Of a DNA stretch of 64,000 bases, positions 1 through 64,000 are shown piece after piece; position 1 is the stretch's first letter, and every line of letters starts with the position of its first letter. The stretch is from Acinetobacter indicus CIP 110367 (GTDB lineage: Bacteria > Pseudomonadota > Gammaproteobacteria > Pseudomonadales > Moraxellaceae). The DNA lies in contig NZ_KI530755.1 in the NCBI RefSeq assembly GCF_000488255.1, positions 310,001 to 374,000 on the forward strand, read 5' to 3'. A model generated the notes under the pieces. That model was not told the DNA's origin. It saw only the letters and a program-made list of their open reading frames with translations, and did not search any database. A program made the translations under genes and the position numbers.

Positions 1-570
1 GCGACCCATATTTCCTGGTATCAGCTGACCATTGAACCGAATACCGTATTTTTCCGCACCCAGCCGGTTTTACCGGTCGATGAGGTGCTAGAAGCGATTC
101 AGGAACAGGGTGAGGCCTATTTAAAGGCCAATGGTTTTATCAATTATGAAGTGTCGGCATGGCGGAAGGAGCGACCTTCGGCACATAATTTGAATTACTG
201 GCAATTTGGCGATTATCTGGCGATTGGCGCCGGCGCGCATGGCAAAGTCACCCGACCAGATGGTGTGTACCGTTTCCAGAAAACCCGCCTACCAAAAGAT
301 TATCTGGCCAAGGTGCCGGCCGAGCATGGACAGTTCAAACGGATTACCGCTGAGGAGATGCCGTTTGAGTTTATGATGAATGCACTACGCCTGAATGCCG
401 GTGTCGATGCGAAACTTTATGCAGAACGTACCGGTTTAAATCTGGATGATTTGGCACCAGTATTAACCTCACTACGTCAGCGCAAGTTGCTGGTGGAAGA
501 TGCCAACCGGCTGGCCTGTACCGAACAGGGGCATGTGTTTTTAAATTCGGTGCTGGAAGAGTTTTTATAA
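1..570 (+). CDS. hemW: HemW radical-SAM heme chaperone, C-terminal part (5' end outside window)
   Basis: The reading frame is open from base 1 and stops at 568-570, leaving about 189 residues of a family that is usually near 380. The first visible residues read HISWYQLTIEPNT, a signature of the HemW/HemN-like family, and the rest matches the C-terminal HemW domain (HNLNYWQFGDYLAIGAGAHG). HemW was long annotated as an oxygen-independent coproporphyrinogen oxidase but is regarded as a heme-binding chaperone that delivers heme to membrane targets. The radical-SAM cysteines would lie upstream of the window and cannot be checked. A GTG at 85 is an internal codon, not the start. A terminator hairpin follows at 618-644. 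Confidence 0.9.
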   Translation, partial: ATHISWYQLTIEPNTVFFRTQPVLPVDEVLEAIQEQGEAYLKANGFINYEVSAWRKERPSAHNLNYWQFGDYLAIGAGAHGKVTRPDGVYRFQKTRLPKDYLAKVPAEHGQFKRITAEEMPFEFMMNALRLNAGVDAKLYAERTGLNLDDLAPVLTSLRQRKLLVEDANRLACTEQGHVFLNSVLEEFL

Positions 571-617
571 CAATCCAAAACCTTCGCTTAGGATATTCAC
601 TGCTTTACAGTACTCAT

Positions 618-644
618 AAAAAAGACCGCTTGCGCGGTCTTTTC
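618..644. terminator. Intrinsic terminator after hemW
   Basis: A stem GACCGC/GCGGTC with loop TTGC has an A-run on the left and a T-run on the right, so it can work in both directions. It sits between the convergent ends of hemW and the acyl-CoA dehydrogenase gene. Confidence 0.8.
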
Positions 645-659
645 TTTTTTGGCTTTGAC

Positions 660-2483
660 TTAGTAGTCGAAGCTAAAATGTTCCGGTGCCAATGCCGTCA
701 TGGTTTTAGATGGATTGACCATTGCTTCGGCATGACCTTGAGTACGTGGCAATAAGCGTTCAAAGTAGAAATCTGCCACTTTGATTTTCGCTTTGTAGAA
801 TTCTGGGGTTTCTGCGCCATCATTCGATGCCAGTTTGGCCGATGCAACGGCCGCCTGCTGTGCCCAGAAGTAAGCCATCATCACATAACCCGAGAACATC
901 AGGAAGTCGACAGAGGCACTTGAGACGATGTCGCGGTCTTTACGTGCCGCCAGCATGATGCGTACCGTCAGGGCGTTCCACTGCGCGCATAGCTTGGTTA
1001 AGTCCCAGGCAAAACGGCGCATGTATTTATTACGGGCGTGCTGACCACAGAATTTCAGAATTTCTGCGGTATAGTCACGAATCACTTTACCTTTTGAGGT
1101 CAGCAGTACTTTACGGCCAATCAGGTCAAGCGCCTGTACACCGGTGGTGCCTTCATATAGGGTCGAGATACGCGAGTCACGTACAATCTGTTCCATGCCC
1201 CATTCTTTGATATAACCATGACCGCCATAAACCTGCATGCCGTGGTTGGCTGCTTCATAGCCCATTTCAGTCAGGAAGCCTTTTAGAATTGGAGTATAGA
1301 AACCCAGGTGATCATCATGCTGTTCAAAGGCAGCAGTATCGCCACGCTCCAGTGCATCGGTCATTTTGTCGGCAATTTGTGCGGCATGATAAATCATGGC
1401 ACGACCGCCTTCAGCAATGGCTTTTTGCGTCAGCAGCATACGGCGCACATCGGCATGGTGAATAATGGCATCGGCCACTTTTTCCGGATCTTTTTTACCG
1501 GACAGAGCACGCATTGACATCCGCTCTTTGGCATACGGTAAAGCACCCTGGAAGGCCAGTTCCGCATGACAGATCCCCTGAATCGCGGTACCAATACGGG
1601 CAGTATTCATAAAGGTGAACATGGCATGCAGGCCTTTGTTTGGTTCGCCAATTAAATAACCCACCGCATTGTCAAAGTTCAGCACCGCGGTTGCTGACGC
1701 GCGAATCCCCATTTTGTGTTCAATCGAACCACAGGTCACCGGGTTACGCTCACCCACGCCACCATCTGCAGATGGCAGGAATTTCGGTACGATAAACAGG
1801 GAAATGCCTTTGGTGCCGGCCGGAGCATCCGGTAAACGCGCCAGCACAATATGGACAATATTTTCGGTCAGGTCATGTTCGCCGGCAGAAATAAAGATTT
1901 TGGTGCCTGAAATGGCATAAGTGCCATCGGCTTGCGGTTCTGCTTTGGTTTTTACCTGACCTAAGTCAGTACCACATTGTGGCTCGGTCAAACACATGGT
2001 TCCTGACCAGGTGCCTGCTACCAGATGCGGTAAATAGGTATCTTTTTGTTCGTCTGTGCCGTACTGGATAATGGTGTTGATACAGCCCACGCTTAAACCC
2101 GGATACATCTGGAATGACCAGTTGGCGGTGCCCATCATTTCAGATTTGATCAGGTTTAACGACATTGGCAGGTTTTGACCGCCGTACTGTTCTGGATAAG
2201 ACAGACCTTGCCAGCCGCTTTGCACAAACTGGTCATAGGCTTCTTTAAAGCCTTTTGGCGTTTTCACTTCGCCATTTTCAAAATGACAGCCTTCCTGGTC
2301 GCCGGTCTGGTTCAAAGGAGAGAGGACATTTTCACAAAAATCAGCCGCCCCTTCGAGAATCATGTCGACTGTTTCTGGATCTGCTGCTTCACCGTTAGAC
2401 AAAGTTTGATAATGTGCTGGATAGTCAAACACTTCATTCATTAAGAAACGAATGTCGTGTAAAGGCGCTTTATATGCTGGCAT
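660..2483 (-). CDS. Acyl-CoA dehydrogenase, long ~600-residue type with C-terminal extension
   Basis: This 607-residue flavoprotein should oxidise an acyl-CoA to the 2-enoyl-CoA in fatty-acid or branched-acyl breakdown. The order is an N-terminal helical domain, the middle beta domain with MCLTEPQCGTDLGQVKT (around residue 165), and a C-terminal helical domain with GGHGYIKEWGMEQIVRDSRI and LYEGTTGVQALDL. A further ~120 residues are typical of the long subfamily that includes DmdC-like 3-methylmercaptopropionyl-CoA dehydrogenases. The ATG at 2483 gives the usual N-terminus MPAYKAPLHDIRF. The true substrate cannot be read from sequence. The gene appears to stand alone, with a perfect CATCAA/TTGATG inverted repeat upstream at 2551-2568. 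Family sure, substrate open. Confidence 0.92.
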   Translation of the reverse strand: MPAYKAPLHDIRFLMNEVFDYPAHYQTLSNGEAADPETVDMILEGAADFCENVLSPLNQTGDQEGCHFENGEVKTPKGFKEAYDQFVQSGWQGLSYPEQYGGQNLPMSLNLIKSEMMGTANWSFQMYPGLSVGCINTIIQYGTDEQKDTYLPHLVAGTWSGTMCLTEPQCGTDLGQVKTKAEPQADGTYAISGTKIFISAGEHDLTENIVHIVLARLPDAPAGTKGISLFIVPKFLPSADGGVGERNPVTCGSIEHKMGIRASATAVLNFDNAVGYLIGEPNKGLHAMFTFMNTARIGTAIQGICHAELAFQGALPYAKERMSMRALSGKKDPEKVADAIIHHADVRRMLLTQKAIAEGGRAMIYHAAQIADKMTDALERGDTAAFEQHDDHLGFYTPILKGFLTEMGYEAANHGMQVYGGHGYIKEWGMEQIVRDSRISTLYEGTTGVQALDLIGRKVLLTSKGKVIRDYTAEILKFCGQHARNKYMRRFAWDLTKLCAQWNALTVRIMLAARKDRDIVSSASVDFLMFSGYVMMAYFWAQQAAVASAKLASNDGAETPEFYKAKIKVADFYFERLLPRTQGHAEAMVNPSKTMTALAPEHFSFDY

Positions 2484-2550
2484 AACATTAATCCTGATTT
2501 AAAAATAGTTTTGGATTATCTGATCGGATAGTTTGATTATTCACACTGCG

Positions 2551-2568
2551 CATCAAAATACATTGATG
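2551..2568. promoter_or_regulatory. Inverted repeat upstream of the acyl-CoA dehydrogenase gene (possible operator)
   Basis: CATCAA, six bases, then TTGATG form a perfect 18-bp inverted repeat 68 bases before the start codon. The spacing fits a dimeric repressor site, but no regulator is known from this sequence. The rest of the 2484-2840 gap is AT-rich and shows no convincing ORF. Confidence 0.35.
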
Positions 2569-2843
2569 TTGAATTCAGTTAAAAATGTCAGAAAAGCGAA
2601 TCAATAGAATCTTATAGACGTGGGATCAGTTCTAATTTAGGAGAAAATCCTGCCCTTGTCACCACTGTTTTTTGTATTCTATTTATTTAAATTATAACAA
2701 AATAAAACATAAGTGAGCATGATCTAGGACCAAAGCCTAATGGCCGGCAAAGACGTTTAAATCTGGGCAAATCGGTTGCCATATTTGTGTCATTAAATCC
2801 AATCATAATACGGGTTAATTGTGCAGCCCAAAGGCTAGGCATA

Positions 2844-2874
2844 AAAAAAGAACCGTGCAAGATCGGTTCTTTTT
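2844..2874 (-). terminator. Intrinsic terminator after aroE
   Basis: Stem GAACCG/CGGTTC with a long A-run on the left, which becomes a U-tract when read on the minus strand. It lies directly after the aroE stop. Confidence 0.85.
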
Positions 2875-2893
2875 CTGGGCAAAATCGCAGATT

Positions 2894-3682
2894 TTAAAGA
2901 AAATCTTTTAAATCGGGTTTGACCCCATTCCAGATTGAAAACGATTCAATCGCCTGACCGACCAGCATGCCAAAGCCTTCCGAGGTTGGAATCTGACGGG
3001 CTTTGGCCTGTTCCAGAAAACTGGAGGGCTTGCCATAGGCCATTTCATAGGCATGTTGAAATTGCAGCGCGTCCGGCAGGATTAAGGCATCGCCACTCAA
3101 GCTGGCCGATGTCGCATTAATGACAATGTCAAACTCGCCCGCTAGTGCATCCAGACCAATGGTAGACAATTCGGCCTGTGGTACGGCCTGTTGCAAATCG
3201 GCCACCAGCTGCTCGGCACGCGCCAGAGTACGGTTGGCAATCACCACTTTTTTCACGCCGGCCTGAACCAGTGGATAAATCACGCCACGGGTGGCGCCAC
3301 CAGCGCCAATAATCAGAATTTTAGTATTGTCCAAATTCCAGTTCAGCGCACGAATGGCATCGACCAGCCCTTGACCATCGGTATTGTCCCCATGCAGCTG
3401 ACCATCTTGCATCCATAAGGTATTTACAGCTTTGGCGGTTTTGGCCCGTTCGCTGAGCACATCACACAAGGCAAAAGCCTGTTCCTTAAAAGGCACGGTG
3501 ACATTCATGCCTACCCCACCTTCGGCAAAGAATTCACGAATATTGGCTTCAAAACCATCCAATGGTGCCAGGCGTTTGCGATAGACCAGATCAACCCCGG
3601 TTTTTTCGGCAAAGGCATGATGCAGTTCTGGAGAGCGGGACTGTTCAATCGGGTTGCCCACAACGGCAAATTGTTTGCGCAT
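2894..3682 (-). CDS. aroE: Shikimate dehydrogenase
   Basis: AroE reduces 3-dehydroshikimate to shikimate with NADPH in the aromatic amino-acid pathway. Visible are the substrate-binding N-terminus (GNPIEQSRSPELHHAF), the catalytic Lys-containing NVTVPFKEQAF, NDTDG-type DNTDGQG, the nucleotide-binding GAGGATRG and the C-terminal EGFGMLVGQAIESF. An ATG at 3697 would add five residues (MDHVK). The ATG at 3682 gives the N-terminus MRKQFAVVGNPIEQ expected for Acinetobacter AroE and a protein of 262 residues, so it is preferred. The gene lies downstream of a small membrane-protein gene and hemF on the same strand and is followed by a terminator. Confidence 0.95.
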   Translation of the reverse strand: MRKQFAVVGNPIEQSRSPELHHAFAEKTGVDLVYRKRLAPLDGFEANIREFFAEGGVGMNVTVPFKEQAFALCDVLSERAKTAKAVNTLWMQDGQLHGDNTDGQGLVDAIRALNWNLDNTKILIIGAGGATRGVIYPLVQAGVKKVVIANRTLARAEQLVADLQQAVPQAELSTIGLDALAGEFDIVINATSASLSGDALILPDALQFQHAYEMAYGKPSSFLEQAKARQIPTSEGFGMLVGQAIESFSIWNGVKPDLKDFL

Positions 3683-3900
3683 TTTCACATGATCCATTTG
3701 CTGAAATGCCCATCAATATACGCCAAATCGGGCAGGGGCTAAAGCCTGCAAATGATGAACAATTGGAATAAATCCAATAAGCAAAACGACACAATCGGGT
3801 GTCGGGCAGGGAAGAGGGGGATAAGGTAAAAGAAGAGAAAATCGAATAGAGAAAAATAAAAAGATCAATAAAGCAGTCTGATCTGTAAACCTGTGACGGC

Positions 3901-4110
3901 TTAAGGATTACAGATATCTAAAATAGTATCCAAAACCAGCAAAACTGAAGTAAAGACCAGAGCAATCAGGGCAAAAACACTGGCCACAATCGACAGGCTG
4001 TCACTTAAAGGATGTTCAAAAATAAAAGTAATGCTGAGAGAGCAGACTAGAAGACTGAGAATTAGCCAGAATAGCAGACCTTTGTGTTGAGCAATAAAAT
4101 TTTGCAGCAT
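3901..4110 (-). CDS. Small hypothetical inner-membrane protein, 69 residues
   Basis: No family was recognised. The peptide begins MLQNFIAQHKG and has two clear hydrophobic segments, roughly residues 12-31 and 38-62, separated by a short polar turn with an acidic residue. It is most likely a two-pass inner-membrane protein with both ends on the same side. An AAGGAA ribosome-binding site lies seven bases before the ATG, which supports a real gene. It sits between hemF and aroE on the same strand but more than 180 bases from each, so it may have its own promoter. No motif suggests a function. Confidence 0.6.
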   Translation of the reverse strand: MLQNFIAQHKGLLFWLILSLLVCSLSITFIFEHPLSDSLSIVASVFALIALVFTSVLLVLDTILDICNP

Positions 4111-4278
4111 GGGAGTGTTCCTTAAATCGATATTGGCTCAATTCCATCTTTCGCCAGACGCATTAAACCAAGACTATAGAGTCTACTCGCTTTAAATGAA
4201 AGTCTTGTGAAGAGTTGGCGAAAAAGTGTATGCAAATATATTGAAACGTATGCACCTTGCAAGCGTATGTTGCAAGAA

Positions 4279-4309
4279 AAAAAGCTACCGCTATTTGCGG
4301 TAGCTTTTT
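4279..4309 (-). terminator. Intrinsic terminator after hemF
   Basis: Stem AGCTACCGC/GCGGTAGCT with a five-base loop and A/T runs on both flanks, seven bases beyond the hemF stop. Confidence 0.88.
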
Positions 4310-4315
4310 AGAAAC

Positions 4316-5290
<975 letters not shown>

Positions 5291-5407
5291 TCAAAGCACA
5301 GATTGGTAAAAAAATTAAGAGGGGAAGGGCTGCTGTACGCTGCGCATGGCTGATCTAAGTAAAAAGGCAACAGCATGAGCTTCCCGATTCCCGACCAAAA
5401 GGCTAGG

Positions 5408-5436
5408 TTGAATTCCTGTTTTAAGCTCCGCACAAT
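5408..5436 (+). promoter_or_regulatory. Possible sigma-70 promoter for hemN
   Basis: TTGAAT and CACAAT are separated by 17 bases, each matching four of six consensus positions, 57 bases upstream of the hemN start. No FNR/ANR-type TTGAT-N4-ATCAA site was found in the hemF-hemN gap. Confidence 0.35.
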
Positions 5437-5492
5437 AGTGAATACGGGCCTTGTGCCTACCTCATAGGGTCAATTGCAGTGGAGCAATGTAG

Positions 5493-6866
5493 ATGTTGAA
5501 ACCGGCCAGTTCTCTCGTACAAAAATACAATGTTCCAGGACCCCGCTATACCAGTTATCCGACCGTACCGTATTGGGAAGAGGCCAGTTTTTCTCGCGAG
5601 GCCTGGCAGCAAAGTCTGCAACGCGCGTTTGCTGAATCCAATGCCAGCGAAGGCATCAGCCTGTATATCCATCTGCCCTTCTGCGAAAGTTTATGTACCT
5701 TTTGCGGTTGCCATAAGCGTGTCACCAAGCGCCACGAAATGGAGCAACCCTACATTCAGGCAGTGCTGAAAGAGTGGGATTTATATTGCCAGTTACTGCC
5801 AGACCGGCCGATGATTAAAGAAATCCATTTGGGTGGCGGCACGCCGACTTTCTTTTCTGTAGCCCATTTACAGCAGCTGATTCAGGGCATTCTGGCCAAA
5901 GCCATAGTCGCGCCCGAGCATGAATTCAGTTTTGAAGGCCATCCGAACAATACCACCCGTGAACATTTGCAGGCGCTATATGATCTGGGCTTTCGCCGGG
6001 TCAGCTATGGCGTGCAGGACTATAATGAAAAGGTCCAGAAAGCCATCCACCGGATTCAGCCTTATGAACATGTGCAGCGTGTGACCGAATGGGCGCGTGA
6101 TATTGGCTACACGTCAATTTCGCATGATCTGGTTTTTGGCTTGCCTTTTCAGAATCTGGAGGATGTTTTAAATACCATTCAGCAGACCACCCAGTTAAAT
6201 CCGGACCGTCTGGCTTTTTATAGTTATGCGCATGTACCGTGGATTAAAGGCAATGGCCAGCGCGGTTTTAAAGATGATGATGTGCCAAAAGATGAACTGA
6301 AACGTACCCTGTATGAAGAGGGCAAGAAGAAATTGCTGGCGCATGGTTATCATGAAATTGGCATGGATCATTTTGCCCTGAAAAGCGATGCCATGTATCA
6401 GGCTTTTCAGCAGGGCAGTCTGCACCGTAACTTTATGGGCTATACCGCTTCCAAAACCCAGCTGATGATTGGGCTTGGGTTATCTTCCATCAGTGATAGC
6501 TGGTACAGCTTTGCGCAAAATGAAAAGACCCTGGAAGATTATTATGCGCGACTGGAACAGAATGAAATTCCGGTATTTCGCGGGCATGTATTGACCGCTG
6601 AGGACCTGATGATTCGCCGGCATATCCTGAATTTGATGTGCAGCTTCCAGACCTCATGGGCCGAGCCAGAGATGCAGTTCCCGGAATTGCCTGAGGTGCT
6701 CAAGCAGCTGGAAGAAATGCAGGAAGATGGCTTGTTAACGCTGTTTGAGGATCATTTACAGGTTACGGAGCAGGGCAAACCGTTTGTACGTAATATCTGT
6801 ATGGCGTTTGATTTGCGTTTAAAACGTAAAGTACCGAGTACCCGTATTTTCTCGATGACGATTTAA
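5493..6866 (+). CDS. hemN: Oxygen-independent coproporphyrinogen III oxidase (radical SAM)
   Basis: HemN makes protoporphyrinogen IX without oxygen using S-adenosylmethionine and a 4Fe-4S cluster. The cluster motif C-x3-C-x2-C is visible as FCESLCTFCGC, Cys64, Cys68 and Cys71, preceded by YIHLPF. GGGTPTF (SAM binding) and the C-terminal HemN domain around residues 370-440 follow. At 457 residues it is a full-length true HemN and not the shorter HemW type; its N-terminus KYNVPGPRYTSYPT is typical of true HemN. GGAG lies eight bases before the ATG. The gene is divergent from hemF and is followed by a hairpin-rich repeat element. Confidence 0.96.
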   Translation: MLKPASSLVQKYNVPGPRYTSYPTVPYWEEASFSREAWQQSLQRAFAESNASEGISLYIHLPFCESLCTFCGCHKRVTKRHEMEQPYIQAVLKEWDLYCQLLPDRPMIKEIHLGGGTPTFFSVAHLQQLIQGILAKAIVAPEHEFSFEGHPNNTTREHLQALYDLGFRRVSYGVQDYNEKVQKAIHRIQPYEHVQRVTEWARDIGYTSISHDLVFGLPFQNLEDVLNTIQQTTQLNPDRLAFYSYAHVPWIKGNGQRGFKDDDVPKDELKRTLYEEGKKKLLAHGYHEIGMDHFALKSDAMYQAFQQGSLHRNFMGYTASKTQLMIGLGLSSISDSWYSFAQNEKTLEDYYARLEQNEIPVFRGHVLTAEDLMIRRHILNLMCSFQTSWAEPEMQFPELPEVLKQLEEMQEDGLLTLFEDHLQVTEQGKPFVRNICMAFDLRLKRKVPSTRIFSMTI

Positions 6867-6892
6867 TTTTTATCTTATCCAATTCAGCATTC

Positions 6893-7125
6893 AATCACAT
6901 GACCCGGCGACAGGGAGGTCGCCATTTCACTGTATGGCAGGGATGCCATATCAGTGAAATAAAGGGGTTTGGTTACTTTGCCCCGTCAAAGTAACAAAGA
7001 AAAAGCCTTCATGCAGAATGAAATGTTATTGATACAGGTAGTCTGCCAATTTGAAATAGTTTAAAAAGAAGCCATTTAATCGAGATAAGCGGAAAGGCGA
7101 CATTCCTGTCGCCGGTCATTTGATT
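6893..7125. repeat. Palindromic repeat element of about 233 bp (MITE- or REP-like)
   Basis: The gap between hemN and ribA is bounded by imperfect inverted repeats of about 33 bases: AATCACATGACCC at 6893 with its mate near 7125, each carrying its own GGCGAC/GTCGCC hairpin (6906-6923 and 7096-7113). Inside are a long hairpin at 6924-6960 (ATTTCACTG...CAGTGAAAT with inner ATGGC...GCCAT) and a hairpin at 6972-6995 (GTTACTTTG/CAAAGTAAC). There is no coding potential. This nested architecture is that of a non-autonomous repeat. It could also work as a bidirectional transcription barrier between the convergent genes. No clear target-site duplication was seen. Confidence 0.65.
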
Positions 7126-7181
7126 AAAAGGTGTTTTGACTCTAAAAGAGGGAAAGCTGTTTTTGGAAACCTTAAAATGAC

Positions 7182-7808
7182 TTAGAAGTCATCTTTTTGG
7201 TACATATGCGCCATACGCTCATGTTTGGTCTTTAAATACTGCTCATTAAACGGGTTTAAACCTACCGTTAACGGCACGCGATCAACCACATTAATTCCTT
7301 GTTCACGCAATGCTTCAATCTTTAGCGGGTTATTGGTAATTAACCGCACCGCTTTGACTTGCAGATGATCCAGCATAATGCTGCACATATCATATTGACG
7401 GGCATCGGCAGGCAGATTCAGCATTAAATTGGCATCTACCGTATCATGTCCCTGATCTTGCAGGGCATAGGCGCGAATCTTGTTGGTCAGGCCAATGCCG
7501 CGTCCTTCCTGACGCAAATATAAAATCACCCCTTGTCCGGCTTCATTAATCAGACGCTGGGTGGCCTGTAATTGCGGGCCGCAGTCACATTTTAATGAAG
7601 CAAAGGCATCCCCGGTTAAGCACTCGGAATGGACACGAACCAGTACCGGTTCGGTCGGGGCCTGTTCCAGACCTTTAGACAGTGCAACATGCTCTTCGCC
7701 AGTTTTCGGATCTTGAAATACAGTAATTTTAAATTCACCAAAAGCGGTTGGTAGTCTTGACGTTGCGACAAATTCTATAGGCACAGTTTTACCCGTTAAA
7801 TTGTTCAT
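7182..7808 (-). CDS. ribA: GTP cyclohydrolase II
   Basis: RibA opens the imidazole ring of GTP, the first committed step of riboflavin synthesis. The zinc ligands are visible in [21 protein letters not shown], followed by [11 protein letters not shown] with the catalytic residues and [17 protein letters not shown]. It is a single-domain 208-residue enzyme, not the RibBA fusion. The ATG at 7808 gives [15 protein letters not shown] short palindrome CTAATG-N6-CATTAG lies just upstream at 7828-7845. I see no FMN riboswitch sequence in the upstream gap, which is divergent towards dxs. Confidence 0.96.
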
Positions 7809-7827
7809 GAATGCGTTAAAGTATAGC

Positions 7828-7845
7828 CTAATGCTCAGACATTAG
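7828..7845. promoter_or_regulatory. Small inverted repeat in the ribA-dxs divergent gap
   Basis: CTAATG, six bases, CATTAG; perfect 18-bp inverted repeat 20 bases upstream of ribA. It could be an operator or a leader hairpin. The rest of the 7809-8094 gap shows no ORF or known RNA element. Confidence 0.3.
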
Positions 7846-8094
7846 TAGAATAGGATTGCTGAATTTCTGCAGAAGATTTTCTTTTTTGTAGAAAGCGAAC
7901 GATAATAGTTGATAAATAGCAAGGTTATTCAGGATAATCTACGCCACCTAAACACTGCCCGACTGAAATCATTGCTCAAAACTACATCGCTAGAAATGTG
8001 GCTGATTGAAGATGGTACAATTCGACTATATGATCGAGTAACTCCCCCTTGACCTAGCTTAGGTTTTGCCAGGCTTTAGAAGGCTTTGCCACAT

Positions 8095-10005
8095 ATGTTG
8101 TATACAGAAATACCGACTCAACGCCCTGTAACACCGTTGCTGGATAGCATAGATCATCCACAACAATTACGTTTACTCGCGCAAAGCCAGTTAGCACAAG
8201 TGGCAGATGAGTTACGTCAATTCATTTTGTATGCAGCAGGGCAAAGTGGCGGGCATTTCGGTGCCAATTTAGGGGTCATCGAACTGACTGTGGCCTTGCA
8301 TTATGCGTTTAATACGCCACATGACCGTCTGATCTGGGATGTCGGTCATCAGGCTTATCCGCATAAAGCCTTAACTGGACGCCGTGAACAGCTGACCACT
8401 ATTCGTGCCAAAGATGGTCTGGCCGCGTTTCCGGCCCGTGAAGAATCTGAATTTGATACCTTTGGCGTCGGACATTCATCCACCGCGATTTCTGCCGGTT
8501 TGGGCATGGCGCTGGCTAGCCGTTATCAGCAGCAGCAGCGTGAAGTGGTGGCAATTATTGGTGATGGTGCCATGACCGCCGGCATGGCCTTTGAAGCCAT
8601 GAATGATGCGGTGGCGCATCAGGCCGATTTAATGGTCATTTTAAACGACAATGATATGTCAATTTCCTGCAGCACCGGTGGTTTTGCCAAACATCTGGCG
8701 GCGCTGTGGCAGCGCGGCGAAAGCGTGCATATTGATGCTGCTGGCGAGGCCTATATCCAGCCACATCCCGAGTGGAACTACACCTCACGTTTGCATTGTG
8801 CTGCAACCGATGCGGCTGATAATTTATTTAAAGCGATTGGTTTTGATTATTTTGGTCCTTTTGATGGCCATGATGTTGATCAGCTGGTCAATGTATTCCA
8901 GGCACTGAAAAAGCGTAAAGGCCCGCGTTTAATCCACATCTATACCAAAAAAGGTAAAGGCTTTGCCCCGGCAGAAGCGGACCAGATTAAATATCACGCC
9001 ATTAGTAAAATCAACAGCAGTGCGTCTGCAGCAGCGGCGCCTAAATATTCCGATGTTTTTGGCCAATGGCTGTCCGATGAAGCTGCACAAGATTCACGTC
9101 TGCTGGCGATTACCCCAGCCATGTGCGAAGGTTCGGGCATGGTGCAGTTTGCCAAGCAATATCCGGAGCGTTTCTTTGATGTGGCCATTGCCGAACAGCA
9201 TGCCGTGACCCTGGCCGCCGGAATGGCCTGTGAAGGTTTAAAACCTGTGGTCGCAATTTATTCGACCTTCCTGCAACGTGGATATGATCAGCTGATTCAT
9301 GATGTGGCGCTGCAAAATCTAGATGTCACTTTCGGCATCGACCGGGCTGGTCTGGTCGGTGAAGATGGTCCGACCCATGCCGGTGCCTACGATTACGCCT
9401 ATATGCGCACCGTACCCAACATGGTGATTATGGCACCGAAAGATGAAAATGAATGCCGCCAGATGCTGCACACGGCTTATCATTATCCGGGGCCGGCAGC
9501 GGTGCGTTATCCACGCGGTAATGGCGTTGGAGTCGAAATTCAGCAGCAATTGAACCTGATGGAGATCGGTCAGGCAGAAATTGTGGCGCGTTTTAATGAA
9601 CAGTCGGATGAGCAGATTGCCATTTTGGCCTTTGGTAGCCGGGTCTATCCGGCCATTGAAGCAGCACAGGCATTTGCAGCCCGGCATGACATTGCCGTGC
9701 AAGTGGTGAACATGCGTTTTGTGAAACCGCTGGATGAAGCCATGATTGAACGCCTGGCTGAAAACACCCAGCTGTTTGTAACCGTAGAAGAACATGCAGT
9801 GATGGGCGGCGCGGGCAGTGCCGTCAGTGAATATCTGGCCAAGGCTCAGCTGGTCAAGCCTATTATTCACTTAGGCCTGGATGACAGCTTTATGCAACAG
9901 GCCACACATAGCCAGATGTTGCAGCAGGCCGGTCTTGATGCCGCCGGTATCGAGCAGGCCATGACCCAGGCCTGGAACAAGCTGACCGAGAGCGTTTCAT
10001 CCTGA
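8095..10005 (+). CDS. dxs: 1-deoxy-D-xylulose-5-phosphate synthase
   Basis: Dxs condenses pyruvate with glyceraldehyde-3-phosphate in a thiamine-diphosphate-dependent reaction, the first step of the MEP isoprenoid route; the product also feeds thiamine and pyridoxal synthesis. [11 protein letters not shown], the cofactor motif [17 protein letters not shown] with NDNDMSIS, and the pyrimidine-binding [15 protein letters not shown] region are intact, and the C-terminal transketolase domain is complete. The frame could open at a TTG at 8086, but the ATG at 8095 gives [20 protein letters not shown], the normal Acinetobacter N-terminus, with AAGG upstream. The result is 636 residues. A terminator follows at 10036-10072. 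Confidence 0.96.
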
Positions 10006-10035
10006 AGCAATAAATTTTAGAAACATTTATTCCCC

Positions 10036-10072
10036 AAAAGCCCCAATATTTGCTAAAATGTTGGGGCTTTTA
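10036..10072. terminator. Intrinsic terminator after dxs
   Basis: AAAAGCCCCAA pairs with TTGGGGCTTTT across a loop of about 15 bases. It lies between dxs and suhB, which shows that suhB does not begin at the upstream in-frame ATG at 10058 and probably has its own promoter. Confidence 0.85.
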
Positions 10073-10117
10073 TGCATTATTCTTTATCAGTATCTTCAAA
10101 TTTGTAGTGGGTGTTCA

Positions 10118-10948
10118 ATGGAACCTATGGTGGTGATGGCTGCGCGTGCGGCTCAAACAGTTGGTCAAGAGCTTTTAAAAGCGCATCAGAATCGTCATAA
10201 ACTCGATCTACAAGTCGAAGAAAAAGGAATTGATGGTCCAGTAACGCGTGTTGACCGTTATCTGGAACAGTTGACCATCGATACCCTACGTAAAAGCTAT
10301 AAAAATCACAGTTTCTTGGGTGAAGAGTTCGGTCTGCAAGAAGGTAAAGGTCATGATGCCGATTGGTGCTGGGTGATCGATCCTTTAGACGGTACGCTTA
10401 ACTTCATCAACGGTTTTCCGCATTTCTGTATCTCTATTGCTGTTCAGCACAAAGGCGTGACTCAGCACGGCGTGATCTATGATCCAGTCAAAGACGAATT
10501 GTTCTCTGCCAGCCGTGGTCGTGGTGCCATGCTTAATCAGCGCCGTATCCGCGTGAATGTTAAAGACAGCCTGGAGAATACGTTCCTGGCTGTGGGTCAT
10601 GCTTACCGCGCCAAACGTAATGGTGAAGTGGTGTCGTATGCCAAAAACCATTTCGAATCATTATTGAACGTGACTGAAGCTGGTGCGCAATATCGCCGTG
10701 CAGGTTCTGCTGCGCTGGATCTGGCTTATGTGGCAGCTGGCCGTTTAGATGGCTATTTCGAGCTGGGCCTAAAACCGTGGGATATCGCAGCGGGCGAGTT
10801 AATCGTCAAAGAAGCTGGTGGTACTGTAGTGGATGCACGTGGTGGCAGCGATTCTATGGACAATGGTCAGGTACTTGCGTGTTCTATGAAAATGCTGAAG
10901 CCTTTAATGAAGGCAGTAGTACCTGCCTGGGGCGACGCGGCAAAATAA
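10118..10948 (+). CDS. suhB: Inositol-1-monophosphatase family protein SuhB
   Basis: SuhB is a magnesium-dependent phosphatase of the inositol monophosphatase fold. In gammaproteobacteria it also works with the Nus factors in rRNA transcription antitermination and ribosome assembly. The metal-binding motifs are visible: GEEFG near residue 70 and WVIDPLDGTLNFINGFPHF near residue 85, with the C-terminal KPWDIAAGELIVKEAGG. An in-frame ATG at 10058 lies inside the dxs terminator. The ATG at 10118 gives MEPMVVMAARAAQ, the accepted family start, and 276 residues. Its own terminator follows at 10991-11024. Confidence 0.95.
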   Translation: MEPMVVMAARAAQTVGQELLKAHQNRHKLDLQVEEKGIDGPVTRVDRYLEQLTIDTLRKSYKNHSFLGEEFGLQEGKGHDADWCWVIDPLDGTLNFINGFPHFCISIAVQHKGVTQHGVIYDPVKDELFSASRGRGAMLNQRRIRVNVKDSLENTFLAVGHAYRAKRNGEVVSYAKNHFESLLNVTEAGAQYRRAGSAALDLAYVAAGRLDGYFELGLKPWDIAAGELIVKEAGGTVVDARGGSDSMDNGQVLACSMKMLKPLMKAVVPAWGDAAK

Positions 10949-10990
10949 TAGACGCATTGAGTGAAATGACAAGGCTTGCTCCCAAGCCTT

Positions 10991-11024
10991 AAAAAACAGC
11001 CCGCCCAGTCGGGCTGTTTTTTTT
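10991..11024 (+). terminator. Intrinsic terminator after suhB
   Basis: ACAGCCCG and CGGGCTGT flank a six-base loop and are followed by eight T residues, a strong Rho-independent terminator. Confidence 0.92.
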
Positions 11025-11099
11025 GCCTGTTATTTGTGCTTGATTTAATTCAAGTTTAACGACTGGTACAGAAATTAACGCAAAAGTTGATTAAATTAG

Positions 11100-11127
11100 A
11101 TGACTTTTAAAATAATCCTGCTATAAT
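11100..11127 (+). promoter_or_regulatory. Sigma-70 promoter of the DEAD-box helicase gene
   Basis: ATGACT (four of six matches to TTGACA) is followed after 16 bases by a perfect TATAAT at 11122-11127. Transcription would begin near 11134, leaving a leader of about 270 bases before the helicase start. Confidence 0.65.
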
Positions 11128-11133
11128 CCGCCC

Positions 11134-11405
11134 ACGCACTTAATTTCCGTTCATTACCTGAACATTTCTCTTCTAATCATTGTGTATGCGCGTGCGGTCC
11201 AAAGAGAGGACGATATCTCGCGCCCCAATCGCTAAAGCGATTCCTTCAGGTTAAGCCGTAATCATGCGTGCGTTATATCAACATCGTCGTTACTCGGATC
11301 GCCGCTGAATTCTTAAATTTTCAGCGTTCAATGCTGTGCCGCTTTTTGCCGATGTCCATTTGACTTTATTATTATGGAGCACCCAATTCTCGGGTGAAAT
11401 ACTCT
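11134..11405 (+). promoter_or_regulatory. Long structured 5' leader of the DEAD-box helicase mRNA
   Basis: Between the promoter and the start codon are about 270 bases without a convincing ORF. They hold a nested hairpin (GCGCG at 11188-11192 with CGCGC at 11219-11223, enclosing GGTCC at 11196 and GGAC at 11208) and a second tight hairpin AATCGCT-AA-AGCGATT at 11227-11242. Long leaders that control expression are known for cold-induced DEAD-box helicase genes such as deaD in E. coli. The same role here is an inference. Confidence 0.5.
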
Positions 11406-13190
11406 ATGAGCAAAACTTTTGCTGATTTTCCTCTACACGAAACTTTACAACAAGCGTTAGACGCTCTTGGCTTTACTGCGCCTACGCCTGTACAGGAACA
11501 GTCAATTCCTGCGGCATTAGAAGGTAAAGATCTTCTTGTATCAAGCCAAACCGGTTCGGGTAAAACTGCAGCGTTCCTTCTCCCAACGCTGAACGCACTT
11601 GCAAACCAGGACACATTCGTTCCGTTTAAAGAACGTATGAAAGCCATTACTCAGCCATCTATTCTGGTACTTTGCCCAACACGTGAACTTGCTCAACAGG
11701 TGAGCCAGGACGCGATTGCATTTGTACGTCACATGAAAGGTGTTCGTATTGCTGCGATCATGGGTGGTATGCCTTTTGGTAAACAAATTCAACAGTTAAA
11801 AGGTGCACAAGTGGTTGTAGCGACGCCAGGTCGTCTACTTGACCTTGTGAACCGTCGTCAAATCAAACTCGACAAAGTTAATGCGTTGATCGTTGACGAA
11901 GCTGACCGTATGCTGGACCTGGGTTTCTCTGAAGACCTGGAAGCAATCAGTGATTTGGCTGCAAACCGCGAACAGACCTTAATGTTCTCTGCGACATTTG
12001 CACCACGTATCATCACGCTTGCTGAACGTATGATGAATGAGCCAGAACGTATTGCGATCGAAACTGGTCACTCTACTAACACTGACATCACTCAAACGCT
12101 GCACTGGACTGATGGCTTCGAGCACAAGAAAAAACTGTTGACGCACTGGTTGAGCGAACAGGATCTTGATCAGGCCGTTGTATTCGCTTCTACCCAAGAA
12201 GATACCGATATGCTGGCTGAAGAACTGGCTGAAGCAGGTCACTCAGTTGTTGCGCTGCATGGTGCAATGCCACAAACCGTTCGTAACCGCCGTTTACGCA
12301 GCATTCGTGAAGGTCGTGCCAAGATTTTAGTTGCAACTGACGTTGCAGCGCGTGGTCTGGACGTACCGACTATTTCTCACGTGATTAACTTCGGTCTGCC
12401 AATGAAGAACGAAGACTATGTACACCGTATTGGCCGTACTGGTCGTGCCGGTCGTACTGGTAAAGCCATTACTTTGGCGACTTACCGTGAACGCGGTAAA
12501 ATTCGTGCGCTTGAAGACTATTTGGATGCACGTTTAGAAGTATCTGAAATTGAAGGTTTAGAGCCATCTCCACCTCCAGCACGTCCACGTCGTGACGGCG
12601 GCCGTGGTGGTAAACGTGACGGTGGTCGCGGTGGCCGTGGTGGTTTTGGCGGTGGCCGTCGTTTTGAAGGCGAAAGCAACTTCAAACGTCGTGAAGGCGG
12701 TGATGACCGTCCACGTCGCAGCTTCGATGACAAACCACGTGGCGAGCGTCCATTTGGTGAAGACCGTCCACGTCGTGAATTCAACAGCGATCGTCCGCGT
12801 CGTGAAGGTGGCTTTGGCGACCGTCCACAGCGTTCTTTCGATGACCGTCCACGTCGCGAATTCAACAGCGACCGTCCACGTCGTGAAGGTGGCTTTGGTG
12901 ACCGTCCACAACGTTCTTTCGATGATCGTCCACGCCGTGAATTCAACAGTGACCGTCCGCGTCGCGAAGGTGGTTTCAACGAGCGTCCACGTTTTGACAG
13001 CAATGATGACAACCGTGGCAACCGCGTAGACTACAAACCACGTCGTGAAGGTGCTTTCGGTGACCGTCCTAAGCGTGATTTTGGCGACCGTCCAGCGCGT
13101 TCATTCGGTGAAGATCGTCCACGTCGCGAGTTCAACAGCGACCGTCCACGCCGTGAAGGTGGTGACCGTCGTCGTAAATTCAACGACTAA
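11406..13190 (+). CDS. DEAD-box ATP-dependent RNA helicase with Arg/Gly-rich repeat tail
   Basis: This RNA helicase probably acts in ribosome assembly, mRNA decay or cold adaptation. The RecA-like core has the Q motif region, SSQTGSGKTAAF (motif I), PTRELAQQ, VDEADRMLDLGF, FSATFA and HRIGRTGRAGR, ending near residue 385. The remaining ~200 residues are a highly basic, low-complexity tail, first GGRGG-rich and then built of DRPRREFNSDRPRREGG-like repeats, likely disordered and RNA-binding. A GTG at 11394 could add four residues; the ATG at 11406 gives MSKTFADFPLHE, 594 residues. It resembles RhlE/DeaD-type helicases, but the exact orthologue is not certain, so no symbol is given. Confidence 0.93.
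   Translation: MSKTFADFPLHETLQQALDALGFTAPTPVQEQSIPAALEGKDLLVSSQTGSGKTAAFLLPTLNALANQDTFVPFKERMKAITQPSILVLCPTRELAQQVSQDAIAFVRHMKGVRIAAIMGGMPFGKQIQQLKGAQVVVATPGRLLDLVNRRQIKLDKVNALIVDEADRMLDLGFSEDLEAISDLAANREQTLMFSATFAPRIITLAERMMNEPERIAIETGHSTNTDITQTLHWTDGFEHKKKLLTHWLSEQDLDQAVVFASTQEDTDMLAEELAEAGHSVVALHGAMPQTVRNRRLRSIREGRAKILVATDVAARGLDVPTISHVINFGLPMKNEDYVHRIGRTGRAGRTGKAITLATYRERGKIRALEDYLDARLEVSEIEGLEPSPPPARPRRDGGRGGKRDGGRGGRGGFGGGRRFEGESNFKRREGGDDRPRRSFDDKPRGERPFGEDRPRREFNSDRPRREGGFGDRPQRSFDDRPRREFNSDRPRREGGFGDRPQRSFDDRPRREFNSDRPRREGGFNERPRFDSNDDNRGNRVDYKPRREGAFGDRPKRDFGDRPARSFGEDRPRREFNSDRPRREGGDRRRKFND
12760..12980 (+). repeat. In-frame 81-bp tandem repeat in the helicase tail
   Basis: A 27-residue unit of the type DRPRREFNSDRPRREGGF followed by GDRPQRSFD occurs nearly three times in tandem, with a further partial copy at about 13100-13165. 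Copies differ mainly at third codon positions, so selection acts on the protein. Such arrays are prone to copy-number change by slippage. Confidence 0.8.
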
Positions 13191-13210
13191 GTTGAACTGA
13201 GCGAATTCAG

Positions 13211-13236
13211 AAAACCGGTGCTTGCACCGGTTTTTT
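13211..13236 (+). terminator. Intrinsic terminator after the helicase gene
   Basis: AAAACCGGTG and CACCGGTTTT flank the loop CTTG, followed by further T residues; a textbook terminator 20 bases after the stop. Confidence 0.92.
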
Positions 13237-13248
13237 ATGCGAGAAAAT

Positions 13249-13276
13249 TTGAATTTTGATGAGGAAAATGTATACT
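13249..13276 (+). promoter_or_regulatory. Possible promoter before the 41-codon ORF
   Basis: TTGAAT, 16 bases, then TATACT (five of six matches). It would start a transcript near 13283, just ahead of the small ORF and possibly continuing into the mla operon. Confidence 0.4.
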
Positions 13277-13307
13277 GGTTCAAGTTTATTTAAGAATATA
13301 TTAAGCG

Positions 13308-13433
13308 ATGTCTCATTATCATTCGCACAAACTGCCCGGTGTGTCATCTATGAAAGAGGTGCTTATGCCATATATTTTTTTGGTTTTGCTGCTCTGTAAC
13401 CTCATCTTTTTTATTTACAGAACTTTTGCCTAA
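13308..13433 (+). CDS. Candidate small membrane protein, 41 residues
   Basis: ATG at 13308 to TAA at 13431-13433 encodes a polar N-terminus (MSHYHSHKLPG) followed by one strongly hydrophobic segment (PYIFLVLLLCNLIFFIY) and a short RTFA tail. Internal ATGs at 13350 and 13365 would give 27- or 22-residue forms. The last has GAGG six bases upstream, the best ribosome-binding site of the three. A promoter-like pair lies just upstream. Single-pass peptides of this kind are common but hard to call, and no family was recognised. The ORF sits in the 343-base gap between the helicase terminator and mlaF. Confidence 0.4.
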   Translation: MSHYHSHKLPGVSSMKEVLMPYIFLVLLLCNLIFFIYRTFA

Positions 13434-13478
13434 GCTGCATCTCTTTGTTTCTACACTCAAATTAGACCATAATAAAAT

Positions 13479-13493
13479 TGTACAACTTGTACA
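13479..13493. promoter_or_regulatory. Perfect inverted repeat upstream of mlaF (candidate operator)
   Basis: TGTACAA-C-TTGTACA, a perfect 15-bp inverted repeat 87 bases before mlaF. Size and symmetry suit a dimeric repressor of the TetR, MarR or GntR kind. No regulator gene is adjacent. Confidence 0.45.
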
Positions 13494-13579
13494 CAGTTTA
13501 AAAGAATTTCATAGATAACAATTTGTTCTCCAATCCTTTATAGTATGCATGCTGAAAAAATGCAGGAAAATCCTCAGCT

Positions 13580-14401
13580 ATGAATAATCAGACACCTCTA
13601 CAGGCGCCAGCACTGATTGAAGTCAATCACCTGAGCTTTAAACGAGGGGAGCGGGTCATTTACGACAATGTCAGCTTAAAAATTCGACGTGGGCAGATTA
13701 CTGCAATTATGGGACCGTCAGGCACGGGTAAAACCACCTTGCTGCGTTTAATTGGCGGGCAGCTCACTCCGGATCAGGGTGAAGTGCTGCTCGATGGTAA
13801 GAATATTGGGAAAATGTCACGTCAGGAGCTGTTTGCAGCACGGGCGCGAATGGGCATGCTGTTTCAAAGCGGTGCCTTGTTTACCGATATGACGGTTTAT
13901 GAAAACGTGGCCTTCCCGATTCGTGCACATACCCGTTTACCCGAACATCTTATTGCCGAACTGGTGGCTTTAAAGCTGGAATCGGTGGGTTTGCGTGGTG
14001 CCGAGCAGCTCATGCCGTCTGAACTGTCTGGCGGGATGAACCGTCGTGTGGCTTTGGCGCGTGCCATTGCGCTGGACCCGGAACTGATTATGTACGATGA
14101 ACCTTTTGCCGGTCAGGACCCGATTGTGATGGGCGTATTGACCCGTTTAATCCGTTCATTGCGTGAAGCACTGGATTTAACCACCATTATTGTGTCGCAT
14201 GATGTGGCCGAAACCCTCTCCATTGCCGACTATATTTATGTGGTGGCGGAAGGGAAAGTGCAGGGTGAAGGCACCCCAGAACAATTAAAACAGCATGCCT
14301 CGCCTTTTGTACGTCAGTTCTTAACCGGTTCAGTTGAAGGCCCGGTCGACTATCAGTTTAGCCATCAACCCTATTTAAGTCATGAGGTGCATTCAGCATG
14401 A
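13580..14401 (+). CDS. mlaF: Phospholipid ABC transporter ATPase MlaF
   Basis: MlaF is the cytoplasmic ATPase of the MlaFEDB complex, which moves phospholipids between inner membrane and periplasm to keep the outer membrane asymmetric. Walker [12 protein letters not shown] (near residue 48), a Q-loop in MLFQSGALF, the signature [19 protein letters not shown], Walker [14 protein letters not shown] and the switch His in IIVSHDV are all present. The 273-residue length is normal. The last four bases overlap the mlaE start (ATGA), which indicates translational coupling. First gene of mlaFEDCB. Confidence 0.97.
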
Positions 14402-15177
14402 ATGCGATTGCTGCATTAGGACGCCGTGTGATTGAGCGGGTACGTGGTATAGGCGTTGCCACATTAATGCTGCTCCAGATTTTATTTTCCATGCCAACCT
14501 GGATTGGCGTGAAACTGTTTATTTACCAGATGTACCGCGTCGGGGTGATGTCACTGCTGATTATTGTGGTGTCGGGCTTATTTATTGGTGCGGTGCTGGG
14601 CCTGCAAATGTACAGCATTCTGGTGACCTTTGGCAGTGAAGCCATGCTGGGCACCGCGGTGGCCTTAACCTTGCTGCGTGAACTGGCACCAGTGGTTGCG
14701 GCCCTGTTATTTGCTGGCCGTGCCGGTTCTGCCTTAACTGCTGAAATTGGCCTGATGAAAGCCACCGAACAATTGTCCAGTATGGAAATGATCGGGGTGG
14801 ATCCTTTAAAACGGGTCATCTCGCCACGTTTATGGGCCGGGATTTTCAGCTTGCCGATGCTATCCGTGATTTTTGCGGCAGTCGGCATTATGGGCGGTAA
14901 ATTCGTTGGGGTAGATTTTTTAGGCGCCGATGAAGGCTCTTACTGGAGCGGTATGGAAAGCACCGTACAGTTCTATAAAGATATCTTTAACGGCACCATT
15001 ATTAAAAGTTTTGTTTTTGCATTAATTTGTACCTGGATTGCGGTCTACCAAGGCTATGCCTGCGAGCCTACGTCTGAAGGTATCGCGACATCTACCACGC
15101 GTACCGTGGTGTATTCATCGCTTTGTGTTTTAGGTTTTGATTTCGTATTGACTGCGGTCATGTTCGGAGGTGTTTAA
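14398..15177 (+). CDS. mlaE: Phospholipid ABC transporter permease MlaE
   Basis: MlaE is the membrane-embedded permease of the Mla complex, a dimer with MlaF below and the MlaD hexamer above. The 259-residue protein has an amphipathic N-terminus and five or so hydrophobic segments (for example [19 protein letters not shown] and [17 protein letters not shown]). The family motifs [22 protein letters not shown] and [13 protein letters not shown] are present. It overlaps mlaF by four bases and shares one base with mlaD, so the three are tightly coupled. Confidence 0.97.
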
Positions 15178-15848
15178 TGAAATCACGTACTAGTGAGCTG
15201 GCCGTCGGTGTTTTTGTCATTCTGTTTGGTATTGCTTTATTCTTCCTGGCGATGCGGGTCAGTGGTCTGGTGGGCACCACCATTCAGGACAGTTATTCCA
15301 TGACTGCAACGTTTGACAATATTAACGGGATTAAACCACGTGCCAAAGTGGCCTTAAGCGGGGTTAAAGTCGGGCAGGTCGAATCCATTACTTTAGACCC
15401 GGTGACGCGTCTGGCCACTGTGACCATGATTCTGGATGGTGAGCTGACCACCTTTAATCAGGAACAGTTACAACAGGTGCAACAATATGCCCTGGAAGAG
15501 TTGCGTTACAGCAGCGAATACAGCGAAGCCGATTCTGCGCAACAAAAAGCAATGGAAAAGCAACTGTTGGATAACATGACCTCCATCACCAATATCGATG
15601 AAGATGCTTACATAATGGTAGCAACCAATGGTCTTTTGGGTGAGAAGTACCTGAAGATTGTACCGGGTGGTGGTCTGAATTATTTAAAACGTGGTGATCA
15701 AATCAGCAATACCCAAAGCACCATGGAAATTGAAGACCTTGTGACCAAGTTTGTAACCGGCGGCGCAGGCAACAAGTCATCATCCGATAACCCGGCAGAT
15801 GAGACATCCGCTGAAACAACAGATGCAGAAGTGTCATTTGTTGAGTAA
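15177..15848 (+). CDS. mlaD: Mla transporter MCE-domain protein MlaD
   Basis: MlaD is anchored in the inner membrane by one N-terminal helix (residues 7-29) and forms a periplasmic hexameric MCE ring through which lipids pass. The MCE core begins near residue 40 with TATFDNINGIKPRAKVALSG. After VTMILDGELTT there is an insertion of about 50 polar residues before the MCE core resumes at AYIMVATNGLLGEKYLKI. An insertion at this place is a known feature of Acinetobacter MlaD compared with E. coli. The C-terminal ~35 residues are acidic and Ser/Thr-rich, probably disordered. Confidence 0.95.
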   Translation: MKSRTSELAVGVFVILFGIALFFLAMRVSGLVGTTIQDSYSMTATFDNINGIKPRAKVALSGVKVGQVESITLDPVTRLATVTMILDGELTTFNQEQLQQVQQYALEELRYSSEYSEADSAQQKAMEKQLLDNMTSITNIDEDAYIMVATNGLLGEKYLKIVPGGGLNYLKRGDQISNTQSTMEIEDLVTKFVTGGAGNKSSSDNPADETSAETTDAEVSFVE

Positions 15849-15866
15849 TTGAGAGGAGAAATTTTA

Positions 15867-16499
15867 GTGAAGACATTGTTCAAACAAACCTTGACCGCAA
15901 GTGTTTTGGCCACGCTGGTGGCAGGTAGTGCATTTGCTGCACCAACCGAAACTCCTCCCGCATTTATCAAGAAAGTGGCGGATGGTCTGATTTCGCGCTT
16001 AAAAGCCGATCATGCCAAACTACAAAATAATCCGGCCTTGGTGAAAACCATTGTGCGTCAGAACCTTGATCCGTATATCGATTCGCCAGCCTTTACCCGT
16101 ATTGTGATGGGAACCTATGCGACCAATCAGTACAGTTCGGCTGCCCAGCGTGCCCAGTTTGAAAAGAATTTCCGTGAAACCCTGATTGAAAACTACGGTT
16201 CAGCCTTTGCGAAATTCAGCAACCAGACTTATACCTTACGTCCGTATAAAGCCAGCAACAGCAAGAACCCGGTAGTGACCATCGACTTTAACAACAAAGG
16301 CGAGAAAATTCCGGTATCGTTCCAGCTGGTCGATAAAGGCAATCAGTGGAAAATCCGTAACATCAACGTATCCGGGATTGATTTAGGCCTGCAGTTCCGT
16401 AACCAGTTTGCAGCCAACGTCAAACGTAATGGCGGCAATATTGATAAGGCGATTGCGACCTTTAAACCAGATGCAGAAGCTGCGGTTGATAAAAAATAA
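15867..16499 (+). CDS. mlaC: Periplasmic phospholipid-binding protein MlaC
   Basis: MlaC carries phospholipid across the periplasm between the outer-membrane MlaA complex and MlaFEDB. The open frame runs from 15849, but a GTG at 15867 with AGGAG eight bases upstream gives MKTLFKQTLTASVLATLVAG, a classic signal peptide with cleavage after SAFA, and 210 residues. The mature part shows the MlaC (Tol-Tol-Ttg2) fold pattern, with LVKTIVRQNLDPYID and VSFQLVDKGNQWKIRNINVSG. It follows mlaD by 18 bases and precedes mlaB by 11. Confidence 0.94.
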   Translation: MKTLFKQTLTASVLATLVAGSAFAAPTETPPAFIKKVADGLISRLKADHAKLQNNPALVKTIVRQNLDPYIDSPAFTRIVMGTYATNQYSSAAQRAQFEKNFRETLIENYGSAFAKFSNQTYTLRPYKASNSKNPVVTIDFNNKGEKIPVSFQLVDKGNQWKIRNINVSGIDLGLQFRNQFAANVKRNGGNIDKAIATFKPDAEAAVDKK

Positions 16500-16510
16500 T
16501 AGGACGTGCT

Positions 16511-16798
16511 GTGATTGAATATGTAAATCAGGAACTGCGGGTTTCCGGGAAAATTGACTTTAACAATGCCGAGCAGTATTACCAGCAGGGCTTGCAGCTG
16601 ATTCAACAGCAGCCTGCCCCGGTGGTTGTGAATCTGGCCGGACTTGAGCAGGGCAGTACCCTGGCTTTGGCTGTGCTGGTGCGCTGGTTAAGACAGACCC
16701 CGGATGCGCAAGGGCTGGTCTTTAAAGCTGTCCCGGAAAAAATGATGAAGATTATTCAATCCTGTCATTTGCAGGATGATTTACAGCTCAGCGCTTAA
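16511..16798 (+). CDS. mlaB: STAS-domain protein MlaB
   Basis: MlaB is the small cytoplasmic STAS-domain subunit that binds MlaF and is needed for its stability and activity. The start is a GTG at 16511, with AGGACG ten bases earlier. The 95 residues follow a STAS pattern: a beta strand with VVVNLAGLEQGSTLALAVLVRWL, where the GST loop corresponds to the conserved Ser/Thr region, then a KAVPEKMMKIIQSC helix. It is the last gene of the operon, with a terminator directly behind it. Confidence 0.9.
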   Translation: MIEYVNQELRVSGKIDFNNAEQYYQQGLQLIQQQPAPVVVNLAGLEQGSTLALAVLVRWLRQTPDAQGLVFKAVPEKMMKIIQSCHLQDDLQLSA

Positions 16799-16800
16799 AC

Positions 16801-16829
16801 AAAAAGCACCTCAACCGAGGTGCTTTTTT
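16801..16829 (+). terminator. Intrinsic terminator of the mla operon
   Basis: AGCACCTC and GAGGTGCT around the loop AACC, with A and T runs on both sides. Confidence 0.92.
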
Positions 16830-16905
16830 ATGGCATTAAGTTTCTCGCTTGACTCAAGGGAGGTGAGGAGGGATAGAAGATTAGCGAAACCAGCCCTCTC
16901 TCTAA

Positions 16906-16926
16906 CTCTCTCCCTCAGGGAGAGAG
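16906..16926. repeat. Pyrimidine-rich hairpin at the 3' end of corA
   Basis: CTCTCTCCCT and AGGGAGAGAG are perfect complements separated by one base, next to a further CCCTCTCTCTAA run. Similar CCCTCTCCC-type palindromes are scattered between genes in many proteobacteria. It lies between convergent mlaB and corA. Confidence 0.45.
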
Positions 16927-16937
16927 GACATGTCGCA

Positions 16938-17951
16938 TTAAATCCATTTCTTCCATCTGAAGTAAATCAGCGGCCCGATAAAGAAGCCAATCAGGATAAT
17001 ACTGACAATAATAAAACTGGTGGTGCCTTTGGCAAAAGGCAGTACGTCGGTGTTCATGCCATAAACACTGGCCACCAGCATTGGCGGTGCCAGCATACTT
17101 GGTAAAATCGAGAAGCGACGGATGGTGTCATTCTGTTCGGTGTTAATGAAACCCGAAGTAGTATCGAGCAGGAAGCGTACTTTCTGGAACAGGAAGGCGT
17201 CGTGTTCGACCAGCGAGCGTACATCTTCACTCAGTTCACGGATATCGGCATCATAAATATGACTGCCCAAGGCACGTGGACGCGCTAAAAAGGTCAGCAC
17301 ACGGCGTAAATCAATCAGACAGAGCTGGGCTTTTCCAAGCATATCTTCCAGTTGAGCCAGCCGGGTAATCATGTCATCAAGGTCTAAAATCATTTCCCGG
17401 TGGCGGTTATTCAGCACTTCGGTGGAGTATTTTTCCAGGTCCTTGTGGATATCTTCCAAGATATCCGCAAGCTCATCCAGCTTGGCTTCTAACAGACCGA
17501 GCAGCACCCAGGTCGGGTCTTTATAATCAATTTCATAATCATTGCGCCGTGCACGGGCACGAAAGGCACGAAAGGCCACCAGTTTTTCACCGCGCAGGGT
17601 TAGCAGACGGTCCCGGTTTAAAATAAAGGCAACGGTTTGTACCGTGGCGAGAATACTGGAATTTTCTTCCGATTCATCATCGACCTGATAGTTTTTATTT
17701 TTCGTTAAAAAATAGGTGCTGATGTGTAAAACCCCATCATCATCACGGTAAAATCGGGCAGATGAGGAAATGTCTTCCAGGGACTTTAAGGTGGGTAAAT
17801 CCTGCCGGTAGGCGTCCATGACCCACTGTTGTTCTTCTTGTGAAGGGGCGATCAGGTCAATCCAGACCAGTTCTGGATGCAGGTCGAAGCCGCCGTTGAT
17901 GGTGGCATCTTCCAGACTACCGCGCTCTGTGGCGTAAAAGGCTTCAAGCAT
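16938..17951 (-). CDS. corA: CorA-family magnesium/cobalt transporter
   Basis: CorA forms a pentameric channel for Mg2+ (and Co2+ or Ni2+). The protein has a long cytoplasmic alpha/beta funnel and two C-terminal membrane helices. The selectivity motif is visible as VYGMNTDVLPF, and the protein ends with the usual basic tail YFRWKKWI. The 337 residues are within the family range, and the ATG at 17951 gives MLEAFYATERGSLEDATING. ZntB is a relative, but the YGMN motif and the acidic N-terminal region fit CorA. It is divergent from the LOG-family gene. Confidence 0.92.
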   Translation of the reverse strand: MLEAFYATERGSLEDATINGGFDLHPELVWIDLIAPSQEEQQWVMDAYRQDLPTLKSLEDISSSARFYRDDDGVLHISTYFLTKNKNYQVDDESEENSSILATVQTVAFILNRDRLLTLRGEKLVAFRAFRARARRNDYEIDYKDPTWVLLGLLEAKLDELADILEDIHKDLEKYSTEVLNNRHREMILDLDDMITRLAQLEDMLGKAQLCLIDLRRVLTFLARPRALGSHIYDADIRELSEDVRSLVEHDAFLFQKVRFLLDTTSGFINTEQNDTIRRFSILPSMLAPPMLVASVYGMNTDVLPFAKGTTSFIIVSIILIGFFIGPLIYFRWKKWI

Positions 17952-18103
17952 TAGTCTTTTCTCCCTTGCGCAGTATGGGTTTTATTGATGGGTGTATTTT
18001 AGACAAGGATTTGATTAAAAACACTGTTTGAAGTGCTAATTTATTTAAAAAACCAGCTCAAGGGTATATTTGCGGCATCATAGCCGCTGAACATGGTGAA
18101 AAA

Positions 18104-18697
18104 ATGACAAATTCAATTGCAGTCTTCTGTGGCTCGGCTTTAGGTTCCGATGCGGTTTTTGTGGACACGGCGCAGCTGGTCGGGCAAACGATTGCAAAAC
18201 AGGGCAAAACCCTGGTCTATGGTGGTGGTCGCTCCGGGTTAATGGGTGTGGTCGCAGACAGTGCCTTGCAGGCCGGTGGTGCCGTAATTGGCGTGATTCC
18301 GGAGCCACTGGTTGATCGCGAGCTGGCCCATCCCGGTTTAACCGAGCTGCATGTGGTGAAGAATATGCATGAGCGTAAAACCAAAATGTCAGAACTGTCC
18401 GATGCCTTTATTGCCATGCCAGGTGGTGCCGGCACACTGGAAGAAATTTTTGAGCAGTGGACCTGGGCCCAGCTGGGAATTCATTTAAAACCGAATGCCT
18501 TTTTAAATGTTGAAGGTTTTTATGATGATCTGCTGCGCTTTATTCGCATGACTACTGATAAGGGCTTTACCCATGCACGTTTTACCGAGGCGTTAATTGT
18601 GTCTGATTCTATGGATGAGATTTTAAGCCAGTTTGAACGCTTTCAGGCACCTGAACCGAAATGGGGTATGGCCGACCGTCAGGCCTTGGTGAAATAA
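18104..18697 (+). CDS. LOG-family protein (cytokinin riboside 5'-monophosphate phosphoribohydrolase type)
   Basis: The Rossmann-like fold is marked by FCGSALG near the start and by the family motif PGGAGTLEE at residues 106-114, with the Arg-rich GGGRSGLMG. LOG proteins remove ribose-5-phosphate from cytokinin nucleotides. In bacteria the physiological substrate is usually unknown, with general nucleotide hydrolysis proposed. The stop is two bases before the start of the Nudix gene, so the two are co-transcribed, which fits a shared nucleotide-sanitising role (inference). Confidence 0.88.
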   Translation: MTNSIAVFCGSALGSDAVFVDTAQLVGQTIAKQGKTLVYGGGRSGLMGVVADSALQAGGAVIGVIPEPLVDRELAHPGLTELHVVKNMHERKTKMSELSDAFIAMPGGAGTLEEIFEQWTWAQLGIHLKPNAFLNVEGFYDDLLRFIRMTTDKGFTHARFTEALIVSDSMDEILSQFERFQAPEPKWGMADRQALVK

Positions 18698-18699
18698 AT

Positions 18700-19101
18700 A
18701 TGAACACCATTACCGTAGCTGCGGCCATTATTCTGAACGAGCAGCAGCAATTGCTGCTGGTACGCAAACAGCACACCCAATGTTTTATGCAGGTTGGCGG
18801 CAAGCTGGAAAGCGCTGAGCCACCGGAGCAGACCATCTGCCGGGAAATTGCGGAGGAAATTGACTGTCAGGCCCGGATTAAACAGTTTGTTGGCCGTTTT
18901 GAAACCGCTACAGCCAATGAGCCGGATCATCGTCTGGTCAGTTATGTTTATTATGTGCAGCTCGATCAGGACCCGCAGGTTCAGGCGGAAATTGCGGAAA
19001 TGAAATGGATTGAACTGGAGGATAAGACGACACGTCTGGCACCGTTAACCACAGAAGTGGTGATTCCCTGGGTGAAACAGCATCTGTTACAGTCGGCTTA
19101 A
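18700..19101 (+). CDS. Nudix hydrolase
   Basis: The Nudix box G-x5-E-x7-RE-x2-EE is visible as GKLESAE...REIAEE around residues 33-53 of a 133-residue protein. Such enzymes hydrolyse nucleoside diphosphates linked to another group; the substrate is not readable from sequence. The ATG at 18700 gives MNTITVAAAIIL, the first beta strand, and is two bases after the upstream LOG stop. An upstream in-frame ATG at 18661 lies inside the LOG gene and is rejected. Confidence 0.88.
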   Translation: MNTITVAAAIILNEQQQLLLVRKQHTQCFMQVGGKLESAEPPEQTICREIAEEIDCQARIKQFVGRFETATANEPDHRLVSYVYYVQLDQDPQVQAEIAEMKWIELEDKTTRLAPLTTEVVIPWVKQHLLQSA

Positions 19102-19123
19102 GGCTGGCTGTTTTTCAGATGAT

Positions 19124-19759
19124 TTAACCATCGGCACTGGCAATACACACCGCATAGACCTTGTGACAGCCAAGTTGCTCCAGCTGCTGTTTCAGTGCAC
19201 GAATTGAGCTGCCGGTGGTGACCACATCATCGACAATTAATACCCGGCGATAAGGCCGGCCGGCATCGGGTCGCAGCTGGAATTGCTGGTCCAGATTTTC
19301 CAGTCGTTCCAAGCGGCTTAAGCCTTTTTGACTGTGTTGATGGCGCCGTACAACCGGTTGCCAGATTGGTAGTTGTAAATGGCGTGCCAGCACCTGAGCC
19401 AGCAGCAGGGTATGATGATAGCCACGCTCTGCCAGTCGCTCGGTTGCCACCGGCATCGGGACAATGGCCTGTACCCGTGGATAGGCCAATTCACACAGGC
19501 TGCCCGCCAGTAAAGACTGATAATGCAATTGCTGCTCATATTTGAATTGCTGAATCATCCGGTCGACTGGATAACGATAATGACAGGCCACCTGAATCTC
19601 GGTTTCCTGCCGGTAGACGTTTGCTTTTAACCATGGCAGTTGCTGCAAGCAATCTGCACAGACCCGGTACTGCTGCTGGGCCGCACTGCCACAGAGCTGG
19701 CAGGGCAGTAATTTTTGTAATAGCGTACGGCTATGCGCCAGCAGCTTAAACATAGGCAT
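19124..19759 (-). CDS. comF: ComF-family phosphoribosyltransferase-like protein
   Basis: The N-terminus carries a four-cysteine zinc site (Cys20, Cys23, Cys34, Cys37: CQLC and CADC) and the C-terminus the PRPP-loop motif VLIVDDVVTTGSSI. This is the ComF/GntX layout. ComF is needed for natural transformation in several bacteria, acting on incoming single-stranded DNA, and Acinetobacter is naturally competent. The start at 19759 overlaps the end of recG by 14 bases, so the gene is translated from the recG transcript. The 211-residue length is typical. Confidence 0.88.
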   Translation of the reverse strand: MPMFKLLAHSRTLLQKLLPCQLCGSAAQQQYRVCADCLQQLPWLKANVYRQETEIQVACHYRYPVDRMIQQFKYEQQLHYQSLLAGSLCELAYPRVQAIVPMPVATERLAERGYHHTLLLAQVLARHLQLPIWQPVVRRHQHSQKGLSRLERLENLDQQFQLRPDAGRPYRRVLIVDDVVTTGSSIRALKQQLEQLGCHKVYAVCIASADG

Positions 19760-21791
19760 AACGTGGTGCTTCCGGCAGCCAGCGTTTGAGCAGGGCCTCG
19801 GCCTGCTCGGGATAATCTTTCAGCATCTGCTGGGCCACATAATGTGCCTGATTCAGCAGATGATCATCGCGTTCCAGCTTGGCCACCCGAAAGCCCATAT
19901 CGCCGGTTTGTTTGGTGCCCAGCAACTCCCCGGGGCCGCGCAGTTCCAGATCTTTTTCGGCAATCACAAAGCCATCATTGCTTTCTCTTAAAATCCGCAG
20001 CCGTTCCTGGCCGTTTTGCGACAGCGGATGCTTATACAGCAGGGCACAGAAACTGGCTTTGGCGCCCCGACCGACCCGGCCACGCAGCTGATGCAATTGC
20101 GACAGCCCTAAACGCTCGGCATTTTCAATCACCATAATTGAAGCATTCGGGACATCGACGCCGACTTCAATCACGGTGGTGGCAATCAGCAATTGTAGCT
20201 GGTTGTCTTTAAACTGCTGCATCACCGCCTGTTTGTCATCAGCCTTCATTTTGCCATGCACCAGACCAATATTCAGTTCCGGAAAGCGTTCCTTGATTTC
20301 AGCAAAAGTCGCTTCGGCAGCTTGCGCATCCAACGTTTCTGACTGTTCGACCAGGGTGCAGACCCAATAGGCCTGTTTGCCTTCGGCACAGTTGCTGGCA
20401 ATACGCTGTAGTACCTGTTCGCGCCGGTCCAGTGGAATGGTCACGGTCTGAATCGGGGTACGGCCCGGCGGCAGCTCATCAATAATGGAAGTGTCCAGAT
20501 CGCCATAGGCGGACATCGCCAGCGTACGTGGAATTGGGGTGGCGGTCATCACTAGCTGATGCGGAGTCATGTGATTCAGGCCCTTGTTTCTTAAGGCCAG
20601 CCGCTGATCGACCCCAAAGCGGTGCTGCTCATCAATAATCACCAGTCCCAGCTTGGCAAATTCGACATTGTCCTGAAACAGCGCATGGGTGCCGACCACC
20701 AGCTGGGCGCTGCCATCCTGAATAATCTGTTCGGCGCTGGCGCGGGCCTTGCCTTTCTGTTTGCCAGAGAGCCAGGATACGGTCAGTCCCAAAGGTTCAA
20801 ACCAGCGTTTAAAGTTTAAATAATGTTGTTCAGCCAGAATCTCAGTCGGTGCCATCAGCGCCACCTGCCAGCCTTCTTCCAGTGCATGACAGGCCGCCAC
20901 CGCCGCCACCAGCGTTTTGCCGGCGCCGACATCGCCTTGTACCAGTCGCAGCATCGGCTTGTTTTGTTTCAGGTCCTGGATAATTTCCTTGGACACCCGT
21001 TTTTGTGCGCCGGTCATGCTAAACGGTAAACCGGCCAGTAACTGCTTGGCCAGACGTTGGCTGGGCGCAAAAGCTGGCGCTTCAATCTGCTGGATATAAG
21101 CGCGGCGGGTTAATAAACTGACCTGATGTGCCACCAGTTCCTCAAAAATCAGCCGCTGCTGGGCCGGATGCGAACCCTGACCAAGCTGCAGCATATTGGC
21201 ACTGGTTGGCGGCTCATGGATATATTCTAGCGCCTGTTTCAGTGCATAGCCGTTGGTAAATTTTTCCGGCAACAGTTCCGGCAGATCATCACTGTGCTGT
21301 TTCAGCGCCTGTTTGACATAGTCGCGCAGTTTGGGCTGGGTCAGCCCTTCGGTGCTTGGGTAAATCGCCGTGAGCTGGGTTTTCGGTAGCGGAGTATGCT
21401 CGCTGATCAGCTGGATTTCCGGATGATACATTTCCAGACCACGTGCGCCGACCCGGACTTCACCAAACACGCGCAGGCGGTTGCCGACTTTGGCACGGTC
21501 GGTTAGGCCTTTATAAATATGATAAAAACGTAAGGTGACTTTGGCGCTGTCATCATCCAGCAGAATTGCCATCGACTTGCGTTTGCCGGGTGGGAAATCG
21601 ACCCCTTTGACAATGCCTTCCAGTAAATAACTGCGGCCGACGTTCAATTGGTTCATCGGAATGATCGTGCTACGATCTTCATAATCACGCGGCAGATGAA
21701 ACAGTAGGTCATCTGTGGTGAAAATATTCAGTTTTTCCAGTAACGCGGCAGCAGCAGCGCCAACGCCTTGTAATTGATGGACTGCGGCCAT
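19746..21791 (-). CDS. recG: ATP-dependent DNA helicase RecG
   Basis: RecG regresses stalled replication forks and processes branched DNA. The N-terminal wedge/OB region (residues ~1-150) is followed by the helicase core with RLVQGDVGAGKTLVA (Walker A), IIDEQHRFGV (DEQH box), MTATPIPRTLAM, STTVIEVGVDVPNA-like ATTVIEVGVDVPNAS and QLRGRVGRG. The 681 residues compare with 693 in E. coli. It forms an overlapping pair with comF. Its start is close to a divergent epimerase-like gene. Confidence 0.97.
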   Translation of the reverse strand: MAAVHQLQGVGAAAAALLEKLNIFTTDDLLFHLPRDYEDRSTIIPMNQLNVGRSYLLEGIVKGVDFPPGKRKSMAILLDDDSAKVTLRFYHIYKGLTDRAKVGNRLRVFGEVRVGARGLEMYHPEIQLISEHTPLPKTQLTAIYPSTEGLTQPKLRDYVKQALKQHSDDLPELLPEKFTNGYALKQALEYIHEPPTSANMLQLGQGSHPAQQRLIFEELVAHQVSLLTRRAYIQQIEAPAFAPSQRLAKQLLAGLPFSMTGAQKRVSKEIIQDLKQNKPMLRLVQGDVGAGKTLVAAVAACHALEEGWQVALMAPTEILAEQHYLNFKRWFEPLGLTVSWLSGKQKGKARASAEQIIQDGSAQLVVGTHALFQDNVEFAKLGLVIIDEQHRFGVDQRLALRNKGLNHMTPHQLVMTATPIPRTLAMSAYGDLDTSIIDELPPGRTPIQTVTIPLDRREQVLQRIASNCAEGKQAYWVCTLVEQSETLDAQAAEATFAEIKERFPELNIGLVHGKMKADDKQAVMQQFKDNQLQLLIATTVIEVGVDVPNASIMVIENAERLGLSQLHQLRGRVGRGAKASFCALLYKHPLSQNGQERLRILRESNDGFVIAEKDLELRGPGELLGTKQTGDMGFRVAKLERDDHLLNQAHYVAQQMLKDYPEQAEALLKRWLPEAPRYAYV

Positions 21792-21824
21792 GTCCCCTCA
21801 ACAATGGTAATGAGCAAGTGGGTT

Positions 21825-22640
21825 ATGCATATTTTATTTATCGGTTATGGTAAAACATCTGCACGTGTGGCTAAACAACTATTTCAAGCCGGCCACCAAA
21901 TTACCACAATTAGCCGCAGCCGGAAAAGTGATGTGCATGCAACGCATCTGATTCAGGATGTGCAGCAGCTGGATTTAAGCCAGCTGGCGCCCATTGACTG
22001 GGTCTATGTGCTGCTCAGTCCGGGGCAGAGTACGCCGGAGGCCTATCAGCAGACCTATCTGGATTCGGTGCAACCAATTGTAACGGCGCTGGCAGCGCAT
22101 CCGGTGCGGCGCATGGTGGTGGTGTCATCGACCCGGGTGTATGGACAAAATGCCGGGGAATGGATTGAGGATACCACACTGCTTCAGCCGCCAGATACGC
22201 AGGCAGACATTCTGCTCAAGATGGAGCAGGCCTATTTAAGCGCTTATCCGGAGCGTTGCACCATTATCCGGCCCAGCGGTATTTATGGCACCTCAATCGC
22301 AAGGATGGTCAAGCTGGCGCACACGCTCACTGAATATCCAAACCGGCACTGGTCTAACCGGATTCATATTGATGATCTGGCGCGTTTTCTGGCACAGATG
22401 ATTCACGTGGAACATCTGCAGGAGAGTTATATTGTCAGTAATGGTCAGCCGCAACTGCTGCATGAAGTGGTGCAATGGTTTCAGCAGCAGCTACATCGGC
22501 CGTTATTAACCCTGACCAGCGAGTACGAAACCGGCAAGCGGATTCGACCGAAACGGATGCAGGACAGTGGTTTTAAGTTACAGCATGATGACTGTTTTCA
22601 GGATTATCTGGCCCTGTTACAGCAAGCGGATGTGAACTAA
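21825..22640 (+). CDS. NAD(P)-dependent epimerase/SDR-type protein
   Basis: The N-terminus MHILFIGYGKTSARVAKQL is a Rossmann glycine motif. VVVSSTRVYGQ carries the Ser and the Y of an extended-SDR/NmrA-like fold, followed by IIRPSGIYG. These features place it with YeeZ/NAD-dependent epimerase-like proteins. The catalytic YxxxK is not obvious, so it may bind nucleotide without classical epimerase chemistry. The open frame begins at 21774 and would overlap recG; the ATG at 21825 opens directly into the Rossmann strand and is preferred, giving 271 residues. The start is uncertain, as no strong ribosome-binding site is seen. Confidence 0.75.
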   Translation: MHILFIGYGKTSARVAKQLFQAGHQITTISRSRKSDVHATHLIQDVQQLDLSQLAPIDWVYVLLSPGQSTPEAYQQTYLDSVQPIVTALAAHPVRRMVVVSSTRVYGQNAGEWIEDTTLLQPPDTQADILLKMEQAYLSAYPERCTIIRPSGIYGTSIARMVKLAHTLTEYPNRHWSNRIHIDDLARFLAQMIHVEHLQESYIVSNGQPQLLHEVVQWFQQQLHRPLLTLTSEYETGKRIRPKRMQDSGFKLQHDDCFQDYLALLQQADVN

Positions 22641-22720
22641 GAATTTTTAATTTTATTGAGGATGGCTTATATTTCCCGCACCTTTGCACGAAGGCAAAGA
22701 TACGGGTTATGGACAGTTTT

Positions 22721-25285
22721 TTATTTCTTTTTACGTTTTAAGCGACGTTTGGCTTGCTGTGCGGCTAGGGCATCCAGCGCATCTTTCAGTTCTTCATCGC
22801 TAAAGGTGGTGATGTGTTGCAGCATTTGCAGGGTTACATCATCCAGCACCAGATTGGCATACTGCGCCACATTGCTAAAGTTCTCATCAAAGACAATAGC
22901 ATTGTCGCTGTTGGTGCTGATATAGCCTTGCTGGGTCAGCACTTTAATAAAGCTCTGGAACAGGGCCTTATCGAAGAACTCTGGTGAGTTGAACTCATAC
23001 AGCACCGATAAACGCTGACCAACCAGATGACTCAGTTCTTCAACCTGACGGGCGGAAATATTGCCAGAACCACGCTGGGTAATCAGCGCCAGGGTCATGT
23101 AGTAGCGTTCCAGGCTTTGCATCACCGGCGCAGCCAGCACCACCAGCTGGTTATGATCTTCACTGTTCGGTGCCGGAGAAAGCAGATTCCCTTCAGCATC
23201 TTCACTGATCAGTTTGGCCTGAATCAGCCCATCGGCATAGGCACAGATCTGCTGTTTCAGTTCTGCTTCATTCCATTTCAGGAACAGCTCGGCTTTCAGG
23301 AACGGATACAGCGTGCGAATTACATTAATCAGATCGCCGCGCTTGATCGAACCATTGTGCTCAACCAGTGCCGCTACCAGAGATGGCAGGACAAAGGCAT
23401 GCAGAATATTGTTACGGAAGTAGGTCAGCAACACCGCCTGATTGTCTTCAATGGCAATAATATCGCCCAGAACGTGTTGTACACGTTTGATCAGTTTCAG
23501 CTTCAGACCGTAGGCAATAATTTCCTTGCCTGAAAGCGGGGTAATGTGGGTGCGCTCATCGTATGGCAGGGCAGTAAGCAGGTCACGATAGGTATCCAGC
23601 TGCTTGATACAGATCGCTTCATCTAAGGTATGTTTTGGCGTGCCCAGCAAAATCAGCGATAACAGCGATACCGGGTTAATTACCACGGCGCGGTTAATGT
23701 TTTCCAGAATCGCATAGGCCGAGCTGTTTACCGCATCGGATACTTCCTGCGGAATCGGATCGTCATTTTTTTCGATGCTGATCTGCTCGGCGCCATGCTG
23801 TTTTAGCATGTCATCTAAAAATACCGGCTCGCCAAAATTCACATGCACCTTGCCAAAAATACGCTCGATTTTTCTCAAGGTTTTCAGAATACCGACAATG
23901 GATTCGGCCTCTTTCGGTTTACCCTGCATTTCACCGACATAGGTCGAACCTTCCATCAGGCGTTCATAGCCAATATAGGTTGGCACAAAGGCAATCGGTT
24001 TGGCGCGGCCACGTAAATGTCCATGTACGGTCATGGCCAGCATACCGGTTTTTGGTGGCAACAAGCGGCCGGTACGCGAACGGCCGCCTTCAATAAAGTA
24101 TTCCAGCGGCGTGTTGCGCGACAGAATGCTGTACAGATATTCCTTAAATACGGTGGTGTACAGGCCATTGCCACGGAAAGTCCGGCGAATAAAGAAAGCC
24201 CCGCCACCGCGTAATAACTGACCGACAAAGGGCATGTTCAGGTTATCGCCAGCGGCAATATACGGCACCATCATGCCGCGTTTATAAATCACATAAGACA
24301 GCAATAAATAGTCGATATGACTGCGATGGCACGGGGTATAAATAATTTCGTAGTCTTTGGCCAGCTCACGCACGGTACTGAAATTATGCACCTCGACGCC
24401 ATCATAGAGTTGGGTCCATAAACGGGTTAGCGCCGTTTCAGCAAAGCGGATGGCGGCATAGGAATAGTCCGACACGATTTCATTTAAATAGCCAATGGCA
24501 CGACGCTCGGCTTCAATCATGCTGATTTTACTGCGGATGCTTTCGCGGCGAATGGCTTCCTGTACATCCGGCGCTTTAATCAGGCTATGCATCACATTAC
24601 GGCGATCCGATAAATCGGGGCCTAACACCACTTCGCGCTGGCTGTCTAAATAATTATTTAAGGTATTGATGATACAGGTCGCCGGCGACAGGTTCGGGGC
24701 CTGCATCTTGGCGGTCTGCACCATGGCTCTTAAAGACTGTGCCTCATGAAATTCCAGATAGGATTGGCGACCATGCAGGCCAATGTTGACCAGCTGCTTG
24801 ACGGTGCCTGGTGTAGCCCAGGTATCGGTCAGTAGCAGTTTGAGCCAGGAATCTTCTTTATCTGGTGCGCGGCCCCAGAGGACGGTGACTGGAATCAGCT
24901 CAATATCCAGTTCCGGGTACTGCTCCAGCAGTTCAATCAGACGCAGCAAACGCGGCGGAAAGGCGTGTGGCGGCGGATTTAGCAGATTGTTTTCATCATA
25001 GTGCTGTAAAAACAGGATTGAGGCTTTTTCCTTGTGCTGGCCAATCTGCATCGGGTCTAATGCGGGCGGCAGCTTTAAGCGGCGTGTTTCACCATCAAGG
25101 ACCAAGGCATTGCTGCGGGAATGGTTCTGCAGCACATAGCAGACAATTTTCTGGGTCGGCTGTTCTGAATGGTCTGTCGCTGCTGCTTCGGCAGGAACCT
25201 CGCCCAGTACATGCGGGGTTACCACCAGATCAAGCAGTTTGCTTGAAAGCTGACGATAAATTTGACCAAAACCACTCTTGGACAT
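22721..25285 (-). CDS. plsB: Glycerol-3-phosphate 1-O-acyltransferase
   Basis: PlsB transfers the first acyl chain to glycerol-3-phosphate at the inner membrane, starting phospholipid synthesis. The acyltransferase motifs are in order: CHRSHIDYLLLSYV (HX4D, motif I), GGGAFFIRRTFRG (II), YFIEGGRSRTGRLLPPKTG (III) and AFVPTYIGYERL (IV). The 854 residues are slightly longer than E. coli PlsB (~807). The basic end RRLKRKKK is notable. Downstream at 22675-22706 is a CCCG...CGGG hairpin without a U-tract. Likely links to tesB and the Mla system are only thematic. Confidence 0.97.
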   Translation of the reverse strand: MSKSGFGQIYRQLSSKLLDLVVTPHVLGEVPAEAAATDHSEQPTQKIVCYVLQNHSRSNALVLDGETRRLKLPPALDPMQIGQHKEKASILFLQHYDENNLLNPPPHAFPPRLLRLIELLEQYPELDIELIPVTVLWGRAPDKEDSWLKLLLTDTWATPGTVKQLVNIGLHGRQSYLEFHEAQSLRAMVQTAKMQAPNLSPATCIINTLNNYLDSQREVVLGPDLSDRRNVMHSLIKAPDVQEAIRRESIRSKISMIEAERRAIGYLNEIVSDYSYAAIRFAETALTRLWTQLYDGVEVHNFSTVRELAKDYEIIYTPCHRSHIDYLLLSYVIYKRGMMVPYIAAGDNLNMPFVGQLLRGGGAFFIRRTFRGNGLYTTVFKEYLYSILSRNTPLEYFIEGGRSRTGRLLPPKTGMLAMTVHGHLRGRAKPIAFVPTYIGYERLMEGSTYVGEMQGKPKEAESIVGILKTLRKIERIFGKVHVNFGEPVFLDDMLKQHGAEQISIEKNDDPIPQEVSDAVNSSAYAILENINRAVVINPVSLLSLILLGTPKHTLDEAICIKQLDTYRDLLTALPYDERTHITPLSGKEIIAYGLKLKLIKRVQHVLGDIIAIEDNQAVLLTYFRNNILHAFVLPSLVAALVEHNGSIKRGDLINVIRTLYPFLKAELFLKWNEAELKQQICAYADGLIQAKLISEDAEGNLLSPAPNSEDHNQLVVLAAPVMQSLERYYMTLALITQRGSGNISARQVEELSHLVGQRLSVLYEFNSPEFFDKALFQSFIKVLTQQGYISTNSDNAIVFDENFSNVAQYANLVLDDVTLQMLQHITTFSDEELKDALDALAAQQAKRRLKRKKK

Positions 25286-25572
25286 ACCAACTCCTAAATC
25301 AATGACCAGTACCGCAGATTATCTGAGGAAAAAAATAATGAATCTAATTGTAGCGAAAAATAGCCTGACATTTTCTGACAAATTCTATCTTTAGTGCTCA
25401 ATTTTATCGTTAAAAATCGTATTTTTAGTGCGGCGCATTATACGGGAGTCGTGACAGGGCAGTCAGTTAAACTTTAGTGTTTTGGTCAACAAATATGGCA
25501 AAATAGGCAAGATTGAGCTGTTTCTATTTTGCTTGTTTTGATTTTTAAATATCCCGACATAGGTTTCCCCGC

Positions 25573-26445
25573 ATGAATGCACTGACTCAGGAACTGGTTG
25601 AACTGCTTAGCCTGGAAAAACTTGAAGAAAATATCTACCGAGGCATCAGCCGCAATCTGGTCGGTAAGCGCGTGTTCGGTGGACAGGTGCTGGGCCAGGC
25701 ACTGCGTGCGGCTTCGTATACCACCGACCGTCCGGCGCATTCCTTACATGCCTACTTCCTGTTTGGTGGCGATGTCAACGCACCGATTATTTATGAAGTG
25801 GACCGGATTCGTGAAGGCAAGAGCTTTGTTAGCCGTCAGGTGCGAGCCATCCAGCATGGCCGGACCATCTTTATGTGTATGGTATCTTTTGCTGCGCCAG
25901 AAGAAGGGCTGAATTACCAGATTTCCGAGCCTGAATATCCGGCACCGGAACAGTTAAAAAATGAAGCAGAACTGGTACAGAGCATTGTCGAGTTTATTCC
26001 GAAAAACGTTCGTGCCAGCTTTACCCGTGACCGGCATGTGGAAATCCGTCCGGTGAATCCAAGTAATCCGTTTCAGCCACAGCCGGAAGCACCGTCTTAT
26101 GCGCACTATATCCGTACGCATAGTCCGATTGCAGCGGAGCAGGATGAAATTGCCCTGCATCAGGCCATTGCTGCCTTTTATTCAGACTTTACCCTGATGA
26201 CCACCGCGCTGCGTCCGCATGGCTTGAGTTATCTGTCGCCAAGTTTGCAATGTGCCAGTATCGACCATGCCATGTATTTCCATAAGCCATTCCGGGTCGA
26301 TGACTGGATGCTGTATGACATGGAAGCCACCATCAGTAACAGTTCGCGTGGCCTGAACTTTGGCCGTATGTGGCAAAACGGCGAGCTGGTCTGTAGCACC
26401 ACGCAGGAAGGTTTAATTCGCTTACGCGAAATTGAAACCCAGTAA
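25573..26445 (+). CDS. tesB: Acyl-CoA thioesterase II
   Basis: TesB hydrolyses medium- and long-chain acyl-CoA. It is a double hot-dog protein of 290 residues. The catalytic Asp-Thr-Gln set of the family can be placed at SIDHAMYFH (Asp), MEATISNSSRG (Thr) and STTQEGLIR (Gln). The N-terminal hot-dog shows GKRVFGGQVLGQAL-like VGKRVFGGQVLGQALRAA. The ATG at 25573 gives MNALTQELVELL. The stop codon is only four bases from the left end of an IS3 element, which separates the gene from its terminator at 27787-27818. Confidence 0.96.
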   Translation: MNALTQELVELLSLEKLEENIYRGISRNLVGKRVFGGQVLGQALRAASYTTDRPAHSLHAYFLFGGDVNAPIIYEVDRIREGKSFVSRQVRAIQHGRTIFMCMVSFAAPEEGLNYQISEPEYPAPEQLKNEAELVQSIVEFIPKNVRASFTRDRHVEIRPVNPSNPFQPQPEAPSYAHYIRTHSPIAAEQDEIALHQAIAAFYSDFTLMTTALRPHGLSYLSPSLQCASIDHAMYFHKPFRVDDWMLYDMEATISNSSRGLNFGRMWQNGELVCSTTQEGLIRLREIETQ

Positions 26446-26494
26446 GCTCTGTCTTGTCCTGAAATAGATTGACAGTATTCCACTTCAAACCGAG

Positions 26495-27388
26495 TTAAGC
26501 AATTAGCTCGGTTTTAGTTTGCTCATACGTCTGATTCGGGGTGTTCATATTTAAACTTAAATGTGGTCTATAGCAATTATAAATCATGATAGAATCCGCA
26601 ATTAAGTGATCTAACTCCTTCATGGTTTGACATCGTGTAGTTAAAAACTCCTGCTTTAATATTCCATTAATCCGCTCTGCTAATGCATTCTGGTATGAGA
26701 AACACTGTTTCGCAAGGCCTCCATCTGTCATAGAAGGACATACCCCATAATGGCGTAATGCCGATTGATATAGTTCAGAGCAATACTGAGAGCCTCTGTC
26801 TGAATGGTGAATCATCCTGGCTGCCCGATCTGTCACATGCTGCATCGCCATATGTAGTGCCTGCACAATATTCTCTGCACGCATATCATTCGATAACTTA
26901 TAACCTTTAATCTGGCGGGTATAAGCATCTGTCACTAAGGATAAATAATGTACGCCTTCAGCACTCTCAACATAGGTAATATCACTGACAAAGACTTCAT
27001 TGGCTTGCACCGCTGAATAATCCTTTAATAAATTTGGATGCTTCTTCATCCAATGCTTGCTATCCGTAGTTTGTGTATAACGACGCTTGGGGCGAATCAA
27101 TAAATTATTTTCTTTCAATATTTTAAATAACTGATCCCGTCCACACTTTAAACCACGCTGCAACAATTTGCCTTTAATAAGCCAATACAGCTTACGTGTT
27201 CCGATACTTGGCATGAGACAGCGATACTCCATAACCAACTCGAGTATTTGTTCTGCTACTTATGCAGTCATTTGAGCACGTTTTTCTGCTTGATAATAAG
27301 CTTGTCGAGTGATTCCTAACCACTGACAATAACGTGAAACGCTTAGTCTTCTTTGGCTTTGCCAATCTTTGAAACGTGCTCGGTATAC
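26495..27388 (-). pseudogene. IS3 OrfB transposase (DDE domain), interrupted by a nonsense codon
   Basis: After -1 slippage at the AAAAAAG heptamer the frame reads through RRLSVSRYCQWLGITRQAYY and then meets TAA at complement(27260..27262), followed in frame by VAEQILELVMEYRCLMPSIG. The stop lies before the whole catalytic domain. Downstream the rve/DDE domain is intact: SDITYVE (first D), HHSDRGSQY (second D) and YQNALAERING (E). A single C-to-T change of a Gln codon would explain the stop. Restart at a TTG at 27238 could give a 247-residue product lacking the N-terminus. A segment LAKQCFS between TDGG and YQNALAE looks longer than in many relatives. Confidence 0.85.
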
Positions 27389-27732
27389 TTTTTTCCAAGA
27401 TCAGTCCCACACTCTTTATCAATGTGATAAATCACATCCTGTATAAATTCAGTTTTGAGCTTTTCTGCGGCTAACTGTTTTTCTAATTGGCGGATTCGTT
27501 GTTGGGATGTCAATTGGCGTTTAGAAGAAGTCGGCATATTCGAAGTCCAATCCTGTTGTCCGTGCTTGCGTAACCATACCAGCACAGTTGATCTTCCTTG
27601 AATACCATATTTTGCCTGAGCTTGTTTATAAGTGATTTGCCCTTTTTCTACTTCATGTACCACCATCATTTTAAAGGCGAAGCTATAATCACGTTGTGTG
27701 CGCTTAACTCGTTGTTCTCGTGCATGTTCCAT
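27343..27732 (-). CDS. IS3 OrfA, helix-turn-helix DNA-binding subunit
   Basis: The 129-residue product begins with MEHAREQRVKRTQRDYSFAF and carries a helix-turn-helix with YKQAQAKYGIQGRSTVLVWLRKHG (residues ~35-60), then a leucine-zipper-like helix RIRQLEKQLAAEKLKTEF. In IS3 elements OrfA recognises the terminal repeats and represses transposition, and is fused to OrfB by frameshifting. The slippery heptamer lies about 15 codons before the OrfA stop, as usual. OrfA itself appears intact. Confidence 0.92.
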   Translation of the reverse strand: MEHAREQRVKRTQRDYSFAFKMMVVHEVEKGQITYKQAQAKYGIQGRSTVLVWLRKHGQQDWTSNMPTSSKRQLTSQQRIRQLEKQLAAEKLKTEFIQDVIYHIDKECGTDLGKKYTEHVSKIGKAKED

Positions 27733-27786
27733 AAAATAAGTCTCTTAAGGTGTAAACTTATTTCAGGACGGGACACTCACCTCAAT

Positions 27787-27818
27787 AAAAAAGCCGAATC
27801 AACTGATTCGGCTTTTTT
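27787..27818. terminator. Bidirectional terminator, displaced tesB terminator
   Basis: A perfect 15-bp stem, AAAAAAGCCGAATCA with its complement around a two-base centre. It lies between the right IS end and a convergent small gene. Before the insertion it would have sat about 30 bases after tesB. Confidence 0.9.
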
Positions 27819-27827
27819 ATCCCACCT

Positions 27828-27956
27828 TCAATGGCAATGCGGCAGATCACTTGGTGCATGTTTATGGCAGCCTTGTGCCTTGCTGTTGCCCGAAGAATGG
27901 GCAAAAACCTGAGAGGTGCTACAAATTAGTGCAAGAATAAGGGCGAGTTTTTTCAT
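27828..27956 (-). CDS. Small secreted His/Cys-rich peptide, 42 residues
   Basis: The minus strand from ATG 27956 to TGA encodes a signal peptide MKKLALILALICSTSQVFA and a mature 23-residue peptide HSSGNSKAQGCHKHAPSDL with the end PHCH. The lysine-rich start, hydrophobic core and A-x-A-like cleavage site (V-F-A) are good. The His/Cys pattern G-C-H...H-C-H resembles the short YHYH-type motif found after signal peptides in other small exported proteins. The mature part could bind metal; this is inference. A weak AGAG upstream is the only ribosome-binding site candidate, and the terminator at 27787-27818 follows. It is too short for normal ORF cut-offs. Confidence 0.6.
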   Translation of the reverse strand: MKKLALILALICSTSQVFAHSSGNSKAQGCHKHAPSDLPHCH

Positions 27957-28135
27957 GAGGTTACTCTTTTAGTCTTAAAAACAAGGTAATGCACTGATAA
28001 AGCACATCTTATGCCAGTTTTTCTGGCACTGGGCTTTTTTCCTGGGCTGGATTTGCTTTTGACAAAATAATGCTCGATTCAGCGCAGCTCGCATGGCATA
28101 GTGCCAAGCAAGATGACATCACAATATATGCACCC

Positions 28136-29380
28136 ATGAGCTTAAATACACAAATTCTGGTGGCCGCAATTTTAGGGGTTCTATTCGGGTTTTTATTGAA
28201 CCTGTTGCCGGGCAGCGCTTTTTATGACGGCAGTTTGTATGGCCTGAGTATTGCCAGCAGTATTTTTATCGGCCTGCTGAAAATGCTGCTGATTCCCCTG
28301 ATTTTCAGTTCGATTGTGGTCGGGGTATCCAACCTGCAGGCTTCTGGCCAGCTGAGCCGGGTCTGGAAAATTACCTTATTGTGCTGTGTGACCACCACCA
28401 CATTGGCACTCATTCTGGGGCTGGCCTGTGCGCATCTGTTTGAAGTCGGTAAAGGCGTAGATGTGCGTTTATTCCAGGACGCGATGAGCCAGCATCAGAC
28501 GCCGGATACCTTAACGCCGTCATCCTTCTTCACCAATTTTATTCAAAACACCCTGATTAATCCGTTTAAAGCCTTGGCCGAGGGCAATGTACTGGCGGTG
28601 GTGGTGTTTGCCTTATTTGTCGGGGTAGCGCTGGTCAAAGGCGGTGAGCAGTTCCGGACCGTGCGCCGGCTTAGTCATCAGTTTTTTGACATCATGATGC
28701 TGATGATTGGCTGGGTAATGAAACTGGCACCGCTGGGGATTTTTGCCCTACTGGCCAAGCTGATTGCCACCGAAGATGTGACCGTGCTCAGCCGTCTGGC
28801 TGAGTTTGCTGTGGTGGTAACGGGTACCACTATTTTTCATGGTCTGGTGGTACTGCCGCTACTGCTATGGCTGTTTGGAAAAATGAATCCGGTGACCTTC
28901 TTTAAAGGAACGCGCGCTGCTTTAATTACTGCATTTGCCACCAGTTCCAGCTCGGCCACCATGCCGCTTTCGATGAAATGTGCCCAGGAAAACCTGAAGG
29001 TGCGCCCGCAAACAGCTGGCTTTGTAATTCCACTGGGGACACAGCTGAATATGGATGGCACAGCCTTATATGAAGCCGCTGCGGCGCTGTTTATTGCCAA
29101 TTTAATGGGGCTGGATTTGACCTTGGGCCAGCAGCTGGTGGTTTGCGCCACCGCCATGATTGCCTCCTTGGGCGCGCCGGGTATTCCAAGTGCCGGCATG
29201 GTCACCATGATTATGGTGTTGCAATCGGTTGGTCTGCCGGCAGAAGCAATTGCCATTTTACTGCCGATTGACCGTTTGCTGGATACCGTACGTACCGTGG
29301 TCAATGTCCAGGGTGATATGATGATTAGTGTAGTGGTTGACCGCTATACCCGCGACGATGAGATCACCACTCAATCCTGA
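28136..29380 (+). CDS. Dicarboxylate/amino acid:cation symporter (DAACS family)
   Basis: A secondary transporter of the GltP/DctA family that imports glutamate, aspartate or C4-dicarboxylates with protons or sodium. The serine-rich hairpin motif AFATSSSSATMPLS, the NMDGTALYEAAAALFIAN motif of helix 7 and the C-terminal LPIDRLLDTVRTVVNVQGD are all present, with eight or so hydrophobic helices. The open frame starts at 28070, but the ATG at 28136 gives MSLNTQILVAAILGVLFGF, which opens into the first helix, for 414 residues; the choice is not secure. The final 10 bases overlap the convergent VOC gene. Substrate not determined. Confidence 0.88.
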   Translation: MSLNTQILVAAILGVLFGFLLNLLPGSAFYDGSLYGLSIASSIFIGLLKMLLIPLIFSSIVVGVSNLQASGQLSRVWKITLLCCVTTTTLALILGLACAHLFEVGKGVDVRLFQDAMSQHQTPDTLTPSSFFTNFIQNTLINPFKALAEGNVLAVVVFALFVGVALVKGGEQFRTVRRLSHQFFDIMMLMIGWVMKLAPLGIFALLAKLIATEDVTVLSRLAEFAVVVTGTTIFHGLVVLPLLLWLFGKMNPVTFFKGTRAALITAFATSSSSATMPLSMKCAQENLKVRPQTAGFVIPLGTQLNMDGTALYEAAAALFIANLMGLDLTLGQQLVVCATAMIASLGAPGIPSAGMVTMIMVLQSVGLPAEAIAILLPIDRLLDTVRTVVNVQGDMMISVVVDRYTRDDEITTQS

Positions 29381-29796
29381 GCATCTTCCCAGCACGGATT
29401 CCAGACCACTTCCCAGAGATGGCCATCGGGGTCCTGAAAATAACCGGCATAACCGCCATAAAAGGTGGCCTGTGCCGGTTTGACAATGGTGGCACCGGCA
29501 CGCTCGGCCTGCTGCATCACCTGATCTACGTCCAGCGGACTATGCACATTATGCCCCAGACTGATTTGGGTCGGGCAAAAACGGCTCAGGGGCAGGCCGC
29601 TATCCTGCGCCAAGGCAGTCTGCGGCCACAGTGCCAGTGTCAGGCCTGAATCCAGCGTGATAAACGCCACTGCGCCCTGTTCAAATTCCTGCCCGACGAT
29701 ACCCTCACTCTGCCAGCCCAAACCTTGCTGATAAAAGCGCAAAGCTGCGTCTAAATCCTGCACAGCCAGCGTGATCACACTTAAAGATGCGCGCAT
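29371..29796 (-). CDS. VOC-superfamily (glyoxalase/bleomycin-resistance fold) protein
   Basis: The 141-residue protein has the paired beta-alpha-beta-beta-beta modules of the vicinal-oxygen-chelate fold: VITLAVQDLDAALRFYQQGLGW at the start and YFQDPDGHLWEVVWNP near the end, where Glu and His could serve as metal ligands. The function could be a lyase, dioxygenase or binding protein and cannot be named. An in-frame ATG at 29817 exists, but the ATG at 29796 with AGGA just upstream gives MRASLSVITLAVQD. The stop overlaps the symporter gene by 10 bases tail to tail. Confidence 0.83.
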   Translation of the reverse strand: MRASLSVITLAVQDLDAALRFYQQGLGWQSEGIVGQEFEQGAVAFITLDSGLTLALWPQTALAQDSGLPLSRFCPTQISLGHNVHSPLDVDQVMQQAERAGATIVKPAQATFYGGYAGYFQDPDGHLWEVVWNPCWEDAQD

Positions 29797-29909
29797 TGTT
29801 CCTGCCTTTTCGTTCAAGTCTAATTTTTATCTTAGCGGAAATCTGGCTTGACACAGTGCTGCCTGTGTCGGGCAATTGTATCTCTGCAATTCTGCACCAA
29901 GTGGACGCT

Positions 29910-30857
29910 TTACGCGACTTTAAGTTGGGCGCGCTGTGCCGCCGGGGAGGCTTGCAGATAGGCCAGCGCATCTTCGGTTTTGGCTTCATGCAGCGGGTCA
30001 TACCACGGCATTAAATAACCCAACTGTTGTGATACCAGCCAGAATGGTGAGGGCAATAAGCCATTATTGGCCTGTGCAGTGCGGTACCATTCCCGCCAGA
30101 TCCACGGTTTATACAGGGCTGGCCGGATTGATGCATAACGTGGGTCCTGACGCATAATATGCGCCGCGCCATCAACCCAAAGACCAATTACCCCGGCAAT
30201 CACCAGCAGGCTCAGATTATAACGGGCCAGATAACTGCCACCCAAATGCCGGTACAGGTCAAAGGCTACGGTGCGATGCTCGATTTCTTCTGCGCCGTGC
30301 CATTTGACCAGATCCAGCATGGCCGGGTCGGCGCCCTGACGCTGCCATTCGCGGTTATACAGCGCATATTTACCCAGCACGCAGGTCATGTGTTCTACCG
30401 TAGCAACAATACCTAAACGGAACAGATCCCAGTGCCGTTCGCTCCACTGCGGCAATTGCAGACCTAAAGGCCGATCAGCCAGTAACTGGTTAAACAGCCC
30501 GTTCATCAGACTGATATTGCGCTGAATATCAATCTGGCGTTCAGTTAAATAATCCTTGTTGGCCGAGTTGTGCGCCTGGGCGTGCATGGCTTCCTGGCGG
30601 ATAAAGGCCTGCACATCCTGTTTCAGTTTTTCATCCTGAATCTGTGGCAAAACCTTGTTGTACAGCCGGCAAAACCAGAACTCGCCGGCCGGCAGAATCA
30701 TGTTAATTTCATTAATAAAATAACTGGCAAAAGGCTGCTGCGGAATCCAGTCGATGGGGGTGTCCTGCCATTCAAAGCGGACTTTACGCGGTTGAATAAA
30801 GTAGCCAATGGATGAGCCACGGGCAGCACGGCGAAAACGTGCGAGGAGTTTTTTCAT
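29910..30857 (-). CDS. Predicted metal-dependent hydrolase (PF10118-like)
   Basis: A 315-residue protein that fits a widespread proteobacterial family annotated as metal-dependent hydrolase. Candidate metal ligands are seen in two helices: EFWFCRLYNKVLP...RQEAMHAQAH and WHGAEEIEHRTVAFD, giving a carboxylate/His pattern like that of ferritin-like di-metal proteins. A hydrophobic stretch LSLLVIAGVIGLWVD lies further on. TTG at 30869 is possible, but the ATG at 30857 has GAGGTG nine bases upstream and gives MKKLLARFRRAARGSS. The reaction is unknown. Confidence 0.75.
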   Translation of the reverse strand: MKKLLARFRRAARGSSIGYFIQPRKVRFEWQDTPIDWIPQQPFASYFINEINMILPAGEFWFCRLYNKVLPQIQDEKLKQDVQAFIRQEAMHAQAHNSANKDYLTERQIDIQRNISLMNGLFNQLLADRPLGLQLPQWSERHWDLFRLGIVATVEHMTCVLGKYALYNREWQRQGADPAMLDLVKWHGAEEIEHRTVAFDLYRHLGGSYLARYNLSLLVIAGVIGLWVDGAAHIMRQDPRYASIRPALYKPWIWREWYRTAQANNGLLPSPFWLVSQQLGYLMPWYDPLHEAKTEDALAYLQASPAAQRAQLKVA

Positions 30858-30914
30858 GCTGTATTGCACCTCTAAAATGTGATGCGGTTCAAATTATGCT
30901 CAGCATGAGTATGA

Positions 30915-30948
30915 AAAAAATATCCCCCATTGAAACTAGCAATAGGGG
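30915..30948 (-). terminator. Probable terminator after engB
   Basis: Read on the minus strand, CCCCTATTG pairs with CAATGGGGG around a seven-base loop, followed by ATATTTTTTT. It is about 60 bases past the engB stop. Confidence 0.6.
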
Positions 30949-31006
30949 ACATTCCAATATCAATAGATGTAAATTATTGTCAGACAGTTTTGAGTTGTTG
31001 CAAAGC

Positions 31007-31846
31007 TTATGGTTCTTTGGCGGCCGTTTCAGTCAGCTGTTCAACAGCTTCTGTATCCGGCAGCTCTTCTGCTTCCAGTTCATCTGCCGTGGCTTCCGGA
31101 ATACTGGCCAGATCAAACTGCTGCGATTGTTCCAGGGTAAAGTTCAGACGACCGGCCATTACACTGGCCAGTTCTTCCAGACCCTGACGATTGAGTGAGG
31201 AGAACAGTTGAATCGAGAAATCCAGCTTCATCTTTTTCAGCTGCTGTTTTACTTCCAGCAGGACTTTATTGGCCGGGCCACGATTCAGCTTGTCGGATTT
31301 GGTCAGCAAAACATGCACAAACAGATGACGAGAATAAGCCCATTCCAGCATCATCACATCAAAATGCTGCAGCGGATGGCGAATATCCATCAGCAAGACC
31401 AGACCCTGTAAGCTCTTGCGATGAATCAGGTAGTTTTCCAGCTCTTTTTGCCAGACAATTTTCATTGATTCAGGTACTGCGGCATAACCATAACCCGGTA
31501 AATCGACCAGACGCTGCTCTGGATTGCCCAGACTAAAGAAGTTGATCATCTGGGTACGGCCCGGTTTTTTCGAGGCACGTGCCAGCTGTTTCTGGTTGGT
31601 GAGGGCATTAATCGCACTGGATTTGCCAGCATTGGAACGTCCGGCAAAGGCCACCTCATAGCCGCTATCTTCTACACAGAGATTCAGCTTTGGTGCACTC
31701 ATCAGGAATTCGGCTTTACGTAGCCAGTTCAGGGCACGAACGGCATATTCGGTAATCGCAGGATCAGCCTTTTTCTCATAGCTAATCTTTTGCTTCGGCG
31801 CATTAGCGGCCTTAGTGTTTTTCGATTTTCCTCTGCTATGGTGCAT
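31007..31846 (-). CDS. engB: Ribosome-biogenesis GTPase EngB (YihA/YsxC)
   Basis: EngB is a GTPase needed for late assembly of the 50S subunit. The G motifs are clear: GRSNAGKSS (G1), DLPGYG (G3), TKSD (G4) and SSLN (G5). The 279-residue protein is longer than the ~210 of E. coli because of a basic N-terminal extension of about 45 residues (MHHSRGKSKNTKAAN...) and an acidic C-terminal tail (EATADELEAEELPDTEA). Both look disordered; internal starts such as the Met before SAPKLNLCVED would give a family-length protein, so the start is not certain. Confidence 0.92.
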   Translation of the reverse strand: MHHSRGKSKNTKAANAPKQKISYEKKADPAITEYAVRALNWLRKAEFLMSAPKLNLCVEDSGYEVAFAGRSNAGKSSAINALTNQKQLARASKKPGRTQMINFFSLGNPEQRLVDLPGYGYAAVPESMKIVWQKELENYLIHRKSLQGLVLLMDIRHPLQHFDVMMLEWAYSRHLFVHVLLTKSDKLNRGPANKVLLEVKQQLKKMKLDFSIQLFSSLNRQGLEELASVMAGRLNFTLEQSQQFDLASIPEATADELEAEELPDTEAVEQLTETAAKEP

Positions 31847-31933
31847 AACTTAACTTCATCACTGCTTTTACAAAGCGGTATTATAGATCAACTCGCGCAG
31901 ACACGCGAACTTTGCTGTAGCCGTGTGCAAAAG

Positions 31934-32386
31934 TTAGCTGACTTGGAGATTGATCAGCTGAATCGGCGATTGTGTGCTCCACTGTGCCGGTGCAGGAGTA
32001 TCTAATACGTCGGACAGGGTGTACTGGTCCAGACTCTGATAAAACTGTTCCAGCGCCTGATCTAAAATGCCTTTTAAGCCACAGCGGCTGCGCAGCACGC
32101 ACGGCGGGGTATTACATTCCACAATCTGGGTTTCACGTTGCAAGATACGCACGATCTGGCCCAGCTTCAGGTCCCGTGCATCCGGATTTAAACGCAGGCC
32201 GCCCCCTTTACCACGGGTGGTAATCAGCCATTCCTGTTTGCCCATGAAATGCACAATTTTAACCAGATGGTTTTGGGAAACATGCAAATCCTGCGCAATT
32301 TCCGCAATCGTATACGGCAGATCTCGCGGTGGGGAGATATACAGCAGAATACGTAATGCATAGTCGGTGAATTTATTTAATTGCAT
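31934..32386 (-). CDS. nsrR: Rrf2-family nitric-oxide-sensing repressor NsrR
   Basis: NsrR represses nitric-oxide defence genes until NO damages its iron-sulfur cluster. The 150-residue protein starts MQLNKFTDYALRILLYI, with a winged helix-turn-helix (residues ~25-60) and the three cluster cysteines Cys91, Cys96 and Cys102 (C-x4-C-x5-C), the same positions and spacing as characterised NsrR and unlike IscR. It lies directly downstream of hmp, whose promoter carries an NsrR-type operator at 33718-33740. A C-terminal extension of ~30 residues follows the Rrf2 core. Confidence 0.92.
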   Translation of the reverse strand: MQLNKFTDYALRILLYISPPRDLPYTIAEIAQDLHVSQNHLVKIVHFMGKQEWLITTRGKGGGLRLNPDARDLKLGQIVRILQRETQIVECNTPPCVLRSRCGLKGILDQALEQFYQSLDQYTLSDVLDTPAPAQWSTQSPIQLINLQVS

Positions 32387-32424
32387 GATCGCACAAATAT
32401 TTTTTCAAAGTTGAAATACAAGAA

Positions 32425-32451
32425 GGCTAGTCTACCATAAGCAGACTAGCC
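32425..32451 (-). terminator. Hairpin between hmp and nsrR
   Basis: GGCTAGTCT and AGACTAGCC, perfect nine-base arms around a nine-base loop. The following sequence on the minus strand (TTCTTG) is only weakly U-rich, so it may be a partial terminator that lowers nsrR readthrough from hmp. Confidence 0.55.
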
Positions 32452-32477
32452 CTCCTATGTTTTACACGTGTGGGGTT

Positions 32478-33689
32478 TTAGTGACGTACACCACCCGTAC
32501 CAAACGCTTCACTGTGAATCTGTTCGGCTTTAATACCACGTGCCAGTAAGGCTTTTTGCTGCTCGGCCATGAATGGCATTGGGCCACACAGGTAGTAATC
32601 AGCATTTTCCGGTAATAAGGCAGCATCCATGGTGCTCAGGTCCAGACGACCGGCCACATCATAATCCTGACCTAACACATCTTCGGTATTCGGGAATTCA
32701 TAGGCTGTAAAGGTATGAATACGTGGATACTTCGCCTTGATGTCCTGAATATGCTGTTTCATGGCATGTACCTGTTTGCTGCGGCAGGCATGAATGAAGG
32801 TCACCGGTTGTGGCACATCTAAAGTGACCAGCTGGTTCAGCATCGCAATCATTGGGGTTAAGCCAACACCACCACTGATGAACACATTACGTTTGTTGCT
32901 GTCGATCAGGTAGAAGTTTCCGGTTGGCGCTGAAATTTCAAGTTCTGCACCTTCTGGCAGCTGATGGAGCGCATTAGATACCCAGCCTGCAATCTTGTCG
33001 GCGCCATTACCCGGTTCGCGTTTCACTGAAATACGTAAGTAGTCTTGCTGCGGGCTGGTTGACAGCGTGTATTGACGTGGTTGTTTCAGGTCCAGTTCAG
33101 GGACAAAAACACGTACTGAAATGTATTGGCCGGCTTCATATTTTGGTAAGGCACCACCATCGACCGGTTCAAAGTAGAACGAGGTAATTTCGTCGCTTTC
33201 TACCACTTTCTTGGCGATTTTGAAATTACGCCAGCCTAACCAGCTGCCTTGAGTTTGCTGATGCTGCTCGTAAATGGCACGTTCGGTATTAATAAACACT
33301 TCTGCAAGCTGGCCATACGCGGCGGCCCAGGCATCAATCAGTGGATCATCCATGGAAATATTCAGCACTTCGCTGATGGAGTGCAGCAGGTTTTCACCGA
33401 CAATATTATAGTCCGGAGCTTGAATATTCAGACTGACATGCTTGTGTGCGACCAGTTCAATTACTGGCGCCAGTACTGATGGATCTTCAATATTTTCTGC
33501 ATAGGCCAGTACCGCACCTGCCAGTGCCTGCGCCTGCGCACCACTGCGTTGATGACCCAGGTTAAAGGTTTCTTTAAGGTCCGGATTATTCCCCAACATG
33601 CGGTTATAGAAATAGCTGGTCAGGGCCACACCATTTTCACGTAGAACAGGAACAGTTGCTTTTACAAGGTCAATTTGCTGTGGAGTCAT
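32478..33689 (-). CDS. hmp: Flavohemoprotein nitric oxide dioxygenase
   Basis: Hmp oxidises NO to nitrate with O2 and NAD(P)H. The N-terminal globin domain (1-140) has the distal YFYNR Tyr and the proximal heme His in AHKHVSLNI (His84). The FAD domain follows, with RQYTLSTSP, and then the NAD domain with GGVGLTPMIAML and YLCGPMPFM. The 403-residue length is normal. Directly upstream is a near-perfect NsrR binding site overlapping the expected -10, and nsrR is the next gene downstream, so regulation by nitric oxide is well supported. Confidence 0.97.
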   Translation of the reverse strand: MTPQQIDLVKATVPVLRENGVALTSYFYNRMLGNNPDLKETFNLGHQRSGAQAQALAGAVLAYAENIEDPSVLAPVIELVAHKHVSLNIQAPDYNIVGENLLHSISEVLNISMDDPLIDAWAAAYGQLAEVFINTERAIYEQHQQTQGSWLGWRNFKIAKKVVESDEITSFYFEPVDGGALPKYEAGQYISVRVFVPELDLKQPRQYTLSTSPQQDYLRISVKREPGNGADKIAGWVSNALHQLPEGAELEISAPTGNFYLIDSNKRNVFISGGVGLTPMIAMLNQLVTLDVPQPVTFIHACRSKQVHAMKQHIQDIKAKYPRIHTFTAYEFPNTEDVLGQDYDVAGRLDLSTMDAALLPENADYYLCGPMPFMAEQQKALLARGIKAEQIHSEAFGTGGVRH

Positions 33690-33717
33690 GGCTGATCTCT
33701 CATGGCTGGTTATTTAT

Positions 33718-33740
33718 AAGATGTATTTAAAATACATTTT
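33718..33740 (-). promoter_or_regulatory. NsrR operator in the hmp promoter
   Basis: AAGATGTATTT, one central base, AAATACATTTT: an 11-1-11 inverted repeat matching the published NsrR consensus (half-site AAGATGYATTT) at nearly every position. It lies 28-51 bases before the hmp start. A TTGCAC...17...TATTTT promoter read on the minus strand places the -10 inside the operator, suitable for repression by occlusion. Confidence 0.88.
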
Positions 33741-33749
33741 ATAAAACGC

Positions 33750-33763
33750 CAGTGCAAGCACTG
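33750..33763. promoter_or_regulatory. 14-bp perfect palindrome beside the hmp promoter
   Basis: CAGTGCAAGCACTG with a two-base centre (CAGTGC-AA-GCACTG), overlapping the presumed hmp -35. It could be a second regulator site. Confidence 0.35.
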
Positions 33764-33784
33764 TTTTTAAAAAACCATAAAAAA

Positions 33785-33812
33785 ATTATGGGATATAAAA
33801 ATATCCCATAAT
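33785..33812 (-). terminator. Intrinsic terminator after the HerA-like ATPase gene
   Basis: ATTATGGGATAT and ATATCCCATAAT are perfect 12-base arms around AAAA, followed on the minus strand by seven T residues. Confidence 0.88.
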
Positions 33813-33838
33813 GAAAGCGGTTCCTATCGGTTTTTTGA

Positions 33839-35422
33839 TTATTTTCGGCCAAACAGGGAGCCTAATAATCCGCGGACAATTTTCTGTCCGGTGCTGCCGC
33901 CTAAGGTGCGGGCCGCGCTCTTGGCAAAGGTACCGACAATGTCCTGAGTCAGCTTTTCACGCTGCCGTGCAGTGCGTTCAGCTTCTTTTTGCTGTTCGCG
34001 GGCCAGACGTTCCTGCTCACGCGCTTGCTGTTTGGCTAAAGCAGCCTGCTCTTTAGCTTGCTGCTTGGCTAGGGCTTCCTGTTCCTTGGCGCGTTGCTGT
34101 TCGAGCGCGGCCTGTTCAGCCTGTTGCTGACGTTCCGCTACTTTCTGTTGCAGCATTTCATAGGCACTGTCCCGGTCCAGACTCTGCTCATATACACCGG
34201 CGACAATACTCTGGCTCATCAGTGCCTTGCGCTGTTCAGGGCTAATCGGGCTAAACGAGGAGTAGGGTGGCATCACCCAGCCGCGCTCTACAATCTGCGG
34301 CGTGCCTTGTTCATCCAGACAGCTAATTAGGGCTTCACCGACCGCCAGTTCGGTAATGGCCTGTTCCACCTGAAATTCCGGATTGGCACGGAAGGTTGCA
34401 GCCGCGGTTTTGACCGCTTTCTGATCTTTGGGGGTAAAGGCGCGTAAGGCATGTTGCACCCGGTTGCCGAGCTGTCCCAGTACACTTTCAGGCAAATCCA
34501 GCGGATTCTGGGTGACAAAATAAACTCCAACCCCTTTGGAGCGAATCAGGCGGACTACCTGCTCAATTTTCTCCTGCAGGGCCGGGCTGGCATTGTCAAA
34601 CAGTAAATGCGCTTCATCAAAGAAGAACACCAGTTTGGGTTTGTCCATATCACCGACTTCCGGCAACTGTTCAAACAGCTCTGACAGCATCCACAATAAA
34701 AAGGTCGCATACAGTTTCGGGGTGTGCATCAACTTGTCTGCAGCCAGCAGGTTGATGTTGCCGTGTCCCTGAGCATCGGTCTGCATGAAATCCAGAATAT
34801 TCAGGCTGGGCTCGCCAAAAAACAGATCACCACCCTGATCGGCCAGTGCCAGTAAATTGCGCTGAATCGCGCCCAGACTGGCCGGAGATAAATTGCCATA
34901 GTCGGCCTTTAACTCTGCCGCATGTTCGCTAACATAGCTGAGCATAGCTTTCAGGTCTTTAAAGTCAATCAGGAGTAAGCTCTGATCATCGGCAATCCGA
35001 AACACCGCTGACAATACACCTTCCTGAGTGTCATTTAAATTCAGCATCCGGGCTAGCAACAGGGGGCCAATTTCGGAGATGGTGGTGCGAATCGGGTGGC
35101 CCTGTTCACCAAATAAATCCCAGAACACCACCGGCGAGGCAGCAAAGGGGATGTTGTCAATGCCAAGGCTTTTAATCCGTTCATCAAATTTGGGATTGCT
35201 GGAACCAGCCTGCGCCAGACTGGAAACATCGCCTTTGGCATCGGCCAGAAAGACTGGGACACCAATGCGGGAAAAACTTTCTGCCAGGACTTTTAAGGTC
35301 ACGGTTTTACCGGTACCGGTCGCACCGGCAATCAGGCCATGCCGGTTGGCAAACTGGGAATGTAAGACTATCGCTTGTGTGGTATCACGGTTTTTTTTGG
35401 CAATGGTAATTGGTGTACCCAT
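33839..35422 (-). CDS. HerA/FtsK-type ATPase of the DUF853 (YjgR-like) family
   Basis: A 527-residue P-loop ATPase with Walker [13 protein letters not shown] (near residue 34), [13 protein letters not shown], Walker [14 protein letters not shown] and a sensor region [20 protein letters not shown]. This is the layout of E. coli YjgR, a family of unknown role related to HerA helicases. The C-terminus has an Ala/Gln/Glu/Lys-rich coiled coil of about 80 residues (residues 415-495), then a short glycine-rich end [10 protein letters not shown]. The start is 19 bases after the metC stop, so the two genes form an operon. Confidence 0.88.
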
Positions 35423-35441
35423 ACTGTACTGATCCTCGTTG

Positions 35442-36656
35442 TTATTCGTTTTTATGCTGCTTTAAATGTTGTAATGCTTGCGCTATATCTTGAATTAAAT
35501 CATCCGGATGTTCCAGTCCTATACAGAAACGCACCAGCAAACCTTGTTTTAGGTGTTTATGCTCAAGCACACGCATCTCTTTAAGGTTATACAGCATTAC
35601 CAGGCTGACCGGCCCGCCCCAGCTAAAGCCCAGCTTGAACAGGGTTAATGCATCACAGAATGCCCGAATATCGTTTAAATTGTATTGCGCATCAAAAATC
35701 ACACTAACCAGTCCGGCGCTGTGACCGTCTTTGCAGATGTCCTTCCAATATGCATGACCGGCACTGTCCGGATCAGCCGGATGCAGGACCTGAACCAGCT
35801 CTTTTTGCTGTTTTAGCCAGTTCAGCAAGGTCAGTGCTGATTGTGACTGTTGCTGGTAACGCAGCTGCATGGAGGCCAGACTGCGCTGGATTTGCGCCGT
35901 ATCATCTCCGCTGACACAAATCCCCTGAATGGCATGCATCCGGAATAATTGATGATGGAGCTTCTGGTCACGCGTCACCACCGAGCCCATTAAAATATCG
36001 CCACCCCCGCTTGGATATTTGGTCAGCGCATGTACGGTCAGATCTACGCTTAAGTGGTCCTCGCCAAAATCAAAGGCATTAAAGGCCAGTCCTGCGCCCC
36101 AGGTATTGTCCAGCGCAGTCAGAATGCTATGAGCTTGGGCTTTTTTCACCAGACCGCTTAAGTCCGGAAACTCCAGCGTCACCGAACCAGCCGCTTCCAG
36201 CCATAACAGTTTGGCTTTATCACTTGGGTTAAAGCTTTCTACCTCCACCGGGTTATAGACCTTGACGGCAATGCCATAACGCTGCTGCAGATTACGCAGA
36301 TGCTCCATATTCGGGCCATAAATATTATCCGGAACCCAGACTTCATCGCCCTGACTTAACAAGCAGGAATTGACCAGATTAATCGCAGAAAGGCCGCTCG
36401 GCGCCAGCAGGTGATAGAGGCCGCCTTCGATCTGCGCGATGTGATCACCTAAAGTAAAGGTCGTCGGCGTGCCATGCGTGCCATAACTATAGTCATAGGC
36501 ATCGGTCCAGTGGCGATTAAACAGTGCATCGGTGTTGTTAAAAATAATCGTCGATGCACGATAGAGGGGAGGTTGAACCGTAGAAATCAGTTGAGGGGCT
36601 TTTCGTGGTGCATGAATCAGTTCGGTTTGCGGATTTTTTTTCACGACTTCGCTCAA
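35442..36656 (-). CDS. metC: Cystathionine beta-lyase
   Basis: MetC is a PLP enzyme that splits cystathionine to homocysteine, pyruvate and ammonia in methionine synthesis. The PLP lysine is in [19 protein letters not shown], with [20 protein letters not shown] and [11 protein letters not shown] also visible. The 404-residue length fits the Cys/Met-metabolism PLP family. MetC is favoured over cystathionine gamma-synthase by overall resemblance, notably the [15 protein letters not shown] and W-containing NTWGAG segments. It is followed at 19 bases by the HerA-like ATPase gene and is divergent from a glutamine amidotransferase gene. Confidence 0.9.
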
Positions 36657-36805
36657 ATCAGGACAATCAATTGAATTTAGCTTAAGAGAAAAGGATCAGT
36701 TGTGCCATATCTGGCTGTATTTATTTGACTTTGAACACTCGGCGCTAAAGTTGGCTTCATTTTTGCAAAACCTAAAAGCATAGCTACAACAACAGGTTTC
36801 AGCGC

Positions 36806-37558
36806 ATGGCGTCGCATTTAAAAGTACATTATTTTCAGCATATTGCTGGTGAAGGATTTGGAAGTTGTTATACGCATTTAAAACGGTTAAATGCAGAGAT
36901 CAGTGCCACAGAATTTTTTGCCTTGCCGGTTGATTCAGCACTGGATATTGAAGCGCTGCCGCAGATCGATGAGGTCGATTTGTTAATTGTCATGGGCGGC
37001 ACCATGAGCGTTAATGATGAAGCCAATTTCCCCTGGTTAAAAATGGAAAAACGCTGGCTCAGGCGTTATTTGGCCATGGGAAAACCGGCCATTGGTCTGT
37101 GTCTGGGTGGGCAACTGATCGCCAATGCGCTGGGCGCGGCCGTCAGTCGCAATCCTGTACAGGAGCTGGGCTGGCACGAGGTACGCAAGGTTAGTCATGT
37201 GCCACCAGACTATTTTCAGTTGCCGGAGCAGTTTAATGTCATGCAGTGGCATAGCGAAAGCTTTGAAATCCCCAAAGGAGCTGTGCATCTGGCCGAAAAT
37301 GATGCCTGTCGCAATCAGATGTATCAGATTGGCAAAAATGTACTGGGCTTTCAGTTTCACCCGGAAACCACGCCAGAAAGCCTGCAATTATTCCTGGAAG
37401 ATGAAGAAGAGCTGGCCCTGTTTCAGGGACCTTATGTGCAATCGGTAGAGCAGCTGCAGCGCGCCAATAAAAATAAATTTATTCAAGGAAATCAGATATT
37501 AAATCAGGCGATAGATTATGTGTTACAGCAAACTGCAGCGCAGCGGCGGGCTGTATAA
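36806..37558 (+). CDS. Class I glutamine amidotransferase-like protein
   Basis: A 250-residue stand-alone GATase domain. The nucleophile elbow is AIGLCLGGQLIANALGA and the His-Glu pair is in GFQFHPETTPESLQLF. VDLLIVMGGTMSV is the oxyanion-strand region. It resembles GMP-synthase-like amidotransferases that lack a fused synthetase. Possible roles include deglutamylation or an amidotransfer with an unknown partner. No obvious partner is adjacent: metC is divergent, and the S10 operon follows with its own promoter. Confidence 0.85.
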   Translation: MASHLKVHYFQHIAGEGFGSCYTHLKRLNAEISATEFFALPVDSALDIEALPQIDEVDLLIVMGGTMSVNDEANFPWLKMEKRWLRRYLAMGKPAIGLCLGGQLIANALGAAVSRNPVQELGWHEVRKVSHVPPDYFQLPEQFNVMQWHSESFEIPKGAVHLAENDACRNQMYQIGKNVLGFQFHPETTPESLQLFLEDEEELALFQGPYVQSVEQLQRANKNKFIQGNQILNQAIDYVLQQTAAQRRAV

Positions 37559-37618
37559 TTATTAAACAATTGATTTGTCGAAATATTTGAAAAATGATGT
37601 AAAAAGCCACAAAAGGAT

Positions 37619-37647
37619 TTGCTTATGCATTAAACAATCGTTATAAT
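37619..37647 (+). promoter_or_regulatory. Promoter of the S10 ribosomal operon
   Basis: TTGCTT, 17 bases, then a perfect TATAAT at 37642-37647. The start near 37654 leaves a leader of about 170 bases before rpsJ. Confidence 0.6.
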
Positions 37648-37653
37648 GGGCGA

Positions 37654-37824
37654 CCCTTTGATATTAAGGGGGTTAACCGCGAAGAAAGTGGTTAACTATC
37701 GTTACAGTCGTGGCATCGATCACGACCTTAGTGATATTTCACTGCTCTTGACACTTGCCTTTATTAGTGGGGTGAGATGCGTCAAGAGTGATTCTTTATA
37801 TATTTTGGCTTGGAGTTAACTGGT
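37654..37824 (+). promoter_or_regulatory. Structured S10-operon leader
   Basis: Four hairpins are visible in order: CCCTT/AAGGG (37654-37670), GTTAACC with GGTTAAC (37672-37696), GTCGTG/CACGAC (37707-37726) and CTCTTGAC/GTCAAGAG (37745-37788). In E. coli the S10 leader binds L4, which represses transcription and translation of the operon. A similar role here is likely by position but is not proven by sequence likeness. Confidence 0.55.
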
Positions 37825-38136
37825 ATGTCTAACCAGAGAATTCGTATCCGTCTTAAGTCTTTTGATCACCGTTTAATTGATCAATCTGCTCAAGAGATCG
37901 TAGAAACCGCTAAGCGTACTGGCGCACAAGTGTGTGGTCCAATCCCGATGCCTACTCGCATCGAACGCTTCAACGTTCTTACATCACCGCACGTTTACAA
38001 AGATGCGCGTGACCAATATGAGATCCGCACTTACAAACGTTTGATCGATATCGTTCAACCTACAGACAAAACTGTAGATGCATTGATGAAATTAGATCTT
38101 GCAGCTGGTGTTGATGTTCAGATCGCATTGGGTTAA
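37825..38136 (+). CDS. rpsJ: 30S ribosomal protein S10
   Basis: uS10, 103 residues, starting [19 protein letters not shown]. It sits in the 30S head and also acts as NusE in transcription antitermination. The frame is open from a TTG at 37810, but ATG 37825 with GGAG about nine bases before is the true start. First gene of the S10 operon, 59 bases before rplC. Confidence 0.98.
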
Positions 38137-38195
38137 GGCTTTCGGTTAATTAACGCTCTAAGTTAATTAAGCCGCTTTTTTAGAGGTTTATGCAC

Positions 38196-38834
38196 ATGGC
38201 TATTGGTTTAGTCGGTCGCAAGTGCGGTATGACCCGTATCTTTACAGATGCTGGTGTTTCTGTACCTGTTACAGTGATTGAGGTTGATCCTAACCGCATC
38301 ACACAAATCAAAACGCTTGAAACTGATGGTTATCAAGCGATTCAAATCACTACTGGTGAACGTCGCGAATCTCGCGTAACTAACGCTCAGAAAGGTCACT
38401 TTGCGAAAGCGGGTGTTGCTGCTGGTCGTCTGGTTCAAGAATTCCGCGTTACAGAAGCTGAGCTTGAAGGTCGTGAAGTTGGTGGTACGCTTACTGTAGA
38501 TTTGTTCACAGTTGGTCAAATCGTTGACGTAACTGGCACATCTAAAGGTAAAGGTTTCCAAGGTGGTGTTAAGCGTTGGAACTTCCGTACTCAAGACGCT
38601 ACTCACGGTAACTCTGTTTCTCACCGTGTTCTAGGTTCTACAGGTCAAAACCAGACTCCTGGTCGCGTATTCAAAGGCAAAAAAATGGCTGGCCATTTAG
38701 GTGCTGAACGCGTAACTACACAGGGTCTTGAAATCGTTGCAATCGACACAGAGCGTTCAGTTCTAGTTGTTAAAGGCGCGGTTCCTGGTGCTACTGGTGG
38801 CGACGTAACTGTTCGTCCTACTATCAAGGCCTGA
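38196..38834 (+). CDS. rplC: 50S ribosomal protein L3
   Basis: uL3, 212 residues, an early assembly protein reaching the peptidyl-transferase centre. [18 protein letters not shown] and the loop [14 protein letters not shown] are conserved. Two ATGs are close; GAGG is three bases before 38190 but nine before 38196, so 38196 is chosen. The loop carries the Gln that is methylated by PrmB in many gammaproteobacteria ([19 protein letters not shown]). Confidence 0.98.
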
Positions 38835-38845
38835 GGGGAAATAAC

Positions 38846-39448
38846 GTGAATTTAAAAACTGTTTCCGGCTCTGCTGTTGAATTGTCTGAAGTAGCTTTCG
38901 GCCGTGAATTTAACGAAGCGCTTGTACACCAAGTTGTTACAGCTTACTTAGCTGGTGGTCGTCAAGGTTCTAAAGCTCAGAAGTCACGTGCAGACGTTTC
39001 TGGCGGTGGTAAAAAACCATTCCGTCAAAAAGGTACTGGCCGCGCTCGTGCTGGTTCTATTCGTAGCCCAATCTGGGTTGGCGGTGGTAAAACTTTTGCT
39101 GCTCGTCCACAAGACTGGTCTCAAAAAGTGAACCGTAAGATGTACCGCGGTGCAATGCAATGTATCTTAGCTGAACTTGTTCGCCAAGATCGTCTTGTAT
39201 TAGTTGAAGAGTTTGCTGTTGAAGCGCCTAAAACTAAAGCATTGCTTGCAAAACTGAACGACTTGAATGCAACTCGCGCATTGATCGTTACTGAAGCTGT
39301 AGATGAGAATCTATACCTTGCAGCTCGCAACCTTCCACACGTTGATGTGGTTGACGCTACTGCAATCGATCCTGTTAGCTTGATCGCGTTCGATAAAGTT
39401 GTAATGTCTGTTGCTGCTGCTAAGAAAATTGAGGTAGAACTCGGATGA
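38846..39448 (+). CDS. rplD: 50S ribosomal protein L4
   Basis: uL4, 200 residues, lines the peptide exit tunnel through its extended loop ([20 protein letters not shown]), a place for macrolide-resistance changes. In E. coli it represses the S10 operon. The start is a GTG at 38846 with GAGGGGA upstream. The stop overlaps rplW by four bases. Confidence 0.98.
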
Positions 39449-39765
39449 ACAACGAACGTTTATATCAAGTCCTACAAGGACCTGTATTCTCAGAAAAAGC
39501 ACAAGTTTTAGGTGAAACTGCTGGTGTTCAAGTGTTCAAGGTTGCATTAAATGCAAACAAGCTTGAAATCAAAAAAGCAGTGGAACAATTATTTGGTGTA
39601 GAAGTTGTTAAAGTTAACACGACTATCACTAAAGGTAAGACTAAACGCTTTGGTAAAACTATCGGACGTCGTTCTGATGTTAAAAAAGCATACGTCACCC
39701 TGAAAGCTGGCCAAGATGTTGAAATGGCTGACTTGGGCGATACCGCTGAAACCGCAGCGGAATAA
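39445..39765 (+). CDS. rplW: 50S ribosomal protein L23
   Basis: uL23, 106 residues, at the tunnel exit where trigger factor and SRP dock. [19 protein letters not shown] and [21 protein letters not shown] are family features. ATGA overlap with rplD indicates coupled translation. The acidic tail [10 protein letters not shown] is slightly longer than in E. coli. Confidence 0.97.
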
Positions 39766-39776
39766 GGACGAAAATT

Positions 39777-40601
39777 ATGCCTATTCAAAAATGTAAGCCA
39801 ACGTCTCCAGGACGTCGCTTTGTAGAGAAAGTGGTTCATGATCACCTTCACAAAGGCGCGCCATATGCTCCGTTGGTAGAAGCTAAAAAACGTACTGGTG
39901 GTCGTAACAACAACGGTCACATTACGACTCGTCACGTTGGTGGTGGCCACAAACAGCACTACCGTATCGTTGACTTCAAACGTAACAAAGACGGCATTCC
40001 TGCTGTAGTTGAGCGTATTGAATACGATCCTAACCGTACTGCACACATCGCACTGCTGAAGTATGCTGACGGTGAGCGTCGTTATATTATTGCGCCTAAA
40101 GGCTTACGTGCTGGTGATAAAGTACAGTCTGGTAACGATGCTCCAATTCGTCCAGGTAACTGCTTGCCACTTCGCAACATGCCTATCGGTTCTACTCTTC
40201 ACAACATCGAACTTAAAATCGGTAAAGGCGCGCAGTTAGCTCGTTCAGCTGGTACTTCAGTTCAGTTGTTGGGGCGTGACGGTTCTTACGCTATCGTTCG
40301 TTTACGTTCTGGTGAAATGCGTAAAGTACACGTTGAATGTCGTGCTGTATTGGGTGAAGTTTCTAACTCAGAAAGCAACTTGCGTTCACTTGGTAAAGCA
40401 GGTGCTTCACGCTGGCGTGGCGTTCGTCCTACCGTACGTGGTATGGCGATGAACCCGGTTGACCACCCACACGGTGGTGGTGAAGGGCGTAACAAAGGTA
40501 TTCAACCTGTAAGCCCATGGGGTCAAAAAGCTAAAGGGTACAAGACACGTACCAACAAGCGTACGACTAAGATGATTATTCGCGACCGTCGCGTTAAGTA
40601 A
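39777..40601 (+). CDS. rplB: 50S ribosomal protein L2
   Basis: uL2, 274 residues, one of the most conserved ribosomal proteins, bridging subunits and supporting peptidyl transfer. Visible are [20 protein letters not shown], the conserved [14 protein letters not shown] with the key His, and the C-terminal [17 protein letters not shown]. Spaced 11 bases after rplW. Confidence 0.98.
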
Positions 40602-40621
40602 CAAGTAAAGGAATCTGACTA

Positions 40622-40897
40622 ATGCCTCGTTCATTGAAAAAAGGCCCATTCGTCGATGCGCACTTGTTCGCTAAGGTTGAAGCGGCTGTTGCGAGCAACT
40701 CTCGTAAGCCGATCAAAACTTGGTCGCGTCGTTCGATGATTCTTCCGGATTTTGTTGGTCTAACAATTTCTGTACACAATGGTCGTAACCACGTTCCAGT
40801 AATCGTTACTGAACACATGGTTGGCCATAAACTAGGTGAATTCGCGCCAACTCGTACCTATCGTGGTCACGGTGTTGACAAGAAGTCTAAACGTTAA
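40622..40897 (+). CDS. rpsS: 30S ribosomal protein S19
   Basis: uS19, 91 residues, forms a head complex with S13 and contacts t[33 protein letters not shown] and [16 protein letters not shown] are diagnostic. Twenty bases after rplB and eight before rplV. Confidence 0.98.
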
Positions 40898-40905
40898 TAG
40901 GTGCT

Positions 40906-41238
40906 ATGATGGAAGTAACTGCTAAATTACGCGGTGCCGCTATCTCGGCACAAAAGGCACGTTTGGTTGCAGACCTTATTCGCGGCAAATCTGTTGCGCA
41001 TGCGCTTAACATCCTGAACTTCAGCAACAAGAAAGCTGCTGTACTGGTTAAAAAAGCGTTGGAATCTGCAATTGCAAATGCTGAACACAATAACAGTTTA
41101 GATGTAGACGACCTTAAAGTTTCTACGATCTACGTTGATGAAGGCATGAGCCTGAAACGTATTATGCCACGTGCTAAAGGCCGTGCAGATCGTATTACTA
41201 AGCGTACTTGTCACATCACCGTTAAGGTAGGGGTTTGA
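40906..41238 (+). CDS. rplV: 50S ribosomal protein L22
   Basis: uL22, 110 residues, whose beta hairpin ([18 protein letters not shown]) lines the exit tunnel. The gene begins ATGATG, so the first Met may be 40906 or 40909; both give the same protein but for one residue. The stop is one base before rpsC. Confidence 0.97.
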
Positions 41239-41239
41239 T

Positions 41240-41992
41240 ATGGGTCAGAAGGTTCATCCAATCGGTATCCGCCTAGGTGTTGTGAAACGTCATAACGCTA
41301 ACTGGTATGCGAATCCGAAACAATACGCTGAATACTTGCTTAAAGACCTTCAAGTTCGTGAGTTTTTAACTAAAAAACTTAAGAACGCAATGGTAAGCAA
41401 TATTCTTATCGAACGTCCGACAGGCGCTGCTAAAGTAACTATTAGCACTGCTCGTCCTGGTATCGTTATCGGTAAAAAAGGCGAAGACATTGAGAAATTA
41501 CAGCGCGAACTTACCAACATTATGGGTGTTCCAGCGCAAGTAAGCATCAACGAAATCGATCGTCCAGACTTAGACGCACGTCTGGTTGCTGAAGCAATCG
41601 CTTCTCAATTAGAAAAGCGTGTAATGTTCCGTCGTGCTATGAAGCGTGCGGTTCAAAACACTATGCGTGCTGGTGCCAAAGGTATCAAAGTTGAAGTTTC
41701 TGGCCGTTTAGGCGGTGCTGAGATCGCTCGTACAGAATGGTATCGTGAAGGTCGTGTACCTCTACATACACTTCGTGCGGACATCGACTACGCGACTATG
41801 CGTGCTGAAACGACTTACGGTACGATTGGTGTTAAAGTTTGGATCTTCCGTGGTGAGATCTTGGGCGGCATGAAACAAGTCATGAACCCAGCTCCAGCTG
41901 AAGAACGTCCAGCTAAACGCGGTCGCGGTCGTGGTGAAGGTCAAGAGCGTCGTGGTCGTCGCAATGATCGTTCTGCTGAAAAAGGAGAATAA
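41240..41992 (+). CDS. rpsC: 30S ribosomal protein S3
   Basis: uS3, 250 residues, part of the mRNA entry channel with helicase activity. The KH domain motif [13 protein letters not shown] is visible, as is [13 protein letters not shown] at the start. The C-terminal ~35 residues ([18 protein letters not shown]...) are longer and more Arg/Gly-rich than in E. coli (233 residues). Confidence 0.98.
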
Positions 41993-41995
41993 TCC

Positions 41996-42409
41996 ATGTT
42001 GCAACCTAAACGTACTAAGTTCCGTAAGGTTCAAAAAGGCCGTAACACTGGTCTAGCGCACCGTGGTAGCACTGTATCTTTCGGTTCTATCGCACTTAAA
42101 GCGACTGAACGTGGTCGTATGACTGCGCGTCAGATCGAAGCTGCGCGTCGTACAATCAGCCGTCGTGTTAAACGTGGTGGTAAGATCTTTATCCGTGTAT
42201 TCCCGGACAAACCAATTACTGAAAAACCATTAGAAGTTCGTATGGGTAACGGTAAAGGTAACGTGGAATACTGGGTTTGCGAAATCAAACCAGGTAAGAT
42301 CCTGTACGAAATGGAAGGTGTGAACGATGAATTAGCAACTGAAGCATTCAAGCTTGCTGCTGCTAAACTTCCGTTTAAAACCACTATCGTGACTCGGACG
42401 GTAATGTAA
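41996..42409 (+). CDS. rplP: 50S ribosomal protein L16
   Basis: uL16, 137 residues, organises the A-site region of the large subunit. [17 protein letters not shown] and the conserved [18 protein letters not shown] are present. The last base of its stop forms the first base of the rpmC ATG. Confidence 0.98.
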
Positions 42410-42606
42410 TGAAAACTAAAGATCTACGTGAAAAGTCGGTAGAAGAGTTGAAAGCTTTGCTTGATGAGCAACAGCTTAACCAATTCCGTCTTCGTATGGC
42501 GAAAGCAACTGGTCAATTGGGCAAATCGCACGAAGTGCAAGTCGCTCGTAAAACTATTGCTCGTATTAAGACACTCCTTACCGAAAAACAGGGGAACGGA
42601 CAATGA
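42409..42606 (+). CDS. rpmC: 50S ribosomal protein L29
   Basis: uL29, 65 residues, a helical hairpin near the tunnel exit next to L23. [20 protein letters not shown] and [15 protein letters not shown] fit. It overlaps rplP by one base and rpsQ by four. Confidence 0.97.
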
Positions 42607-42860
42607 GTGATAAAACAGTCCGCACGTTAACCGGCAAAGTCGTAAGCGACAAAATGGACAAGTCTATTGTTGTGCTTATTGAACGTCGTGTTCAACACCC
42701 GTTGTATGGCAAATCAATCCGCCGTTCAACAAAATTACATGCTCATGATGAGAACAATACCGCTAAAATCGGTGATGTTGTAACCATCAAAGAAAGCCGC
42801 CCAATTTCTAAAACTAAGTCTTGGACTCTAGTTGAAGTTGTTGAAGCAGCTGCTGAGTAA
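42603..42860 (+). CDS. rpsQ: 30S ribosomal protein S17
   Basis: uS17, 85 residues, OB-fold primary 16S-binding protein. [20 protein letters not shown] and [15 protein letters not shown] are family features. Last gene before the 91-base hairpin gap that separates the S10 block from the spc block. Confidence 0.98.
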
Positions 42861-42874
42861 TTAACGTTCTTGTT

Positions 42875-42932
42875 GCATCATCGGTCAATTTCGAGTACTC
42901 TTTGAGCCTTTCGAAATTGTGACCGGTGATGC
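42875..42932 (+). promoter_or_regulatory. Long hairpin in the rpsQ-rplN gap
   Basis: A 20-base left arm at 42875-42894 pairs with 42911-42932 with one two-base bulge and a mismatch, around a 16-base loop. There is no U-tract behind it, so a terminator is unlikely. Position at the S10/spc boundary, just before the rplN ribosome-binding site, suggests mRNA processing, pausing or feedback control (inference). Confidence 0.7.
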
Positions 42933-42951
42933 TCGGTTTTGGAGTAGGGCA

Positions 42952-43320
42952 ATGATTCAAACCGAAACGATGCTCGACGTAGCAGACAACAGTGGTGCTC
43001 GCCGCGTACAATGTATTAAAGTACTTGGTGGTTCACATCGTCGTTATGCTTCTGTTGGCGACATTATTAAAGTTACTGTAAAAGAAGCAATTCCACGCGC
43101 ACGTGTTAAAAAAGGTGACGTGATGAATGCTGTAGTTGTACGTACAAAATTCGGTATCCGTCGTCCAGATGGTTCTGTGATTCGTTTCGACGATAACGCA
43201 GCCGTTATTTTGAACAACAACAAAGCGCCGATTGCTACTCGTATTTTCGGACCAGTGACTCGTGAACTTCGTACTGAACAGTTCATGAAAATTATTTCAT
43301 TGGCTCCTGAAGTTCTATAA
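42952..43320 (+). CDS. rplN: 50S ribosomal protein L14
   Basis: uL14, 122 residues, at the subunit interface and the silencing-factor RsfS site. [24 protein letters not shown] is diagnostic. The open frame extends to 42919 inside the hairpin, but the ATG at 42952 with GGAG upstream is the standard start. Confidence 0.98.
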
Positions 43321-43329
43321 GAGGCAATC

Positions 43330-43647
43330 ATGGCTAAGATTAAAAAAGGCGATCAAGTAATCGTGATCGCAGGTAAAGAAAAAGGCAAACAGGGTACTGT
43401 TTTGTCAGTTTCTAATGACCGCGTTAAGGTTGAAGGCCTTAACCTGGTTAAGAAGCATCAAAAGCCGAACCGTGTTACTGGCGCTGAAGGCGGCATCGTA
43501 ACTCAGGAAGCTTCGCTTCATATTTCAAACGTGGCAATTTTTAATGCTACAACCCAAAAGGCTGACCGTGTTGGTTACCAAACGATTGACGGCGTGAAAA
43601 CTCGCGTTTACAAATCAAATGGTGAATCAGTGGCGGTAGCGAAGTAA
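43330..43647 (+). CDS. rplX: 50S ribosomal protein L24
   Basis: uL24, 105 residues, assembly initiator with a KOW motif ([20 protein letters not shown]). Nine bases after rplN, sixteen before rplE. Confidence 0.97.
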
Positions 43648-43663
43648 TAGGTTGAAATAGGCA

Positions 43664-44200
43664 ATGGCCAGACTTAAAACACGTTACAACGACGAACTTA
43701 AAGCTCAATTACAAGAACAATTGGGCATTAAGAATGTGATGGAGATCCCTCGCATCACTAAAATCACTATCAACATGGGTGTTGGTGCAGCTGCTGCTGA
43801 CAAGAAACTCCTTGATGGTGCTCTTTCTGATATGCAAGCTATCGCTGGTCAAAAACCAGTTCTTACGTTAGCTCGTAAATCTATCGCAGGTTTTAAAATC
43901 CGTGATGGTTGGCCGATTGGTTGTAAAGTTACTTTACGCGGCGAACGCATGTACGAATTCTTAGACCGTTTGATCTCTATCGCGATCCCTCGTATCCGTG
44001 ACTTCCGTGGTTTCTCTGCGAAATCATTTGATGGTCGTGGTAACTACTCTATGGGTCTTAAAGAACAAATCGTTTTCCCTGAAATCGATTTCGATAAGAT
44101 TGATCGTATTCGTGGTATGGATATTACCATCACTACGACTGCTCGCACCGATGACGAAGGCCGTGCGCTTATGCGTGCATTCGGCTTCCCGTTCAAATAA
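43664..44200 (+). CDS. rplE: 50S ribosomal protein L5
   Basis: uL5, 178 residues, binds 5S rRNA and contacts P-site t[38 protein letters not shown] and [21 protein letters not shown] are conserved. Confidence 0.98.
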
Positions 44201-44209
44201 GAGGTCGAT

Positions 44210-44515
44210 ATGGCTAAGAAAAGTATGATTAATCGCGAATTGAAACGCGAAGCTACTGTTGCTAAATACGCTGCAAAACGTGCTGAATTAAAAGCTGTTA
44301 TTGCAAACGTAAATGCAAGCGACGAAGAGCGTTTCGAAGCGATGATGAAGTTACAAGCATTACCACGTAATGCGTCTCCAGTGCGTCTTCGTAACCGTTG
44401 TGGTTTAACTGGTCGTCCTCATGGTTACTTCCGTAAGTTCGGTTTAAGCCGTAACAAATTACGTGACACAGTAATGCAAGGTGATGTACCTGGCGTTGTT
44501 AAGGCAAGCTGGTAA
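44210..44515 (+). CDS. rpsN: 30S ribosomal protein S14
   Basis: uS14, 101 residues. It is the zinc-free long form: the region [20 protein letters not shown] has one cysteine and no CxxC pair, as in E. coli. It is in the 30S head next to S3 and S10. Confidence 0.98.
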
Positions 44516-44527
44516 GGAGCGACTAGA

Positions 44528-44923
44528 ATGAGTATGCAAGATACCGTTGCCGACATGTTAACTCGTGTTCGTAACGCACAAATGGCGAAGAAACAAACTG
44601 TTTCTATGCCTAACTCTAAGTTGAAAGTTGCGATTGCAAACGTACTTCAACAAGAAGGTTACATTGCCAATGTAGAAGTTGCTGACGTTGAAGGCAAAGC
44701 AACTCTTACTTTGACATTAAAGTATTTCGAAGGCAAACCAGTTATCGAAACTGTGAAACGCGTAAGCCGTCCTGGTCTACGTCAGTATCGCGGTAAAGAT
44801 GCACTTCCAAGCGTTAAGCAAGGTTTAGGTATTGCAATTGTTTCTACAAGCAAAGGCATCATGACTGATCGCGCTGCACGTGCTGCGGGCGTTGGTGGTG
44901 AAGTTATTGCTTTTGTTTCTTAA
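44528..44923 (+). CDS. rpsH: 30S ribosomal protein S8
   Basis: uS8, 131 residues, central 16S binder. In E. coli S8 represses the spc operon by binding the rplE mRNA start. [31 protein letters not shown] and [21 protein letters not shown] are diagnostic. No copy of the S8 target was confirmed by eye. Confidence 0.98.
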
Positions 44924-44936
44924 TAGGTGATTCCTC

Positions 44937-45470
44937 ATGTCTCGTGTGGCTAAAGCCCCAGTAACTGTACCTAACGGTGTAACAGTTACTCAGAACGGCC
45001 GGCAGGTCGAAGTGAAAGGCAGCAAAGGTACATTGTCTTTCAACCTGCATGCGCTGGTCGAGCTAAAACAGGAAGATGGTACTCTTCAAGTTGCTCCAGT
45101 AAAAGAGTCGAAAGACGCTTGGATGCAAGCTGGTACTGCTCGCGCTGTATTAAACAACCTTGTAAAAGGTGTGAACGAAGGTTTCGAACGTAAGTTACAA
45201 CTGATTGGTGTTGGTTATAAAGCTGCGGTTAAAGGTACTGTTGTTAACCTTAACCTTGGTTTCTCTCATCCAATCGATTACAGCCTTCCTGAAGGTGTAA
45301 CTGCAGAAACTCCTACTGCAACTGAAATCATCCTGAAATCTGCTAACAAGCAATTATTAGGTCAGGTAGCAGCTGAGATCCGTGGTTACCGTCCACCAGA
45401 GCCATATAAAGGTAAAGGTGTTCGTTATTCTGACGAAGTTGTACTTCGTAAAGAAGCTAAGAAGAAATAA
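44937..45470 (+). CDS. rplF: 50S ribosomal protein L6
   Basis: uL6, 177 residues, near the factor-binding site. [17 protein letters not shown] and the C-terminal [17 protein letters not shown] are conserved. Thirteen bases after rpsH. Confidence 0.98.
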
Positions 45471-45484
45471 GGCGCGAGGTTCTT

Positions 45485-45835
45485 ATGAACGAAAAGAAAC
45501 AATCCCGTTTGCGTCGTGCGAAAAGCACACGCTTGCACATCCGTGCATTGGGTGCGACTCGTTTGTGTGTAAACCGCACTCCGCGTCACATCTATGCTCA
45601 AGTTATCTCAGCAGATGGTGGCAAAGTTTTAGCGCAAGCTTCTACTTTAGATGCTACTTTACGTGCTGGTACAACTGGTAACGTTGAAGCTGCCAAGAAA
45701 GTTGGTGCTTTAATCGCAGAACGTGCGAAAGCAGCTGGTGTAACTAAAGTTGCATTTGACCGTTCTGGTTTTAAATATCATGGTCGTATCAAAGCCTTGG
45801 CTGATGCTGCTCGTGAAAACGGCTTGGAGTTCTAA
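45485..45835 (+). CDS. rplR: 50S ribosomal protein L18
   Basis: uL18, 116 residues, 5S rRNA binder. A basic N-terminus ([16 protein letters not shown]) and [20 protein letters not shown] are typical. Two bases before rpsE. Confidence 0.98.
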
Positions 45836-45837
45836 TC

Positions 45838-46335
45838 ATGGCTAAAGTTGAACAAAACGAAGGTCTTGTTGAAAAGCTGGTAGCCGTTGATCGTGTTGCC
45901 AAAGTTGTTAAGGGTGGTCGTATCTTCTCTTTCACAGCATTAACTGTTGTGGGTGACGGTAATGGTCGCGTAGGTTTTGGTCGTGGTAAAGCGCGTGAAG
46001 TTCCAGCTGCTATTTCTAAAGCACTTGAAGCTGCTCGTCGCAACATGATTACTGTTGACCTTGTTGACGGTACTGTTCAGCATCCTATTCATGCTCGTCA
46101 CGGTGCAAGCCGCGTTTACATGCAACCTGCTTCTGAAGGTACTGGTGTAATTGCTGGTGGCGCTATGCGTGCAGTTCTAGAGGCTGTTGGCGTGCGTAAC
46201 GTATTAACAAAATGTTATGGCTCTACAAATGCTGCGAACGTAGTAAACGCGACTTTCAACGGTCTGCGTGATATGACTTCTCCTGAGAAAGTCGCTGCGA
46301 AACGTGGTCTGACTGTAGAACAAATTCAAGGGTAA
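45838..46335 (+). CDS. rpsE: 30S ribosomal protein S5
   Basis: uS5, 165 residues, decoding fidelity and mRNA entry. [34 protein letters not shown] and the loop in front of [17 protein letters not shown] are present, including the region where spectinomycin-resistance changes arise. Confidence 0.98.
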
Positions 46336-46341
46336 TCAATC

Positions 46342-46518
46342 ATGAAAACGATTAAAGTTACCCAGACTAAATCTGCATCGCACCGCTTGAAAAATCACAA
46401 GCTTTGCCTGAAAGGTTTAGGTCTGCGTCGTATTGGTCATACTGTAGAAGTGCAAGATACGCCTTCTAACCGTGGTATGATCAACCAAGTCTACTATATG
46501 GTTAGTGTAGAGGAATAA
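46342..46518 (+). CDS. rpmD: 50S ribosomal protein L30
   Basis: uL30, 58 residues, read directly from ATG 46342 to TAA 46516-46518. [20 protein letters not shown] and [20 protein letters not shown] match the bacterial short L30 family. It lies six bases after rpsE and three before rplO, the normal spc-operon place. Confidence 0.97.
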
Positions 46519-46521
46519 GCC

Positions 46522-46962
46522 ATGACTCTGCGTTTAAATGAACTTGCACCTGCAGAAGGTGCTAAACGTGAAAACCGTCGTCTGGGCCGTGGTATCGGTT
46601 CTGGCGTAGGTAAGACTGGTGGCCGTGGTGTCAAAGGTCAAAAATCACGTAAGAGCGGTGGCGTACGTCCAGGTTTCGAAGGTGGTCAAACTGCGTTATA
46701 TCGTCGTTTACCTAAATTCGGTTTCACTAGCCAAATCGCTTTAAAAACTGCTGAAGTACGTTTATCTGAGCTTGCTAAAGTTGAAGGCGACATCGTTAGC
46801 CTAGAAACTTTAAAAGCGGCGAACGTTGTGCGTAAAGACATGATCCGTGCGCGTATCGTACTTTCTGGTGAAATTACTCGTGCTTTCACTGTTCAAGGTG
46901 TTGCATTGACTAAAGGCGCTAAAGCTGCTGTTGAAGCTGCTGGCGGTAAAGTCGAGGAGTAA
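46522..46962 (+). CDS. rplO: 50S ribosomal protein L15
   Basis: uL15, 146 residues, late assembly protein. The glycine-rich [27 protein letters not shown] and [18 protein letters not shown] are diagnostic. Its 3' end supplies the ribosome-binding site (GAGGAG) of secY. Confidence 0.98.
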
Positions 46963-46968
46963 TCTCCA

Positions 46969-48327
46969 GTGTCTATGTCTCCTAGTTCTTCAGGTCATGT
47001 ACATATGATGAAAGGCCAACCATTTCACGTGAAATATCGTGAAATTATTCGCCGAATGATGTTTCTCATTGGTGCGTTATTGGTATTTCGACTAGGAGCG
47101 CATATTCCAGTACCAGGCATTAATAATGCCGCACTTGAAAATCTTTTTAATGCAAACTCAGGTACTATCCTGGGTTTGTTTAACATGTTTTCGGGTGGTG
47201 CATTAGAGCGAATGTCGATTCTTGCTCTCGGGATCATGCCCTACATCTCTGCGTCGATTATCGTGCAGCTGATGTCAACCGTGGTTCCTTCGCTGGAAGC
47301 TTTAAAGAAAGAAGGCGAGCAGGGCAAGCGTAAGATTAATCAATATACGCGCCAAGGTACCTTGTTCCTTGCCTTAGTACAGGCAATCGGGATGTGTGCA
47401 GGTCTGATCAGTCAAGGGATTACCTTAACGTCAGGTCTTGCGTTTTACGTTCCGGCAGTCACCTCGCTGGTGGCGGGTACAATGTTCCTGATGTGGTTGG
47501 GTGAACAGATTACCGAACGTGGGGTGGGCAATGGTATTTCCATGATCATCTTCGCCGGTATCGTTGCCGGATTGCCAAATCTGATTTTGCAATCGTTATC
47601 TTCAGTGGATAATGGTCAAACCAGCCTGATTGGTCTGGTGATTTTTGGTCTGTTGTCACTGGCGGTACTGGCAGCCATTGTGTTTATCGAGAAAGCGCAA
47701 CGTCGTATTCCGGTAAACTATGCTCAAAAACAGCAAGGTCGTCGTGTATTTACTGCACAGCAAACCCATTTGCCATTAAAAATTAATATGGCAGGTGTGA
47801 TTCCGGCAATTTTTGCCAGCTCTCTGCTGTTGTTCCCGGCCAGTCTGGGTCAATGGGTAGGAAGTGCGGATCCTGATGCAGGGATTATCAAGCGTAGCTT
47901 GCAAGATCTGGCACTCGTATTGTCGCCTGGACAGCCATTGTATTTGGTGCTCTTTGGTGCGTTAATTATCTTTTTCTGTTATTTCTATACCGCGCTAGTT
48001 TTTAGTCCGAAAGAAGTGTCAGAGAACTTGAAACGCAGCGGAGCTTATGTGCCTGGTATTCGCCCAGGTGAGCAAACTGCTCGTTACTTAGATCATATTC
48101 TCAATCGTTTGACCTTTATTGGTTCGATTTATATCACAGTGGTCTGCTTGATGCCGATGGTATTGCAGAGCTCGTTTGGTATTCCATTCTATTTGGGTGG
48201 TACCTCATTATTGATCGTTGTGGTAGTCGTGATGGACTTTATGGCTCAGCTTCAAGCACATCTCACCTCGCACCAGTACGATAATCAAACGTTAATGAGA
48301 AAAACGACTGCTCATCCTAAGGGATAA
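46969..48327 (+). CDS. secY: Protein translocase subunit SecY
   Basis: SecY is the ten-helix pore of the Sec translocon in the inner membrane. [12 protein letters not shown] begins the plug region, followed by [32 protein letters not shown], the cytoplasmic loop [15 protein letters not shown] and the C5 loop [22 protein letters not shown] lies nine bases before a GTG at 46969 and fifteen before an ATG at 46975, so the GTG start (452 residues) is favoured. Confidence 0.98.
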
Positions 48328-48347
48328 GCGCACTTAGAGGTTTCATC

Positions 48348-48464
48348 ATGAAAGTACAAGCTTCTGTAAAGAAAATTTGTGGTAGCTGTAAAGTTATCCG
48401 TCGTAATGGGGTTATCCGCGTAATTTGCAGCGCAGAACCTCGTCATAAGCAGCGTCAAGGTTAA
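48348..48464 (+). CDS. rpmJ: 50S ribosomal protein L36
   Basis: bL36, 38 residues, read from ATG 48348 to TAA 48462-48464: [20 protein letters not shown] and so on. Cys11, Cys14, Cys27 and His33 form the zinc ribbon, so this is the zinc-dependent (C+) form. Bacteria with a zinc-free copy elsewhere switch under zinc limitation. Last gene of the spc block. Confidence 0.97.
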
Positions 48465-48479
48465 TCTGATCAAGACCTG

Positions 48480-48536
48480 TTGATTTCAGTAGGCTAATTA
48501 GGTTATTATCCGCCCCTCAAGATTTTTGTGGGGCGG
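48480..48536 (+). promoter_or_regulatory. Alpha-operon promoter and leader hairpin
   Basis: TTGATT, 18 bases, then TATTAT (five of six) at 48504-48509 would start transcription near 48516. Overlapping the start is a hairpin CCGCCCC/GGGGCGG (48510-48536). In E. coli the alpha leader binds S4 for feedback control. Here only the position is comparable, so that role is an inference. Confidence 0.5.
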
Positions 48537-48571
48537 TTGATTATCTTAACTGCCTTTTTGGAGAAAATTGA

Positions 48572-48928
48572 ATGGCTCGTATTGCCGGTGTAAACATTCC
48601 GGATAACAAGCATGCTGTTATCTCTCTAACGTACATCTTTGGTATTGGTCGCCACACTGCTAAGAACATCTTAGCTGCTGCTGGTATCGCTACTACCACT
48701 AAGATCCGTGAATTAGATGACGCTCAGCTTGATGCGATTCGTGCAGAAGTTGCTAAGGTTCCGACCGAAGGTGACTTACGTCGCGAAATTTCCATGAACA
48801 TTAAACGTTTAATGGATTTAGGCTGCTACCGCGGTCTTCGTCATCGTCGCAGCTTGCCTGTCCGTGGTCAACGCACCAAAACTAACGCACGTACCCGTAA
48901 AGGTCCGCGCAAACCAATTAAGAAATAA
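48572..48928 (+). CDS. rpsM: 30S ribosomal protein S13
   Basis: uS13, 118 residues, head protein bridging to the large subunit. [20 protein letters not shown] and the basic end [18 protein letters not shown] are conserved. First gene of the alpha operon. Confidence 0.98.
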
Positions 48929-48947
48929 GATTTCTGGAAGCTAAAAG

Positions 48948-49334
48948 ATGGCTAAAGATACTCGCACACGCAAGAAGGTCACCCGTACCGTCTCTGAAGG
49001 TGTTGCACACATTCACGCTTCTTTTAATAACACCATTGTGACTATTACCGATCGTCAAGGTAATGCACTGGCTTGGGCCACTTCAGGTGGACAAGGCTTC
49101 CGTGGATCACGTAAATCAACTCCGTTTGCTGCTCAGGTAGCTGCTGAAGTTGCTGGTAAAGCTGCTTTAGATTACGGTTTGAAAAACTTGGACGTCCTTG
49201 TAAAAGGTCCTGGTCCAGGTCGTGAGTCTGCGGTTCGTGCATTAGGTGCAGTGGGTTATAAAATTAACAGCATTACCGATGTGACTCCAATTCCTCACAA
49301 CGGTTGCCGTCCACCTAAAAAACGTCGCGTGTAA
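48948..49334 (+). CDS. rpsK: 30S ribosomal protein S11
   Basis: uS11, 128 residues, platform protein at the mRNA exit. [21 protein letters not shown] and the end [20 protein letters not shown] are diagnostic. Confidence 0.98.
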
Positions 49335-49346
49335 GGAGAAACATTC

Positions 49347-49970
49347 ATGGCTCGTTATATTGGTCCAAAATGCAAACTCTCTCGCCGCGAAGGGACAGAC
49401 CTGCAACTAAAATCTGGCGTTAAACCATTTGACGTCAAAACTAAAAAACACGCTAAAGCTCCTGGTCAACATGGCCAAGCGCGCGGCAAACAATCTGAGT
49501 ATTCACTACAATTACGTGAAAAACAAAAAGTACGTCGTATGTACGGTGTTTTAGAGCGTCAATTTAGTAATTACTATAAAGAAGCAGCTCGTGTTAAAGG
49601 CGCAACAGGTGAAAACTTGTTGAAATTGCTTGAAAGCCGTCTTGATAACGTCGTTTATCGCATGGGTTTTGGTTCTACACGTGCAGAAGCTCGTCAGCTT
49701 GTATCTCACCGTAGCATTACTTTGAATGGCCGTCGTGTTAACATCGCGTCTATCCAAGTTAAAGCTGGTGACGTGATCGCAGTTCACGAAGGTGCTAAAC
49801 AACAATTACGTATCAAAAACGCAATTGAATTAGCTGCTCAACGTGGTATCCCTTCTTGGATGGAAGTTGATCACGCTAAATTAGAAGGTACGTTCAAAGC
49901 TGCACCAGATCGTTCTGATTTACCTGCTGAAATCAACGAAAGCTTGATTGTAGAATTGTATTCTAAATAA
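49347..49970 (+). CDS. rpsD: 30S ribosomal protein S4
   Basis: uS4, 207 residues, primary 16S binder, fidelity protein and, in E. coli, repressor of the alpha operon. [19 protein letters not shown] is of the type without zinc cysteines. The S4 RNA-binding domain is visible as [20 protein letters not shown]. Confidence 0.98.
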
Positions 49971-49987
49971 TCCTTGAGGTAGCAATA

Positions 49988-50995
49988 ATGACGCGTACTG
50001 CAAATGAGTTTCTAACTCCGCAAGCGATCAAGGTCGAAGCGGTTAGCGGGACCTCGGCAAAAGTTATTCTGGAACCATTAGAGCGTGGCTTTGGTCATAC
50101 TCTTGGTAATGCTTTACGTCGCATCCTTCTTTCTTCTTTACCTGGCGCAGCTGTGGTTGAAGTTGAAATTGAGGGTGTTGAGCACGAGTACAGTACCTTA
50201 GAAGGCTTGCAGCAGGACATCGTCGAGCTCTTGCTGAACCTGAAAGGATTGTCTATTAAGCTATTCGATCAAAATGAAGCTTATTTGACATTGGAAAAAC
50301 AAGGTCCAGGTGACGTTACTGCAGCTGACCTTCGTTTACCGCACAATGTTGAAGTGGTTAACCCTGAACACTTGATCGGCACTCTAAGTGCATCAGGCGC
50401 GTTAAAAATGCGTTTGAAAGTGGCTCAAGGCCGTGGTTATGAAACATCTGACTCACGTTTCCCAGAAGGCGAAACTCGCCCAGTGGGTCGTTTACAGTTA
50501 GATGCTTCTTATAGCCCGATCAAACGTGTGTCTTACATCGTAGAAAATGCGCGTGTAGAACAACGTACTGACCTTGACAAGCTGATCATTGATCTTGAAA
50601 CCAACGGTACTGTTGATCCTGAAGAAGCAATCCGCAAAGCGGCCACAATCTTGCAACAACAAATTGCAATCTTTGTTGACCTTCAGAAAGATCAGGCACC
50701 TGTGGCTCAAGAACCTCGTGAAGAAGTTGACCCAATTTTGCTTCGTCCAGTAGATGATCTAGAGCTTACTGTTCGTTCTGCTAACTGTTTGAAAGCAGAA
50801 AATATTTACTACATTGGTGATCTTGTACAGCGCACCGAGGTTGAGTTACTTAAAACACCTAACCTGGGTAAAAAATCGCTTACTGAGATCAAAGATGTTC
50901 TGGCATCGAAAGGCTTGCAGCTCGGCATGCGTTTAGAGAACTGGCCACCAGCTAGTCTCCGCATGGACGACCGCTTCGCTTATCGTAGCCGTTAA
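49988..50995 (+). CDS. rpoA: RNA polymerase alpha subunit
   Basis: Alpha, 335 residues. The N-terminal dimerisation domain has [20 protein letters not shown]. The C-terminal domain has the DNA- and activator-contact region [20 protein letters not shown] and [16 protein letters not shown] linker with QEPREEVDP joins them. It lies between rpsD and rplQ, the standard order. Confidence 0.99.
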
Positions 50996-51014
50996 TTAAG
51001 TAGGACTATTCACC

Positions 51015-51380
51015 ATGCGTCATCGTAATAGTGGTGTGAAATTAGGCCGTACCAGCAGCCACCGTAAGGCGTTGTTCCAAAACTTAACCAATGCTTTAGT
51101 TGAGCACGAGTTAATTAAAACAACTTTGCCTAAAGCGAAAGAACTTCGCCGCGTTGCTGAGCCTTTAATCACTTTAGCTAAAAACGATACAGTTGCAAAC
51201 CGTCGTTTGGCGTTTGCTCGTACTCGTAATGCAGCAACTGTTGGTAAATTATTTACCGTTCTTGGCCCTCGTTACAAAAAACGTAACGGCGGTTATCTAC
51301 GTGTTCTTAAAGCGGGCTTCCGTGCAGGTGATGCTGCACCGATGGCTTACGTTGAACTTGTAGATCGCGAAGTTAAATAA
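51015..51380 (+). CDS. rplQ: 50S ribosomal protein L17
   Basis: bL17, 121 residues, near the tunnel exit. [20 protein letters not shown] and [20 protein letters not shown] are diagnostic. Last gene of the alpha operon, followed by a strong terminator. Confidence 0.98.
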
Positions 51381-51406
51381 TTTCGCAAGAGCAGTTCAGT
51401 TGTTCT

Positions 51407-51440
51407 AAAAAAGGTCGGTTTTTTAAACCGGCCTTTTTTT
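51407..51440 (+). terminator. Intrinsic terminator of the alpha operon
   Basis: An A-run and GGTCGGTTT pair with AAACCGGCC followed by eight T residues; it ends the ribosomal cluster. Confidence 0.9.
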
Positions 51441-51511
51441 TATGGCCAGTTGTCAGACAATTTTTCTGTTGTGTCCCGAATTGATATAAATTTTATCGCT
51501 TTTTATCAAAC

Positions 51512-51531
51512 TTGACATTGAGTATTGTCAA
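51512..51531. promoter_or_regulatory. Inverted repeat/-35 region upstream of the monooxygenase gene
   Basis: TTGACA, eight bases, TGTCAA: an inverted repeat whose left arm is also a perfect -35 hexamer, 48 bases before the start codon. A second palindrome, TTGTCAGACAA, lies at 51450-51460. Both could bind a regulator. Confidence 0.4.
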
Positions 51532-51578
51532 ATTTGTGCTTTAATAAAAACAGAACGTTGAACAGGTATAAAAACAAA

Positions 51579-53069
51579 ATGGACAAGCATGTTGATATTC
51601 TAATTGTGGGTGCGGGCATCTCCGGCATTGGTCTGGCCGCGCATCTTTCCAAACACTGCCCACAGCGCACCTTTGAAATTATCGAGCGTCGTGAGAGCTT
51701 TGGTGGCACTTGGGATTTATTTAAATATCCGGGTATCCGTTCCGATTCGGATATGTCGACCTTTGGCTTTAATTTTAAGCCCTGGACGCAAGACAGCATT
51801 CTGGCTGATGGCGCTTCAATTAAGAACTATCTGTCAGAAGTGATTGCAGAGTATCAACTGAAATCCAAAATTCATTTCCAGCATCGGGTGTTGTCTGCCA
51901 ATTATGATAGCCAGACCCAGAAATGGTCTGTCGTGATTGAAAATGCACAGGGCAAAAAACAGACCTGGATCGCCAATTTTGTTCTGGGGTGTACCGGTTA
52001 TTACAATTATGATCAGGGCTTCCAGCCGGATTTCCCGAATCAGTCGGCATTTAAAGGTACTTTTATTCATCCACAGCATTGGCCGGAAAACTTCGATTAT
52101 TCTGGTAAAAAAGTGGTGATTATTGGCAGTGGTGCTACCGCTATTACCTTGGTGCCTGCAATGGTCAAAGGCGGTGCAGCGCATGTCACCATGCTGCAGC
52201 GCTCACCGACCTATATTGCTTCCATTCCATCGGTAGATTTTATCTATAACAACATGCGCAAGGTGTTGCCGGAGGAGCTGGCTTATAAGCTGACGCGGGC
52301 ACGAAATATTGGTATGCAACGCGGTGTGTATGCGCTGGCACAGAAACAGCCGAAGCTGCTGCGTAAATTTTTATTAAAGTCAATTGAGATGCAGCTGAAA
52401 GGCAAAGTGGATATGAAACACTTTAGCCCGAGCTATAATCCATGGGATCAGCGTCTGTGTGTGGTGCCAGATGGAGATTTGTTTAAAGTGCTGCGTGAAG
52501 GGCAGGCCAGTGTTGAAACCGACCAGATTGAAGCCTTTACCGAACAGGGCATCCAGTTAAAATCTGGCAAACATCTCGACGCAGATGTGATTGTGTCGGC
52601 TACCGGTCTGCAAATTCAGATTTTAGGCGGGGTTAAAGCCACCATTGATCATCAGCCTTTGGATACCTCGAAACATATGCTGTATCAGGGTGTGATGGTC
52701 AGCGATGTGCCGAATATGGCCATGATTATTGGCTATATCAATGCCTCTTGGACTTTAAAAGTTGATATTGCTGCGGATTATATCTGCCGTCTGATTAATC
52801 ATATGGATCAGCAAGGCTATACCGAAGTGATTGCGGAAGGTGATCCTTCAGAGTTGATGGAAGACACTGTGATGGGTAGTTTAACTTCGGGTTATATTGC
52901 CCGTGCCGCGAATGTGATGCCAAAGCAGGGTAAACATGCGCCTTGGCGGGTGAGTAATAATTACCTGAAAGACCGTAAGGATTTAAAACAGGCTTCATTT
53001 GCTGATCCGGTGCTGAAGTTCCGTAAAGCAGTCAGTGAGTCTGCACGTAAACCTAAACTGGTGTCTTAA
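51579..53069 (+). CDS. Flavin-containing monooxygenase of the Baeyer-Villiger type
   Basis: A 496-residue FAD/NADPH enzyme. The first Rossmann motif is VGAGISGIGLAAHL near residue 9 and the second is IIGSGATAITL near residue 185. Just before the latter is the Baeyer-Villiger fingerprint F-x-G-x3-H-x3-W (FKGTFIHPQHW). Such enzymes insert oxygen next to a ketone; related Acinetobacter enzymes are often linked to alkane or ketone use. The substrate is not evident. The frame opens at 51525, but ATG 51579 gives MDKHVDILIVG directly before the FAD motif. It is single, between the alpha operon and an acyl-CoA dehydrogenase gene. Confidence 0.9.
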   Translation: MDKHVDILIVGAGISGIGLAAHLSKHCPQRTFEIIERRESFGGTWDLFKYPGIRSDSDMSTFGFNFKPWTQDSILADGASIKNYLSEVIAEYQLKSKIHFQHRVLSANYDSQTQKWSVVIENAQGKKQTWIANFVLGCTGYYNYDQGFQPDFPNQSAFKGTFIHPQHWPENFDYSGKKVVIIGSGATAITLVPAMVKGGAAHVTMLQRSPTYIASIPSVDFIYNNMRKVLPEELAYKLTRARNIGMQRGVYALAQKQPKLLRKFLLKSIEMQLKGKVDMKHFSPSYNPWDQRLCVVPDGDLFKVLREGQASVETDQIEAFTEQGIQLKSGKHLDADVIVSATGLQIQILGGVKATIDHQPLDTSKHMLYQGVMVSDVPNMAMIIGYINASWTLKVDIAADYICRLINHMDQQGYTEVIAEGDPSELMEDTVMGSLTSGYIARAANVMPKQGKHAPWRVSNNYLKDRKDLKQASFADPVLKFRKAVSESARKPKLVS

Positions 53070-53099
53070 GCACACATCATCATGATCGTGCAATGAACA

Positions 53100-53123
53100 A
53101 AGGAAGCTCAATTGAGCTTCCTT
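53100..53123. terminator. Bidirectional terminator
   Basis: A 24-base perfect palindrome centred on CAATTG: AAGGAAGCTC with its complement. It lies between the convergent monooxygenase and acyl-CoA dehydrogenase genes. The T-run is short, so efficiency is uncertain. Confidence 0.6.
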
Positions 53124-53156
53124 GTTGTTTATATCGGGTTCTACGCTTGTAATGCG

Positions 53157-54329
53157 TTATAGGGAGCGGGAAATCAGCTCTTTCATAATTTCATTGGTAC
53201 CGGCATAAATCCGGTTGGCGCGATTGTCTAAATACGCACGGGCAATCGGATATTCCAGCATATAGCCATAGCCGCCATGCAATTGCAGACATTCATCCAC
53301 CACTTTGGAAAACAGCTCCGAGATTTTGTATTTGGCCGCCGCTGCTGCATCAACACTTAGCTCATCTTCGAGCTGCAGTTCCATACACCGGTCCAGATAG
53401 GCGCGGCAGAAATCAATTTCAGTGCGCATTTCCGCCAGTTTAAAGCGGGTATTCTGAAAGGCGCCAATCGGTTTGCCAAAGGCTTTACGTTCTTTGGTGT
53501 ATTGTAGGGTATGCGCAAAGGCTGCTTCGGCACCGGCCTGACAGATAATCGCCACAATCATGCGTTCCCAGGCCAGCTCTTTCATCAGCATGATAAAGCC
53601 CATACCTTCCATCCCGAGCAGGTTTTCTTTGGGCACTCGCACATTATCAAAAAACAGCTCGCAGGTGTCCTGACCTTTCATGCCAATTTTATTCAGCGGT
53701 TTACCTTTGCTAAAACCGGCGCGATCTGTCTCGACCATAATCAGCGACAGGTTGGCAGAACCTTTGTCACTATTGCCAGTTTTACACACCACAATCGCCA
53801 TATCGCATAAATAGCCATTGGTAATAAAAATTTTAGAGCCGTTAATGACGTATTCATCGCCCTCTAAAACTGCCGTGGTGCGTACTGCCTGTAAATCTGA
53901 GCCTGTGCCCGGTTCGGTCATGGCAATGGCGGTGACCACTTCACCTGTCGCCATTTTCGGCAACCAGTGCTGTTTTTGCTGTTCGTTGCCAAAATTATGA
54001 ATATAGTTGGCGACAATATCGGAATGCAGCGAGAAGCCGGTGGCCGAGTCGCCGGCATAGGCCTGTTCTTCAATCAGGATCATGCTGTAGAGGCGATCTA
54101 CTCCAGAGCCACCATACTGCTCTGGCATGGTGGTACACAGCAGTCCCAGTTCACCGGCCTTGTTCCATAAATCGCGGTCTACATGCTGTTGCTGTTCATA
54201 TTTTTCCGTATTCGGCAAAACTTCCTTTTCATAAAATTTGCGCACCGTATCGCGGAATGCCTCATGCTCACTCTGAAATAATTTTCGTGGCAACATGTTG
54301 TTGAGTGGGCGAATTGCAGCAGATTGCAT
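53157..54329 (-). CDS. Acyl-CoA dehydrogenase, ~390-residue type
   Basis: A standard-length flavin acyl-CoA dehydrogenase. The middle-domain motif AIAMTEPGTGSDLQAVRTTA, the FAD motif FITNGYLCDMAIVVCK and the C-terminal LQLHGGYGYMLEYPIARAYL with IYAGTNEIMKELI are present. A catalytic Glu is expected near the end, in GTNEI or at the helix-G position, but its place differs between subfamilies and was not assigned. ATG 54329 gives MQSAAIRPLNNM; a later Met gives MLPRKLFQSEHEAFRD, equally good. The gene is transcribed away from sdhE. Fatty-acid or branched-chain substrate is unknown. Confidence 0.92.
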   Translation of the reverse strand: MQSAAIRPLNNMLPRKLFQSEHEAFRDTVRKFYEKEVLPNTEKYEQQQHVDRDLWNKAGELGLLCTTMPEQYGGSGVDRLYSMILIEEQAYAGDSATGFSLHSDIVANYIHNFGNEQQKQHWLPKMATGEVVTAIAMTEPGTGSDLQAVRTTAVLEGDEYVINGSKIFITNGYLCDMAIVVCKTGNSDKGSANLSLIMVETDRAGFSKGKPLNKIGMKGQDTCELFFDNVRVPKENLLGMEGMGFIMLMKELAWERMIVAIICQAGAEAAFAHTLQYTKERKAFGKPIGAFQNTRFKLAEMRTEIDFCRAYLDRCMELQLEDELSVDAAAAAKYKISELFSKVVDECLQLHGGYGYMLEYPIARAYLDNRANRIYAGTNEIMKELISRSL

Positions 54330-54512
54330 GGTTAGAGTTCCTTCACTTATTTTTATGCCTTGAAACTAAAGCAAACAGAGCCGGCAGTACAATGTGCAGA
54401 AACATCATTTCTGGCTTTTTGCTGGCGGTTTTGGTCAGTCCGATAAATTCATCGAAACTTTTTCTGGGCTGGGTTAAACTAATTGCGATATCAATATGAT
54501 GTGGACCAAACC

Positions 54513-54770
54513 ATGAGTGAAGACATTAGCTTAGAAGAGCGTAAAGTGATTTATCGTGCCCGTCGCGGTTTAAAGGAAATTGATGTCTACTTTGATCCTT
54601 ATGTGAAAAACTATTATTTAACCGCTGATCCGGAAGAAAAAGCCACGTTTGCGGCGCTGGTTGAACAGGAAGATCCGGATTTACTGGACTGGTTTATGGA
54701 AGTGTCTGAACCGCCACGCCCGGAAATGCGCGAGCTGATCCGTAAATTAAAACACTATGTCCACGGCTAA
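54513..54770 (+). CDS. sdhE: Succinate dehydrogenase assembly factor SdhE
   Basis: SdhE promotes covalent attachment of FAD to the succinate dehydrogenase flavoprotein. The 85-residue protein has the conserved RGLKEID near residue 18, with the Gly-x-x-Glu surface needed for flavinylation, and the acidic EQEDPDLLDWFME. The upstream in-frame ATG at 54483 is rejected; ATG 54513 gives MSEDISLEERKVIYRARRG. Its end overlaps the next gene by 14 bases, as in the sdhE-ygfX pair of enterobacteria. Confidence 0.93.
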   Translation: MSEDISLEERKVIYRARRGLKEIDVYFDPYVKNYYLTADPEEKATFAALVEQEDPDLLDWFMEVSEPPRPEMRELIRKLKHYVHG

Positions 54771-55149
54771 GCGCGACTTTCAGCTGAAACCGAGCCGTCT
54801 GGCGCTGCTGTTTCAGCTGAGCCTGCTGATTCTATTTTCTGTTTTAAGTTTTCAATTATTACATCCGCTGCTTTGGCTGCTAGGTCTGCTCCTGGCGGCT
54901 GTCAGTTATTACGGGTTTCAGCGACGCTCCCAATTAACCGCCTTGGCGCATTTAGATGGGGCAGAGTGGAGTCTGCAGTTTAATTCTGGCTCCAAGATTC
55001 AACGCGGTCTGCTCGAGCATATTCTGGATCATCAGCTGTATCTGGTGCTGTATTTTCATCATGCACCGGTCAAATCTGCAGTCATCTGGCGTGACCAAGT
55101 TTCGTTTGCAGAGTGGAAAGCCTTAAAAACATTGGCAAAAACCATCTAA
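54757..55149 (+). CDS. ygfX: YgfX-like inner-membrane protein
   Basis: A 130-residue protein with two N-terminal hydrophobic segments (about residues 16-33 and 35-52) followed by a cytoplasmic beta-rich domain with GAEWSLQFNSGS and VKSAVIWRDQVSFAEW. Size, topology and the 14-base overlap with sdhE match YgfX (CptA), described in E. coli as a membrane partner or toxin-like protein of SdhE (CptB). In other bacteria the pair serves succinate dehydrogenase function. The sequence is poorly conserved, so the call rests mainly on context. Confidence 0.75.
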   Translation: MSTAKRDFQLKPSRLALLFQLSLLILFSVLSFQLLHPLLWLLGLLLAAVSYYGFQRRSQLTALAHLDGAEWSLQFNSGSKIQRGLLEHILDHQLYLVLYFHHAPVKSAVIWRDQVSFAEWKALKTLAKTI

Positions 55150-55296
55150 TTGTCAGACAGTTGTATATTTTAATATAAAAATAAGATATTGATTTTAAAT
55201 AAATTTAGAAAGTCTATCATTTTATTTGTCCTACACAGTCACGATAAATTGGCAAAAAATACCGATTGTTGGACAAAAGCCTCTTGTGTTTGAAAA

Positions 55297-55476
55297 TTAT
55301 CCAGATATATTAAAGACACCAACAGCAAACAGGGAAATCGCCAGGGTGATCGCCACGTGAATGTTTCTGGTCATCGCAATTGTGTTCAATTGTGGCTGGA
55401 TGATGAGGAAGCTTGCTGAAGGAACGAATTGCACCAATAAAATGCCCGTAATTGGGTTCCAGTTAATAAGTAGCAT
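55297..55476 (-). CDS. Possible 59-residue membrane protein, antisense to the candidate RNA
   Basis: The minus strand has an uninterrupted frame from ATG 55476 to TAA 55297-55299. It encodes MLLINWNPITGILLVQFVPS, then a second hydrophobic stretch HVAITLAISLFAVGVFNISG with a short TRN turn before it. It looks like a two-helix membrane peptide or a remnant of a larger membrane protein. There is no ribosome-binding site before the ATG and no terminator after the stop, which argues against it. An in-frame TAG lies just upstream of the AAAAAA run. Confidence 0.25.
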   Translation of the reverse strand: MLLINWNPITGILLVQFVPSASFLIIQPQLNTIAMTRNIHVAITLAISLFAVGVFNISG

Positions 55477-55507
55477 GTGCTGAACCGTCGCAATGCTACT
55501 TTTTTTT
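55469..55507 (+). terminator. Strong terminator in the ygfX-lipoprotein gap
   Basis: AGTAGCA at 55469 pairs with TGCTACT ending at 55501, followed by a run of T residues. It closes a transcript that either starts at 55318 or reads on from ygfX, which ends 320 bases earlier. Confidence 0.8.
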
Positions 55508-55665
55508 GCCTAAAATTTGGCTTTCCTGCAAATTCAGTCAATTTTCTTGCCCGCTTTTCATGTCAAAGTACAGCTCTCAGATTAGAGTAAATGCTCTTTT
55601 ATTCAGATAATGCATCTGATATGTTTGTTGCCATGGACATAAACACAATTATAGAGGACAGGAAA

Positions 55666-56739
55666 ATGTCGCAAGTCCAAAAAATCTGCCAGGGTGTGGC
55701 GGTTATTGCATTCACAACAACACTTCTTTCCGGCTGTTCACAAGTGGTGAAAACCGGTGCCAATGTGGCTTTAGGTTTTACAGAAAAACATATTGTTCCT
55801 CCCATTCTGGCTATGGATGATGCCGAAATGGTCTGTAGCAGCGGCAATTCCTTGACCCCTGCAATTATGGCCACCAAAGATATGGGGGCAGACCCGACCC
55901 GGGTTGCGGTGCTGATGTATTCAGCCGCCGGTATCTGTGCGGAAAACCGTGCCCTAGATGCCGAGCTGCGTTATTTGCGTGCGTCAAAAGCCGGACAGGT
56001 CAGTGAAGCGCAAGATGCCCGGATTGAACAGAAACGCTGGGCGGCTATTGCGGCACAGCGCCAATATACCGGTTATCAGTTATTCCAGAATCGCTGGGAA
56101 AAGAAATACAGAAAACCACTGGGTGAAGGCTGCCCGAAAATGAACAGCGATATTGATCAGACCGTGTATTTGCTTGGCATGATCAGTGGTTTACAGGCCA
56201 TGACCAATGATATTAACTCTGGCGGTGCGGTGCATGTGCCTAAAGATATTGCTGCCGTGGTCGAGCGTGGCATGACCTGTCTGAACAATGAAAAATTCTG
56301 GGGTGCACCACAAGCCACCCGTGCCGTGATCTGGACCTTGTTGCCAGGTGCGGGAGATGGCAAACCGGAGCCGTATCAGACCCTGAAACAGTCGATGCAA
56401 ATTGGTGAGCAGAAAGGTGTGCGCCTGTCGCATGCCCTGTATGCAGTGGCCGCGCAGGCCAGCGGCGATGATGCCAAGATTCGTGATGCGCTAAAATCAT
56501 TTGCGGCTGCACGCACCGAAGAAAAACCAATTAACCCGCAATTCAAGCTAATTGACAGCATGGCTGCCACCATGGTGCAGGGGATTTCAGACCGTTACTG
56601 GACTGAAAATACCGGGGTACGTACTGCCGATGATGGTATGAGCCGTTTCTGGGATGAGCAGGACAATGCGTCTGAACTGGATGATTTATTTGGTGAAGAT
56701 ACAACGGCCGTTCCAGATACGGAACTCAACAATCTGTAA
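55666..56739 (+). CDS. Hypothetical lipoprotein, 357 residues
   Basis: Not assigned to a known function. MSQVQKICQGVAVIAFTTTL followed by LSGC is a lipoprotein signal, with the lipidated Cys near residue 23. The mature part is mostly helical and rich in Ala and Arg, contains four further cysteines that could pair, and ends in an acidic tail EDTTAVPDTELNNL. The frame is open from 55591, but ATG 55666 with AGGACAGGA upstream begins exactly at the signal peptide. It precedes the rhombosortase gene by 55 bases and may be co-transcribed. It lacks a GlyGly-CTERM tail, so it is not an obvious rhombosortase substrate. Confidence 0.8.
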   Translation: MSQVQKICQGVAVIAFTTTLLSGCSQVVKTGANVALGFTEKHIVPPILAMDDAEMVCSSGNSLTPAIMATKDMGADPTRVAVLMYSAAGICAENRALDAELRYLRASKAGQVSEAQDARIEQKRWAAIAAQRQYTGYQLFQNRWEKKYRKPLGEGCPKMNSDIDQTVYLLGMISGLQAMTNDINSGGAVHVPKDIAAVVERGMTCLNNEKFWGAPQATRAVIWTLLPGAGDGKPEPYQTLKQSMQIGEQKGVRLSHALYAVAAQASGDDAKIRDALKSFAAARTEEKPINPQFKLIDSMAATMVQGISDRYWTENTGVRTADDGMSRFWDEQDNASELDDLFGEDTTAVPDTELNNL

Positions 56740-56794
56740 ATAGTCGCTACGAGGAGGACGCTTTATACTTAAAAGATTCAACAGGGACAACGAC

Positions 56795-57367
56795 ATGACA
56801 CTTCATTTTTTCAGTAAGAAAATTATTTTTATTGCCGTGTTTATGTCGCTGGCGGCCTGTTTGCAGGTGTTTGCGGATCATTTTATTTATTGGCGTCCTG
56901 CTCTGTTACAAGAATTCTGGCGCTTGTGGACAGCGCATTGGGTGCATGTGGGCTGGGTGCATTATCTGCTGAATATTCTGGCCTTTGCCTGTTTGCCTTT
57001 TATTTTTCCGCGGGTCAAAACCTGGCATTTTTTCAGCCTGTTATTACTATTACCTCCGGCTATCAGTTTCAGTTTCTATGTCCTGTTTCCACATATTGAA
57101 GCCTATGCCGGCCTGTCTGGGGTGCTGCATGGAGCCTATATGGCGGTGGCAGTAGTGCATTTGCTTGATGCTCAAGAACGCCGGTTTGCTGCGCTGGTAT
57201 TGCTGCTGATTCTGGCCAAACTGCTGTGGGAAAATACCTTTGGCAGTAAGGAAACGGCCGAGCTGATTGGCAGCCCGGTACTGGTCGAGGCGCATTTGCT
57301 GGGCGTGATCTGGGGTGCGGGATTGGCGATTGTCTATCTGATCTATACCTACAGCTTGAAAAAGTGA
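56795..57367 (+). CDS. rrtA: Rhombosortase
   Basis: A rhomboid-family intramembrane serine protease of 190 residues with about six hydrophobic segments. The catalytic Ser108 is in YAGLSGVLHGAY and the His167 in VEAHLLGVIWG. HWVHVGWVHYLLN matches the conserved H-x4-H-x3-N region. Rhombosortases cleave GlyGly-CTERM tails of exported proteins, often type II secretion cargo, before surface release. No protein with such a tail was seen in this window. The gene sits between a lipoprotein gene and a TRAP permease gene. Confidence 0.85.
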   Translation: MTLHFFSKKIIFIAVFMSLAACLQVFADHFIYWRPALLQEFWRLWTAHWVHVGWVHYLLNILAFACLPFIFPRVKTWHFFSLLLLLPPAISFSFYVLFPHIEAYAGLSGVLHGAYMAVAVVHLLDAQERRFAALVLLLILAKLLWENTFGSKETAELIGSPVLVEAHLLGVIWGAGLAIVYLIYTYSLKK

Positions 57368-57547
57368 TCCGGTTGACCATTTCTACCAAAAAGAAAATGA
57401 ATATTGTCATTTTAAATGAATGTACTTTGATGCACATTCGAAAAGAATGACAACAAGATTTGAATAGCAGCAGGATGGCTGCTTGCTACAGGATGCGCGA
57501 AATACGGCCCTGTTGCCGTTTCCGAAAATAAAAAAACAGGAAAAAAT

Positions 57548-59824
57548 ATGTCAAATCAAGGACAACGCAGATCCGGACTGGATCTGCTCAGATATATATG
57601 GACAGAATGGATTTCTGCCTTTGTGATTCTGGTGCTGCTGCTGCTGACGCTGATCATTGGAACCGGTGAGATGATTCACGGCCAGCTGTTGCGTATGGGC
57701 GAACGTCTATACGGTGATCCTGCCACCGGTATGCAGTATTCATTCTTGCGCGCTGAACCAAGTGCCCCTGACTGTGACCGCAACCCGGATATTGACGGCC
57801 AGGTGCAGGCACAAATGAAAGCCAATGCGGCCGATGAATTTGCTGATATTTTTGGAACCCCGTCTGAATCGGATGTGCGTGCCTCAATTATGGCCGCGCA
57901 GCAGGTCTGTGAAGAAAAATATGTGTTTTATGATCAGGCTGTGCAGCATATGCAGGCGCATCCAAGTTTACGCACCTATCGCAGTGTAGAAACCACCTTC
58001 TTTGGCATCTTTAAATTTGGTACTGAAAACCGTGCCTTGCTGCTGGTGTTGATGGTGGTGTTTGCCGCGATTAGTGCCACTTTAAAAACCCATCATATTG
58101 GTTTGCGTGGGCCTGCCACACGAATTGATTATCGGATATATACCACCTGCATGACCGTGGCCAATGCCTTTCTGGCGTTCTCGGCCTATAGCCAGTATCG
58201 TTCGGTGCTGAATTCCGGGGTGCCGATGACCGGTGAAATGCAGATCATTTACTGGTTGTGGATGATCCTGTTCAGTGCGCTGACCCTCATCAGTTTATGG
58301 CAGTTTATTCGCCCGCCTGCACCAACGCGAGAAGGGGGCAGTCTAGGTCTGGCTTTCCTGAGTGTACCGCTGTATGCCTATATGGCCATTATTACCGGTA
58401 TTGCCTTTACCTTCTTCATGGATTATCCAATGGGGCAGGGGATTTACCTGGGCCAGCTGGTGGAATTCTCCAGCATCTTCCTGAATCTGGCGCTGTTTAT
58501 CTGGGTCGGTATGCTGCTGAAACAGACCCGTGTGGTGGATAAATTCCTGAACATCATGCGGCCATGGAATCTGGCACCCGAAACCCTGACCTGGTTAATC
58601 CTGATTGGTGCAGCATTACCGACAGCCTATACCGGTGCCTCGGGGATTTTCGTGATCGCGGCCGGTGCCATCATTTATAAAGAAGTCTGGAATGCTGGCG
58701 GGCGCCGTCAGTTTGCCCTGGCAGCAACGGCTTTATCTGGTTCGATGGGGGTAGTCTTACGTCCATGTCTGCTGATTGTGGTTGTTGCCTCTTTAAACAA
58801 GGAAGTCACCACCGATGTGCTGTACCACTATGGCGTGTATGTATTCCTGCTGACTACAACAATTTTCCTGGTGGTATCGCTGTTCTTTGCTGAAAGTAAG
58901 TTCCGGATTGCTTCACCAGCTGTGGCTGCACCACGATCTTTACGTGCCATGGGTGCGGTGGTGCCGTATGTGATTATTTTCGTGCTGATCTGGATGTTCT
59001 ACAAATATGCGCTGGACACCAACCTGAACGAATTTACCGCGCCGGTGATGATGCCTGTGATTCTGCTGTTAATTGTCCTGTTTGATAAATTGCGGCATGA
59101 ACCGGCGCCAATTCCACCAGTAGGTCATTGGGATGAAAGCCTGACAGCAAAATATACCGATTCATCGCAACCGGCGCTGGCGACCGCCAGTGCAGTCAGT
59201 GGTGTGGAATACCGCGATGGCGTACATACTGCAACTGAGGATACTGGCATGTCGGCGGATCATAGCGTGGCGGTGTCCGAGCCGGAGCGTGAGGTTGGCT
59301 TCTGGAAGTCGATGCACATTTCCATTAGTGAAACCGTGGGGCATATTGGTGCACTGGTGATTTTGATGGCCTTATCGGTCAGTGTCGGCGGCTTCCTGGA
59401 ACGGATTGAAATCATGGAAGCTTTCCCGACCGATATCAGTAGTACCTTTATTGTGATTAGCCTGATTGTGCTGGTGATGGTACTGGTCGGCATGATTATG
59501 GACCCGTTTGGTGCGGTCATCCTGATTTCTGCCACGGTGGCACCGGTAGCCTACCAGTATGGGATTGAACCGGTACATTTCTGGATGATTACCCTGATTG
59601 GCTTTGAAATGGGCTATATCACCCCGCCGGTCGCGCTGAACCACTTGCTGGCGAGGCAGTCGATTGGCGATGAAGAAGTGGCGGCGGCAGATGCCGAAGT
59701 GCGCCACAAATCCTTCTACTATCGTTTTGAGCGCTGGATTCTGCCGATTCTGGTGATGCTGCCAGCGATGCTGATCATTGCCTATGTACCATACTTCTTT
59801 AAACTGTTTGGCTGGTATCAGTAA
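57548..59824 (+). CDS. TRAP transporter permease, DctQ-DctM fusion type
   Basis: A 758-residue membrane protein. The N-terminal part has a helix (residues 18-38), a ~110-residue periplasmic loop with two cysteines (DCDRNPD and VCEEKY) and a small-subunit-like helix bundle. The C-terminal part is a DctM-like large permease with LPTAYTGASGIFVIAAGAI, the region SGSMGVVLRPC and the end motif GFEMGYITPPVALNHLLA. A long polar cytoplasmic or periplasmic loop of about 85 residues (residues ~515-600) interrupts it. TRAP systems import organic acids with a periplasmic binding protein; none is encoded here. Terminator at 59852-59883. Confidence 0.88.
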   Translation: MSNQGQRRSGLDLLRYIWTEWISAFVILVLLLLTLIIGTGEMIHGQLLRMGERLYGDPATGMQYSFLRAEPSAPDCDRNPDIDGQVQAQMKANAADEFADIFGTPSESDVRASIMAAQQVCEEKYVFYDQAVQHMQAHPSLRTYRSVETTFFGIFKFGTENRALLLVLMVVFAAISATLKTHHIGLRGPATRIDYRIYTTCMTVANAFLAFSAYSQYRSVLNSGVPMTGEMQIIYWLWMILFSALTLISLWQFIRPPAPTREGGSLGLAFLSVPLYAYMAIITGIAFTFFMDYPMGQGIYLGQLVEFSSIFLNLALFIWVGMLLKQTRVVDKFLNIMRPWNLAPETLTWLILIGAALPTAYTGASGIFVIAAGAIIYKEVWNAGGRRQFALAATALSGSMGVVLRPCLLIVVVASLNKEVTTDVLYHYGVYVFLLTTTIFLVVSLFFAESKFRIASPAVAAPRSLRAMGAVVPYVIIFVLIWMFYKYALDTNLNEFTAPVMMPVILLLIVLFDKLRHEPAPIPPVGHWDESLTAKYTDSSQPALATASAVSGVEYRDGVHTATEDTGMSADHSVAVSEPEREVGFWKSMHISISETVGHIGALVILMALSVSVGGFLERIEIMEAFPTDISSTFIVISLIVLVMVLVGMIMDPFGAVILISATVAPVAYQYGIEPVHFWMITLIGFEMGYITPPVALNHLLARQSIGDEEVAAADAEVRHKSFYYRFERWILPILVMLPAMLIIAYVPYFFKLFGWYQ

Positions 59825-59851
59825 GCCAGCCGTTCAACCGTGATGATGACC

Positions 59852-59888
59852 ATACCCTGATCTTTTGCGAAAGGTCAGGGTATTTTTA
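59852..59888 (+). terminator. Terminator after the TRAP permease
   Basis: ATACCCTGA...TCAGGGTAT with an inner CTTTTGCGAAAG extension, followed by TTTT. It lies between convergent TRAP and EamA genes. Confidence 0.8.
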
Positions 59889-60776
59889 TGGCGCCTGTGT
59901 AGGACTGGCTTTTTTAAACAGCGGGCTGCACAGTAAAATCGCAATTAAAATCAGGCCAAAGCCGAGCAGGCTAGACAGATCTGGCAATTCCTGCCAGAAC
60001 AAAAAGCCCCAGATGCCGGCAAAAATAATCGCAATATAATTTACCGGCCCAATCTGACCGGCAGGTGCCAGACTATAGGCCCGCGACATAAAAATCTGGC
60101 TGATATTGGCCAGCACCCCGGCACTGATCAGCAGGCCCAGTTCACTCCATTGATAGCTTCGCCATAGCCAGAACATTGGAATGACTGAAATCAGGGTGCC
60201 AATCAGGCAGAAATAAAACACAATCCGTTCTGGTGGTTCGGTTTGCGTCAGGGCGCGCACAGTGACAAAGGCCATTGCGGCCAGAAAACTGGCGCCCAGA
60301 CCAATGATCGACAGATGATTGAACAGGCCGGCATCTGGTTTGGCCACACAGAGTACGCCCATTAGACCAAACAGGGCGGCGATCAGCATGGCTGCACTGA
60401 CTTTTTCTTTCAGGAATAACCAGGCAATGAGCGGAATAAAGATCGGGGAAGAATAGGTAAACACCATCGCATTGGACAGTTTAAGCTGGGCAATGGCATA
60501 GAAAAAGCCATACATCGCCAGCAGACCGACCACACTACGCCAGGTATGCATCCACAGACGCCGGGTTTTAAAAAAGCCGAGGCCTTTATTGAACAGCAGC
60601 GGCAGAAAAATAAACAGGCCAATAAAATTACGGAAGAACACAATAGTGGCATTGTCGACCGTATGCGAGGCGTAGCGGATACACACGCCCATGAGCGAAA
60701 ACAGAAAAGCAGAGAGGGTGAGTAAGCCAATGGCTTTGATCAGATCATGCTGAGGCGTGGAAGCAGTCATCATCAA
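59886..60776 (-). CDS. EamA/DMT-family transporter
   Basis: A 296-residue protein with ten predicted hydrophobic segments in two EamA repeats. The first starts GLLTLSAFLFSLMGVCIRY and the second begins near SIIGLGASFLAAMAFVTVRAL. The N-terminal half contains NAMVFTYSSPIFIPLIAWLFLKEKV and the C-terminal half the matching GPVNYIAIIFAGIWGFLFWQE, the conserved helix-3/4 pattern. It is probably a drug/metabolite exporter; substrate unknown. ATG 60776 begins MMMTAST, so the exact Met is uncertain by two residues. Confidence 0.88.
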   Translation of the reverse strand: MMMTASTPQHDLIKAIGLLTLSAFLFSLMGVCIRYASHTVDNATIVFFRNFIGLFIFLPLLFNKGLGFFKTRRLWMHTWRSVVGLLAMYGFFYAIAQLKLSNAMVFTYSSPIFIPLIAWLFLKEKVSAAMLIAALFGLMGVLCVAKPDAGLFNHLSIIGLGASFLAAMAFVTVRALTQTEPPERIVFYFCLIGTLISVIPMFWLWRSYQWSELGLLISAGVLANISQIFMSRAYSLAPAGQIGPVNYIAIIFAGIWGFLFWQELPDLSSLLGFGLILIAILLCSPLFKKASPTQAP

Positions 60777-60833
60777 CCCGGGCGAGGAATAAGGATGTAT
60801 TCTAGCCGATTTAACGCAGACTGCCGGTCATAA

Positions 60834-61250
60834 TTATTGCTGTTTGAGCTGGGCTTCGAGCAGCTGAATCTGTTCTTCTTTCAGGCGAATCAGTTCATCA
60901 GCATCGGCGTGCTGGGCATTGAGCAGTGCGGCCTGATCATCTAGCTGTGCCTGCAGGTCTTCTAGTTTGGCCATTTCTTCTTTGGCCAGGGTCGCGTTGG
61001 TAGCAACCGGCTGTTTCAGAATATCTTCACTCACCAGTTGCTGTGGCACTTCTTCCAGCTGCACCGCTGGTTCTGCTTTGGCTTTGGCAGCCGGTGCGGC
61101 CGGCTGACTTAGCAGCTGGGCTTCAGGTGTTACCTCTGCGCTCTGGTTTTGGCTCATCCATTGATAAGACAGCACCACAAGTACGATTACGATCAGGCCC
61201 CCAATAATGGCCCATAATAGTTTTGAGCTATTTCTCTGATCAAGCGTCAT
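60834..61250 (-). CDS. Hypothetical single-pass membrane protein with coiled coil
   Basis: The 138-residue product has a basic N-terminus, one hydrophobic segment (LLWAIIGGLIVIVLVVLSYQ, about residues 11-30), a Pro/Ala-rich linker of ~50 residues, and a C-terminal coiled coil rich in Leu, Glu and Gln (AKLEDLQAQLDDQAALLNAQ onward). It is likely anchored with the coiled coil in the periplasm. No family was recognised. It lies between the EamA and yheV genes on the same strand and is 22 bases downstream of the yheV stop, so it is likely co-transcribed with it. Confidence 0.72.
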   Translation of the reverse strand: MTLDQRNSSKLLWAIIGGLIVIVLVVLSYQWMSQNQSAEVTPEAQLLSQPAAPAAKAKAEPAVQLEEVPQQLVSEDILKQPVATNATLAKEEMAKLEDLQAQLDDQAALLNAQHADADELIRLKEEQIQLLEAQLKQQ

Positions 61251-61272
61251 GAATAAATGAACCTTAATTTTT

Positions 61273-61491
61273 TTACTTAGGATGACGTGGTTTAAATTGA
61301 ATCACACCCACTTCATCAGGCGCTGCCGGTGGCTGAGGTTCATCGACATGGGTTGGGCGATTTTCGCTATAGCCACAGTCGATACATTCAATCCATTCAT
61401 CATCACCTGAGGTCAGCATGACCACCCGATCCATAGCCTGGCATTTTGGACATTTTGCGCCTGCAATGAAACGACGTTTGATGGTCATCAT
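61273..61491 (-). CDS. yheV: YheV-family zinc-ribbon protein
   Basis: A 72-residue protein with two CxxC knuckles, AKCPKCQ and IECIDCGYSE, and the family start KRRFIAGAKCPKC. The layout matches the small YheV/DUF2387 family of presumed metal-binding proteins, whose role is unknown. It is 31 bases after the prlC stop on the same strand, so it is probably co-transcribed with prlC. ATG at 61491 gives MMTIKRRF; the second Met is also possible. Confidence 0.85.
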   Translation of the reverse strand: MMTIKRRFIAGAKCPKCQAMDRVVMLTSGDDEWIECIDCGYSENRPTHVDEPQPPAAPDEVGVIQFKPRHPK

Positions 61492-61522
61492 ACTGATCCT
61501 GTGTTCAAATTAAGGCCCTAGT

Positions 61523-63574
61523 TTAAGCGTTTTTAATTGGCTTCGTCCAACCTTGATGACGCAATAATGCATCTATTTTTGGCTCGCGTCCGCGGAAATT
61601 GATAAACGCGTCAAGTGCTGAATCTTTTCCGCCAACTGCTAGAATAAACTGCCTGAACTGCTTTCCGGTGTCGGTGTTAAATACCCCTTCATTTTCGAAG
61701 CGATCGAAGGCATCGCTGGCCAAAACTTCGGCCCATTTATAGGAATAATAACCGGCCGCATAGCCCCCCGCGAAGATGTGGCTGAAGCTATGCTGGAAGC
61801 GGTTGTAATCGGTGGTTGGCACCACTGCATATTTGTGCCGGATTTCATTCAGCACATCCTGAATCTGGCTGGCGGTCAAGGCCGGAGTCATGCAGTGAAT
61901 ATTCAGGTCAAACAGGGCAAATTCCAACTGACGCAGGGTCTGCATGCCGGACTGGAAGAAGCGGGCATTGAGTAGTGCCTGCAGTAAATCATCCGGCAGG
62001 GTGGCCTGTGTGTCGATATGCTGACTGAGTACATCCAGGCTTTCTTTGTCCCAAGCCCAGAATTCCATAAACTGGCTTGGCAGTTCCACCGCATCCCAGG
62101 CTACGCCGTGAGTGCCGGCCACCGCAATGTTGTCGACTTCCGTCAGCATATGATGCAGGCCATGCCCAAATTCATGGAATAAGGTCAGTACTTCATCATG
62201 GGTCAGTAAGGCCGGCTGATCCCCCACGGGCGGGGTGAAGTTACAGACCATATAGCAAATTGGCTGTTGCAGGCCCTGGCTTTGCTGCATGCGCGAACGG
62301 AAACCGCTCATCCAGGCGCCGCCGCGTTTGCCCTGACGGGCATACAGGTCAAAATAGAAACCGCCAATTACCTGACCCTGATCTTGCAGTTCAAAATAAC
62401 GGGCGTCTGGATGCCAGACCGGTGCTTCACGCTCGATAATATCGACATCGTATAGACGCTTGACGATGCTAAATAAGCCATCAACCACTTTTGGCGCCGG
62501 GAAATACGGTTTCAGTGCTTCCTGAGACAGATTGAACTGGGCCAGTTTCAGCTTTTCTGAATAGAAACTGGTATCCCAGGGTTGCAGCTGCTGAATGCCA
62601 TCTGCTGCGGCAATGGCTTTCAGTTCGGCAATCTCCTGTTCAGCCGGCTGACGGGCATGTTCGGCCAGCTCAACCAGGAACTGCTCAACTGCTTCGACAC
62701 TTGGTGCCATTTTGCTGGCTAATGACAGTTCGGCATAGTTGTTAAAGCCGAGCAGCTGGGCCATTTCCTGACGCAGGCTTAAAATTTCTTCCATCACCGC
62801 GGTATTGTCAAAGGCCTGATCGGCCGACTGGTCAGAAGCACGGGTGGTATAAGCCTTATATAACTCTTCACGCAGGCTGCGATCTTCAGCATAGGTCATA
62901 ATGGCCAGATAGGACGGGAAATCCAGCGTCGCAACCGGCTGCTCCAGCTCACGTTGCTGGCCATACTGCTTGAGTAATTCCACACTGCTGGCAGGCAGGC
63001 CGGCCAGTTGCGCTTCTGTGAGCGGTTTAAAGTAAGCCTGTGTTGCATCCAGTACATGGTTGGAAAAGTCAGAGGACAGCTGCGACAGGCGCGCTGAAAT
63101 TTCCGCATAGCGTTTTTTCGCTTCACCTTCCAAGGCCACACCTGACAATTTAAAGTCACGCAGCGCCAGTTTAATTGCGCTTTGTTGCGCTGCGGGTAAG
63201 TCATTAAACGTCACTGCATCATGAGCCTGCTGATAGGTCTGATACAGCACCGTGTGCTGACCGAGCTGGGTATAGTATTCGCTCAGGCCAGGTAACAGTG
63301 CCTGATAGACTTCACGGGTTTCGGCATTGTTCATCACCGCATTCAGGTGCGAGAGTACGCCCCAGCTTTCGCTCATCTGGTTTTCCAGATGATCGACCTG
63401 CGCCAGAACCTGCAACTGTGCATCGCTACTGGCCGGAATGTCTTGGAGTTGCTGTAAAAAGGCCTGCCCTTGGGTGATGGTCTGTTCAACCTGTTGTTTT
63501 AATTGGGGCAGCGTAATCTGGTCAAACTGGGGTACTGGCAGGGTTACCTGTTCTAATGTCATTTCTTTTTCCAT
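61523..63574 (-). CDS. prlC: Oligopeptidase A (M3 family metallopeptidase)
   Basis: PrlC is a cytosolic zinc oligopeptidase that degrades signal peptides and small peptides. The zinc-binding HEFGHGLHHML (HExxH) is near residue 460, with the further Glu in a following helix and the substrate region GVAWDAVELPSQFMEFW. The 683-residue length is that of E. coli PrlC (~680). The frame is open to 63595, but ATG 63574 with AGGA seven bases upstream is chosen, giving MEKEMTLEQVTLP; the next ATG (MTLEQ) is possible. Confidence 0.95.
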   Translation of the reverse strand: MEKEMTLEQVTLPVPQFDQITLPQLKQQVEQTITQGQAFLQQLQDIPASSDAQLQVLAQVDHLENQMSESWGVLSHLNAVMNNAETREVYQALLPGLSEYYTQLGQHTVLYQTYQQAHDAVTFNDLPAAQQSAIKLALRDFKLSGVALEGEAKKRYAEISARLSQLSSDFSNHVLDATQAYFKPLTEAQLAGLPASSVELLKQYGQQRELEQPVATLDFPSYLAIMTYAEDRSLREELYKAYTTRASDQSADQAFDNTAVMEEILSLRQEMAQLLGFNNYAELSLASKMAPSVEAVEQFLVELAEHARQPAEQEIAELKAIAAADGIQQLQPWDTSFYSEKLKLAQFNLSQEALKPYFPAPKVVDGLFSIVKRLYDVDIIEREAPVWHPDARYFELQDQGQVIGGFYFDLYARQGKRGGAWMSGFRSRMQQSQGLQQPICYMVCNFTPPVGDQPALLTHDEVLTLFHEFGHGLHHMLTEVDNIAVAGTHGVAWDAVELPSQFMEFWAWDKESLDVLSQHIDTQATLPDDLLQALLNARFFQSGMQTLRQLEFALFDLNIHCMTPALTASQIQDVLNEIRHKYAVVPTTDYNRFQHSFSHIFAGGYAAGYYSYKWAEVLASDAFDRFENEGVFNTDTGKQFRQFILAVGGKDSALDAFINFRGREPKIDALLRHQGWTKPIKNA

Positions 63575-63662
63575 GTTGAAGTCCTGTCTTAGCAATAGAT
63601 GTAGGGCCTCCAGCGTGGGAAATCAAGCGGTGTGTACAGAATTGCTCAACTTCATACAAAAA

Positions 63663-63680
63663 AGAGCGCCGTGGCGCTCT
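63663..63680 (-). terminator. Terminator after the last (partial) gene
   Basis: AGAGCGCC-GT-GGCGCTCT, followed on the minus strand by a T-run. The arms are perfect. Confidence 0.82.
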
Positions 63681-63697
63681 GTTTCTGATCGGGCTGC

Positions 63698-64000
63698 TTA
63701 GTCCAGCTTGGACTTGGCATTGGACTTTTTCTTTTTCACTTTGGCTTTTTTCTTGACCTTGTCTTTGCTTTCAGCCTTGGCGGTGACTTTTTTCGCCGGC
63801 TTTTTGCCATAAGAACTCGGCTTGGATTTGGCCTTTTTCTTCTTCAACGGCTGTTCGCCATCTTCACTCACGGCAAGCTTGACTGGACGATCATGAAAGA
63901 TTTCTTCGGTGGCTTCAGCACGCGGCGCGGCTTTGGCCACGCGTGGTGCACGGCTGCGGATCGCACGACCGGCATGGGTCAATTGTTTGACCAGCTCGAA
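63698..64000 (-). CDS. C-terminal end of an unidentified gene with a lysine-rich tail (5' end outside window)
   Basis: The minus-strand frame is open from base 64000 to a stop at 63698-63700. The visible part reads FELVKQLTHAGRAIRSRAPR, then an Ala/Glu-rich stretch and a long lysine-rich tail (KKKKAKSKPSSYGKKPAKK and more). Such tails occur in RNA-binding or ribosome-associated proteins. The preserved piece is too short to name a family, although a nucleic-acid-binding enzyme is plausible. The ATG at 63982 is inside the gene, since the frame continues upstream. Confidence 0.55.
   Translation of the reverse strand, partial: FELVKQLTHAGRAIRSRAPRVAKAAPRAEATEEIFHDRPVKLAVSEDGEQPLKKKKAKSKPSSYGKKPAKKVTAKAESKDKVKKKAKVKKKKSNAKSKLD

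Follow-up and report, generated by a model that had tools for sequence, protein, structure and literature searches.

Does the stretch downstream of sdhE-ygfX in Acinetobacter indicus CIP 110367 hold a small RNA that never had a gene, or is it what remains of something larger? In the window, by which we mean the whole 64,000 nucleotides analysed (contig NZ_KI530755.1, positions 310,001 to 374,000), direct reading finds a transcription unit of about 190 nt without a usable ORF, with a predicted start at 55318 and a U-run that extends to 55507. The unit lies downstream of sdhE-ygfX, and a lipoprotein-like gene (55666–56739) is found further downstream. The sequence-only reading of this DNA had placed a promoter-like pair and an intrinsic terminator around such a stretch; the coordinates are confirmed, and the unit is present in close relatives as well.

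All elements of the unit are located on the + strand. A weak −35-like element, TTGTGT (55284–55289), agrees with the consensus at three of six positions and is not conserved in 23 aligned relatives; a 16-nt spacer separates it from the −10 element TATATT (55306–55311), identified from the sequence and the alignment of relatives, many of which have TACATT or TAAATT. The predicted RNA start carries the 5′-leader motif ACCAACAGC (55318–55326), retained from ORF-bearing relatives. Near the 3′ end, an AU-rich single-stranded stretch, CAGTTAATA (55460–55468), precedes the terminator hairpin (55469–55500), with the loop UGAACCGUC and its core AACCGU, which is delineated by conservation, covariation and folding, and a run of eight T (55500–55507) marks the predicted 3′ end. 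Alignments place the −10 element, the leader and the terminator at corresponding positions in close relatives, and the unit is therefore considered real; from the conserved −10, leader and spacing we infer that it has its own promoter. A scan with consensus promoters and terminators listed neither the promoter nor the hairpin, because the −35 element matches at only three of six positions and the 9-nt loop exceeds the limit of eight. The 50-nt terminator stretch (−13.5 kcal/mol, z −3.0) folds better than all 200 of its shuffles, in agreement with the earlier description of a strong terminator, and 3 of 200 shuffles are as good as the 32-nt hairpin alone (z −2.9). The structure of the complete 192-nt RNA is not unusual (z −0.98, 37/200 shuffles as good). 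Upstream of the lipoprotein-like gene there is a near-palindrome, AGAGTAAATGCTCT (55584–55597), which reads AGAGTAAATACTCT in many relatives; the distance from the hairpin to this gene is nearly fixed, mostly 190–198 nt, and the next gene but one downstream of the unit is that of a rhombosortase (56795–57367, TIGR03902, E 8.6e-43).

Assignment of the unit to a described RNA family or to another reading frame found no basis. A search of positions 54800–56000 against Rfam, one of the checks recommended by the sequence-only reading, returned four matches (E up to 10), none of which comes near the gathering score and all of which are attributable to chance, and membership in any Rfam family was rejected. 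The remaining + strand ORFs start without a convincing ribosome-binding site, and the sole listed one near the hairpin is a 20-codon frame opening with GTG. Conservation does not follow the codons of the 59-residue minus-strand frame, which had been named as one of the observations that would speak against an RNA: read from the ATG that matches the frame of the window, 22 of the 23 aligned relatives have 2 to 6 stops and the remaining one (L019) has one stop. In three relatives (L002, L003 and L009) a different minus-strand frame is free of stops over the stretch. L019 is also peculiar in that a CACCAAG tandem repeat replaces the usual upstream region, about 170–270 nt upstream of the hairpin.

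Where the window looks empty, all 23 aligned relatives have an ORF. In most of them a Shine-Dalgarno sequence such as GAGGA and an ATG introduce a protein of 31–37 residues, e.g., MVIPTWMFLVVAIVLAIVIGRLGTVLKDRFAQHESQ, which is shortly followed by the hairpin. Alignment with these relatives delimits a decayed copy of the small-protein ORF in the window (55343–55451, + strand), in which the start codon ATG has become AGG (55343–55345), a TGG (Trp) has become TGA (55358–55360), and two nucleotides have been deleted between 55386 and 55387. Judged by these lesions, the ORF in the window is dead. A search of the genome to which the window belongs did not find an intact copy elsewhere; at the locus it returned the remnant that contains the TGA (E 0.2), and its one other hit was a weak one within a long frame (E 0.016). 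The label of an orphan unit with no convincing gene thus holds for this genome in so far as no usable gene is present, and fails for the relatives, which have a small membrane-protein ORF there, as well as for the history of the window itself, which carries the decayed copy.

With a profile of the small protein and a threshold of 25 bits, 113 of the 130 distinct hairpin loci scored were matched and 17 were not; L184, which is incomplete at the locus, was left out of the ORF counts, so that 113 of 129 distinct Acinetobacter loci are counted with the ORF and 16 without it. L035 is included among the former by its profile score despite a frame break. In the type strain of A. baylyi (locus L130), the ORF and the hairpin are both present. 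Two profile matches at least 224 nt apart are present in 38 of the 113 loci, which are therefore taken to carry tandem copies. The protein is 31–53 residues long, as measured among 88 loci, and in 17 sequences its motif is a single hydrophobic helix followed by GR-x-GT and a charged tail, from which a tiny single-helix membrane protein is predicted. Searches of Pfam and NCBIfam gave no match above the cut-offs. The pN/pS ratio is 0.42 (112 codon sequences; 4613 pairs with pS below 0.6), the codon differences over all pairs are distributed as 34% in position 1, 14% in position 2 and 51% in position 3, and by these measures the codons of the small protein are under purifying selection.

A family-wide search identified matches to the small protein in 31 of 149 genomes and 3 of 16 genera. 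In one of these genera of Moraxellaceae (g10), the protein is found downstream of sdhE-ygfX, with one gene between, in the three loci examined. Since the ORF is present at the sdhE-ygfX locus in another genus of the family, its absence is best read as loss, and at this locus the ORF probably predates Acinetobacter; parsimony applied to the Acinetobacter loci alone does not fix its state at the root. At a second locus (L229, L230, L231, L233), two to four members of the small-protein family (MSVLLFPVVAFGLAVVVGRIGTVMF...), again tiny membrane proteins, are arranged in tandem, close to a gene that we take to resemble glutamine-dependent NAD synthetase; divergent tandem copies at this second locus are seen in some species.

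The hairpin itself was found by a covariance model in 125 of 149 genomes of the genus, with one strong copy in each (82.8 bits for the copy in the window), and was absent by the same model from 24. The scores were at least 72 bits in 122 genomes and about 51 bits in three, the sequences of which were among the model's own 21; the rest of the family yielded only weak matches, reaching at most 32.8 bits. The exact pattern of the hairpin was detected in 105 stretches in named genomes, all of Acinetobacter, with one match each among the 80 genomes listed with counts, and in none of the viral contigs. Outside the search pattern, T(−10), T(−9), A(−7), A(−5), G(−3) and the T-run to +33 are invariant in 129 of 129 loci; invariance inside the pattern is partly a matter of choice, because these loci had to match it, and the gathering of loci by similarity or by the exact pattern inflates the apparent invariance of the loop. 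Among the 90 loci fetched by similarity, 88 match the exact pattern, the exceptions being L089 and L090. A genus-wide search with 441 nt matched 129 of 149 genomes, in part weakly or at places other than the hairpin, and the RNA on the 5′ side of the hairpin is conserved only among close relatives.

The stem of the hairpin is maintained by compensatory changes. In 21 diverse sequences, pairing holds in 97.8% of the pair cells, and double changes account for nine cells in three pairs. Neither any of 500 shuffles nor any slid version attained the covariation score; if only the number of pairs with double changes is considered, 65 of 500 shuffles attain it, and the relatedness of the sequences weakens both tests. 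Three divergent homologues have a changed inner stem; all that they have in common with the other sequences is AACCGT, the core of the loop, and portions of the stem. A control terminator located 2.3 kb away has partial matches in 22 of 149 genomes, its own included; many of these represent a dispersed repeat and at least one (G146) is apparently at the same place. The terminator-like palindrome at 53100–53123 of the window, where two genes converge, is likewise similar to a dispersed repeat, which has up to 12 matches per genome, on both strands, in several Acinetobacter genomes. In L244, one of the 24 genomes from which the hairpin is absent, a strong terminator hairpin, GTAGCATGATGATT...AATCATCATGCTAC, without the AACCGT loop, stands in the place of the conserved one. 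The comparison across Acinetobacter suggested by the sequence-only reading has thus yielded compensatory base changes and a conserved −10, leader and terminator, with TTGTGT as the one element not retained; together with the genus-wide hairpin and its nearly fixed loop, these changes support well the view that the unit is a small RNA.

The two parts of the unit do not always occur together. Sixteen of the 129 loci retain the hairpin but lack the ORF; 14 of them were placed on a tree calculated from sdhE, ygfX and the lipoprotein gene and form five clades (L072 and L171, with too little aligned sequence, were not placed; L184 is excluded, and its inclusion gave a sixth clade). On this tree the window clusters, with a support of 0.96, with the A. 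towneri lineage, in which most of the ORF is gone. In three genomes (L247, L248 and L249), the ORF is present and the hairpin is replaced by a different terminator. As there are both ORF-less hairpins and hairpin-less ORFs, the two halves separate in both directions, and this is the best evidence for the hairpin being more than the tail of an mRNA. The occurrence of ORF-less hairpins in five clades, along with the compensatory changes, indicates that the RNA segment is under selection of its own. The loop of the terminator found in L247, L248 and L249, UUCUCCCA, is C-rich; C-rich loops pair with Shine-Dalgarno sites in other sRNAs.

Upstream of the unit, an operator-like palindrome, TTGTTGGACAA (TTGT-N3-ACAA, 55266–55276, + strand), recognised by its conservation, is centred 47 nt before the leader motif. 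Two imperfect copies on the same strand, each with one mismatch, are found at 55150–55160 (TTGTCAGACAG) and 55226–55236 (TTGTCCTACAC). Of the 129 loci, 123 have the exact palindrome in the 600 nt that precede the hairpin, compared to a mean of 2.4 and a maximum of 7 loci in 100 mono-nucleotide shuffles, and to 0 of 64 in a coding control region. When up to one mismatch is allowed, 60 of 129 loci contain the leader motif, and the spacing between operator and leader is 46–48 nt in all 57 loci that have both in order; in L014, L021 and L086 no operator precedes the leader match because that match, probably spurious, lies upstream of the operators. All 113 loci with the ORF have the operator, and the six loci without it are all ORF-less (6/16 vs 0/113, a probability of about 1e-6 in the hypergeometric distribution, ignoring relatedness). 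The exact leader motif is found in one of the 16 ORF-less loci, namely the window itself.

TTGT-N3-ACAA is also found upstream of a gene encoding GntR and FCD domains (loci L208 and L294–L309) in 15 of 16 genomes, including that of the window. FCD-type regulators bind TNGT-N3-ACNA. This regulator is proposed for the unit because the same conserved site precedes both the unit and the regulator's own gene. Counted over the whole of the genome examined (G000), the motif shows no enrichment, with 13 and 13 occurrences vs 22 and 23 in the reversed control, and the case for the operator rests on its conserved position, not on enrichment. Another candidate operator, at 51450–51460, is situated upstream of a monooxygenase gene starting at 51525 or 51579, which we take to be almA-like; the operator upstream of this gene is kept in 4 of 15 genomes. 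A candidate regulon of the GntR/FCD protein would thus comprise its own gene, the unit of small protein and sRNA, and the almA-like monooxygenase gene. The regulator described in PMC11784139, which was followed up for its TTGTC match, is of the AraC type in the portion of that article available to us, and a link with it is unsupported.

That most of the genus retains the hairpin with hardly a change in its sequence suggests a function of the RNA as such, probably as a small regulatory RNA. We consider it probable that the unit is a dual-function RNA resembling SgrS/SgrT, the protein half of which has been lost in the window, and that what is left is an Hfq-type sRNA pairing through its loop and governed by a GntR/FCD operator. 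This interpretation builds on the decay of the ORF, the retention and covariation of the hairpin, and the conserved operator and −10 described above. The ancestor would have been a short mRNA that encoded a tiny membrane protein with a single helix and whose 3′ end also served as a small regulatory RNA. In the lineage of the window, the protein half decayed, as is evident from the alignment, and a noncoding RNA of about 190 nt, transcribed from 55318, would have been left. Its 3′ module would consist of the AU-rich single strand, the terminator hairpin with the nearly fixed loop and eight U, and both the AU-rich strand and the U-run are compatible with Hfq binding. As most likely an sRNA of the Hfq type, it would use the loop to pair with mRNAs at sites resembling GACGGUU, repressing or activating them, and the operator at about −47 would probably be read by the GntR/FCD regulator, as the shared and conserved sites suggest. 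A search for the exact 9-nt complement of the loop (pattern CGACGGTTCD) in five genomes gave 70 sites, none of which was at a sense translation start among the 30 examined; the counts did not exceed those of the reversed control in any of the five genomes, and none of the three sites examined in the window was in a sense translation-initiation region. We can speculate, more tentatively, that Acinetobacter possesses a new dual-function RNA specific to the genus, in which tiny membrane proteins, often in tandem, are combined with a terminator-loop sRNA under a single GntR/FCD regulator, and that in several lineages, including that of the window, the RNA half has outlived the protein half; this broader proposal is possible, and we would stop just short of calling it probable.

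Could the hairpin be nothing but an efficient intrinsic terminator of the small-protein mRNA, of sdhE-ygfX, or of both, with no regulatory role? It has the form of such a terminator, it stays where both the ORF and the operator have been lost and could still end the transcription of ygfX there, and the strong hairpin that replaces it in L244 has an unrelated loop. However, termination needs a stem and a U-run and not a fixed loop, whereas AACCGU, the core, persists even in hairpins with an altered inner stem, conservation is far lower in the one control terminator, 2.3 kb away, and the ORF-bearing L247–L249 make use of an unrelated terminator. A plain terminator is thus unlikely. It is also rather unlikely that the RNA is mainly a processed fragment of the sdhE-ygfX 3′-UTR, at least in lineages without the ORF, and not the product of its own promoter: although the exact operator is missing in 6 of the 16 ORF-less loci, the RNA of which could therefore stem from read-through of ygfX, and the exact leader motif is limited to 1 of the 16, that one locus is the window, which retains the operator, the −10 and the leader at the ancestral 47-nt spacing.

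One might see in the small protein a type I toxin and in the locus the remains of a toxin-antitoxin system, a view that would fit the tiny hydrophobic proteins, their tandem copies and their repeated loss, and ygfX weakly matches a toxin family (23 bits vs the cut-off of 27.3); yet no family was matched above a cut-off, and the loss of a toxin would leave the retention of the hairpin loop unexplained, which makes this explanation improbable. Hardly credible at all is an RNA that titrates CsrA, as hinted at by the sequence-only reading on account of four GGA triplets, one of them within GAGGA. The four triplets are no excess over the 3.4 expected by chance, three of them (55398–55423) align with GGA in codons of the relatives' ORF, and none is located in the conserved hairpin.

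If the dual-function interpretation is true, Acinetobacter, for which few sRNAs with known targets are available, would gain a widely conserved dual-function RNA and a family of membrane proteins that has no Pfam or NCBIfam model. The lineages lacking one half or the other form a natural series, in which the roles of the RNA and of the protein are directly comparable. A lesson of this locus is that a stretch that seems noncoding deserves a comparison with related genomes before the name of orphan sRNA is given to it.

Among the sRNAs of Acinetobacter, Aar resembles the unit in being an RNA with a conserved 3′ hairpin; in A. baylyi it presumably lies between trpS and sucD. By position alone, the AB5075 sRNA ABUWs075 or ABUWs078 could be the hairpin unit, a guess that depends on the presumed orientation of the genome. 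According to the accessible part of PMC11472050, the 3′ hairpins of Aar are its most conserved part and its seed contains CUCC; identity of the unit with Aar was rejected, as there is no CTCC in the RNA of the window. Aar in AB5075 is assigned to 861839–862019 in the available text of PMC5320573, and the six Northern probes for AB5075 sRNAs printed there match none of the 193 hairpin loci. OmpZ and HemZ of A. baumannii are 3′-UTR-derived Hfq sRNAs (PMC12802169, in part), alike in originating from the 3′ ends of mRNAs in the same genus; OmpZ differs in that its source is the mRNA of an outer membrane protein. No link to the hairpin locus was seen for the sRNA SabS in the section available of PMC12153292. 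A literature search combining sdhE, sRNA and A. baumannii gave no article on the locus as judged by titles and the beginnings of abstracts, the scope to which this negative is confined.

Dual-function RNAs provide the closer comparison. VcdRP of Vibrio cholerae includes an ORF of 29 amino acids, a 3′ base-pairing segment and a Rho-independent terminator, and both of its halves are conserved in all species tested there (PMC8672173, in the part seen). In contrast, the ORF has been lost repeatedly in Acinetobacter, and the pairing segment of VcdRP, with its four C, differs from the loop AACCGU. In layout and evolution, the unit resembles SgrS/SgrT of enteric bacteria, in which an upstream small ORF is followed by a conserved RNA segment near the 3′ end and an intrinsic terminator; the pairing segment of SgrS/SgrT is highly conserved, and the ORF is present in only a subset of species (excerpts of PMC4021124 and PMC8672173). 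The search of described RNA families in Rfam gave no match for the unit. It differs from SgrS/SgrT in that the conserved segment is the loop of the terminator itself and the candidate regulator is GntR/FCD-like.
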